64,000 bases of DNA from contig OX387199.1 of NCBI GenBank assembly GCA_947561715.1, positions 18,853,001 to 18,917,000 of the forward strand. The letters run 5' to 3'. How positions within the stretch are numbered: the stretch's first letter is position 1; each line of letters opens with the position of its first letter. This DNA comes from Ascidia mentula (taxonomy: Eukaryota > Chordata > Ascidiacea > Phlebobranchia > Ascidiidae). Shown here piece after piece: positions 1 to 64,000 of the stretch. Below the pieces are notes generated by a model that was not told the DNA's origin, searched no databases, and worked only from the letters and a program-made list of their open reading frames with translations. The translations under genes were made by a program, and so were the position numbers.

Positions 1-3000
1 CTTAAAACAACGGGCGGTTTTAAACTTCCATCGTGAAGTGAGGTCGTTACCAGATATAGAAGTAATTACATGCTGGAAAGGTGAGCAGTAGGATAGCCCG
101 CAGCGCCGCCATCTTTGAGAAAGACGCCTCACGTATTTAACGCAATTAGCAGCTCGCACGCCGACTTGCCGGGCGGTTATTTCCATGTGATCCGCGGATG
201 TCGCCGTTCGTGAAGGGGCTCCGTTATTTTAGATAGCGGTAGAAGGATTTTAAAGCGTCTTAAAAACAAATACGCGTGCCAAGTTGTCACGTGAAGGGAT
301 TTCCGTCTTTGATTGGATACACGCCATGTATGTAGTGGTTAGTTAGAGCAGTAACCAGAACGCTTAGTAAAGGTTGGTCTCATTATCCTGTATATTGCAT
401 TAAAAGCGTGATATTCTATACAGGTCAACGAACCTAGAAATTTGCATAAAATCTCGGCCGTCATACCATTGACTTCAGACCATCAAAGAAATCTAATTCA
501 TGCTGACAATTTGTATGCAAATGTACCAATTGAACTCTTTTGAGAATCTTTGTTTATCGGTGTGGCAAAATGTATTTTAGGTCATTCATCGAGGGCATTG
601 TTTCCATATGAACCAACCATATGTACTTTAAAGGCCTTTAAAAAAGGATTCCATGACTTTCACACAAAACAAAGAAGTGTTATTTTGAGGGGCAAATTTT
701 TGCTGGTGGTTTATGTACAGATTGCCTGGTTATTTAATGTCTGGATAAGTTCCCGATAAATCCGCAGTAAAACATTTAAAATTAGCCCATAATATTTAAT
801 GACTCTTTTCCTGCAATCAAATGCGCCAGAAGCTCAAAGTCGGAACTTAAAAAGATCAGGACATTCCCACTCCGAAAATACATGATATTTTGCGTCTTGC
901 GTTAAACGACCGGATTTTGACGCACGAACGCAGCCGACGTAACCTAATTTAGCAGCGGTCTAGCAACTTACAAATTCGTTCAACTTGACCCAAATGTCAC
1001 CAAGATCCCGAAAAGCCATCGCCCTCCACAATATGGCGCCGATCCGGTTTTAATTACGACGTTGAATTTTTGTCCTAAAAAGCCGGAGGCGCGGATTCAA
1101 ATAATTACACGGTTCCTTCGAGGGGAAACACCTCGTGTGGTCACGTGAGAGCTTAGCGAGCGACCCTTGACTGTCCTTTTTCGATTGTGATCGCGCAACC
1201 ACGTAAGGTAAATATCGGTATCGAATTTCGGGCGTTAAAATTCTGGGAAGATTAAGAAACGTGCCCAAGCTTTCAATATCGAAGTTCGACTCAAGTCCGC
1301 ATCACGATTTGCTGCCACGGCACGGTTTGTCATGCCTTTGTTACGTCATAAAATGTCGCGTGCGCCTTTCCTAAGTAATGCGACCATTCCACACGAGTTT
1401 GATTAAATGATTGTATGCGCTTCCGAAATAATCGGAACAGAAATAAACCATAGCAAGGATGTTCGTTGCTCTCATCTCATTGTGAGGTCACAATCATTCG
1501 TCATAATGGGGGTGTGTTTCGTATGAATGTGGCGTTAAATCAACAATTCTTGTCGAATATCGACACTTCACAATTCGGCGGAAAGCACACCAAAGTTTTT
1601 GGGATAATTGGTTGATTTCTTCAGGCTCAAGCGCCCCACAAAGGGGCCAGATGGGGCTTAATTTGTCGCCGCCCCAAGCAGCGATCAGCGAACCACGTCC
1701 AACCCGAAAGCGGTTACCAGGGCGACGGAATGACAATGTCGCGATAAACCGGATGCGAAATCGTTGAAGCGAAATCAAAATTATTTTGCTCAACCGAATC
1801 GGTGTGATTATGACTGACACTCATCAATTTGTCCGGATTTGCTCAAGAATGGCGGTTTTTCACCACGGTTAGTGCAAAAGTGTAATAATATGAGCACGAA
1901 TCAATGTGAAAGAAACGAGAAAACAGAAACTTGCCTCCCCAGAAAGCGCGAAGTTGTTGTTACGTCACAATTGGCCGTGACGAAGTGTTCCATTATGTGA
2001 TCGATAAACAATCCACAATTCGACCGAATCTTATCGAATAGCGTCGATCGGCTTTGGGTGTAGCGGAAGAAACCCGGAACAAAAACAAACAAGCTTCGCG
2101 CGAGAATATTCTCGAATGCAGCGAAATGTTTTGAAAAGTTGTACACCCTAGTCGAAGTAGGGAACAGACGCAAAAACCTGTTTCCATAAATAGCCTAAAT
2201 GTTTAGTGTTTTACATCTCGTATGCCATTATGAAATAGCACAAGACATCCAGACGCAGTCTCCCACGACCAATCAACGATCGTTTTATCACGTGGTTGAT
2301 TTGATTTAGCCAATTAGCGGGAGTGGCAAAACAACGTTCCCGCCAATTTTCGCACCATCCGACTCACGACGAAGAAAAATGTTTCAGGTCGGTGGGGGGG
2401 GGAGGTCAAAAAGGGAATTGTGGGTAACAACAACCCGTTTCCGCGGGGGCAGGGAAGAAATAGGACAAGGTCACCGCCTTGGTGTTTTAAGTTCAATGCC
2501 TCTTCCACAGAGCCTTCTCTTAGACAAGTCCGAATCTAGAGAAGTTATAATTTTAAAATTGGAACGGGGATTTCCCGTGACCCTAGACAGGAAGTGACGC
2601 CTGGCGTTCCTGTGAAATCCCGGTGAAAGTGTGACGCAGCATCCGGTGATTAACGTGACAAGCAGGCAACTGGCAATCCACAATTACTTTGGATTCGTGA
2701 CGAGAGAATGGAGTGTAATAATGGATTTAGCGTAATAATGGACGGTTGGCAAGAAGTGTTCTCAATTATTAATTCCCTGTTTCGACACGTGCACGCAGAA
2801 GCGGAAATCACGAACGCCCGGGCTACTGTCGCGTCACAAACGCCAGAATTTTCCTTTTTCGCGTGTGTAAAACGGAAACAGTTCGACACAACACGAATCA
2901 CCCTTTGTGACGCAACTGAAACGTGCAACAAATGAGTGTTGTACTTCAAACCGGGTAATTTTAGCGATTCTTCTGCAGCGTCGAGCAGACAGTGTATGAC

Positions 3001-6000
3001 ATGACGTGTCGCAGCTATTATAACCTCAGCCCTTACTGGGAAGTATTCACTCAACAGTATACTGATGGAGTATTTTTACGCCCCGCGCGTGGTATTGTGA
3101 CGTCACAGTAAACGCGCGCGAGGGATTTTTGGCACGCGCGTGTATATTTACCGGCTGTGACAACCCAAACGATAGGAAATTTTACACGATGATGTAATTG
3201 TTATGTTATTGTTACGTAACAAACAATGTGACCTTTGCACTTGGGACATGTTTATGCAAACTTTTAAAAACACAGTTTTGTAACCCTTGGGTCATGGAAG
3301 CAATCAGGTTGACTGTATTTGTAACTTTTTTCAACAAATTATGTAACATATAAAACTGGTTTATAAATAAATCTGTGTCGCAAAAATTTACCCACAATAT
3401 TAGACTTATGCAACGATATGTTGACGTGTTGCACAGAACACAGAGTAACAAATTATCAACTTTAAATATCATGTTTCAACGACAAACAAGAGAACATGGT
3501 TGTTTTGTTTCTTTGTATAACAGCGCGCACGCTATGAGCCAACACGAAAGTCATTTAAACTCGACCGAGCATTAGATGTAAAAAGTCACCCGCACCGTTT
3601 GTGTTTTCGTTGTAGCTTGTACTCTCTTGCCGTTATTAGTGCGCTAAGTTCGTTACATTGTTTGTTTCGTTCAAAATAGCTAATGACAAAGCGAGATTCA
3701 GTGCCGTTGTTGTTTATCGCATTGCGTTTGGACTCCGCTGTCAACATTCATTTTCGGTGTTCATATTCGCATATGGCAGAATATTGAAATACAGCCTACA
3801 TACTATTTAGTTGAACCCGAACATATGAGTACAGACCCGCATATTCCTGTTATATCACTATTATATGAAATTCATACCGTGTCTTGTAAGAGATGAAATC
3901 CAATCATGAGTTTGTTTGGCATAAGAAAATAAGTTTAATTTCGCGCTGTAGTATTTCCTGCCTTAAAACGACAGTCTCGCCAAGAAAATCTACACCACTT
4001 GATCGCATCATACTTACACACACGCAAAACTTTCTAAATGCACACAGAAAAACTAAATTAAGTTTACTTGTGAAACTTTTGTGCCCAAACGCTCTAGCGG
4101 GAGTAGGAAAACGAATAGGAAACTACTATGGCCGTCCTCTACTCAACTCCCAACAAAATACCCCAACATAAAAGAACCAGTTTCTTGCTACAACAACTGC
4201 CCCACGATATGCTGAACCGCCCTTTCGACAATATGTTTATTTTCTCTTCCCGTTTCAGCCAGAAACAATTCTCAAAACACTTTCGGGAGACAACGTTTTC
4301 CGCTACAGGCCTCTATCAATGGAACAGATGCCTGTGAGTGTAATACAAACAAAGATTGCATGGAAATCAGGATGGATTCACGGCATCAGCCTTTGCATGT
4401 AAGTATGCCGAAACAATAGGGTAATTTACGCGTCATAGAGCGCTACATTGTTGCAACACACTTTCCATTCGGCGGTCGGGATGAATTGAAAGAAAAAAAA
4501 TTAAATCTTTCGCCAGTTTCCAGCAACATGAAACCCTGACTTCCTTGCTATGTTTGGGAAAATGTTGCCTTTTTGGAAAACTTATTCCTACAAACCACTA
4601 TAAGACTGGTTTTAAGAAAGACTGGTTATTGTTTTGAAAGCAGTTTAGAACGGGGTACAGGAAAAACGATTGTTCAAAAAAACTTTAAAATTGGACATTC
4701 GCCTTGCGAATTATTCCGAGTGAAATAACATTTAAGAACTAATTTTGTAACAATTAGCCACAGCTATTGTTTTCGTGAACAATTTCGAATAAATACTTAG
4801 TCAATTTTATCACGCAGCAGTGTGCACAGTAACCACACGAGCGCCGAAAAACTTTGCATCACTTTACCGCCATCTAGCGAAAAGCATTCGTATTTGTAAG
4901 TCTTTGTATTTTGTAGCATACACAATGCTCAAGAACAACTGTTGCTTGTTTTTTACGCGAAAGAAAAGGAAACGAAAATATTCACATTTATTTTAATTTA
5001 ATGATAGTTTTGTTGTGGGAGTGATCGATAATTCTTGTTCACTAAAACAAACCCTGATAAATTGAAAACAGTGCTTATTCCACGGCGGGCGTTATCTTTC
5101 ACTTGTATTCAGGGTTTAACATGACAACATAGCCTACCTACATTAGCACACAACAACATAAGAGCATTTAAATATACAACTCACATACCGCATCGCATAT
5201 CCTTCCTACATCGCGAGCTTCTAGGTTAATTAATGTTTTGACATCTCGTGAATGCAACAGAAGTGAACACTTCCTGTGCAAACTCACAGTTTCCTTTGCA
5301 ACTAACCAACCTTAAGGTGCCTTAAGGTAGACTAAGGGCTACTGTTTACCTATTGTTGTGCCAACAATGCATTATTCTACAAGACAAAGTCTTACTAAAA
5401 CGTCACAAACCGCAACAATGAAATGTTTGTGACGTTTCAGTAAGACAGTTACCATCGCAATTTTAGGACACTTTTGGTTATATGTCTTTGTATACGATAA
5501 AAATTTATTGAAATAATGTCGTTTTTAATATTTGAACATTTAAAAACATTCCTTGCAAATGAAATATTAGTGCATACAGATACATTGTTATGACGCCTTG
5601 GCAAATTTATTAAATGCAAGTGTACAGTATTTATAAAGGCTTGATCATATTTGCCTTCCTTAAAAATAAAACAAAGGTTACTAAATAAAAATTACCAATA
5701 AAAAAATTATTTCCAAGTGAAAAAAGTTGCGTTTAATTTTTGCAGCCATTGCAAAAAAAGGCCTTCACGGCAAAAAAATCTTACATAACAGCTGTTTGCA
5801 GCAAACGTGATATTATAGCGACTGTGCTGCAACCGGCAAACTAGTACTCGTGACTTGATTAGCTTTAGATATATACAGTAAGCCGAACAACGTGTTTACC
5901 GTAACGCCTTTTGGTATAGCTTTAAGCTCACTCATGCCGGACACCAATGCATTTGTAAACAAAATTTTGCTGCTGCTTCCTTTATTGGCATATTAGGGTT

Positions 6001-6299
6001 ATGTTAACCTCCTACCTCGACAAAATATTATCCATTTCGCGGAAAAAGATGTTTCGGTTTTCGGCAGAACGCTTTCCGACGTCGCCAGCTCCCACTGGGG
6101 GTGATTTGTCAATCACGCGAAACTTGAGCTGAGAAGCTGAGCGGGACGAACGCGTTCAGTTCCCTCCCGCGATCAACCACGCGTTTAACCTCAACACAAA
6201 CTTTTTCTCAACGGAAGTCGACACGGACTCCGTCCGGCGGCCAAGACAGCGCCTCGCTTACCTTACAACAACTTCCGACGTTGTATTCACCTACTATAT
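1..6299. other. Gene-free stretch, nothing recognised
   Basis: No open frame here has a recognisable domain, a plausible chain of splice sites or a good protein composition; the longest open frames (up to about 130 codons) look like chance. The sequence is AT-rich with scattered CG-rich patches and one perfect TGACGTCA palindrome at 3098-3105. A distal regulatory role is possible but not shown. Confidence 0.6.
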
Positions 6300-6498
6300 C
6301 AGTGGTACCCAACCTTTGGTTCACGGACCCCAAGGGCGCCGTGGAACGGTTCCAGGGGTTTCATAACTGCAAACATTTAAAGCCCCTTATTTTGAATTTG
6401 TTCTCAAACTTTCCTATTCGTGATGTTAAACCCATTGTTTCTAGTTAGAATATAACGCGTTTCGTGATGTTACACCTACAGAAGATTGGGAACCACCG
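6300..6498. repeat. hAT-like miniature element
   Basis: The left end reads CAGTGGTACCCAACCTT and the right end is close to its reverse complement (AGATTGGGAACCACCG). Termini of the form CAGNGGTTC are typical of hAT DNA transposons and their short non-autonomous derivatives. The 199 bp between them has no coding capacity. I could not find a clean 8-bp target duplication, so the copy is probably old. The family assignment is inferred from the termini alone. Confidence 0.6.
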
Positions 6499-8125
6499 AC
6501 CTTTACCGTATAGTTAGAATACAATGGAGCAGAATGGCAAAGCAAGAACGCCACGAATCACAACCTCTATACTAACTGTTCAGCACCTTGGTATGAAGCT
6601 ATGAGCGAACAATTCTGATAAATCTCTGCAACGAGAGAAGGTCACATTATATGTGGATACTTTGGTTGAGCTAAGGTCGAGAAAAAAAGGCATCCAGCGA
6701 TCGCGAAACTAGTTTCGATTTCGGTTCGCGTTTATTTTTCAACGAAAACTGGCTACCGCCCCGAGAATACAAAATTTCGATTTGTCTCGTAACTGCATTA
6801 AAATTGCCGTTAACCCATCCTGCCTTATGCTGTAGATACGTTTATTGTCAGTAAACTGTGGTAAACACTTTAATGGCATGCCACTGAATAATTTGACATA
6901 CAATCTAAAATGTATTAAGTGCTGTATCGCTTCGGACCCGAATACGTACTGTGGCCAACAAAAGACTTACAGGGAATAACAAAAATACAACACCTCTGGT
7001 ATATTTCAGGACGTAAACTGTATCACAATAATAGTATCTGTCCGTCTATGACGTCAAACATTGCTAAACACGAAGACACTGTCTTTGCTTCTACCAGAAA
7101 ACAGCTGACCATTAACGCGCCTTGATATAGCTTGACCTGAAACTATTACACCTCCAAATACATCTGCAAATGTTGCGCTTTTGTATGTCTAATCTCCAAG
7201 CACTTCATTCGCACACTTGAAACCATGTCACTGCTGATTGTAGAACGCGTAACAATGAAGACGCGATTAACCTGTCGCGTGGTTTTGATGAGTCACCACT
7301 TCGACCGCATTTGCCTTAAAACCTGATTACGTTGCATGATGTTGCAATGACCAGTTTCATCAATAACAGTTACCTAACAATCGTCCCATTGGGAACCAAC
7401 GAAGTACGATTGGAGAAGTGAAGTTTTTATCATTTGAAAACGAAACTGCCTCAGTCCACGCTCGCGCGCTAAACCTACAACAATGAAATGAGAACGTTGG
7501 CGCGTTTGCGCTCAGGCCCTGTTTGTGCCCCTCTGGGCGCACTTTGACCAAGTAAGTCTAGCAGTTAGCTGCGCTCAGTTCATAGAGTGATTTACAATCG
7601 TGTGTGCCAAAGGCTGGCGGCCCGATGTTTGAGCAAGACCTCACGAGTCGCTGGATTGTGAAACTGGGACTAATTACAACTTCCTGTCGTTTGGGAAGTG
7701 TGGGGGGGGGGTGTTGAAAAACATGCCTTGAAATTTATGATACTTTGTGGGTGAGGGACCCCACTAGAAAATGAAGTGATTATATTGTATCAGTAATAGC
7801 CTTTGGCGGGGAAGATTAGTTACACCAAGCTGCGCTGTTAAGACCTAATTGGTAGAAACAGTGGCGCGAAATAATGTTTTGACAAATTTCTCAATTTCTC
7901 ATAAAAGAAAATTGTGCTTTATGAAATGTGATGACTCCACATTAAATACGCCGTATACGAACATTGCGCCTGATTTTTCCGTTTTTGGCTTGGTTTCAGT
8001 CTCGTTCCACTTATTTGTTGTACGGTTTCCCAATTAGGTGACATACGCCCTGATATATCACGAGTAAAAATATTGCCGCAACACTTTTCCTTGCGAAATA
8101 CTTGAAGTTGGAGGCAGCCAACCTT
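6499..8125. other. Gene-free stretch
   Basis: No supported gene. It holds one TGACGTCA palindrome (7049-7056) and a run of nine G near 7703. Confidence 0.5.
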
Positions 8126-10597
8126 CACTAGAAAATTAGACGTGTTGTTTTGACACTGCTACGTGTTGAAATGACACACTTCTGTGTTGCCAAACGTGTT
8201 GTTTTATAAGCACCGAGTGAAAACAACACGCTTGATGTGTATTTCTAACACGGCGGTGTGTGTTTTTGCGTTAAAATCTGCAAACAACACGTGTGTTCTT
8301 TGGAAACAACACGGCAGTTTCTGGCAAACGTGTTGCAAATTTGCATAATAACACATCAACGTGTTATATGCACTACTGTTAGCAACACGCTTTCCGTGTT
8401 GTTACAAGACATCTATGTTTGCATAGGATATTTACGGTCAAAATTCGAAGGCTGGTGACAAGATAAATTACTAAAGAATGTTTTGTATTGCATATCAATA
8501 TTTCTATTGAAGTAAGTATTGGCGATGGGAAATGCCCAACATGTATTCCTCTGTCATAATGTATTTTAATTTACGTCATAAAGCAAGCAATCAGCAAAAT
8601 GCATTAATGCTGATTTTACTGCTAAGCACAGTTGTATGCGCAATTGCTAGTGTATAATTAAGAGCGTTTTGAGTTAGATATTATCAAACTATACTCCTAT
8701 CGTTTAAGGGCATTGCGAGTAAAATTTAGGTTCTCTCGCCCACGTTTCGAAAACGCACAATCCGAAGCATGGGGATCCGCCCAATGTAAGTATAAATTAA
8801 TTACTACCTACTTATTTGTCCATTATTTTTGAACGTAAATTAACTGTATTAATACAATAACATCTTGTAATGTCAGATTGTTATAAACTTGGAAGCTGAG
8901 AATTTTTGGGACTGTGTAGACAAGGTTTTATTTACACCTTGCCTTGAAAATATTTCGGCGGGAATTTGTGGCGAAATGTTTCAAAGCAACTTGCCAGGTT
9001 GGCTTGTTAACTATGTTGTTTCAACTACAAGGGTAAGTCGTGCCACTTCGTTTTTAGCTATGTTAAAATGTGTATTTTGCCATTTTTAATATGAGCTGTT
9101 TGGTTTGCAAAATTCTTTTAGGTTATATTGTATATAAACTAGGTCCTTGTATACTGTTGATCAACTTGTTGCAATACAAATTGTGGATTAGATGGATCAC
9201 CCTGAGGTTAGTTTTAAGCACTTTATCAACATGTGTGCTTTTTAAGCATGTGCTTTTATTCACTTCATTAGCAATTGCATGTACAATAAACCAAACATCA
9301 GGCACTTTAAAACATACATGACAATAAATGTTGTGCAGATGTTATTTTTGTTGTTGAATGTTTTGTAGAATGTCTTACTTGCTGGTTTGGGCCTGATACC
9401 AGAAGAATATGTTGACACATGAAAAGTAATGTTCAGTAAGTATTGTCATTTCTTATCAAAGTAACAAATATAGCATTTTTGTGTTCTGTATTTCGCCTTT
9501 GCCCTTCGGCAAATAAAATTTTTCAACAACAATTCCTTTTAGGTTAATTAATGTTGGGGTGGACATCATGAAGATACAAAGGAAAAAGTAATATCAGCAA
9601 GCATTCTACTGCCATTTTTGTTCTGACGAAGGTAAATATTTTTTTTATTCACAAACTATAAGTTAGTTTTGTAAGTAGTATGTATGAAGCCGCTTACAAA
9701 AACAAGTTACTGAAAATGCTCATTTTGTGGTAGCAAATTACTATATGGCATTCTTGTTTTTCATTAATTCGCATATTCGAAGGCTGAAAACATGTTGGTG
9801 ATAATTCATATTCATACATTGACTTTTCAAGGCAAAGTTGTATTGTTGTCTCAATTTTGACATGGTTTTAAAAATAACTAATTGTGTTAGTGTCAATGCT
9901 GTATTCATATATTTTATCTTATGCCTATTTATTTTATTTTCAGAATGAACAGCCCAAGATGCTAGCCCATGCTTGTATTGTAATCAATACAAATAATGTT
10001 GGGTTCATTGGACTGATGTCCATTGCTGTGGATATCTCTATATAAAGTAAAGCTACCAAACATATTTGCTTGGTTGGCTGTTCATTATAGTTTGATTTTG
10101 TACTTTGCAGCCATAAAAAGTTAACATAGTTGAAGTTAATGCCTTAGACAAATTTCTAAAACAACTGTTGACTTTGACATTTTGCATGTTCAACACAAAA
10201 ATGTGCATGATATGTATTTCAACTACTTATGCTACATGATGGTTTCAAATTTGGTTATAATTAGTGCCATATACAAATTTTCACAGTTGTATTTGTTTTT
10301 CTGCATCTCGTTCCAGTCCTTTTCAATTGCCTTTACTATTGTAATACAACTTGGTGCATATATAACTGTGTGGTTTGAAACAACACGCATTTCCCGTGTA
10401 ATGGGCTTGTAGCCGTATACGACACATTACACGCGTGTTGTTTAGGCAGGATCGCAGATTTTCACGGCAAAACAACACGTTAGGTGTGTCGGAGCATTCA
10501 CAGGGAGAAACAACACGGCTGTTATGCAACACGTGTACAGTGTTGTATACGGCTACAGAATTGCCGTGTTGAAACAACACGTTTCACTTTTCTAGTG
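8126..10597. mobile_element. CACTA-like DNA transposon, no transposase seen
   Basis: The element starts CACTAGAAAA and ends with a matching inverted TTTTCTAGTG; the similarity continues inward to CGTGTTGTTT on the left and AAACAACACG on the right. Both ends carry dense subterminal repeats of the core CGTGTTGTTT in both orientations: about 12 copies in 8141-8406 and about 9 in 10379-10585. Terminal CACTA plus many short subterminal transposase-binding-like repeats is the architecture known from CACTA/EnSpm elements. Flanking bases share only TT, compatible with the short target duplication of that group but weak. The AT-rich interior (about 8460-10370) has several splice-donor-like GTAAGT sites but no frame above about 90 codons and no transposase I recognise, so it looks non-autonomous or badly decayed. 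Confidence 0.7.
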
Positions 10598-13500
10598 TTG
10601 TCACGCGACGCTAGTCACGTGCGGGACAAACCATTCTGACGTCACAAACGGAGATGCATTCCAAAAATTGTTGATTACTCTATTGGCAATCAGACAAAAG
10701 AGAAAGTAAAAACGCGTACACAGAGGAATCGAGATTAGATGTGTCGCATATTGGCTTAAATACAACGCATTCGTGTTCATATTTGCAGTGAATCGATTGC
10801 AGACACACCAGGCTGGCGCTTTGTCTTCATTTGTGACGGTTAATTAAATGTGCGTTGTCGCAAATATCATTCGTTTACTTTCGTTTTATGGAGATTCGAT
10901 CAGATGGCCCAATTTTACGGATGGTTAGGTCGAACGTAAATATTCCCTGATTTGCGTTGACATTTCTAAGCGCGGTCGGGGGAACAACGCGCCGTACGCT
11001 TAGCATCCCTTCATAACATTCATTCAACAAACCCATTTTCCGTTCGGTTTTGCCCCTGTTTCGACATAACAAGACCGACCACGCCTCGTCGGATTTGAAG
11101 GTCAAAGGAAGTGACCTCTAAACAGACCACGTGCTGCGTGATGTTACGCAAGGCGCAGAGCGGAAAAGCTTAAATGTCGAGTTGAGGGATTGTTCCAAAA
11201 CTACCGCCATTTGTTGTCACAATTTCGGGAATTTTTGTCGCTGGCCAACACCTGTGACTGTTGCTTAGCAACCCAGTTCTAAACATGACACAAACTTCTT
11301 ATAGTTGTGTTTGAAAAACTTTTTTTGAGATAGTTGTTGAAGTAATTTTTGAGCGTGATTGTGTTCAATAATTTGTAATGATGCCTTCTGCCACAATCAA
11401 CGCAAATGAAAATACGTTATTTTAATTTATTGTTGGTTTATGAAGGAGCAAGCCTGTTTTTCGGTTTCTTGGTTACTGGGCTTTTTTTAGTAACCGAAGT
11501 AAATTTTCCAGAAAAAATGACGTGGAGTAAATATTCGGGGGTGCTTGAAATTTAATTTGCACTCAAAACATTGATAAAGGTTATGGAGCATATTTGCGCG
11601 GAAACCGCAATATGTCTCTGTTGTATTTGTTATTTGCACATACATACGCCTTAATATTAATTTCAATTCCTTATTTCGTATTTGTTGGGTTAAGAGAGAT
11701 AAATGTCCCCGTACCTTTTTACATTCCGCAAACACGTAATCCAACTAAAAAGTTTCGAATCCCAACGTTTGAAAAACTCTCTCAGTCATGCACTGAAATA
11801 GAATGCTATAACAGGGTCCATTAAGACGCATGTATAAAACATATAACATGCAGAGCACAACAACAAGCAAAAGGTACCCAGGGCACTTGTAAACTTAATA
11901 ATCTGTGACTGTTCACCCCGCGAAGGTCACTGCAAGGTCAAGTGAAAAGCATGGCAATTACACGGGGCCCTCGAAACCCCAGGCCGTGCGGCTGTTGGTT
12001 GTTTTTCACTGGCAGATGGGGGTTGGTTTCGGGGTCTATTTGTGCCGCAAATCATTCCGGGCACTGATAAATTCGCTTGATTTTCGGATTAAATAATACG
12101 ACCTTGAATCAACATGGGATGATCTGTGGCGTAAATACGACGACTGCTGATCGCTTGTATCTTTCGTGTCTTCATCCGGTTTGTCCAATCTGTTGCGTAC
12201 ATTAAGTTGTAAATCCTGTTGAGGTTTTGGAAACATCCTCAAACCCGGAGTATCGGTAAATTACAACCCATTATTTAATACGAATTACCTTTGATGGCAA
12301 TAGAATGTCATAGTGACAATGGTCAAACAAAACCATGAAAAAAGGTGTTTTGTATTAAACGAACATGGTTTTAATTCAACAGCTTTGTTTGAAAGATTCG
12401 TTTTTCCACCATTGGCGAAACAATGTTTTTAGCCCTGGAATGTTTTCATGCCGTCAAAGCACCACAATACATGGTCTTATCGTCACTATTCGTGCACTTA
12501 TGGTTAGTATGAGTTTCGCACAAAATTTATGTTAAGTACTAAGCAGTACCTACACGCGGAATGCGAATTTAAACAGTCTTGCGCAATTGCCGAAACACCT
12601 TTCTCACCATTTGGTCTTTTCGAAACTTGGCGGTATTTGCTCATGGTAAATCGTATTTAGCGAGTAACAAAGGTCACTTTGTTGTGACCAAACACACCGT
12701 TATTGTTGCTTAACCCTTTCCGCTTACATAAAGACCAGTGACTAAACTTTTACTGCACTCGTAACGGTTTAGCATTCGGAAATGGAATTGAGCAACGAAA
12801 AAGCGAAAGTTCCACGAACCTTGTCAGGTTATTCAACCTATTGTTTGTGCAAAGAGTGACATACGATGTAAGCACCTCACGACAACATACGAAACTAAGA
12901 ATTAGGCAATTGACTTATTTGTTCGCAAACAAAGACTTACATCAACTTTTCCGCTGATCTTTAGCGCCTTGCCTCGTGACGTCACACAGGGCAATTGAAT
13001 TGAGTTTCGTGTTTGAATACCAAGAATAGTTTTCATCTTGTAACTGAAGCTTAAAACGATAAAATTTTCAGGTTTGACGGAGACAAAGTTCATGTACAGT
13101 TAGTTATTCGGCGCTGAAACAGTTTTCTGTGGAACAATTTTAGTCGTTTTGGCAAAAACTGCACACAGAGAACTTATTTCATTTGCAATGCGTTTCAATG
13201 AACGACCAGCAGCTTCACTTCCTTATTTATACCTTTTCGAAAGCATTTTTTCGTATTAATTTGCCTCTTTGTTACTTCTCGCAGAGCAGAGTCCTCGGGA
13301 CGTTAAGGTATGTCGATGTGAATCAAAGGAAACGTTCTGAGAACCGAGTTGGCGTTTGCGTTTCGATGGGTTTTGCTTTGGCCAGCACGGCCAGGTGGCC
13401 ACCTTTCGTCGCAACCCATCGCCTCCCAATGCGACTGGCTACGATCCTACGGCAGACGGTGATTCTCCGTGAGGAAATCACCTTTACAAGGGCGCTTGAC

Positions 13501-16242
13501 TCGATAACCTTCATGGTTTTATCGGTGCCCATGCCATTTCATTTCCTTGTTTTTTGTTCGTCGCGTAGTTGCTTTTCTCGCAAAAATAAACATGATTTGA
13601 TTTTGGTTTGATCATAAGAGTCCGATACTCAGTTATCTGTGACTTTTGGGCCATCCCATAATCAGAGACACTGCCCTGATTCAAACCAACGATGTCCCGA
13701 TTAACACTTTGTCGTGTGTCATGGGACAAGCCAGATATTTTTAACGCAGAACAGCAAAGTTATCTTAGGTACGATGGACAGCATTTTTATTAACTTTAGC
13801 AGGCTGCAAGTCATTAACTTTTCCCTCATAAACTGCACCTACTCAAACAATTGGGTCATTGTTGTGTCATAGACCCCATTGTTTTTACCTGTTTCGATAT
13901 GGAAGGTTAAGTATTGGTTGTTAAAACCTTCCACAGGGCATTCCTAAATGGGAAATCTTTAATCTTATTTAACGTTGTTACCGTATTCTAGGCGCCATAG
14001 GGAGGTAAACGTAATGTATTTTATCACGGGTAAAGTTCCACGATATAATATCCTAAATACAATACTTGACATGTGCGAATAAAAATTTTCCCACAAATAC
14101 AACTATGCTGTGAAGTTGGGTAACTAGGTCGGTTGAGGAAAACATTTATTGGAAACCTTCTTTCAGCCAACTATTTACGACCGCTCAGCAGCATTACAGC
14201 GAGCGCATGGACAAACACAATGACACGGTAAAAAAGAACGTGTTTGCCGAGACAGCAAAAGCGAAACTCTGAGCGCCGAGCTCGACGAGTTCTGTAAATT
14301 ATTCACTTCAACTTACGTTTGTGGCGTCACAGAGGGGTATTGTTTGTCGTGCCGGGACACAGTGAACCCTTGCCTGCCGAAGGAAATTATCTGCGCTGCC
14401 GTATTGCCGTGTTTGTCGCGGTGTGGGATATTTACGAGTAGGGGTTGTGTCGTTGGGGGGAGGGGCTATTTAGCGGCAAGTTAGCCTTTCGTTTTTGATC
14501 ACGTAGACACTCGACGATTGTGACGCCACAATCATCTGGTTGTGAAATCCGCTATTTACCCCTGTACGTCCTTACGATGTGATCATTGCATGACAGTATC
14601 TCACAATGAATGTCGCTAACATATTTTGGGGGCGATTTATAACCCATATAATGATGAAAACTACAGGAGACATTCGTTATTCTCATTCGTCTATTGCAGT
14701 ATAAGGAATTGTATAGGGTCGTAGGTGGGTAATTAGTCGGTACTGAAATAAACGAAGGTAGTTGGAAGAGAAATATTATATTCTGTATTCACTAATTGTC
14801 GCAAAGTTATTTGGTCATTAATGCGGTAAAAATGATATAATTGAAATATAAGTTCCAGGAAATAGAGATTCCGTTGGAAACTGAAAGTAGGAAATGAGAA
14901 ATAAAGGTTAAGAACCACTGGTTTATTGAGTCGGCCTACGTGATTTACTCAGTACGAAAACAGACGATTGTTCGGTTTACAACTTCCATTGTCGCTCCAT
15001 TGTCAACACGCTTTGTACATTTTCCCGAGTGTTTGTAGTTGATCAACTCTCTGCCACAATTCTGCAACCTGAGTCCAAATCCGTTTTGCAAAGCAGTGGG
15101 AATTTCACTAAACCGCGTATATTGCGCGCACTTTTACGTATTTATGTTTGTTGCTTCCCCTTTTCCCAACAAGATATCCATAAAATATATTCTACGAAAC
15201 GTTTATTGTTACGTCACGTCGAGCGGGACGGCTGAAAAACTGATTGAACGGAGTATGTCTTTGACCGAATATGATGAAATATCTGCGTTGTGTTTTGACA
15301 CGCGCGATATTTATGAATCGCTCCGCCCTTTATGACGACACAGTGATTCGTTATTGAGTAGCGCTGATGAATGATGTGGGCCTACCCCATAAACCATGGA
15401 CATATGGGGCTGCTTATTTTGAACTCCTCGCTCCAAGTTTCGCTTTCAAGCTCCGTAGGCGTGACCACATAGGACGAAACGAAAACTTGTATCAATTATT
15501 ACGTGGTAAATTCGTCATAAATCTCCCTTTTGTGCGAACCACTCAAGGCGATTGTGGGTGATTGTGACGACATAAGTTGTCAGCGGAAGATTTACAGAGA
15601 CTTACTGTTTTCGCGTTCGTGCTTGCTTTAAAATCCGATGAGTGAGTTTTGCCCACGGGGGAGATTTTAATGAAAAAAGTTGACAAAATTCAAAGCCACA
15701 CTAATTTGTCATACATTAGTTATGTTTCTTATGACTACACATGTTCAAAAATTACTTCAGCTAGCAACGCGACATAAAAAACACTGTTCCTTTATTGTGT
15801 GTTGTTTGTTTATTGGAAAAAGTTAATAAAGCCCCACGGCGCAATTGGTTAGGTTGGATGGTTCTAGTGATATATTAACCTTGGCACGAAAAGAGGATTT
15901 TTCAATTAAGTCCAACCAAAGTCATGGGAGCGAATCGTAGCGTAGCGTAATTTTAAACGAAAGCAATTTGACCTTTGACCTTTTTATAAATTCACCCCAG
16001 GATTCCTTCACGCTGATGGGTGACTTTAATTTCCGTCGGTGTGGACTGGTTTATCATTATACATGGCAACATACTTATCAAACGTCAAATTTTTCGCTTT
16101 TACATTCAACTGGCCATGAAGGAAGTCTGCCTGGAAAGGCATTGTACTACGTGCTATTGGTGTCAGTTCCAAGAAACGCTCGTGCTGTCGCGATTGAGTT
16201 TCACAGTTTCGCGTATGCAACATTCTGCATTTAATTTGTAGC
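10598..16242. other. Gene-free stretch
   Basis: I see no supported gene. TGACGTCA occurs at 10637-10644 and 12977-12984. The open frame at 13183-13611 lacks an ATG at its 5' end, resembles nothing known and is overlapped by antisense frames, so it is not called. The sequence near 14910-14930 resembles one hAT terminus but has no partner. Confidence 0.5.
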
Positions 16243-16347
16243 GTATGTGGCCAAGGGCCAACGATTGGCCACATCAGCCAAGCGCCCGGCCTATATAAAT
16301 AGGATTCCGTCCCAGGATGTCCTGGGTTCGAATCCCGGTGTGGTCCG
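16243..16347 (+). repeat. tRNA-derived SINE-like copy
   Basis: A pol III B-box (GGTTCGAATC at 16325-16334) sits in a good T-arm-like stem. About 65 bp upstream is an A-box-like block, GATTGGCCACATCAGCCAAG. The 3' acceptor-like TGTGGTC has no matching 5' strand, so this is not a functional tRNA. The same arrangement occurs at 23621-23700 on the minus strand and, more diverged, at 27538-27625. Three related but non-identical copies argue for a dispersed tRNA-derived family rather than a tRNA gene. Confidence 0.5.
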
Positions 16348-19300
16348 AAAAAAATATGTGGAGAAAATGACCACAAGCACTCCCGTTGAAAATTAGTAAC
16401 GGGTCTGGTAAAAGAAATAATAGACGACTATGTGTATAAGAGATCATACCAACGTATATTGTGAGGTGAGATAGTGGAAATACGTAACGTAGTGGTATTT
16501 TTGGCTATGGGGCAAAACATCTTACTGTCTCAACTTATATTCAACGGAATGATCCAAATATATCCCATATAATTGGGAGAACTTGACGGGTCAGCAAAGT
16601 TTACCTCGAAATGTAATGAAAACAATTCGTTCACTAGTAAATGCGCCAGGAAAAACATTCGAAATCATTTGTCCCAAAAATTTTATCCGAAGTAGGTGAA
16701 GATCCGGATAAACCGAATACCGATTAACCGAGGCGATTGTGATTCAAGAGTAAAAAGAACGTGGTTGTTTTTTGTGAAAAAAACAACTGTAAAGTACTTT
16801 CGCTTGAAGCGTTTAAAACAAACTCGCATCGCGCAACCCTTGTGTGGGTTCTTCTTTTGTGCGTTCTTTATAAATCAACTCTTACGTACTGTTTGCACGA
16901 TTTCGTGTCAACAACTACACCAATTAGTCGCGCGACGAGCGAAAAACGAAAGAGATTGCGGTTGCTTAAGCCTTGTTTAGGCCTCACCGCAGCCTTATTA
17001 TTTTCCGTCGCGCGTACCCGTGCTTGTAACACCCGATATCTACTACCGGTGAAGAACAATTGGACGATCGACCGAGCAAAAAGGATCACCACGGAACGCA
17101 CGGAAGCTCCCAGCTACCGTTTCGTTGCCTTAATGGAACGCACACTTTCCCACACTGCTTCCTTGTTTAAAGTGAAACTTTTATTTCGCGCGCGAAAATG
17201 GGGGGTAGAAGGGTTGGTGGGTCGGATGTGCGGTTGCTCCGCTGGCTTGAGATAAAGTTAGCGATCCATATATGGTGCGTGGTCATATAATATAGTCATG
17301 AACCAAATTGAAGACGAATTATGGACGTAATGGTGGGAACACGGATAGTTATGTTCGGACGTAGCGTTTGATTTCTATGCTAAGTAATTTGGTCAATCAA
17401 CAAAATTATGCATAAAAAATAAGTTTTAAATTTAATAACATTAACCAGAGCCTTCAGAAAAAGAAACGTAAGGTGCAAGATTATGTGGACTGGGCGTGTT
17501 TTTGTCGGGCATTCAAACTCTTTCGCTTCAAAGTTATCTTTCTTCTCATGGTTCAAAATCGTTTAACCAACGGATCGGATCGTTTGAAACCCTTCTACCC
17601 GTCGAGTACTTTCGTTAGAAAGAGTTCTTGTTTTTTTCGAGTAACTTTGCACTCGTGAGACTCGAGTAGTGGTGAGACGGGCCGTCTGTTCGTCACAATG
17701 CTAACTCCGACACAATAAACGTCATTGTGACGTGGTACAAAATGTCTCGTATTACGTTTGGTCTTTAGATGAGCCGATACACCAAACACGTTGCTGCAAC
17801 ACGGAAGCAAAAGTTTTCATATATCTTTAATACAAACAAAATAGCCAATCCAATCTTTAGGTTTAGGTAAACTTTTTGGAGCAATTGTAGTTTGACAATT
17901 CGTTCACGATTGTTCCAACGGATTGGACTAAAATCGCAGTTCCGACCATCTACAAGATTTATCGTTAATTGAACCTTCAATCGGTTGGTTCCTGTATGGA
18001 TTTGTCGCATTGGCGAATACTCAACGATTTGGTTAAATTTTTGTGAAATGTTAATAAGGTTTACTTTCGACATTCATAAAACCATTGTTGCCGCGATTGC
18101 TTGGAAACCATTTTGACAACAAAGGATAAAAAAGAATTAAACGTTATTACGGAACATCTACAAAATTTTCGTGCGAATCGCGGAACGCTTTTTTAATTTT
18201 ACGCCTATTGTGACAAAATCAGGCTTTTGTTACGTCACAAACCGCCGTTGGTTTAACGCCCGTCTGTTAGCTTTCGATACATTAGCACGGAATTTGGTCT
18301 TTTTTCCTGTTTAAATTCTATGTGTTTTTACAGAAGGTGAATAAAGAAAACACGCGGCCATTAAACGAGCTTCTGGGATGGAAATAACGCAGACGACTCC
18401 GGAAAAGTAGCTGTCATCACCCCGCGGTAAAATTACTTGTTTCGACGCGTTCTCTGGAAAACGCGCGATTGTTGTTATAGCGACACAACCCCAGATTTTT
18501 ATCGCGTCACAACGGGGTTCGTTGGGGGTAAATGGTAGTGACGTTGCCATACGGAATGTTTAGTAGGCGGCAAATATTGTATGGTTTTAAGCGGGTAACA
18601 GTTGTCGGCTTGAAACATTTCTTAACGAGGCAGAATAAAACTTGATTGTTCAGCCGTAAATTTATTCATAAAAATTCAGGAATCGCATGTTTGGTGAAAG
18701 CATCCTTACCAATTTTTTGGGGGAGGGGGGCGTGATCTCTTTGCCTTCCCGCCGGCCTTAATGGTTATGTATGCCAATGTTAAATGGGCGAATACAAAGC
18801 CGATTTGACAAAAACAAGTCGACGTTAAGGTACCTGGTGAAATAGAATGTGAACACGACATCTGGTCAAACAAAATTTACTCATTTTGTACTTCACTGAA
18901 TTTCGTGAAGTCAGGACATGGGCGTTGTTTTCTTTTAATTTTGCAAAAGCCGATGGAGCGCCATCCAGTGTAACATCTCATTTCAAACCATGAAACGCGA
19001 GCGTTATCACTGTATCACCTATGATATGTCATTAAAACGTATGTTCTCTTCCAGTACACTATTTACCTATAATAGAAAATAAATTTGGTTTCGCTCAGAA
19101 TGTGCGAAAAAATACGTTTGCAGCCAACGGTGGCAAAGAAGTAAACTGATAATTAAAGGTTTTTGTGTTTACAATACCGTCACATTTCGGAGGTAAATGT
19201 GATCTGTAGATTTTGAAAAAAGAACAGCTTTGGAAATAAACCCGGTTTCGGCATGCAGGGTATTGCCGAGAAAAATAAGTTCAGAAGCTATTTTTACCCA

Positions 19301-21878
19301 TAACAGGTCATTTAGCCGAAAACGTTCCTCACCAAACAATGGAGCAGGAAACCCTTATCAAATTTCCAATCAAATTTCGTTCCAGACTTCTTGGGTGTTC
19401 TTCCCCCACTCGTCACGTGTTTATTTTCGTTTCGAATCCGGAACAAAGGGCGGGAAAGTGGGACGCGAGCGAAAGATTTTTTCGGCTTCTGTCATAATAT
19501 CAACATGCCATTATCGTTCGGTAAACGGTAGTTCCGTTTACCTTGAGGTAAACCAGTTCCTGGCAACTTTACCCAACGTAGACGTTCCCTAATACGAAAA
19601 TGTCCCACCAGGATCGAGCTTAATCTCGTCCTCTGGATCAATATCTTGTTAGACAGTTTCTTCAATCCATATTCCTCGTCATATTTACAGTTTCTTCTTG
19701 TGTTTATATTGAAACCATTTGAAACCTTTCAATGCTTTTTTGTTTGAAACTGTAATTTCTGTAGTGTTTTCCTTGTTTGACCGAAAGGCAGCGGCATATG
19801 TGAGAACTTACCTGATCTCGTCGGTACATACATGTGTCACAAACGACGGTGGTGACGGCGTGCTAATCAGAGTTAAGGATTCCACATGATGGTGACTTTG
19901 TAGTCGCCGTCAATTCGTTGGGGACAAAACTAGGTACAAACAGCCTGATACACTATTGTCGTTAAACTGATCCTATTTTCCATTTGTGAAATGCCTATTT
20001 TTACTATGATGAAATTACACCAGTTAAAACGCTCGAAAAATAATTAAATTGCAAACTTCACCAGCATTGGAACACAAGAAAAATATAATACGTCAGATTC
20101 CTCACGCAATTAAGCAAATTCAAGTTTATCCGTATCTAAAATCCACTGAACTATTTGATTTTTGACGAGATTGCGTTTGATTTAAATCTGTTTACGACTA
20201 AAACAGAATCTAAAACTACCGGAGACGCATTACAGTGGAACACTCAGTGCAAAGCGCAATGCCTACAACTCACCCATCAATATTGTCTACGTTGACACTG
20301 CAAGAAATAAAAATTATTGAATTTGCTCAATGTAAAGCGAAGTTCTTTGACAATAGGATTATGTTTACAGTCCTAACCACAAGCGGAAACTATAGGTATT
20401 TAATGAATCCGCAAGATGGCGGTATACCAAGCAGACGAATCTGCTTTATTATGGTAGAACGAACACAGGATAAACACGTGATAAAATGCGATTATGACGT
20501 TGCAAGTTCGTGTGTGGCAATTTTCCGGATGAATGGAAAGCATTCGTCGGGAAATGAAAAACCGTGAGTGACATAACAATGCAACCGGAAGTTGGACATT
20601 CCTATGTTATTCTGGCGATCGTGCGACACATTTGTGCCTGACGAAACCCAAATACTTGGTGAAATTTGGTTTGGGAAGTCCAACTTAACTTTCAACTGAA
20701 TTTTAAATGTGTGCGGCATGGTTTGGCCGCTCAACAATTCAATTTAAAACTTTTTTTCGCAAAAGGGCAATTTGTTTTTTTTTGATACATTGATAATTTC
20801 TTTTTTTTTTTAAAATGAATCCTTTGACTTTTCATTCAAATGCTCAACAAAAAGATGGTCTTTTGTTTTATTACAAAATGTGTTTTGTTTGGCCACTCAA
20901 AGAAGGCATAAAATACTAAGGAACTAAAGTAATACCAAATATGCTGATATGTCAATAAATTAGCAAATGACTTCCGCAGTTTATGGGAATAGAATTGACG
21001 ATTTACTGAAAGGTAACGCAAAAGCTTTACAAATATACCAAAATCTCGTGCGTTGTAGGTGCATATTATTGCGTGACAAGAGTGGGGTGTTACGCCATAA
21101 TAGCGATTGTCAAAACGATGACACATTAGGGATGTCGGCGTGGTACACCTGCTGTTCTTGGTTAGTGTTGATTCACGGTTTCTTACCTTGCTAAGAGGTA
21201 ATTGTAAACACTCATAGCTCTTAACTGGAAAAGTCTGTTCCTGATTTGACCACTCCCACTTGACATTTTCACATGCAACACTCAGCGATGAACTGTTATT
21301 TAATGCCGGGCACATAAACTTGGTTTAGGGCGATGTCAGTCATTGAGAGCGATATTTTTCAACCCCAAAAATGTCAACATTCAATTTCATAAGAGCATAT
21401 TTTTCGTCCCCAACCCAGTTTCATAACCTCGGTCCCTTTGAATTATTATCTTGTTTAGAAAGAGAAAGTCCATTAAAATCAATTGTTAGTCAGTATGTTT
21501 AGACATCTTGTCATATGTTCCACACATGATTCTAGTTTGGACGACTTGAGACAATACACACAAAGCAACTGTTGTTTGAGTGTTTCTGAAGTGAAAACTC
21601 AAAGCACACCTTGTTACACAACAATCGGACGATGACACTTGTGTGACGTAACAACAGAGAACTATGAGCGCACAATTCGTTTCAACGCTATCGCAGTTTA
21701 AAACATAATAATGTATGTATGTCAGACATCACAGCATTTACAAACGTCAGAAAGCAGTTGGTTGATATTCCACAGTGAAATCTGACTAACATTTTCAGAA
21801 ATTTGTCGTGTAAAGAATCTTGCATGGTTTGCCTGAAAGGTTTTTAAATCAGATTTATTTGTGTACTGACGTCAAGTG
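16348..21878. other. Gene-free stretch
   Basis: No gene is supported. The open frames at 16761-17255 and 20235-20567 lack an ATG at their 5' ends, have no recognisable domain and show no convincing splice partners. A G-rich run lies near 18718-18731. One TGACGTCA palindrome (21867-21874) sits immediately upstream of the MS4A-like start codon. Confidence 0.5.
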
Positions 21879-24308
21879 ATGGAATTGGCAGAATGTTGTG
21901 ACGTTTACTGCACGTCATGCAAAATTTGGTACCTCAAGTTCCTTCGACCAGGGGACACTGTTCCTTTTCGAAAACCAAAGCATATTTTACCACTGGGTGT
22001 TGCAGAGATAATGATAGGTAAGAGAAAGACCCGTTGACAATAATCAGTAAAGTCATAAGCCTATGTATGCGTAATTTCAGGTGACTTTTTCATATGCAAC
22101 TTCTATCATGAAGTTTCTTGACAAACATACATTTTCCTATAGGTGCAAAATACTTAGGAATGAAAAACCTTGATTAAGAAAAGGCGAATGCTAAAGTGGT
22201 GGCCATATTAAGCAAACGTTTTAAACACGCTTGTGTTCAGCAACATACATTTTATTTTTACACAAAGATCTTGAATATGTTAAAGTTCGTCAAAAAGGAT
22301 TAAATTAAGTCGTTTTTTTAAAAAAACAGCTTTTCCAAACAGTAAAAGTTCAGACAGATTCTTTATTTACAGCTTGTGTGGTGATAGTTCTTAACACCCT
22401 TGCCTTGTTCTGCCAAAACATGGAATTCACGGCCCCAGCTCCCTCCTTTCTGGGTAGTCCGGGTTTTCCCCTTTGGATATCGACTTTGGTAAGAAATGTT
22501 TTAACACTGGATGGCAGTGAAGACCACTGTTATATTCCATTGTATTTCAGTAAACATGCCACTAATAATGATCATTTATTTTTATGTATAAGTCCTTTAA
22601 TTTAAGTAAAAAGTTGTTAACTTGTCCAGCATAACAATTAATTAAATATACTTTGTGTGACAAGGATTTTAAAGCGGCAAATTAATACACGCCAAGTTTA
22701 AAGTACTGACCGCAGCATTATCATTGTTGCAGTTTATCGTGGGCGGTTGCACCAACGTCTCATGTTACAAAAAGAAGACCAGATTTTCAGTAAGTGTGTT
22801 TCCTTACATTCGCACACTTGTATGGTTTTATTGTTGGGTTTTTCGATAAATTGTACTTACGTGTTTTACACACTTGCCTGCGCATACAAATAACTAAAGT
22901 CCAAAGTGGTGATTTTGTTTGTTTATGGCGGTAATTATGGTTTAATGTTTTTATCTGTCGTTTCAGACCGCCATAGCGTTTGGTGTTTCAATCATTACAA
23001 CTGTTCTCTCGGTGACGTTGCTCTCCGTGATGACGATGGCAATCGCACAGGAGGTCCACAATCTTAATTTTAACCCATCATCTTAAGTCTTTAAACCCTA
23101 ACACCAAAATGTGTCTGTTACAACTAAATTACATAATGCAATGTGCCTTAAGCCTGTTCTGCCTACTACAAAATGATCAGCATCGGGCTGATTGAAACAT
23201 TGGATCATGCAATGTACAAAACCTGTTGACAATCACCGTAATATCCAGTAAAAGGCGTCTGGGTTTATAGATGTGAAAACCAACTCACGGTCAGGTTTTC
23301 CGCCAAAACGAACTCAAATTTGTCGTACAGCTCACTTATTACCACGAAAGCCTCAACGCAAGTGGCGTGGTCATCTCTTGCGTAATTTGCACGCTTACTC
23401 TCGTGCAACTGGTAGTGGCGTCGTCTTCTGCTTTGCTGTGCTACCTCTCTCTGGCGTCACACGACGACCGGTGGTTCACCGACAGGGTAAAAACCCGATA
23501 TTTTGTTTTCTCATTGTCATTTTCGTTAACTGAACAACCTGTTTTGCAAACAAGGCCTGAAATAATTAATGTATGATGTCAGTTAAACAATATTATGCTT
23601 TCATCAAACGACTACATTATTTGCGCCACACTGGGATTCGAACCCAGGCGGTTTTCCACTTGGCATATGGTTCGTGCGCTTGACCGATGTTGCCAATCGC
23701 CCCCACTTGTGAATAACGCGATTTAAAACAAACAGGGAACACAATATGACCCAGCAGCGACATCGTGCGACAACAATTCCAACGCAAAATTAAGCGTTCC
23801 AAGTGGTCAACCGGCTTTCTTGTTTTACGCGCCATCCAATGACGCAAGCAAATACACGTCAGTGTTTCGTGACGTCATGAAGGGTGTGGAGAAACATACC
23901 GGTGGGTGTTCGGTAAAACTTGGTCGTAATCGGTTGAAATGTTTGATATTTTGAAGGGCTGAAATCCCACCCCACGATCGACGAAGATTATGACGAAGAA
24001 ACAGATGGACGGAAGACTGCCGGTAAACCTAAAACTCTTCAAATTAAATAAAGCATAAAATTGTGTTTTTCTGTAACTATCCTTTGGTATGATTAAGATA
24101 CTGTAGTTAGGCTTATGCGCCTATGCATTTACGCGTAGTAAATTTACAAAAGTGAGAAACACTTTTTGTTTACTTTGAAAAGGAAAGCCAAAGCTAGGAT
24201 GCTGTTGATCATATTGCTAGTGCAGCTGTTCAAGACTGCGTAGAATACGCAGAAAAGAGACTCCATAGCGGCGACCAATATACTTGGGTGCAAAATATCT
24301 GGAGTTAA
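21879..24308 (+). CDS. MS4A/CD20-like four-span membrane protein
   Basis: Seven exons join in frame: 21879-22017, 22373-22488, 22733-22789, 22967-23053, 23331-23486, a short exon ending about 24021, and 24198-24308 (TAA stop), giving about 233 residues, the usual MS4A length. Exon 1 ends in PLGVAEIMI, like the LGaiQIm start of MS4A membrane span 1, completed by exon 2. Span 2 is GFPLWISTL joined to FIVGGCTNVS and then a basic KKKTRF turn, span 3 is in exon 4, and span 4 is VISCVICTLTLVQLVVASSS in exon 5. The last exon gives a charged cytoplasmic tail (DAVDHIASAAVQDCVEYAEK). MS4A proteins are plasma-membrane tetraspans linked to signalling and endocytosis; that role is inferred. Weak points: the exon 4 donor (GTCCAC) is poor, and the start of the short sixth exon is uncertain. 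A hairpin overlaps the stop codon. Confidence 0.65.
23621..23700 (-). repeat. tRNA-derived SINE-like copy
   Basis: Read on the minus strand, an A-box-like GATTGGCAACATCGGTCAAG is followed by GGTTCGAATC (23635-23644). It is closely related to the copy at 16243-16347. It lies in the fifth intron of the MS4A-like gene, antisense to it. The 5' and 3' acceptor strands do not pair, so it is not a working tRNA. Confidence 0.5.
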
Positions 24309-24382
24309 TAACTTTGAAAAGGAAAGCCAAAGCTAGGATGCTGTTGATTCAAAGTTATTAACCCCAGATATTTTGCAACCAA
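24172..24382. repeat. 38-bp direct repeat with 34-bp hairpin
   Basis: A 38-bp segment (24172-24209) that spans the acceptor of the MS4A-like last exon recurs identically at 24311-24348. The second copy forms part of a hairpin: arms 24284-24317 and 24349-24382 are inverted repeats with 2 mismatches in 34, separated by a 31-base loop. The left arm contains the gene's last codons and stop. The layout suggests a replication template-switch event of recent origin. Confidence 0.85.
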
Positions 24383-27300
24383 CTTTTTATTGAATTTATA
24401 TTTTTGCCGGTAGACCAACTTCTGTTTTATTAATTTTATGTCGGCAGACTTTAGCGATGGGACAACGATCGACAATCTGGAATCAACTGAGCCCCCTACA
24501 AGCAAACAGGCTCCTGATAACTATCTCACTACTCCTGCTAATATCTGATTTTAATGCTGTCTTTTCTTTGGGGCATTGCAGCGTTCCTTGTGGTCACTTC
24601 TTGCGTTTCGACTTCACGGAAAGTAACAGTTTATTCAGTTTAACTACGTTTCCAAGTACTTGAACATTCTAAACGTTCCTGATGTTCTTATCTTGTTATA
24701 ATTGTGTGTTTTCTTTCTAATTAAAACATTGTGGGTTTTATTCTCCCTTAATTAACTGCAAACGTTAAACATGTATGGTGTGTAACGTATGATATCTATA
24801 TGTTAGAAAAATCTTGGGGTTGAGATTATTGTGCGTTTTTGGGTCTTAAAAAAACTGTCTTCGGATGTTATGGTTGTTATCGAGACTATCGTTATTAATC
24901 GGATTTTTCACATAAATAAACATTCGTTTCTGATCTGGTGACGAACCTTCTGTGGCAATACATTACATGGTGTTAATTGTCAAAGCTTTTCCCTTTAAAA
25001 ATCAATAAACTGGTTTTCATCAAGGTTTATAGTTTATTAAATTCGCTTTGAAGTAAAAGTAAAAACATGTCCCCTTTTTACGAGGTTGTACAAATTGATG
25101 TTTTCTGACCGATCACCTTCAAAAATAAAAAGGTCAACCATCCTATACCGAACCGAAAAATGATATCCACGGAGTCGGACTCAGACACAAATCCAATATT
25201 TCGACATCAACATGCAGCGTGCTTATTTTTTGTCCATGTCGACGGTGACCCTGTGTATAATACAAAATCACAAACAACCTGAGATTGGTCGTTAGGCATC
25301 TTTTGCATAAAATAAACATGAGGTTATGAAAACCACGACATTTCAGAGGCATGAAGCACGGGGGGGGGTCAGAAAATCACCAAAGGGACCAAAAAAGGAA
25401 AATATTTCGATGTGTTACGTCACGAAACGTTTGTAATCACCATTTGATAGATCAAACCAGACGTTCCATCGCGACGCACAGATTGTTGGGGGTGTGTTCA
25501 AAGAGAATTTCCAACAAAGTTGTTGTTTGTTGTGACGTAATAATGTATGAAGGTACGAGTTGGTTTGGGAATTCTTTTTTAAAAGCGTTTCGAGTGATTG
25601 CAGGGAACATAAAAATACACCAAACTCACATTGCAGTTTAAACTTGCATCGATTAAACGGTTCTTGGAATAATTTCCCATTCTGTTGCAGTCACCGTGGC
25701 AATTTCCACCGTATAGTTTATACTACAAGCCTGGAAACGTTTATTCCCAGCAGGTCAACATCTGCCAACTTTCGTACTTGCAGAGAAATATGTTTTGCTT
25801 TAAAATGTAATGTTCTATACGCGAATAAGACGCTGATTTTAATCTCGCTTTATTGTGGCAACTTTCTCCTATTTTATAAAATAAAGATTTAAAGAAAGTT
25901 ACAAAGGAATAAACACATTGAAATGTGATTTTCCATCGCTTGTTCTTGCCAGAAGGAAACCAAGGCCTTTTTAACAACCACACTGTGAGATAATTTATTG
26001 CAACACAATATATCCAGCTTTATTTGGCGGAAATTTCAATCCTAGACCTTCCCAAGTTTCAATTATGACGTAACAACGGTTTTCGCGGGAGTACGCGAAT
26101 TGTCAGCGAACAATGAGTGATTGTTTGCTCTGCAAATGCAAACGGGAAAAGCGAAAGTAAATATCCAGCTTTGCGTTGGACCAGACTGACTTTGCGGGAC
26201 TTCGGTAGTAAACAAAATGTTTGTTTCGGTTTTCGCGCTCAAGGTGATGGTGTGGGATTCGGTTCCGTTGGTCGGTTTGAGATTGCGCAAGTGTTCGTCA
26301 AATTACCATGGATCCGAATCGATCATGTTGGACAATTTTGTTTATTGTAGCCTTTATTATTTACCTTATTTTATGCGGTTATATTTAACTTGTCTTATAT
26401 TTAACGTTAACTATGTTCAATTTATCCGCTTGCCTGTATATGATATTACAAACCACACGAATATACACAATATATAAGTGTAAATATTGCAATGTTGTGC
26501 GTCACGCATGAACCTCGCGAATTCTATCCATATAAAAAACAAAAACAGCTCAAATTTTTAGAACAAGATCATTCACAAAACATCGACCTTCCACATATCT
26601 AAGGCCCTTTAAACACAAAACTATAAAAATATAACAAGTAATTAAAATGTCTTCTTCCAAAATGGTTTAGCGTGGAACTAACAAAGGTAGCCAGCAATCC
26701 CTTGATCTTTAAAGTAGTTCAAATTAAATGCATCCTCGTGTAATAAGACTTAAACACAAGTTAAAAAACCTTCGTTTGTTTGAAACTTTGTATTTTCATG
26801 TTCTGAATTCGAATTGCGCTAACGGCGCTCTTTGCTCCCTTGCGTCTCGGCTTTTTGCAAGTAACAATTCAATCGGTTTTAACCCGGTTCCCGAGTTCAC
26901 ACCCTCGTATCAAATAAACAGACATTGCAACGTTCGTAGGACATCAAAGCTCAAGCAAATGTACGGAGCTGGTTTTTACAAATTAAACGATTATCAGTAA
27001 AATCAAATTAAACGATACCGGGAATCACTCCACCAGTTTAGCCGTATTTGATCACAGCGATTTCCAACATTTGGTTTTGACCACATTTTTGAAAATACAT
27101 GGATTTAAACTTTGGAAATAATTGTTCCATAAAAATAAATAAGTCCAGGAGTGAATTTTTCACAATTGTTTTTCATTGTTCAACCTATTTTGGATAAAAA
27201 TTAAACCAAGGGTTAAATAAAAAAATAACACCTGCAAGATGATAAGAACAGTGTAAAAAGGTGATAAGGAAAACTTCATACAACCGCGAAGCTGTTTGGC

Positions 27301-27537
27301 CGAGGAGCTCGTTTTTTTTAATTTTTAAAAGTTATGGAAATAAACAAGTGAATATTACAGTGAACGTCACAAACGGAAACGTATTTCCTACCTCCACAGC
27401 AAACAAACAACGCACAACTTGCAACTCCAACTTGAAAACAAACCCTCTATGACGAAACAATGGAAAGGGAACGCGTGCCGGCGCGTCACAATAGTATGGA
27501 AGGAAGCACAATCGGAAAAACAAATATCGGCCGTGAT
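24383..27537. other. Intergenic, MS4A-like to Brachyury
   Basis: No gene is supported. Open frames up to about 110 codons have no recognisable content. The first part probably includes the 3' UTR of the MS4A-like gene. Confidence 0.45.
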
Positions 27538-27625
27538 GGGATTGTCAACATCAGGGGACTCCCCTGTACGAATACAAACATTTTTAAGCGTCTCCGACAT
27601 GACCTGGTTCGATCCCCCGCTGCTA
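27538..27625 (+). repeat. Diverged tRNA-derived SINE-like copy
   Basis: GATTGTCAACATCAGG is followed about 50 bp later by a B-box-like GGTTCGATCC. The order and spacing match the copies at 16243 and 23621, but with more substitutions. Assignment to the same family is an inference. Confidence 0.35.
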
Positions 27626-28531
27626 CGCTAAGGCCACGTAGGCAAACCTTTAAGTTTGTGACGACAAAAAAGAGGCAATGTGACGTCACAGTTAGCGTTG
27701 CGGTGAGTATAAACTTTGCACCAGGGTGCCACTTGAAACCATAACTCGCTTCGGGTTTTCGAAGACTGGTGTGAGTGAGTTGCAGGCGACCAGGCAAGAT
27801 TTTGTCGTGATGCTGATTATTAGACGAGTATCTTGTCACACCACAGTGAAGGTTTAGCGAGGAAATGCAAAATATTCGATAACAGGTTATTGCTATAGTG
27901 GAAAGGTTATGAGTTTTGGCAGCACAGTGCAATATTGTCGCATCATATCAACTACGATTTGAATGCGAACTTGAAGTACTTTTAATCCAGATCATATTTT
28001 ATATTTTGAATAAGGCCATTTAGTCACGATTCGAGCCAAATTACTTCCATATATTTTCATTTGCATTCTCATCATTGTAAATAAATTGACAAAACATGAG
28101 CGAGTGCCGACAGAAATAAAATAGAACGAAGGGTCATAAAAATGCATTAACAAAGTTGGTAATTTGTGAATTCATTGCAATATTTCGTTACGACTGAACT
28201 CTTCCAGGACCTTAAGTCACATGTAGGAATCAGCATCAATAATATAGTTCACCGAGATTTAACAAATATTAAATTTCGAATGCCGATATCGTGTTATCTT
28301 ACGAGCAATCTAAGATGTGGCCATTAACTAAACAAAGCCAACATCACATAAATCTTACGTCACAAGTTTCAAATTCGTTTTGACAATATCCAAAGCATTC
28401 CATTAAAATATTTAAGCAACAACAAAACTTCGATATGCTTTGATTTAAATGTGAAAAAGACTGAGGTAATTATATAACTGTTATTCTTCGTTTCAGACGA
28501 TTACCTATTTAAAATATTGTCAGTTAACAAA
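27626..28531 (+). promoter_or_regulatory. Upstream region of Brachyury
   Basis: This is the position where the notochord enhancer and promoter of a Ciona Brachyury gene are expected. I looked for Su(H)-type TGGGAA or its complement from 27,960 to 28,531 and found none. A CACATG E-box-like site lies near 28217. TTTCAG at about 28492-28497, shortly before the start codon, could be a splice acceptor for a 5' UTR intron or a spliced leader. A TGACGTCA palindrome lies at 27681-27688. Regulatory function is inferred from position only. Confidence 0.4.
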
Positions 28532-30983
28532 ATGAGTGCCGTTCACTCCAAAACCCCTAACGACATCCTTACATCATCAATCATGACGTCATCAACAAAT
28601 GACGACGCAACTTCAAGCAGCGGAGTGAAAGTAAGTTCTGATACTAATATTGTAAAAATCTGCCTTTGCCAACTTGCATACATTGTGTTCTAATTATGAC
28701 GTCATAACGTACGTGCAGATGACTCTTCTCGAACACCAGCTGTGGTCAAAGTTCCATAGTTTCGTCAACGAAATGATCGTGACGAAAAATGGTCGAAGAA
28801 TGTTTCCAGTTCTAAAAACTTCAATCGCGGGACTCGATCCCAACGCCATGTATTCCGTCATGCTCGATTTCATTGCCGTCGACAGCAACAGGTGATGTCA
28901 TCACTCATTGCGTCACTTATGCTGCGCAGGAACAGTTTGTGACATCAATATTTTTACACGCTCAGATGGAAATATGTGAATGGCGAGTGGATCCCCGGGG
29001 GAAAACCCGAACCTCACGTGTCTTCGTGCGCTTATATTCACCCCGATTCGCCCAACTTTGGCTCTCATTGGATGAAGCAACCGATCGGTTTCAATCGCGT
29101 GAAATTGACCAATAAGACAACCGGAAATGCGCAGGTTAGCTCTCACTCTATGTTTGAATCTTATGCAGATAAAATTGTTTATTAAATAATCGTACGCAGA
29201 TTTCAAAACGTTAAAAGAGTCGTCCAACTAATTGAAAAAGCGAAAAAATATAGCGTTTTTGGTACACTTTAGCATAATTTGAAGTTATCATGTTTATTCT
29301 ATCTTCCGCAGCAAATCATGTTGAATTCCCTCCACAAATACGAACCACGAATCCACGTGGTAAAAGTTGGTGGTCCGGACGCACAGAAGGTGGTTGCCAG
29401 TCATTCCTTCCCGGAAACACAGTTTATTGCCGTCACCGCTTACCAGAACGAAGAGGTACAACACATATTTACTAATACTTTGACCTTGTGATCACAGACA
29501 TCTTATTATATATGTTATTTCAAGTTGATTGTAATCTAGGCACAGGTTTTCGAACATTGGTTGATTTTGTTTCGTTATCTAGGTTACTTCATTGAAGATT
29601 AAGTACAACCCGTTTGCAAAAGCATTTCTCGATGCCAAAGAAAGGTAAGATTTTAAGATGCCTGTAAACAGAATCTGGTGGTAGCTTTGCTTAAGTCTCT
29701 CGCAAACAAGACGGAATAAGTGTATTGACAGTGGTGCAAAAAAAAACATAATAAAATGTAATTGTGACGAAATAATAATGTGTCACAGTATCACACAATT
29801 TGAGATAAAGTTTGGACGGCTGAACTTTCACTTGAGGTCACCCGACGAGTGAGGGAGTGCGTCTCCCAATTTGATTGAAATGTCATACGCTTATATCAAA
29901 CTTCTTTTCTTCAGCCGCAACGAAATGGAACCGCTGTACGGTGACGTAACAAAGACCCAAATCTCTCCCAACCCCCCTCAAAGTAAGTATTACCTCATAA
30001 ACCAATTTTATTTCGCAAAATGGGATTTCGAATCAACTCTGTCTCGTTTTGCTCACAGTTCACTCCTGGGGATTACCCAACAACGATACCATGCCCCACC
30101 AGTTTCCCCCCTCTAGGGGATTTCCCGCTCACCTCTACCCACCGGTACCCCTGCAGCAGCCGATGGAGCACCCCGGGATGTTTGCAAACACCTACAACCA
30201 CCCCTGCAAGGATCGCGCCACCAGCTACAGGTCGCATCGCCATTCACCCTACGCCTACACCCCTGTGCCAAGATCCTCACCAACAGGTACCTTGTGACGT
30301 CATACGGAATGTTTATGACGTCGGGGTTCGCGTAATAATTGTCTGCCTTTGTTATGGTTAGGCACCTACACCACTCCGTCATACCAGGATATGAATCCAA
30401 CTCCTCCATCAACAAGCAGCCCTGCAGAATGCGTGTTTCCTCCAGCGGCCGAATCTTGGCCGGTATCTCAACCGCTAGAGAGCGTACTGAGCACCGAGCA
30501 GTTTCAGTTTGACGTTCCAACATCGCTTGAAAGCTTTGCCCACAAATTCGAGCCAAACCCGTACGGATTACCTGAAACCGAGTACCCGAATATGTCGGCC
30601 AATTATCCAATATCATCAGTTTATGACACTACCGGCCAATACGCTGGTATGACGTCATACGACGTACCTTACTCTTCAGAATATGTGGCGACAAATTTGG
30701 ATGACGTAACGAACGGTGTGGAGCAGTCCAACCAACAGTGAGTGCGACGTTACGCATATTTATTGCAATTTATTGACCACTTGAATTGGATTTCAGATTT
30801 TTTTCGCTAATGACGCAACCGCAAGAAACCAACATCACAGTGACGTCACCGAACGGCAGTCATGTGATGATGTCATCACTTTACGACACCCCATCACCTC
30901 CAGTTATCGAAATTAGTCAAAGTTCGCCACTTCATCACGAAGGAAGCCCTCATTGGTCCCCGCTGACCCCACCTGCATTGTGA
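28532..30983 (+). CDS. Bra: Brachyury T-box transcription factor
   Basis: Nine exons join cleanly: 28532-28630, 28719-28891, 28966-29134, 29312-29455, 29583-29644, 29915-29982, 30059-30286, 30362-30737 and 30797-30983 (TGA), for 501 residues. All introns start GT and end AG. The T-box spans about residues 34-216: it opens with [20 protein letters not shown] and includes [52 protein letters not shown] and [14 protein letters not shown], all Brachyury hallmarks. The C-terminal half is rich in Pro, Ser, Tyr and Thr, as in transactivation regions. Brachyury binds palindromic T-sites and in ascidians specifies the notochord. Exon 4 follows exon 3 with NAQ-QIMLNS, one residue longer than the vertebrate sequence at that junction. 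The start was chosen because it begins an open exon with a good GTAAGT donor; the first 33 residues are not conserved outside tunicates. Confidence 0.95.
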
Positions 30984-30988
30984 CGTCA
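28584..30988. promoter_or_regulatory. Cluster of TGACGTCA palindromes in Brachyury
   Basis: Perfect 8-base palindromes lie at 28584, 28697, 30295, 30650, 30841 and 30981, in exons, introns and across the stop codon. TGACGTCA is the consensus CREB/ATF site. Whether these bind anything is unknown: some encode ordinary residues (Thr-Ser), and the motif is frequent across the whole window. Confidence 0.35.
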
Positions 30989-31003
30989 TATATTATGTTC
31001 TTA

Positions 31004-31009
31004 AATAAA
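31004..31009 (+). terminator. Brachyury poly(A) signal
   Basis: AATAAA begins 21 bases after the stop codon, giving a very short 3' UTR. It is the first canonical signal downstream. Confidence 0.6.
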
Positions 31010-34000
31010 TATTAAAAGCGCCAATTTCCGTTGTGTTTTCTCAGTCTCCAATAATTGCTGGTTTATTTTGTCTCGAGGCAAGTCGTAAACACGTGACCAG
31101 CTTGCTTATTCATCTGCAAAACACGTGACCTTTCAGGCGCACGTGCAAGATTTGCAAGGTCATTATGATAGGTGCAAAGTTGCTGATAAAGCCAAATTTA
31201 ATCATCCACGCCCTGAAGAAACCTTTCGACCATAGGTCAGTAAAGATTTTACCAAGCATAGCTTCCAGGCGAATCATAACAACGTCTGCTGGACGCAATT
31301 TTGACACTTGTCTTGAATGACATTTAAAGAAATTTAATGCCCTCAAATTTGATCGCGCCCGAATTGCCGGTCTGTTTGCTGTTTGGCAAAATTAATCATT
31401 CCGATGCGAGCGGGTGACATTTCAAACATTAAAATTATCTTTAAAGAAACTGTCGCTCAGCATACAGCTTTTTGGAGCACAGTGAATTCAGGATTAAGTT
31501 TTGTCAACGTTCTCTGCCAGCAGCCATGGCAAATAAGGCCAAAAAATAAAACTTTCACTTTTAAACAGCTCACCAAACCGAACGCACGTAGGCAAATTTA
31601 TTGCTTCATTTTTGTGCATTATTTGTTTTACTGCAACGAATCGCAATAAACGTTCCAGTTATCGTGCAGTGATATGAGTACAATCGCTCGTCTTATCGCA
31701 GTTCAATCGCGCCTTGACCTGGCTATTTTTTTTTGAAAAGGCAAATCATCTTCTGTTCAACAGATAAACAAACGATCTTGTGGTATTGTGGTGGTTTAAC
31801 AAATACGGTTGCTCCATAGCATAAGGGATTATTCTTTCCAACATAAAGTGCCACCCTTTTCGACAAACTTCTGCTGGCCGATCAAAGTGCAGAAAACCAA
31901 GTGTTAAAAAACTTAATTAATTTTCCAAAAAAGTTTCATGCTGGATTTGATACACGACACGTGCGGACCACTGTGTTTCGCTTGTACACTCATGATTAAA
32001 TCTATTTTTGCAGGATAGGCGTCTAATGTATCTAATCAGTACTGCAGTGGCTCCAAACCAGTTGGGCAGCGCTGACGCAATGTATATCTTATGCACATTC
32101 CACAAACCACATAATTATGCATCAAAGCAAACAAAGCGGAAAGTTGATTCAACGTCAAAGCTGTTGTTGTCAGCATTCTCAACCTCAGCTTTTTGCCGGG
32201 CTGGAATTGTGAGTTTCCTTATCTGAAATCACGTCTCGTGTGGTCGCTTTCTTGGAGCTCTGAGATATCGACACCAATGTTTAGTTTGTTGGATAGAAAT
32301 CAAACGTGCTGCTCACTTGCACTTTTTTCAAGATTTGTTGGAGATGGTTTAGTAAAATAGGCAACCAGGAAAAAAATATGTTGCAGCGATCAACCGTAAA
32401 CCAGAATTATTTCGGTCACACAAACATAAATACAAATGTTGAACACGGAAGTTTAGATTATCTTCTTGTGCTTCTGTGCAAAAAAAAAAGTTGTTTGTAT
32501 CGATGCGATTTTAAGTAGCAAAACTCGAAAGATATCAAACCAGAAAATGTGGACTCGGGTTTCCCATCGTAATAAACGTGTTAGGGCACTTCAACACCCA
32601 CACAAATCTCTAGCAAAACGCAAGAAAAAGAAAAATTTTAAAAAAAGAAAAATTTTATTAAACTTTGCCAAATTTGGGAACTCATTAGGCCTGTTCTTAC
32701 CAGACCAGATTTTTTTTTAAATGGAATTCCTTTTACGATTTCTTTTATCATAAAGTTACCCGAAAACAGTTAATTCGTGCATCTACTCTCTTAGTATAAA
32801 ATACCATTAATTTCTGTTAAACTTTGATAACTGACAATAAAAACGTGGCTGAATTTATTAGAAGTTAGGTTGTGAAACTTGGAGTTGAAAGATTAAGGAC
32901 TATGTCCACATAAAAACATTTTAAGGCACTTAAATACCCGAAACACCCACGCAGAACCACCAAAACGCCACGAAGGTACCTTTTAGCACACTTTGCCAAA
33001 TCTGGGCATGTTTTATGTCTTTTTTGGCGAACATTTTTGCTGTATTGGTTGCATGATACGATCGCTATTGCCTTCAACGTATATTCCCGTGGGCGATTTA
33101 TCGTTGTATGCTACTGAAAAAACCGTGTGTGTATGCTACTGTGCGGGCGTACAAATTTACTCTCTAGTTAAAAATCATGAGAAAAAAAGCCCAAAACTAT
33201 ATTTTTCGACCTACATTTTCCACACTTTCCAGTATCTATAAAATATGCTAATTTGTGTTGAAAGTATTTTGTATCACAAATATTGAATGAATAAAGGCCG
33301 GTTTCTTTTGGGAGTAAATATGTTACCCAACACGCGCACATTTTGCAATTTTGTTTGCGGAAAACTGCAGCGATTCTAACAAAAAAAGCTTGGACAAATT
33401 GCATCTTATGTTTTTATTTGTTTTCGCAATTTTGGGAAGTTAGCCAGGAAATGGAAAAAAACTCTTCTTCAACGATTCGACTCCAAAAATAGGCGTTGGG
33501 GACGGACTGTCCAGGTGTTGCGAGGTGACGAAAGCCTTGGAAGCATTGATTGTTGTGCTTTGAGCAGAAAAAAAGGTCAATGAAACTAATGCTGATGACA
33601 CAGATAAATCGTGATAAAGTAGTTGAACACAAAAATTTTAAATCGAAGACTATGCAAAGTAAACTGAAACTAAGAAAATTTCAAAAATTTTTTTTTTAAA
33701 TTAACCGATGTAAAAATTATAACATATATAATGGAATGAATTTGTAAACGAAGAGTTGTATGAGCTTATTAAGGCGATAATTGCTTTCCAAAACCGCGTC
33801 ACGACGCACGTGACTTTGCACCCCAACGGCTGATGAATTCTAATCAAGGCGGCTAAATTATTGCGCGGCAAAATATTTAGCCTGCGGCAAAGTAGCCGTA
33901 CTTAATGGTGTCGCCTCTCGCATGCCGGGCAGGTAGACGCACCATTGTCCAAGTGGGCGTTACACCTCCATATATATTGTCAGGCAAGCTGTAATAACAG

Positions 34001-36093
34001 TATCTGGAGAGGGAAACCACCCGCAGTTTGTCAGTTATAGGACAGCTTATGAGTTTCGGGAATTCACTTTTTGTTAGACTCGATTAAATGCTGGTGGAGA
34101 ATATGTGATTCGAAGTATTACGTGAAGGTGAAATCAAATTGGAAAAAAACAGGCAGTTCGTTCGCACATTCACTTTTAGAGAAAGCAAAGGTTCAAATGG
34201 GTTTACGGTTTTCGGCATTTTTTCATTTCAATGAGATTTTGGGTAGGTCACGCCCTTATCGCGATTATGTAACATTGAATGACGTCCGTAAATGCCATCA
34301 TCGCTAGATTTGGTGCAATTTATGCTGCACAACGTTCTGTTATTTGAGGAATTGGCAAAACCTCATACTTTCAGAGCACTTTTAATAATCACGTGTGTGC
34401 AACCCAAATGCAGAAAAAATCGTTTTCAATTTTCATCCCTAAAATTGTTATTGAACCGCAAACCCACTGCTGGCTAATATTTTCGGGGCCAAAAGGTATT
34501 TCCCACAATAACCTTACAACTGATGACTTGTGGACCAAACCACACACAACTTTAATAACCCGCACATCTCTTTCTCCATTGATTTGATTCGACAAGTTAA
34601 AAGAAGGGTTTTAAGATAACGGTTTAACTGCAGCCCGAGCGGTTCAGTCTAAGCTGTTGTTTTAAAAACAAACAAATCATCCCAAAGCAATGTGAAGACG
34701 GCTATATTTGCCAACTATCGTGATTTGAGAATCATGAAGTCGGTTAAAGGTTGCTAGCTGCGTTTGGTGTAATTTCTCAAACAGCACCGAATAGTCCTTG
34801 ACACTGAATTGACAAACCAAGCACCGGATAAAGGTATTTTTTTGGATCGATTAGGTTTTACTGGGAAAGATCATTGCTTGGAATTTAGCCTCTGGTTGTA
34901 ACAAGAAAAGCTTTACTCATTCGATATGTATTTACATGTTATATATACACACATATCGTAAGGCCGACGTAACATTTATAGATGTATTGGGCAACAAGTA
35001 TATTGATTACAATTTGTCGAAGCACATTTGCAGCCAAGCATGTGTATTCTGACGTCGGAATGCAATACACAGTAAAACTACGTATTTCTTTTGTTAATCC
35101 TTTGTACAACGACGATGAATATGTTATATATTGAACAAAAATAGGTCGCATTTTTCGGTATTGATCCCAATTACGTCCAAACAGAAAGTATGCCAATAAA
35201 CTGCACGTAACGATTCACCGGTTAATTGGCAACTGGCATGCTTCCTTTGATGCCTGAGGCCTAATTTTTCCTCTATGTCATCGGCAACCGACGTCAGAAA
35301 ATCGAATGCGGTCGCGACTCTGAATGACTCACTGAAGGTTGTGGGGTGGTGTCCCTAATTTGCTAGCGGCACGTGGATCGCTAGTGCCGGCGATTTTATC
35401 AAGATAATGTCACATTTTGACTTCTCCCATGTGTTACGACCGGCAAACTGGAACAATGTCATTTCATGGACACGTGCAGTGAAGGTCACGCCACGTTGTG
35501 TAAGTCAAACCGATGGGATAGCGTCGCAAAATGTTCACACGTTTAACTCCGAAGCGCGCAAAAGGCTTTAGAAAGTTTTGGAATGAATCACAGATATTAA
35601 ATTAGGTTCATTACTTCTCGTGTGTGACTCGGAGCGCGGTTGCATGGTTCGTCATTGGAGGAATAAACTTTTTTCTCAACCTCACAATAAGAGCATCACC
35701 ATTCCATCAATTTCGTGCGCGTTATTTAAAATTCCTATATATTGCTCGTGTGAGAGTGAAACTTGCGCAAACCAGCGGAGAAACAGAGCAGAATAGTGTG
35801 TAAGCATTTTGAGTGTTGGAACCTTTAAGGTTTTGTTTGTATTTTTTTCCGGATAGCAATTGATAAACTTAAAGACAAATATTTTGCAAGTTTATTCCTT
35901 TTTTTCAACATAAAGAGTGTGTCATTGATAAATACATATGAATATAAAGGCATAAATTTTAGTTGTGTTCAATTGCAAAGGAGAATTGTTTAACAAAAAA
36001 ACTTACAGCCGCCTTTTCTGCAGAATTTGCTCAGATGGTTTAGCGAGTTTACGAAACGGAAACCATGCTGGTTGCAATTTTCCATGACTTAAA
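31010..36093. other. Intergenic, Brachyury to cytokine-like gene
   Basis: I found no supported gene on either strand. It contains A/T-rich low-complexity patches near 32620-32720 and 33680-33700. A TTTTCTGCAG splice acceptor-like site at 36014-36023, about 70 bases before the next start codon, could join a leader to the downstream gene. Confidence 0.45.
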
Positions 36094-39000
36094 ATGAGAA
36101 TATATTCAACATTTGCTTTCATCACCATGTGCCTTACCACTGTTTCTTGCCACAAACTTCCACAAACGTCTGCACGACGAACCAAAAACGAAGCGGATCT
36201 GATAAATGTACGAAATCTGCGACTTCAACTTATGAGAAAGTTTCGACAATCCAGGGTCGATTTAAGAATATGGAAAGTAAGTATGTTTAAACAGATTGAT
36301 AGCATAATAGCTTTCCTGTTTAGAATAGTCAACTCCACGTTTTTTGCACCTAAGTATGTTGTACAAATTTGTCACAGACTAAAGACTATGTGATATGTTG
36401 CCATAATCACGCTTTTTAAATGTAAACGTTGGATCTGTACAACACGTATGCTACAGATCTGAGCCCGAGTTTGGTTTCTTTCTCTTTATCTGTTTATATA
36501 GATTTTGAAACGACGCGGCGTGAATTTGTCAGGTTTTTGTTGTGTTTCCGACATAAACTGTTCAAAACACAAAATTAATGTAAAATTACACAGGATATAC
36601 AGCATGAGTATCAAACAATATGACGTAATTAGCATTTAACCTCGCAATATGTTCACACGTAATGGAAATACACAAGCTGTTACGCCAAACTTACTGCTAA
36701 ATGCTATTATGGTAAATTATCTGATACATTAGAGCAGTGCTTCTCAAACTTTTCCGCATGTGATGCACTTGGAAAGATTCACGGCACTTACAACGCACCA
36801 ATCATATAAATCTACCAGGACGATTTGTTCCAATGTTTAGTGCCAAAGCGCTGACATAAATTGTCATTTGTGTCAATTTTTCTTTTGAAATTGTCACGCG
36901 GCGGCCCTGGAAATTCAAAACGACCAACCAGGCGTCGCGTCACACAATTTGAGAACCTCAACATTGGAATAATTTTTAATTTGTTTAGGAACAGTTATCT
37001 GAAGACTGCTTCGTCACCGTTCACTGGGATGAGGTAATATTGAATGCCTTTGACTCGTTAATTTATAAACACATGCTCATACGTGGTCATTCCTTTTTTT
37101 ACACAGACTCTAGCTCGAACCCCGGGCTCGCATCTAAAACACCTGCTCCAACTCCAGCTATCACTCCATGCCCTCGAGACTCTCATATCGAGATGCTCTA
37201 ATTCAACATCTTCTTCAAGTTCTGACACCCGTACTTCTTCAACATTCCGTGACTATCTGCGTCATTTTGACGAATATATGCGTCGTTTTGCCCAGGTGAG
37301 ATTGCTTGAGGTTTCACTGGATCAATATAGTGACGACCTTTCGTTATGCTGCCCAAAACAGTGCCAACAATGATTGCGATATTCTTCAACCAAATGAAGT
37401 CTTGAGACCAATATCGCGACTTAAATAACGTTAAATTGGGTTGAAAATGATCCAATTTACCTTCGTTCGATCATCGTAGTAAAAAAATACAACGAACGTA
37501 TTTCGGAACACATGAAATGCGCCAACGTATATATCTGTCAGCTGTTTTTGTCGGTATTAATGGGCCATCTTTTGAAGCTACTTAAAAGTTGACAATTGTC
37601 AGGAGTTTTAAATTCTGTCATTTGTCTGGAATGCATTTGGGTGCTGACAGGACACGAAGAAAATGTGTGAAAAAAACGATGCCGCGGTTTCCTTTCCTCG
37701 CCCTTTTGACATTAAACAATGCTTGCTTTGCGGATAAATATACTTTAGAGCAGTGGTTTACGCTTACGGACCCGGGAGCGGTCCTAGGCCATGTGGGGCC
37801 CGGTTAAAAAAATAATTGCGGATGTATTTCACAAAAAAGACTCAAAATTAGCGAAAACAAAATTTTGAGATTGGACGTTTGTTCTTCATGGTTAACTGTG
37901 GGATTTGGTTAAAACGGTTAAGTGTCTCTATACAACCGTGTGCGCACCGGTGCAATTTCAAACATCTAATGGCCCGCTAATTGAAAAAAAAATGGAACGA
38001 GCATCAGAGCATACTAATAAAAAATAATATTTAATATTGTAAAAGACCATACGCTCTTCAGCAGAAAAACAATTAACGTAGAAAATCTCTGCCTTAGGGT
38101 GCTCGACAACATTGCGAATTTTGTCTGAAAAGTCTGATCAATCATTTTGCTTGAAGATAAAAAAAAAAGATTTGTCAATATTAAAGTCATGTGAGATTCG
38201 ATAATTGCTGTGAAACTCGGAAAGTCCGCATTAAATATGCGGTAGCAAATTTCGCAGCCTGAGGTTTTTTCTTTCACTTGTCAAGTCCACAAATTGGCGC
38301 CTTCCCTATCGCTTTCCGGGAGATCTTGCGCAACAGTTCACAGCTCAGTGACGCAAATGCGTGATCAACGCCGCTTGGGCGTGTCCGTCGAATCGAGGCC
38401 GTTGGACGACTCCTGAACTTTTGAACTTGCAACGCAAAAGATTTTGGAAAGATTTTGAACGTAAAGTGGTTGTTCGTGCGGCACGTTTAACTGTTTTCCC
38501 GAAGGCGTTGTAAAGTGCATTGAGCGTTGGAAAATGGCAAGGTCGTGTGCAACATTTTTACTATATTTGCTCGAGAATATGCACGAAGTTTTCCAAACCG
38601 ACATCAGCAAATCGTGCAAACAATATTCAGATATTATTGGCTCCACATTGCTTATAATACTCAGATAATTTGATGACTTTAGCCGTATTGCCTTCCGCAT
38701 CATGATCAGCCAATGATCTCCACATGTTTACGAGTAAAACATCGAGACAATAACAAACTGCCCGCATGTGTTGGTAAACAATGCTTTATCGCATCAAAAT
38801 ATCTGCGTTAAATTCCGAGGCGGGCACGTGATACATGAAACAGTCCAATGCATTAATTTTTTGCATGGTCCCACTTCAACTTCTTTTCAAAAAGTCCTAA
38901 AACAAGTAATGCATTCTGCATTAAATAGGTTTAAAATAGTTTGGCATCAGTAGTTGAGAAACGTTATTGTGTCTAAACAAACTCGACCTTTCAATTGTAT

Positions 39001-39769
39001 TAGCTTGTGCATTTGCCATTTATAAATATTCATATTGTAGTTTGCGGAAGTTTCATCTCACGCATTGCTCTCCTCTTTGGGTTGGTTTGTTTCACTCCAT
39101 ACCAAAGGGCAGCCCTGTGCGTCATATAGCGTTCTCCAAATATAGTTTAATTTTATGTTGGCTGTCTCAAAGCGCAACATTATTCATCGCTCAAACAAGT
39201 TCCAATCGGAACTTCATCCGTTGTTGTGCCAAAGAGCTTATTGTCATGGACAACATCATATTGACCATTTTAATGTCATTAAATTTTCTCAATAAAGGCA
39301 GGGACTCAGTAACACCAACCAAATGATCGCTGTCTTGTCGTTTCGAAATGTCACTTGTTTGTTTGTTTCAACCGCATTTCGGTATGTTGCGCCATTAGTC
39401 TCACCTGACGAAGCGACTGTTACAATGTGCCAAGTTTGTCCTGTTATAATGCTTGTCCAAAACAGGGTAACCTCATCCGCTCTAGTAATCATAACAAAAA
39501 CCAATGTTATATTATGTCCCAGTACCATGTGTAAATAATATGCTTTTTACGATAAACTTCTTAACTTTTGTTGCCAGGTGCATGCAATCCCCTCTTCGTC
39601 ACCGATGACGTCATCTTTGACGTCACGTACATTTTACAGTCGTTGCGTCAATCATTTGCACGATTATCTGAACAAACTTCTGCGACTGAATCATCGAAAA
39701 CGGCAGAAACACGTTGAAGGTCATGACCTTTCACAATTGATGGTTCAACATTTCTCAAAATGTTTATGA
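36094..39769 (+). CDS. Secreted four-helix cytokine-like protein (new)
   Basis: Four exons join in frame, all introns phase 0: 36094-36276 (61 codons), 36989-37033 (15), 37107-37295 (63) and 39578-39769 (63 plus TGA), for 202 residues. Donors are GTAAGT, GTAATA and GTGAGA; acceptors are TTTAG, ACACAG and TTGCCAG. Residues 1-19 look like a signal peptide (MRIYSTFAFITMCLTTVSC). Amphipathic helices are likely at about 33-64, 86-109, 120-141 and 155-180. Beyond the signal region there are four cysteines (EDC, SRC, SRC, SKC) and one N-glycosylation sequon (NST). Helix A with a signal peptide, a short linker exon, one exon for helices B and C and a last exon for helix D, all phase 0, is the known gene layout of class I cytokines such as EPO and IL-6/G-CSF. 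I recognise no specific orthologue; receptor and role are inference. An out-of-frame ATG begins a short upstream ORF just before the start. Confidence 0.6.
36735..36961. repeat. hAT-like miniature element in intron 1
   Basis: The left end CAGTGCTTCTCAAACTT is partly mirrored by the right end AATTTGAGAACCTC. The element is about 225 bp, non-coding, and lies inside the first intron of the cytokine-like gene. I found no clean target duplication. The hAT family is inferred from the termini. Confidence 0.45.
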
Positions 39770-41061
39770 CGCATGTAGAAATAACGTTATATAGATTATT
39801 GTGTATATTGTGTTTAGGAAATCTTTTTAATCTGATCTCTGGAATATGCAAACTGCATCTAGTTCAGAATTTTTCCTGCATTCTTCGCCGTCCAAAAACT
39901 TTCCAAAGTTTTATGGATGTATTTAAAACAACAAACTGTTTTGTTGTTTTAGAAAGCATTGCTTGTTGACGCGGAATAACTTCCCCAACTCCGCCGATGT
40001 GGATTGGCAATCTTGTGTTTTTTGTCGTAACTGTGTTTTACAATTATATTGCAAGTGACAATGCACGCTTTAAAATGTATTTAATATTCTTGCATGCATG
40101 CAAGCCTTAATCGTCGTTAAGTGTGTGTATGCAGTTTTGTCTTTAGAGGAATTTTGTGGATGATGTGGGATTATTCAAACTGTCGCAATATAAAATATTT
40201 CTGTTATACATATCGAATGTTTATTGAGACATTACACAAAAGAAGCAATGACAGTATGTTCAACTTTGGCAATATTTAGCGCTACCTTACAAGATGATAA
40301 ACAAACCAACGGCCCCGCAAGGTGACAGCAAAGAAAAAAATGTCGACGAAGCAAATTTTTAAGAAAGGGACCATTGAAAGGAATTAAAACAAAAATCATG
40401 TATTTAATTAAATGTTTCTGTGGAAGTATTCGGTTATATAAAGATAAAAAAAAGTAAATTAAACTAAAAGCATAATGATCTCCAAAAAGATTTTGATGAA
40501 TAATGGCGGGTAAAAATAGCTGAAGTCATGCTTTTGTTAGAGCTCAAATTATTTTTGTTTGCTGCTTCGCAAATAAAAAAGCAAAGCATTGCAACTTTTC
40601 CTGGCTAACCTGCAAATTGTGTGGAAAGGATTTGGCATATAAAGCGCCAAATATTTACCGTTTATTTTAATTTATGTTACCAGAACGGAGATGACATAAT
40701 ATACGAGTTTGGAAAGAAGGCATATTTTTCAAATTTTATTGGCCATTCGCTCAGAAAAGATAAACTGCTTCTAGGTACTTTTAAGATTCTAGTCCACACA
40801 CCGTTTTTCCAATCGTCTAAACCAAAATAATACATGCAAATTACATATTTTTACAAATTACAAAAGAATTCTTCATCAACATTTCTGTGTTCAAAGTTTT
40901 CAATTCCATATTACATAAACCTGCAGTTCTGCACTGGTAATAATTGTTAAGATGGGTGGAAGAAAACATCCACTTTAACTCTTTTAAGCCTGTTGTGTGT
41001 TATTAGGTTTACTTTTGTTTCATGTTTATTTTTCCAAACAGATCATTTTTAATAATTAATC
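39770..41061. other. Intergenic before METTL27-like copy 1
   Basis: AT-rich with no supported gene. It probably holds the 3' UTR of the cytokine-like gene and the promoter of the methyltransferase. Confidence 0.45.
41042..41061 (+). promoter_or_regulatory. Conserved splice acceptor and 20-base leader, copy 1
   Basis: CCAAACAG ends at 41041, exactly 20 bases before the ATG. In the second methyltransferase copy TTCAG also ends exactly 20 bases before the ATG, and the two 20-base leaders match at 16 positions, while the sequence upstream of the AG does not match. This marks a real 3' splice site, used either for a 5' UTR intron or for spliced-leader trans-splicing, which Ciona is known to use. 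Confidence 0.55.
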
Positions 41062-41736
41062 ATGTCAGACAATAAAGATATTAAATTGTACAACAAAATA
41101 TACGGTGATTACATCAATGTAAACAGCACAGAAGCAACTGTTTCCAACTACACAAAGCTTGCAGAAGATTATGAGAGTGATTTTGTTGGCCTTGGGTATG
41201 AAACACCACAAGTAGTTGCTTCTACTGCATTAGAGTTTATTAATGGCGGAGAGGGCAAAATACTTGATATTGCCTGTGGCACTGGGTTGGTGGCGGAAAA
41301 ACTTCGCTCTGAAGGGTTTAAAGGTCAAATCGATGGCATTGATGGAAGCTCTGGTATGCTTGATATTGCAAAGGCCAAAGAAGGACTTTACACAAAGCTG
41401 GTAGAAGACTTTGTGAATCCAGGTGGCAACCTTCCATTTGAGATTGCATTTTATGATGCTGTTGTGTGCTGCGGGGGGTACGGTCCTGGCCATCTGATGC
41501 CTGTTACACTAGAACAACTGGCAAAGGTCACTAAGCCAGGTGGGGTAATAGTGTTTGCAACGAGGGATAATGAGCAAGCCACTGATTATGTCGTTGAACT
41601 CGGCAATGTTATTAAACAAATGGAAGAAAATGGAACATGGAAGCAAAAGAAAGTTGCGAAGACAACGTACTTCCGATTTGATAAGGGAAGAGACACCCCA
41701 CTACATGCACTCATATATTGCTGCCAAAAGTGTTAA
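41062..41736 (+). CDS. METTL27-like SAM methyltransferase, copy 1
   Basis: A single-exon frame of 224 residues. Motif I of class I SAM-dependent methyltransferases is at about 67-80 (ILDIACGTGLVAEK). The acidic-loop region follows (QIDGIDGSSGML, about 89-100), then YDAVVCC (131-137) and KPGGVIVFATR (158-168). The order and wording match METTL27 (WBSCR27), including the N-terminal YDxWAxDYD-like region, here AEDYESD. The substrate is unknown even for the vertebrate protein. The start is supported by a splice acceptor 20 bases upstream and by alignment with copy 2. Thymidylate synthase begins about 270 bases downstream on the same strand, close enough for co-transcription. A near-identical second copy lies at 48846-49526. 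Confidence 0.85.
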   Translation: MSDNKDIKLYNKIYGDYINVNSTEATVSNYTKLAEDYESDFVGLGYETPQVVASTALEFINGGEGKILDIACGTGLVAEKLRSEGFKGQIDGIDGSSGMLDIAKAKEGLYTKLVEDFVNPGGNLPFEIAFYDAVVCCGGYGPGHLMPVTLEQLAKVTKPGGVIVFATRDNEQATDYVVELGNVIKQMEENGTWKQKKVAKTTYFRFDKGRDTPLHALIYCCQKC

Positions 41737-42004
41737 TGTTGTGTGCCAATTGTGTCAATCATCTGAATTTGTGTGTTACCTGCAATTTATTTAGTGGGTC
41801 ATAATGTATGCAAATGGCTCCTGCTACTGTAATTGCATTGTTGCTCTTCATATTGCATTTATGTATGGCACATCTAATCCTCGAGTGGTCTAATCATTTT
41901 ACAGGTGCAATAACTAGATGTCTTTAACTTTTTAAAAAACAGTGATTTGCTTTAAAACTTAAATTACATCATTAAAGATTTCAAAAAGATCGTTTTTTTG
42001 CAAT

Positions 42005-44586
<2,582 letters not shown>

Positions 44587-46464
44587 AAAATATGCGTTGT
44601 TGCTTGATCTTCAACGTTGTATTGCTCGAAAAAATGAACTTGTCACCTTTTCGATTGTGTGTATGACAAAAAGTAGTACCTACACTACCATTTTGTGCCG
44701 TTCACTGCCATTTTGTACCAAATTTTTTTTCATTTTTGTGTTCAATCTCGTTGCTTACAATACAGTTATTTCTTTCTATACATTGAGTAAAGTTTACACC
44801 AGAAACTGTCCTTGGTACAGTAAGCTTTATTAGAGAGAAGGTACATGAAAGTGCATTATATGTAAAAACTATTGCAAAAACAAAGTTCTTTAAATCTGTT
44901 TGTTTCGACGAATTGTTATTTAGACAAATCTTTCAGATTACGAATTTACTAAAAAACTCGAACTGACCGATAAAACGATTTTCAGAATTGATTGAGTAAA
45001 CAACATTTTATATCAAGACAAAGCTTTTGCTTTCTGGGCTCAGACGTAAACAACGTTACGTCCGCTTTCGTGGGCGCTTTGTCGCAAGTCAGTTAGTTCA
45101 CATCACTGATGATGAGCACAGCAGTGTTCGAAACATTTGTTTATATTGATCAGCATATTAGCTTTGGATTTCTTTTCCGTATTAACTTTTACTGATATTA
45201 ATACGCGTGTTAAAGAAGCAAAAGCGCGTGGCCAGGATTTAAGCTGTATCAAGAAAGTAACATAATTTCAGTTTTTCAAACTTCCTTTTGAATTTGGAGG
45301 ACGTTCAATACTTTGTCGAAATGATGGATGGCGATATTTTCCTCAACATTACGCATCTAGCTACGTTTTGTGTTTTACTTAAACAGGATATCCTACGCGT
45401 TGCAGAGGGGGCTTTTGATTGGTATCTGCGATATGATGCATAGATGACGGTGTTAGCAATCACGAAGTACAATAAAAGTGTGGTTAAAATGCAGTTCTAC
45501 ATTTATTTTAGTAGGCGCACAACCTGCAAGGACGTTTGAAATGAATTTTGTCAGTCAGTTTAAATAATGAAATGACTTAAGTTCCTTATTTTGCGAACTG
45601 TTAATGTAATTGACTGCGACATTCGTGCTGTAAACTTTTAACACAGCATTTTCGTGAAGTATTCTTAAACCACCAGTGGTAACTTACTTGTAACCTACGC
45701 TATAGTTAAAGTTAAATTTAGGTAGTAAAAGAATTAATTATAAATAAATAAAATTAATTTGTTTAGTCCTTTGCAGTAACAGGAGTTTATTCGTGCAAGT
45801 AGACGTTTATTTGTTAAACTGAAATAGCATTTTTTTCTATAGAAATTGCAAGTGAATATTTGTGCTGGAACGAAGTTTATAATTGGACTCGTTAACTCAT
45901 TGCTGTATTTCTGTAAATATATACAGAGAAAGAACCGTCAGTAAATTTGCAAAAATATTTCTCTTTTCTTGAATTTTAACTCACAATAAACAAATGCAAT
46001 ATATATCAAATGTTACATTAGATTAGTGCTTATAATGTATCAGGTGGCATTAATAACACATTAAGTATAAAAAAAATTCATTAGACGACTGCAGAATATA
46101 GTTCACCCTCTTTGAAGCGAAAAAAATAACGTGATATGTGTAAAGTTTATGTACAAAACGTAAGCAGTAAATACATGCTGCACTAAACGTTACTAATTTC
46201 ACGAAAAAAACGTAATAGGGCAATTTTGTGATGGATTACAGTCACGCAGTGAAAGGCCAACTTCCGTTTAGTCAGCACCTTCAAATTTTCTTTACATGTT
46301 TGTCAAACGTGCAGTCAACGCAAAAAGTGTTCCATGTCAACGCATGGCAGGCAGGATTCAGTTCACTGGCATTGTAGTCAATCTGTTTAAATGCAGTTTC
46401 ATAAATACTCGTTCTTTTTGTTAGGTAATTGAATTATTTTCATTGATAAAAATCTGTTGGCGTT
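44587..46464. other. Intergenic, TYMS to seven-span gene
   Basis: No supported gene. It contains the TYMS 3' UTR, the family 2 repeat at 45094-45165 and a long AT-rich stretch (about 45700-46200), then presumably the promoter of the seven-span gene. Confidence 0.5.
45094..45165 (+). repeat. Hammerhead-like repeat, family 2
   Basis: Contains CTGATGA (45106-45112), one extra base, a 6-bp stem GAGCAC/GTGTTC closed by AGCA, then GAAAC (45130-45134). This is the hammerhead ribozyme core order except for one extra base before stem II. An inverted, decayed copy lies at 42526-42590. I did not find the stem I and III partners and cleavage site, so activity is not claimed. Confidence 0.6.
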
Positions 46465-47400
46465 ATGAATGTGAACTTGTCGACAACGACCAACTGGCCA
46501 TCAGACAACACAACTTTAGGAACTCAACTAACTCACCGGATTGTCACCACTACATTTGATGGTTTCTTTCTTCTTGTGACGCTTTGGATATTAATGTCAT
46601 TTCTCCGTTACGGAATTGTCCGCAAAAAATTTTCCGCGTCACAGAAATCTGGCCGAATTCTGTTCCTGTTAGCAACCATAGGAGCTTGTCTGACTTGCGT
46701 GTACCACGTGACGAAAATTACGTCATACAACCTTGGATTTAACCCTGCAACAAGTTACGCCTGCACGATTGCCACAAAAGTATCAGCGCAATCGTACGTG
46801 GTCGGCGCCTCCTCTATTTATTTGTTTCTGTGGTTTAAGCAAAGATCTCTCTACAAGAGTTTTCTTCTCGAATCTCTGTACAAAGTATGGATAAAAGTGG
46901 CAAGTTTCCTCAGTATTACTCTCATGGTCACCGGTTACATTTCGGCGGGAATTATCTTCAATATTATCAACACCTATGCGGCCTCACCATATGGCTGTGA
47001 ACGGGTGGAACCGTTTTACACGTGGCCGTTTTTGGTTGGTTCCGGCATCAACCTGCTCGGGCAATGCATGCTGCTCTTTCTTTTTATTTATCCCTTCCGT
47101 TTCGCCCGCGATAAACCCAACACCGCGGCCGGGATCCGACTTCTTAAACGCACCCTTGCCATTACGCTGTTGTGTATATGCACTGATATGGTGACAGGAC
47201 TCTTCAACACGTTTGTTCCCTACTCAGTTTATCGCACACCCTTCATAGCTTACGGATGGACGGCCACCATGAACTTGATTGGTGTCCTTTTTACCTTCGA
47301 AACTTGGCGGGAAATTGTATTATTTCCATGCTACCGTCGTCCAAAAAGCAAAAACATGCAGAATTCTCAAAGTGATGTCACTTTACACAACGTAGTTTAA
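46465..47400 (+). CDS. Intronless seven-span membrane protein
   Basis: 311 residues in one exon. Seven hydrophobic segments lie at about 31-50, 64-86, 100-124, 141-166, 185-211, 227-250 and 258-280. The N-terminal 30 residues carry sequons (NLS at 4, NTT at 15), suggesting an outside N-terminus, and the C-terminus is short and basic to polar. Cys100 at the start of span 3 and Cys178 in the loop between spans 4 and 5 sit where G protein-coupled receptors form their disulfide. But there is no DRY, NPxxY or other class A motif, and I do not recognise the family. It may be an orphan receptor or an unrelated seven-span protein. It lies between thymidylate synthase and the second methyltransferase copy, on the same strand. 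Confidence 0.75.
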   Translation: MNVNLSTTTNWPSDNTTLGTQLTHRIVTTTFDGFFLLVTLWILMSFLRYGIVRKKFSASQKSGRILFLLATIGACLTCVYHVTKITSYNLGFNPATSYACTIATKVSAQSYVVGASSIYLFLWFKQRSLYKSFLLESLYKVWIKVASFLSITLMVTGYISAGIIFNIINTYAASPYGCERVEPFYTWPFLVGSGINLLGQCMLLFLFIYPFRFARDKPNTAAGIRLLKRTLAITLLCICTDMVTGLFNTFVPYSVYRTPFIAYGWTATMNLIGVLFTFETWREIVLFPCYRRPKSKNMQNSQSDVTLHNVV

Positions 47401-48845
47401 AATCAAAATTATTTTGAGAAACAAACTTAAATCATGCCAACATATTATAAAGTATTTGAATTTTCCTGTATATTGTGCTGTAAACACTACGTCAATATTT
47501 TCAAGCGAGCAAGTAAAGAAAACACCTTTTGGGCAACTATGTTTTTGAAACTGGTCAGCGATGTTGGAACTCGTCCGTTTTGTTATTGTTATAGGATTCA
47601 TACACATTGCTTGCGCCGATGGGATATTTGTTTGTTCTATTGTCATTATTATTATTAGCCTATTGTAGGCTATAAGCTGAGTCGCGATCGTAAGCTCCCG
47701 ATTATAAAGTAATATGGAGATTATAGTGTGCCTGGACCTGACTATCTCCAATATATTCCGAACCCACAGTACGGAAATAAACAAGTCTGAAAGCTTTTGG
47801 AACAAACGAAGTCCATGTCCTAGAAAGATGTAAAAGACTACATTTGCGGTGTACTTGCGGACGTCACCACGCGACCGCACAGACCCAAACTTGTAATTGC
47901 GGCATTCGCATACCCCAAGATTTCAATGCGAACATGTAAAGTGTTGTGTTTTTGCTTTATCGCAACCCTTTCAGTAAATATCCTTTTTTTGCTTTTGACG
48001 CATGTTGTGTTTGGTTTCGTGTCTGCATAATTGTGTTAGGCCCGAATAGAAAAGGTCCCTGTCCTACAAAGTGGTATATCGTGTTGTATCAGCTGCAGTT
48101 AATCAAAATAAATATTGTTTGTTCATTGTAAAGTCAACTAAACATTCTTAGATGGGCCAATGATGATCTGCAGCCACGGTCAGCTATACGGCCATCTTTT
48201 TGTATTATGTCGTCGCATGGTTGGGGATACTTCGGACATCAGAGCTAAGAAATTGCAGGAAGATAATACTTTTTTAATTGTTCGCACAATTGTGGGAACG
48301 TATCTGAGAGTCGAATTAAATTACTCACACTATTTAACGCCGGAAATTTCGGCTACACCAACGTTTGCATTAAATAACAATGTTTGGTTGTAAGCAAAAA
48401 ACGTTGTTTGGCCAAATTTGACAGTATGATAAAAAATTGGCTATCTTGCAAACCTGTTGCGGTGACAAAAACGCCTGTTTCTTGTAGCGTGAACACAAGT
48501 AGGGTACGACGACATAGGAGGAAAGCAAGTCGCTCCCTCTCATGCATGTTATTTACTGGGGAAAAGTAATTTAACTTGCGGTGTCTTATACCCAAACGAT
48601 CGTGAACTTTTATCGTATGTCAAGGAGTGATGTGCAAGCTAATAAACATATGTGTTTGCTGGTTAAATTACGCTGCAAAGAAAATGAGTTTTATTCATTG
48701 CAAATTAAAGAACGTGTGATCGACTTGTCTTCATGAGATGAGAGAGAAAGGAGAAAAAGGCAATCGTACTGGACTTGTCTTAGCCAGAGTCATAGAAATG
48801 GGTTTGGTCTAAAAGCTATCTTCAGACCATTTTGAATAATAAACC
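47401..48845. other. Intergenic, 3' UTR and promoter of next gene
   Basis: No supported gene. AATAAA-like signals occur near 47777 and 48106. Confidence 0.45.
48826..48845 (+). promoter_or_regulatory. Conserved splice acceptor and 20-base leader, copy 2
   Basis: TTCAG ends at 48825 and the following 20 bases match those before copy 1 at 16 of 20 positions. See the entry at 41042. Confidence 0.55.
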
Positions 48846-49526
48846 ATGTCAAGTAGCAAAGAAAACGACGTGAAATTGTTCGAAAAAATCTACGGAGAGT
48901 ACATTGATGTAAATAGCAACGCAAAGACAGTTTCCAACTACACAAAGCTTGCAGAAGATTATGAGAGTGATGTTGTTGGCCTTGGGTATGAATTACCACA
49001 GGCAGTAGCCTTCACTGCATTAGAGTTTATAAATGGAGGAGAGGGCAAAATACTTGATATTGCCTGTGGCACTGGGTTGGTGGCGGAAAAACTTCGTTCT
49101 GAAGGGTTTAAAGGTCAAATCGATGGCATTGATGCAAGTTCTGGTATGCTTGATATTGCAAAGGCCAAAGAAGGACTTTACACAAGGCTTGTTGAACACT
49201 GGGTGAATCCAGGTGGCAACCTTCCATTTGAGATTGGATTTTATGATGTTGTTGTGTGCTGCGGTGCATTTAGTCTTGGCCATCTAAAGCCTGTTACACT
49301 GGAACAACTGACAAAGGTCACTAAGCCAGGTGGGGTAATAGTGTTTGCAACGAGAGATAATGAGCAAGCCACTGATTATGTCGTTGAACTCAGCAATGTC
49401 ATTAAACAATTGGAAGAAAATGGAACATGGAAGCAAAAGAAAATTGTGAAGTCAACTATGTTTCGCATTGATAAGGGAAGGGACACCCCATTGCATGCAC
49501 TCATATATTGCTGCCAAAAGTGTTAG
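48846..49526 (+). CDS. METTL27-like SAM methyltransferase, copy 2
   Basis: 226 residues in one exon, highly similar to copy 1 at both DNA and protein level. Motif I ILDIACGTGLVAEK is unchanged; the region after it is QIDGIDASSGML and KPGGVIVFATR is kept. Differences cluster at the N-terminus (KENDVKLFEKIYGEYIDVNS) and around CCGAFSLGHLKPV, where copy 1 has CCGGYGPGHLMPV; this segment often lines the substrate pocket, so specificity may differ (inference). No damaging change is visible, so both copies look functional. The duplication continues downstream into a decayed start of thymidylate synthase, which shows that copy 2 derives from the copy 1 region or a common ancestor locus. Confidence 0.85.
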   Translation: MSSSKENDVKLFEKIYGEYIDVNSNAKTVSNYTKLAEDYESDVVGLGYELPQAVAFTALEFINGGEGKILDIACGTGLVAEKLRSEGFKGQIDGIDASSGMLDIAKAKEGLYTRLVEHWVNPGGNLPFEIGFYDVVVCCGAFSLGHLKPVTLEQLTKVTKPGGVIVFATRDNEQATDYVVELSNVIKQLEENGTWKQKKIVKSTMFRIDKGRDTPLHALIYCCQKC

Positions 49527-49711
49527 TGCTTTGTATTATTTTTGTTGAAAGCTGTGGATGTGGAATTGTATTTTATCTATGTTTTAATTTATACAGTGGG
49601 TCATTATGTATTCTTAATTTTATTGCATTTTTAACCTTTACTTGTCTAATTATTTAGTGGTTGATACTTTTTATGAAAGCACTTTTCCTCAAGATTTGGT
49701 GATTTTGCAAT

Positions 49712-49901
49712 ATGGGTGTGTAGGTACATTTTATGTTTATGGTCATTATTAAAAATCTCATGACTCGCACAATTTTATTGTGAACCAACCTCCTACCTTC
49801 TGTGTGCAGTAATTGTTGATACCATTTGTCATGTTGAAATCCCAAAACTTAGTTCAAAAAAGGTCAAATTGCTACCTCATCATCACACAGGCAACTGTTG
49901 A
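49712..49901 (+). pseudogene. Decayed 5' fragment of thymidylate synthase
   Basis: After the second methyltransferase the sequence keeps aligning with the region after copy 1. GCAATATGGGT at 49708-49718 matches the TYMS exon 1 site at 42002-42010. TGTGTGCAG at 49801-49809 matches the acceptor of TYMS exon 2, and the following ATTGTTGATACCATTTGTCA parallels the TYMS N-terminus. If spliced the same way, the frame opens with MVIVDT (TYMS: MEIVDT) but reaches TGA at 49899 after about 30 codons, and no catalytic domain follows. It is therefore a duplicated promoter-proximal fragment. Whether it is still transcribed is unknown. Confidence 0.75.
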
Positions 49902-50810
49902 GTTGGGTAACATGTGTTTGTAGTATGGTGCTTCGCATTCTTTTCTATACAACAAGTCTATGCAACTCAAAACTAGAAGGAACAATAAACATATTTTAAT
50001 CGTAAAGGACGTATGAGAATGTTATGTTATTGGAAAGATAACTGGAAGCTGGGTCTTTTGATCTATGGCAATATTTGCCCAAAGCAGACAATAATCTTAC
50101 ACTGATACACAGCACCGATTTCCATTCTTTTCTGAAAGCAACTAAAATATATCGATGCCACCGCTGACTTATAAACAACAACAAGAAACAACCGTAACTC
50201 GTTCGCACATGTCACCCAACTTGACCCGACATTAACTGACAGACACTATAACGTTTGTAGTTACAGCAGCAACATCAAAAAGCTTCAAACGTTGCATCCT
50301 TGACTGCCTTTTTGTACCAGCGTTTACATCTGCTGGGGAATTTCAAAAAATTGGGGTTTTAAGACTTTTTGCTGTTCTTGCAGTGAAAGGTGGTCGGGTG
50401 TAGTTGCGTGACATGTGAGAAAGGTTGAAAGGTACTTGCAAGCAAGCATACAATTGTCAAAACCTAAACATCGGATTTTACATAACATGACATTACTTCC
50501 CCAATATTTAAAGGTCGGAAGTCGTAACCGCTGTTTGTTTTGGGTGCAAAAAGGCTACGACTGACTTTTTTAGCCACGAAAATATTTAGTATTATCATAT
50601 TGAGACTTCGTTAATCCCTTCAACTTGGCTTTCTCACACGTTAACGACGTTGAAAACCGTTTTTACGTCTTGCATCAGACGTTCCTGGTATGAAACAAGA
50701 TGTTGTTAAATTTAACATTTTATCATAAAATCAAAACTGCTTTTAATTTATATTAAAAATAATGACACTGGTTTGATATATTACAAAAAAATAACAAATT
50801 TTGACAATAT
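49902..50810. other. Convergent intergenic region
   Basis: No gene supported. It lies between the end of the plus-strand duplication and the 3' end of the minus-strand coiled-coil gene. Confidence 0.5.
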
Positions 50811-50816
50811 TTTATT
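50811..50816 (-). terminator. Candidate poly(A) signal of coiled-coil gene
   Basis: TTTATT on the plus strand is AATAAA on the minus strand, about 480 bases after the stop codon at 51295-51297. Other AT-rich candidates exist nearby. Confidence 0.4.
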
Positions 50817-51294
50817 CAAGTTAAACACTAAATACACAGTAAGTCATTAGAAAGCACAGTAGCAAAAAAGAGATTGCAACGGGGGGTAGACATTCGTGCA
50901 GAATTAACAGCAGGTGAAATAAATTACACAAACATGTATACAATATGTATATATATCTATATATTTATAATGTTATAGGATATTAATTTGAAACAAAAGA
51001 TGGCACGTCCTTTAACTGGGCAAGGTGGTTTGCTACTGAAACACTGAAGGAATAACATCCAAAACATTTGTTACAGCAATTTCAGGCAATGAGTTTTTGC
51101 ACTGGTTGCACCTGTTGGCATTCTGCACAGCTGCAAGGAAAAATAATATATGTACAATTGTACATTACTGTTTGTTGTGCCACTAGTTGGTGCAAGTAGA
51201 GGCACATTTCACTTTGTGGTATATCTGGAAAAGCTTATTGGATAAAACTCATTTGTTTTGAGTGCATTCTCTCAGGTTGTGTATTGTTGTTGTT

Positions 51295-54200
51295 TTATTT
51301 GCTGCCTTTCACAGAGGCCATGAGAACTTTGAGTTTCTGTTCCGCATCGTTAATTTTTTGTGCAAATTCTTCCTTGAGATCTTTCATCTGATGGAGCTGA
51401 CCAACAGCGGACTCCAAATCACAGTTCACTGAACTAAAAATACAATTGTTTGTTGCAAATTTATATTTAATTAGATCAGCATTGTAAACAAATGGTACCA
51501 TTGAGTGCACTAATTTCTAATAATGATAAATTAATTTGGTCTGAAAAACTTTAGCTAATGACAAGTGTTCAAAACAATGATACAGGTGAATAATCTACAT
51601 CACACTATTACAGTTAAATGTAATGTTTACAAGCAAAAAACAGCAGTGTCTCAGTTTCTGTCCTTCTAAGTATGTTGTTTTATCAGATGTGAAATGCCAG
51701 AAGTTTAAAAGCAAGTGTCTTCTGAAAACCTATAGTTAATCCAATCGTTCTAAATGACTTGCGGGATTGTTACCATATGTTCACAAAACTTTCATACCAC
51801 CAACATCCAACAAAACATAATGAAGCAAACTCAGTAGAATGTGACAACTTTTTGGGACATGGCTAAAGATATAGAGCATCTTGCATGCAAAATGCTTTCT
51901 GTTAATACACTTGCATAGGATCTAAAGCTGGTTGAAAAATTAATTTGCTTTTCTACTTGTTTTAGTGATTGTGAATTCTACTTGGTGTACCTTTCCGTAA
52001 TAACATACAAACATTTTGACGACATTCTGAAAACGACAAAAAACACATTTCTTACCACTTCTATGGCCAGCATAATTGAAAGCTATCATTCAAATAATAA
52101 AGTGATAAGTTGGTGGTCTGTATTGTATTGAACTGTATTATTATGTAAACCCTACGGTCAATTTACTGAAATGTCAGATGGACCCAGAAATTCTCTTCAC
52201 GCAGTTACTATATAACTCTTTGTGAAAGATGAATGGCAATTACAGGTAAACAGCAGACAAAGCACATCTCATCCTTAAAAACATCCTTAATACAACTTTT
52301 TTGTCTGCCACAACGATCTTTTCAGTATTACAACATGCTATGGGACGACTGGATCCGACCCATGTAGCAAATTAAGTTGTATGCTAGCAGTGTGACGTGT
52401 GCTGCTTACCTCAGTTCAGTTTTGTACCATGTCGGCTGTGTTTCCCTTTCCGTTTGTGTCGAAGTGTTCAGCAAGTCCAGCTTAATTTTGCAAAATTTAG
52501 ATTCCAGCTTATTTTATGTGTGCTTGTTGGATACACTTACCACGCTTTCAGGATTGTTTCTATGTCTTGAATGAGTTTGTTCTCGGTGACCAGATTTTTG
52601 CATCTCCTGAGGAATTAGAACTATTAATCTCAAGCAATAAAAAAGGTAAAGTTCTTCAAGATTTTTTCAGCAAATTCCGAACGGATAAAAATGTACACCA
52701 AAAAAAATAAATTCTTTTAATTCAGGGGAATGGATAACATTGGCACCGCTTGTATGGTCACATGACCAGGTGTGTATCGGGTGTAAAACTTTCATGATAT
52801 TTTTTTCTTGTGTTTTTAGTGTTTATGTGCTTGTTACATTATTGTTGACATAACCCTGAGGAAGTCTCGCCGGATGGCAGACGAAACGTCCGTTTCAAAT
52901 AAACACTTTAGAAACTTAAGTGCCAGAAGAGCAATTTTGTTTAATCAGTATATATTAAATTAAAACTTTGACAGCAAAAAGTATATGTAAGTTCAAAAAT
53001 ATTAAATCAAACAACTGTTGGTTTTAAATAAAGTCTCACTCTTTCTTTCTTTAGGCTAAAGTTTTCTTTGCGAAGTTCGTCCATCTTTTTAATTAAATTC
53101 AAATTTTCACTTTCCAATCTGAACAAAAAAGTCGGGTAAGAAATATGTTGCAACAAATTCTTCTGACAAATGTGAACAAATCAACATTTTGGGCACAACA
53201 AACCACATATTACTGTTACTTTGATAAAGGGGTTCTCTGCCATAATGTGTTGGAACTATATTATCATGTCCTATAAAAATTTGCAAATGAAATGTGACTG
53301 CAAATCTTGGCACTTACAGGTCACTATGCAATAGTCAATTGGATAAACACAAATGTAATATTTATCAAAAAGCTGGTTTTCGATTTACAAACTTAAAATG
53401 CTGTATTATGTTTTTTCAAAAAATCCACAGATGCTTTTCACCGGCACAAAATGCTTTACCTTTTTTTTTGCTTCTCCTCAGCATCTAGGGCTTTGTGAAG
53501 TTGTTCTAATGCACCACGTACAATCTTGTATTCCTCCAACATCTCATCCATCTTCTCTGCAAGTTTGTCACCACCGGAGGCAGCAGAAACATCGTGTTTG
53601 TTGTCTGCCAGCAATTTTTAAGTTTGAAAGCGATCATTTTTCAATATGTTGAGAAAAAACTGTGCATTTTTATATATTAGAAAATTTTTATAAACATCTT
53701 GACAGACTGATTTACATGTGTCAAAACACCTTTACCTTTAACATTGGCAGGACTTGAGTAATTCTGTTGGAAAGATTTGTCGATGTCAGATGTGTTTAAG
53801 TATTGATCCACCATTCCATTCAGACCTAGTAAAAGATAATTTAATATTCTACTGCAATCTAGTGGTGTTTGTGCATAACAATGACAAACAGAAACCCGTC
53901 GTTTTCTCAGCTGAATGTAAAATTGGTTTTTAATTTATGGCACAATAAATACCCATGCCACCTTCAAGTTTGTGTAGCTTGGATTAATTGGCTTGGCTAA
54001 ACAAATGGCTCCTAAAGCAAACATTCCATTCTACAAACTACATCCTAAGGCCATAAAAGCCATTAAAGGCCCCGTTTTCACAACGCAATATATAGTTGCA
54101 TAAATATTTACCTTCCAATAATAAATATATCACTTTAAAGACATTAGGTACATATTAGAAACACGGTTAATTATTACTGGGAAATTTCAGTGTTATCAAA

Positions 54201-57200
54201 ACACTCAAGTCATATTGAACTTTAAAATTATTAAAGTGGAGTTTTAAATAAACAAGTTTACTTAGATTGTATGTTACAGCTGGATCATTTAACTGCTGCA
54301 AAAAAGTACACATTAATATATTTTAATAGAAATTTGGTTAAGCTAACTAGGCTTATTTTATCATTTACAACAACATGCAAAGACACAAACAGCTTAAGTT
54401 CATTCCACTGATGTAACGCCAACCATTAAAACTTAACACCTCACTAACCTCCTTTCAGTAGTTTGTTCACAGATCTGTGTTGACTTGGTGTGAGTACTTT
54501 CCTGTGGGAGGGTAAGGAATCTGAAAAACACACAGACATTTTGTTACTGTCATGGTATTGAAAACAAAAAGTGTAGTGTAATACATACTCACATCAAAGA
54601 CCAAATACTACAATAAGATATTTTTGGGTTGAAAATGACATCAGCTTTAGACTAAAATTTATATTTTGTAAGATTTTACGTAATGTCGATCAAGCAGACA
54701 GCTTATGTTTAATAACAGAAAAATAGATTTTGCCTTGAAGAGGCATAGTTTTTTCATCTGCAATATTTTGCGATGCAATAAAATTATTTCTTATTTTTAA
54801 AGGACCCACGAAGCTATATAGGACCCAGCAGACTAACAGCCAAAATTGTTCAAACTACATAATCCCAGCTAAAACAATCTCATTGTTCAAATTAAGTCCC
54901 ATCATAGAGGCTTTCGGAATTAGAGCCTTATTTTATGAATACAAATCTCACCACTAGGTTTGATTTTTTCTGGAGTAAAAACTTCACTTTCCATCGAGAA
55001 ATCGGCCATCATTGCAGTGCTGTTTAAACTTGGCAGATTCTGAAAAATAAATTTAGATACTCGCTGGTTGGTTAACAACAACATAACCCGGTCATCTGTC
55101 ATTTGAAACCCTTAAATTGGTTGGGAGTGCTGAAGGAAAAGAAAAATGATTAATTATTCAAGGTAATTAGCTCCTGTATTGATTTTTTTAAGAAAGTGAT
55201 AGATCAGGGTCTGGTAGTGGTAGAATACAGATTTTCGGTTTTATGACAAAAACATTTATTATGCTGATATTAATTTTACTTAGATTTTACATTTCCCACT
55301 GATATACAGTAAAAAAATTGTTCGAAAAATAGAATCTATAATCGAAGTCCAGGCAATTTTCTTTATAATTACTAAGTATGGCAAACTTTTTCAATCTCAT
55401 TTATGGCAAGTTTGCTACACTTTTATAAAAAATAAATGGAACAAAATTCCTAAACTTACATCCAAAGCACTCAAGTTTAACTCACTCTCTTCTTTGGAAT
55501 GATCATCGGAAATTTTCTTTTCTGCAAAAAGAAATCACCAGCTTAAAAGTTTTATTCCAGAAAATACCTTTACATTTGTACACACCATCTTCTCCCGATT
55601 CTTTGACCTCTTTGTCTTTTTCATCAACAACCGCGTTTTTGTTTCCATTCTTTTCAGGAGTTTTGACCCTTCTCACTGGAGAGACACTTCCACTTGACGA
55701 CCGGATCCTTCTCCGCTCGGTAACTCCGTACATCTCCTCGGGGGCGTAGTTTCCTTCCTTCTTACTGGAATCAAATAAACATCATGAAAAAAAGTATACT
55801 GTGGCATCAAAAACCTAGTGTCACAGCATGTCAAAAATATGTGATACACACAAATAAACACTACATGATGTTTGGTTACGACAACACAAATGGTGTCAAT
55901 AATGCTCAGCAAACAATTTTGTTGCAACAATGTTTTGCTTTTTACAGAATTTGAAAACTTACACTCTCCAGTGCCCAAACGTCACTATTTCAGGGTTTTG
56001 CAAGATTTCCATGTAGCGTTCATTTTGTTTCAGTCGATCTTGCATACGCACTATATCCTGTTTTGCTGAATCTCCTGCACATTTTGTAATAGAAGGAATA
56101 GATTTGTTTATTTGTTAAAGGAAATGTTGATATAATGCTATTTTTGCTGCCAGGCATACTAATTAATCAGAATTGCTCTTCTGGCACTTAAGTTTTATTT
56201 GAAACAAACGTTTCGTCTGCCATCCGGCGAAACTTCCTCAGGGTTATGTCAACAATAAAGCAACAAGCGCATAAACACTAAAGATGCAAAAAAAAAACAG
56301 AAGAAAAACATAAGAAAAAAGGGAAATGGATAACATTGACAGTTGACACCGCTTGTGTCGTCACATGACCAGGTGTGTATCGCTACACAGAGCAATTCTG
56401 GTGAAATGTTGATGGTCACAAAAAGACTTTTTAAACATTCAGTCTATGTTTATAGTAATTGCAAACACAGAAGTATTGGCTAGAAACAACTCATTATTCC
56501 AATGGTTTAAATGACTCATTCGTAACATTTCGCTTTGCTTATATTGTTAAAAGCCACAAATTGGCAGATTGGGAACTAATTTACACACACAATCAACTTG
56601 TAGCCATGGTGTCGCTTGGATTTCAACAGACACTGTATAGAAAAAGGTTATTTACCACCAGCAGTATGGTCTCCCCAATTACTTTCTGTGTGAGATGAGG
56701 AAGCGGTGTTGGTACTGTAACCACTTTCTTCCCCAGATCCAGGAAGAAGCTTCTGTCACAACAACAAATAACATCATTAACGCACTATTTTGTAAACCAC
56801 AACACTCGCTAAGTACTGCTACACTCTACGCCACTTGGTATTACATTGGTTTTCTTCAAATTTTGCAATTTGGAAATATTCGCTAAATTCTTTTTATGAA
56901 TCTTGTCCTTACACTCACAAATTTAGCAGTTTAGAAGTATATGCTGCGACTGCAAACTGTTTGCATGCAAAGATAAAAAACACCAGTTGCCAAAAAGCAA
57001 AACTTGTTACTGAAGAATTTTTTCTCACCAGAGACTTCCTATAATGTGCAATTGACATGTTTCAGATCCGGAAATACCAAATTGCAAACACAAAATTTCT
57101 AGCACAGTAACTTGTAAAAATGGTCAAACTGCAAATCTGCTTGCTACTTTATAAACATTCTGTCTTAAATCTTTGCACTTACATAGCAGCAGTGAATCAC

Positions 57201-59548
57201 AACCAAATTTGGTCATGTTCGGACACACAAAGCATTTGATGACATGTGTGATAGCTTATTAATCAAAAATTTGGAACGTACGACTAAAGACGTCTTGGTC
57301 ATTTGAGTGCAAACTTTGCTGTTTGCAGCATAAATTTTTAAAAACATATTTTTGTGATGCAAACTGTACAACAGCATTTCATATTTTTATGCCAGTTAGT
57401 AAATATTTTAATTTATTGCAGAAACATGGATAGTACATTGATCTGAATTTTATTGGTGTATTTATAGTAAAAATAAAACATATACTCAAATGCAATTGTA
57501 CTTGCCATGTTTGTGTATAAAAGCCTAAAACACTTTTTTTTATCCAATATACAGCATAATATAGTTTATCTTTAACTTTGGATCAGGCATTGTATTATTT
57601 TAATATCATGCACCACAACATTTGTTCAGTAATGAGTTGATGACATTTTCACTGCGTAAATTACGTCAGCTGCACATAATGCACACAATCGTCAAATCTC
57701 TAACAAACCTTGGAGAAATGTTCCGAAGCTCTCCGTCGAGGTCGACTTCTCGTTTCAGTGAGTGTGGTGGAAGGAACACTCGACCTCCGGGTTCTTATTC
57801 TTTGGCTCCAGGCATCGTTGTCATTCGATTCGGCAAGAAAACTATCCAGTTTTTCTTCGTTTTCTGTGTCCACGTCACTGCTGTCTGAGTTTTTGTCTTG
57901 CTTTGGGATTGTTTCTGGCTTTGATTCACTTTCTTTAGGATCTGGAGTGGAATCGTTGTTTGTGAGCTGTCTGGATCGTGGGGGTCTCAAAACAGGTCGC
58001 GCTATCTTTGGGCTTTTGCAAGCAATGTTGCTGCCAGATGATGTGGGAGATTGTCTGAAAAAAAAAGCATAAAATATGCAGTTTTAAAAAAGAAAAAAAA
58101 TACAAAAATCCTAATGACAATAAATACAAAAAATATTACATTTTACTGTTAGTAGAGAAGTCCTTTTTTACTCTTGTTTCCTGGTACTGTTTCTTTCGGT
58201 CACCTCGTGCTGAAGGTACTTCTTGTAAGGTCTACAAAACAGTCATACAACATGTAAATTTGCATTGCAACACATTAAAAATATAATGCACTTACATCTT
58301 CAGCAGAAAGCTGCTTTGAATTTCTCCGTGGTACATTCATGGCTGCATCAATGTCAGTGGACCATTTGCCATCATTTCTGGTTGCAGTATTTGCTGACGG
58401 TCTGTGACCCATGCGATTGCTTAGGTCCGTTTTCCCATTATACCTGTGCATTGTTTGTGGCTCTTGCATCCCCCGACTGCGTCTTCGGGGAGCTGATGAA
58501 ACTTCACTTGAGTTTTGTGCCCCACCAGTAATCTTTCTGACATAATCCATCGCGTTTGATGGTGATATGTGTAGCTCTTTACCAGGCAAGCTTACTTTGT
58601 TTTGTTTGCTGAATGTCTTAGAGCTTGGTCTTGACTGACTTTTGTACTCAGTCTTTGGTTTTAAGTTCGATCTTGTATTCGCTGACTTTTGAGCAGGAAA
58701 TTTTTTGCTGTTTCGTAGCAAGCTTTTTTCCGTTTTCAAAGCAGCAGACGAAGGTAATGGAAGTCTTCCTCTTCGCGGAGGTGTGGTGCTTCCTTCACTA
58801 GTTGGGCTCGAAGCACCTGAATTTGCTGGGGGATTGAGTACTTCTTGAAAACGACGAAATGCCACCAGATCAGGAGCGTAATTGTCTATCACAGGTTGAG
58901 ACAATTCAGTGTCGTGAAAAGATTCAAAATCACCAACAAGAGATGATGTGCTGAAGTTGTCAACACTGTTGTAGCTGATCAGGTCTGCTAAAAAACATAT
59001 ATTGGAAATTATGTTTTTGTAAGCTGCAATATAAAAATTATATATTTATGATTTTTGTCAGTCATGAACACCTAAATTAAAGCTACTATACCTTCGCTGT
59101 CAAGTATTTTTATTGGCGACGGTCCAAGGGAAGAAACAGATAGCACTTCACAGTTTTCATCAAAGTCCTTGCTATCTTTGTTAAAACTCCCTTCTTGTAC
59201 AGTGGATGTCACAGGAGAGGCATCGTTGTCATTGGGATGCAGTTGCGGATTCGGTGAACAAATAAATGCAACGTTGTTGAGGTTTTCGTCAATTTCGGTT
59301 CTTGTGTTTCTGTTGTTATTAGTTTCGTCAGACTCGTAAGGCTTGGTCTTTTGTTTGTATTGCGTCGTCGGAGAAGGTTTGAGTTTTGAGGTTGGGTGTG
59401 GAAGTCTAGTGGCAATAGGTACTCCAGGTATTCTGGAAGGTCTGCCACAGAAACAACAAAATCACTTAATTTATATTGATACCCATTTTAATGCAGAAGT
59501 TTTTACTTACTTGCCATGAGGAATTTTCGACTTTACAGATGTTTTCAT
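51295..59548 (-). CDS. SxIP-motif coiled-coil protein, multi-exon
   Basis: Minus-strand exons, 5' to 3': 59511-59596 (ATG at 59548), 59092-59441, 58296-58987, 58140-58231, 57709-58054, 56656-56752, 55963-56074, 55568-55764, 55460-55521, 54952-55039, 54449-54520, 53736-53825, 53460-53604, 53040-53118, 52541-52606, 51295-51433 (TAA). About 890 residues. The N-terminus VKSKIPHGKPSRIPGV has two SxIP motifs in a basic, proline-rich setting, the known EB-protein docking signal of microtubule plus-end binders. The middle is Ser, Arg and Pro rich and disordered, followed by DRLKQNERYMEILQNPE. The C-terminus is coiled coil (EEYKIVRGALEQLHKALDAE, RLESENLNLIKKMDELRKEN, AVGQLHQMKDLKEEFAQKIN). A microtubule or centrosome role is inference; I do not recognise the orthologue. 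The phase does not match between 53040-53118 and 52541-52606, so a small exon is probably missed there. The frame stays open upstream of the ATG, so a more distal start is possible. Confidence 0.75.
52735..52940 (+). repeat. Family 1 repeat, copy in coiled-coil gene intron
   Basis: Shares with 56168-56400 the block GGATAACATTGGCACCGCTT, the motif CTGAGGAAGTCT...AGACGAAACG (52856-52888) and the right end TGCCAGAAGAGCAATTTTG. Relative to that copy the first block (about 52741-52790) is inverted with respect to the motif. Confidence 0.7.
56168..56400 (-). repeat. Family 1 repeat with terminal inverted repeats
   Basis: 233 bp bounded by CAGAATTGCTCT and its inverse AGAGCAATTCTG. On the minus strand it carries CTGAGGAAGTTT...AGACGAAACG (56210-56241). 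It lies in the intron between exons 56656 and 55963 of the coiled-coil gene. An A-rich stretch (about 56287-56330) separates the motif from the block shared with the copy at 52735. Confidence 0.75.
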
Positions 59549-59596
59549 TTTCAAATGTATTCGCAGACAGCCGACCAACACAAATCCAAGCAGAAT

Positions 59597-62500
59597 CTGA
59601 AAAAAAAAACATATCTATACTTACACATTATAAATGCAAAAAATATTTTATTGTTTTTAACTGTTAGAAGTAGTCACAAACTTAGTTACAAAAATACATG
59701 TTAAGCATACTCACCCATGATTAAAGCCTAATTATAAACACATGCACATAGAAAGCTACAACCTATATAAGAAAGCAGTAAGAAACACAATCAAGCACAA
59801 CTTTGTCAGAGAGACAGTGTATATGATTCAGTGTCTACCAGACAAATATGCAATTAAATCCTAATGGCCAGCTCTGTTCACCATTAGAAAAAAGCATTGT
59901 CCACAGTGTGTACATTATACAAAAACAAGCACAACATCAAACGACTAAGTCCTCAGATACATGTTACTCAAGAAGTCTGTCAGCCTTAATGGAACAGAGA
60001 CTCCGGTAATAAAGTTTACAATATCGCGCTGTTGACAGGTTAAATATTGTCTTAAGACTTGATTGTTACATGACCCGGTGTTTCAAAATACAGCCCACAA
60101 ATAAATAACTTTACGCTGAAAGTATGTAAACTCCTCATTGTTTGTCCACTTTCAACCTCTGACCTTTTGCCTCAAACAATTGTTGGTCAATGAAGGTGGG
60201 ACAATGTTTACTGTCTGCGATAGTGTGAATTATGATCTTATCTCGAATTCCACACAGACATGATCAAATGAATCACAAAATGATTTACAGGGAAGAGAAA
60301 GCACACATGTCAACAAGTTAACATTCCAACTTTTTGTAATATTTCACAAAACCTACTTCTGAACACTAAAACGAAAACATGTAGTTTAAGCTGATAAACA
60401 GTCTACTAACCGCGAGAATAGGATCTAGTTAATTGAAGCTATGTTAAGTGACTGCACTACCCATTTTACCAACTTCTCATGCTGACACTTGTGACCACTC
60501 AACAACCCTCAGAACAAAACAACGTCTCTTCACAATTTAAAGGCAGGCAGGACACAAAACTACTGATGTGTTTAAACAGAACGACCCTTAAACCAGCAGA
60601 TGAGACAAGATAGCAGTGAAAGCAACAGATCTGGTTTCAACTCATCTCATCAGCACATTGTTGTTGATTTGTAATCATATTGTGTATACATGTTTCACAT
60701 TAATCACAGAAATACAAAAGCATTAGGTTTCAATACATTCAGGACATTCCATGTCACAAAACATGTCCCCACATAAAAAAATATATATATTTAATATCGT
60801 TTATACAAAGTTTTAATAAAAATATTCTTTTTAACAAACTTAAAAAAAAAACACCAACCTTAGCATCCAGACCTTTTGGTATGTGCTGAGAAGAGCAGCA
60901 AGTGACTTTCAAACATATTTACAATAGATTTATAATAAATAAATATCTGCAAAATCAAATAAATATGCTAACATAAACATTACAGACGACCTTTTTCAGC
61001 GCAGAACTTTACAGCTATTCCCTCTGTGAATAGTTGAATACACCAGGGACTAAAACAAATTTGTAAAGGAAGCCCAAAACTTATTTGCCAATTTCGATGC
61101 CAGGCAATTTGATTGTTATGTTCCTACACATATGCACACTCCTTTATAATCAAAAAGATAATGTTTTTCAGCAGCCCAACTCTACATGTAGTAACTACAT
61201 TTGTTCAAAAGGAAGTGTTCTAGTTTGCATTTGCAAAAACAAGGCATGCATGTGTGATCTGTAACGTCATTACATTTATAATAAAATTTTTGTTTGCTGC
61301 ACATTGCAAAATTGTGATGAGGTGCAATAAATTATTAGGACTGTTTGGGAAACTACATTTTAAAAAAGTAAAAAAGGAAAGTAACCTGACCTGACAACAC
61401 TTAGTCCAAAGCAAACTATCACAGTTAACAATAAAAATTAACCACAATGTTTTACTGCATAGTAAACAAAGAACATAACAGAATTGATGTTAAACCGGTA
61501 TTTTAAGCACTGTATTTTAATCAGACAATCAATTAAGTAGACTCAAGAACACATAAAATACATGTTCAGTTGCATCACCTAGCAGCTGCGTCATCGTACA
61601 TACAAATGATACAATTCGTTGTTATACGTGTAAACGTAGGTACTTCTGTTTGCGTGCATTTTATTTAGCAAAAGTTTAATTAGAAATATAAGAGCAGTAC
61701 ATCACCCAATCTTTAAAATTTTGATGTTGGCATACAAAATGCATTTCATACAAAAGGTAAATCTTGATTAAATAAACCAGAAATTCGCCAATTAAGCTTT
61801 AAACTGCGCACTTTGCCCAGGCTAGACTTTGTTTTCTCAGTGACGAATTTGATCGGGTCACGCATGATCGATTCCTGAGTTCATGAACATCTGTTGGCAG
61901 CCAGGCGGAACGACGACGCAGAGTTTGATTTGATATTTTACCATTTGTATCTTTTTTAATGGCAGAGATTTGTGTGAAATTTTGGGTAGCAATTACGAAA
62001 TAAAGAAAATATTTGTTGTGTCTGATTATTGCATAAAAAACATACATTATTGAGTTGTTCGTCACCTAAGTCCGGGATGTTCGGCGAGAAAATGACCAAG
62101 ACATGAAAAAAATATAGCACACGCTTATTTTCGCCCTCTTTGCCTTCAAAAACATAATTTGACTAAACTTTTCTGCTATCGCACTTTCTGTTGAAAATGA
62201 ATGACCTAACGTTGAAAAAATACATCTGGGTTTTTAAATCCAACTCGCCAGATATTGGTAAATGGGATTTTTCCTGAAATGTCCATAATATACATCTTAA
62301 TGTTCATGTAATATTGCACATTTGCGACGTCAGAAACCAGTGATCGACCATATATAACCAAAGACAAAGGGTCATCACTGATACGCGCTGAAATATTTTG
62401 TGCGTTATGAAGATATGGATCATATGGTTGCCCTGTTTAAACTTTTGGTAGTCGCCGGGGAACTTAAAAACTTTAATAAACTAACCGCTTCAATAATACA

Positions 62501-62992
62501 AGAAGAAGAACACAAGACCACGTATTATCATACGTCAAAGAGAGATCCATACATATTATAAAGATAAATATTTCTTGTCAATTAAATTGAGGTTTACGAT
62601 TTATTTCTTTTTGGGCAGGTATTAGTTTACCAACCAAGATGCTGGTAAACACCGTTATTCACCCAACATGGGTATTCTCAATAACATTTTTCCAATAATG
62701 CTGTATTTCTTAAATTTTGTTTTGAGGAAATTTATTTATTTGACTATGAGATGAACCTATACCTACGAATATTACAAAAACATCTAATATTGCCTCCGTA
62801 AATCACCTCGCGCTGCTTGGACAGAAACAAGCAGGCAGTTCTTGTTGAAAGGTAGCATGGCGTGTTTTGTAATGCAAATAGATAGGCGGCCTTCTCTTGT
62901 AATGGCGGACGTGGTGGCGGCAACATTGCCTTGCTTGAGTCACAATCATATTTCTCGTTTTTTGGCGGAAAGAGACAAACTAACTTGGAATT
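59597..62992. other. Divergent region, coiled-coil gene to NFRKB
   Basis: Between two genes that point away from each other. No coding exon is convincing; 5' UTR exons of the minus-strand gene may lie here. Low-complexity TA repeats occur near 60780-60800. An upstream ATG at 62857 gives a short frame ahead of the NFRKB start. I see no TATA box I would trust. Confidence 0.45.
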
Positions 62993-63735
62993 ATGGCATC
63001 AGAAATTATTGTGGATGGCGAAGTTATAAGTCTTCCAACTGATTTGATCACAAATGTAAGTAAAATTATCACTTTAGTGTATAGTATGGTGCTTACACGA
63101 ATATTACAGTTACCTAATATTTCGATCGTGTTTTTATTCATTGAGGCAAGTTATTTGTTGTGTACAGTCTTATTTGTGAATGATTATGATAAAAAAAATC
63201 ACTCAGATTTGTCATACTGTAATTGGCAAATCGTGGAAAAAAGGCTTATTTGGCCAAACTCACAATTTAAACCAAAACTAAGTATTTTCTGAAACAGATG
63301 ATTTAGTTTTTTCTAAAATTGCAACCTGGGCATAGACCAGATTAGACAGTTTGGTAATTTTTACAGATTTTTTTTCATTGAATTTTGATCATGTTGCTAG
63401 ACAACCATTTTTTGAAATGTAATGTATAATTTTTTCTTCGTATTAACGAATAAATCCTCTGAATGGTAATTTTTTGATCCAGAACAGAAGTGATCCTCAT
63501 AATGTTGACCTAATTTAAAATAAACATACACAATTTAATCATACCGACTCTATGCATATTTTCCTGACCTATGCTATAGTTACCTGTGGGACTTTTTCAC
63601 TTTGCAGCCTGACCTACTGGCAGAAATACTGACAACATCCACTTGGGAGAATCAACTGGATGAAAGTCACAAGAACAGTTTAAAAAAGTTACTTCCTTCC
63701 TCTCTTGATGATAAGGAAACAGACAAAACACTCAA
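62993..63735 (+). CDS. NFRKB: NFRKB-like INO80 complex subunit, 5' part
   Basis: Two exons: 62993-63055 (21 codons, GTAAGT donor) and 63608-63735 (donor GTATGC, phase 2), continuing past the window. The encoded start is IIVDGEVISLPTDLITNPDL then LAEILTTSTWENQLDESHKN and LKKLLPSSLDDKETDKTL. This matches the N-terminal domain of NFRKB, where a SLPEDLLEDPEIFFSVVSLS segment is followed by TWQ, a helix and a LxxFLP-type motif. NFRKB is a subunit of the INO80 chromatin remodelling complex in animals. The long middle and C-terminal winged-helix-like domain should lie beyond the window. It is divergent from the coiled-coil gene. Confidence 0.8.
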
Positions 63736-64000
63736 GTATGCTTTGATTTGATTGAATTTGTTTCAACAAATTTTTTCACTTTGATAGTTTATGCATATTT
63801 TTGTGTGAAATATGGAACCCAAACTCCCAGAAGACAGTTTGCATGTTATAAAAATAAACCTGCTTTACTTGTAAACTGTGACTGCATACTGTAGGTTCCC
63901 CACCTAGTATTTTATCAAAATTGTATTGTTACTCTATTGAAAAACCAAAAAAAGAGTAAAATATAATGTTATTGAGCAGATTGGCTAATTTTTGCAATCT

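Follow-up and report, generated by a model that had tools for sequence, protein, structure and literature searches.

Gene structure at the candidate locus

The DNA analysed here is a stretch of 64,000 nucleotides from chromosome 3 of the sea squirt Ascidia mentula, referred to below as the window. The original prediction had assigned it correctly to an ascidian, but the genus Ciona, implied by its mention of "another Ciona species", turned out to be wrong. On the plus strand, positions 36094..39769 contain four exons and three phase-0 introns with GT-AG ends, which yield a single open frame of 202 codons followed by a stop codon. The exons are 183, 45, 189 and 192 bases long, all multiples of three, and an in-frame TGA lies three codons 5' of the candidate ATG. 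The predicted joining of the four exons into 202 residues without a frame error was reproduced to the base, and the phase and the GT-AG ends of all three introns were confirmed from the sequence. The gene model consists of the following parts:

36094..36276, plus strand: exon 1 (residues 1-61), with the ATG, the putative signal peptide and putative helix A; phase-0 end AAA/GTAAGT; donor 8.0 bits, top 1.0% of GT sites
36277..36988, plus strand: intron 1, 712 bases, phase 0; acceptor 7.1 bits, top 3.4%
36989..37033, plus strand: exon 2 (residues 62-76), a short AB linker with Cys68 and, by eye, a strand-like CFVTVHW
37034..37106, plus strand: intron 2, 73 bases, phase 0; acceptor 9.6 bits, top 0.5%
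37107..37295, plus strand: exon 3 (residues 77-139), with putative helices B and C; donor CAG/GTGAGA, 11.4 bits
37296..39577, plus strand: intron 3, 2282 bases, phase 0; acceptor 8.7 bits, top 1.0%
39578..39769, plus strand: exon 4 (residues 140-202 and the TGA), with the CD linker, helix D and a C-terminal tail with Cys201
40572..40577, plus strand: possible poly(A) signal AATAAA, a motif that is not specific in AT-rich DNA

Splice-site scores are based on a generic metazoan matrix. The donor of exon 3 ranks first among the 3948 GT sites on the plus strand of the window, the other five sites of the candidate fall into the top 0.5-3.4% on this strand, and the weakest of the three donors is that of exon 2 (6.1 bits, top 3.2%); the splice sites, described as clear in the original prediction, are indeed strong. 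As a yardstick, we used two other genes in the window, those for thymidylate synthase and a T-box protein, whose exon ends were deduced by homology rather than from RNA. The best sites near these ends reach 7.3-8.8 bits (donors) and 7.1-7.9 bits (acceptors), and the sites of the candidate are comparable (6.1-11.4 and 7.1-9.6 bits, respectively). Downstream of the gene, ATTAAA is also found at 40383, 40407 and 40458 on the plus strand, likewise not specific in AT-rich DNA, and 3' ATTTA motifs are not enriched, as four were counted in 808 bases, a number attained by 19% of windows. A scan of positions 31000-41000 with Rfam at gathering scores gave no match, nor did a comparison of positions 36094-37295 with phage records. 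For A. mentula, a poly(A) RNA-seq run (ERR10378036) and an alternate haplotype (GCA_947561685.1) are given in the genome note (PMC11109543).

Several further genes surround the candidate. An exon with a Pfam T-box match (28943-29182) is part of a plus-strand gene upstream of it. Two single-frame methyltransferase genes with matches to Methyltransf_25 and related Pfam families are located at 41056-41733 and 48843-49523 on the plus strand; they are much alike by eye, are presumably METTL27-like and flank a thymidylate synthase gene (42041-43995), of which the first piece has a Pfam match and two further exons were recognized by eye. Positions 46450-47397 hold an open frame of 316 residues that lacks a Pfam match and in which several hydrophobic stretches of membrane type are apparent by eye; it may encode an orphan multi-pass receptor.

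Features of the predicted protein

Within the product, the following features were assigned:

36094..36150, plus strand: putative signal peptide, residues 1-19; hydropathy 2.4; presumed cleavage after S18 or C19
36190..36276, plus strand: putative helix A, residues 33-61 (tested as 33-62); moment p 0.37, spectrum peak at 140 degrees
37125..37196, plus strand: putative helix B, residues 83-106; leucine-rich, with Cys106 at its end; moment p 0.29, spectrum peak at 180 degrees
37200..37208, plus strand: N-glycosylation sequon N108-S-T in the BC linker, the sole sequon of the product
37239..37295, plus strand: helix C, residues 121-139; amphipathic (p = 0.0002), spectrum peak at 100 degrees
39629..39706, plus strand: helix D, residues 157-182, with Cys162 near its start; amphipathic (p = 0.019), peak at 100 degrees

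The N-terminus is hydrophobic, with a best 8-residue Kyte-Doolittle mean of 2.4 as judged by hydropathy only; on the plus strand, 69 ATGs have a purine at -3 and a hydropathy that passes 1.8, so that a start of this kind carries little weight on its own. Cysteines beyond this hydrophobic part are found at residues 68, 106, 162 and 201, which, together with the single sequon, agrees with the predicted four cysteines outside the signal region and one glycosylation site. In addition, the basic stretches RR and RKR are visible in the translation. The prediction of four amphipathic helices has statistical support for helices C and D, but not for helices A and B. Exon 3 encodes a stretch of 18 residues with a helical hydrophobic moment of 0.79, which was attained by none of 3000 shuffles and none of 3000 random open segments of 63 codons, and the best moment in exon 4 is 0.69 (p 0.005 against shuffles and 0.027 against random open segments). 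The exon 1 peptide minus the signal has no moment signal (p 0.62 and 0.38), and the tail after helix D has a moment p of 0.23. This periodicity, which does not depend on the splice sites, argues that exons 3 and 4 are real and helical.

Likelihood of a chance exon chain

The window was searched for four-exon chains that open with a signal-like start and whose three introns are all in phase 0, using cut-offs just below the weakest sites of the candidate. This strict rule returned a single chain on the plus strand, which is the candidate, none on the minus strand and none in 100 dinucleotide shuffles. The site cut-offs were chosen post hoc with the candidate in view, and the chance fractions derived from such chain counts are therefore optimistic. 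With looser cut-offs and phase-0 introns, six chains were obtained on the plus strand, all of them at the candidate locus, and none on the minus strand or in the reversed or complemented window; two of 100 block shuffles contained a chain, and none of the 100 attained the candidate's 50.9 bits. Two of the six chains end in a different last exon, at 38098 or 39466, and fall just 2-3 bits short of the candidate. When any intron phase was permitted, 17 chains were present on the plus strand, one on the minus strand and none in the reversed or complemented window, and the eight plus-strand chains listed comprise four at the candidate and four that start from 29290 near the T-box gene. Under this rule, 33 of 100 shuffles contained a chain and five attained the candidate's score.

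Codon usage was assessed with a model built from 6620 codons of 33 of 38 loci, the other five having been dropped for stop codons. Compared with random open segments, the candidate exons gave a summed p of 0.28 with the full model and of 0.18 for synonymous choice only, exon 4 having the poorest score of the four exons (p 0.82 and 0.87). In the reference coding loci, synonymous bias is nearly absent (0.018 nats a codon, leave-one-out), so that the test is weak in both directions; codon usage is uninformative, speaking neither for nor against the candidate exons. The chain of exons is unlikely to have arisen by chance, and the gene is very probably real.

Sequence searches and alignments

No Pfam family matches the candidate protein at E-values up to 10. 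As class I cytokine families are often undetectable from one another by profile, this result is not decisive for membership of the superfamily. A sequence search of the PDB returned four matches, all of them viral L1 capsid chains with E-values of 0.61-0.93, which were taken as chance. In addition, the candidate was aligned exon by exon with six human cytokines. The lowest local p-values were 0.002 (IL-5 exon 4), 0.004 (IL-2 exon 3), 0.008 (IL-5 exon 2) and 0.019 (IL-4 exon 4), the lowest global p was 0.012 (IL-2 exon 3) and the summed global p ranged from 0.087 to 0.943; given 24 exon pairs, or 48 tests with both modes, these alignments are not convincing. Kinship with IL-4 and IL-13 found no support in the sequence, with summed shuffle p-values of 0.37 and 0.12, respectively, and no Pfam match, and on these grounds the candidate would not be filed as a member of the IL-4/IL-13 family. 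The alignment with EPO yielded nothing (summed p 0.26), and IL-6 and G-CSF were not among the six.

A second copy of the gene was sought in the genome (195,842,439 bases in 79 contigs) by two protein searches, in which the best candidates alone were scored and which a too-divergent copy would escape; none was found among these best-scored candidates. Four of the seven matches of the first search are the gene's own exons and the other three, two on contig C2 and one on contig C1, have E-values of 0.81-0.98. The second search also gave seven matches, two of which are the gene's own exons and five of which are located on C2 (E 0.33-1.5). Two places on C2 (L005 and L007) consist of near-identical DNA with no fitting exon structure, and the place on C1 (L006) lies beside phosphatase exons (by eye); all three were rejected as chance matches. 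Between 196 and 330 kb, C2 carries a repeat with long overlapping open frames at five places, two of which were read and are nearly identical.

JAK-like and STAT genes and receptor searches in the genome

Two neighbouring JAK-like genes (L047 and L048) are located at about 8.024-8.031 Mb of contig C71 of the same genome (G000). The kinase part of each is contained in an uninterrupted open frame (1155 and 1107 codons); each has two kinase-domain stretches and one of the two has an SH2 match (778 and 787 residues scanned). STAT matches were found on two contigs, three of six being over the cut-off. None of the three class I receptor profiles with which the genome was searched (PF09240, PF06328 and PF09067) had a match above its cut-off; this is not evidence of absence, as receptors of this class diverge rapidly. 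For Ciona, a gp130-like and a CLF-3-like receptor chain, one of each, have been described (PMC1963337).

The sub-threshold receptor matches were followed up and rejected. A match to IL6Ra-bind (21.1 bits, cut-off 24.3) has internal stop codons and belongs, by eye, to a gene with immunoglobulin and kinase segments rather than to a class I receptor. The matches to EpoR_lig-bind (20.8 and 17.0 bits, cut-off 27.3) and Lep_receptor_Ig (14.7 bits, cut-off 28.8) remained below their thresholds, and inspection of the candidate loci L077 and L078 by eye revealed nothing convincing. A scan of the window and loci L001-L075 for the WSxWS motif had a single hit, within a frame of 40 residues in L050 that has no receptor-like gene opposite (by eye). 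Contig C73 contains a long run of fn3 domains at about 575-639 kb with uninterrupted open frames of as many as 5810 codons, as seen among the 150 of 653 fn3 candidates that were scored; we take this run to be titin-like.

Interpretation of the candidate gene

The locus is probably a genuine gene whose product is a secreted helical protein. Our preferred reading, held with modest confidence, is that this protein is a divergent four-helix cytokine of class I type with a putative bundle fold and a putative receptor; the narrower proposal of a genuine class I cytokine gene of the short-chain type in a tunicate is more tentative. The cytokine reading is favoured because the gene model is exact, unique at its site quality and unequalled in 100 shuffles under the phase-0 rules, because the helical amphipathicity of exons 3 and 4 exceeds that of random open segments, because the exon plan matches that of IL-4-type and four-helical cytokine genes, and because JAK-like and STAT genes are present. 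It is weakened by the lack of a Pfam family, chance PDB matches and the absence of a receptor-profile match over the cut-off, and by helices A and B, which show no helical periodicity (p 0.62 for the exon 1 peptide). Neutral codon statistics, the commonness of signal-like starts, unconvincing alignments, ATTTA motifs at background level and the five of 100 shuffles that attain the splice score when any phase is permitted weaken it further. The class I assignment made in the original prediction therefore survives in part: a probably secreted, partly helical product and a cytokine-type exon plan speak for it, but Pfam, the PDB and the receptor profiles do not support it.

If the cytokine reading is correct, the gene would give rise to a product of about 180 residues after secretion, whose bundle fold might be held by disulfides among Cys68, Cys106, Cys162 and Cys201. 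On blood or epithelial cells, the secreted ligand would be bound by a gp130-like class I receptor, whose signal would then pass through the JAK-like and STAT genes found in this genome.

Three other explanations have to be weighed against the preferred one. The gene could be real and its product secreted and helical without being a cytokine, for instance a lineage-specific peptide precursor or another small, fast-evolving secreted protein. The evidence for the gene itself is independent of a cytokine fold, no family matches the protein, helices A and B are weak and the stretches RR and RKR could be processing sites; however, the three phase-0 introns coincide with the partition into A, AB, B plus C and D, helices A and B being putative, and we consider this explanation rather unlikely, though it is the strongest competitor of the three. 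It would be less likely still that there is no gene and that open frames and splice-like sites form a chain by chance, or that exons, above all exon 4, were misjoined. This idea draws on a codon usage like that of random open segments, on the block shuffles that reach the same splice score under the any-phase rule, on site cut-offs picked after the candidate was known and on the small margin to the last exons at 38098 and 39466. It is opposed by the phase-0 rules, under which no shuffle attains the candidate's score, and by the helical signal in exons 3 and 4, which does not depend on the splice sites; moreover, the codon test has little power with reference loci that nearly lack synonymous bias.

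The least probable of the alternatives, for which we see little room, is a class II helical cytokine resembling interferon-gamma or IL-10, which would act in the same mode via a class II receptor. Phase-0 introns also occur in class II genes, as fish type I interferon genes are described as having four of them. The tail after helix D could form a further helix, and the interferon-gamma gene has four exons. The 15 residues of exon 2, however, have the size of an AB linker, whereas genes for IL-10 and interferons contain either additional exons or a longer second exon, and no Pfam family matches the protein.

The original prediction had held that no helical ligand is established in tunicates, in agreement with a 2022 review, in which helical cytokines of this kind are given as undetected in sea squirts (PMC9010856). 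Among the open-licence PMC papers listed, none describes a tunicate class I cytokine, as judged by title or the start of the abstract. In a review of tunicate immunity, a TNF homologue is named, and IL-17-like genes of Ciona appear in the reference list (PMC5465252). If it is a cytokine, the candidate would be a messenger of a kind not previously detected in sea squirts according to the 2022 review (PMC9010856). If it is truly of the short-chain type, the plan of four exons and three phase-0 introns of IL-4, IL-5 and GM-CSF would predate vertebrates, and the gene would supply a ligand to a JAK-STAT axis in tunicates for whose receptors none had been known. A candidate ligand with exact coordinates makes the time of origin of helical cytokines directly testable.

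Comparison with known cytokine genes

In amphioxus, an invertebrate chordate, a hormone resembling growth hormone (GH) is known as a divergent helical cytokine of class I with 208 residues; it was cloned and reported to be functional (PMC9010856), in contrast to the candidate, which is a genomic prediction. The layout of the candidate had been likened to that of the class I cytokine genes of vertebrates, with EPO, IL-6 and G-CSF as models. The phase-0 plan of A, AB, B plus C and D stands, but the models have to be replaced by genes of the IL-4/IL-13 type. The long-chain class I genes EPO, IL-6 and G-CSF share the phase-0 partition of the helices after their first intron; they differ in having a longer AB exon and one more intron, the first, inside the signal peptide. 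In the candidate model, the ATG shares an exon with putative helix A, and an additional coding exon may lie upstream.

With human IL-5, the likeness is confined to two exons: the helix D segments RCVNHLHDYLNKLL and RRVNQFLDYLQEFL are identical at 7 of 14 positions and occupy the same place in the exon plan, and exons 4 and 2 gave local shuffle p-values of 0.002 and 0.008, respectively, with nothing in exons 1 and 3 (0.85 and 0.97). As these are two of 24 exon comparisons and the summed global p is 0.29, the likeness is not evidence of kinship.

Genes of the IL-4/IL-13 type are described as having four coding exons, encoding the signal peptide plus helix A, the AB loop, helices B plus C and helix D, and three phase-0 introns (PMC4905449, PMC5440397, PMC12327624), and one of these papers, citing work from 2001, gives this exon-to-helix plan for four-helical cytokine genes in general (PMC12327624). 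The candidate likewise has four coding exons and three phase-0 introns, which lie between the helices as in the published plan, the positions of helices A and B being putative. It shares this organization with IL-4, IL-13 and fish IL-4/13, all short-chain class I cytokines, and its layout fits these genes more closely than EPO, IL-6 or G-CSF, again with helices A and B as putative elements. Its exons 3 and 4 are long (189 and 192 bases) compared with exon 3 of tetrapod IL-4, for which 126-177 bases are given in PMC4905449. A further difference from the IL-4 system is that no gamma-c or IL-4 receptor is known in tunicates. Exon 2 comprises 15 codons as compared to 16 in human IL-4, and it carries one cysteine while another ends putative helix B, as in IL-4, where the disulfide Cys24-Cys65 links cysteines in exon 2 and at the end of helix B.
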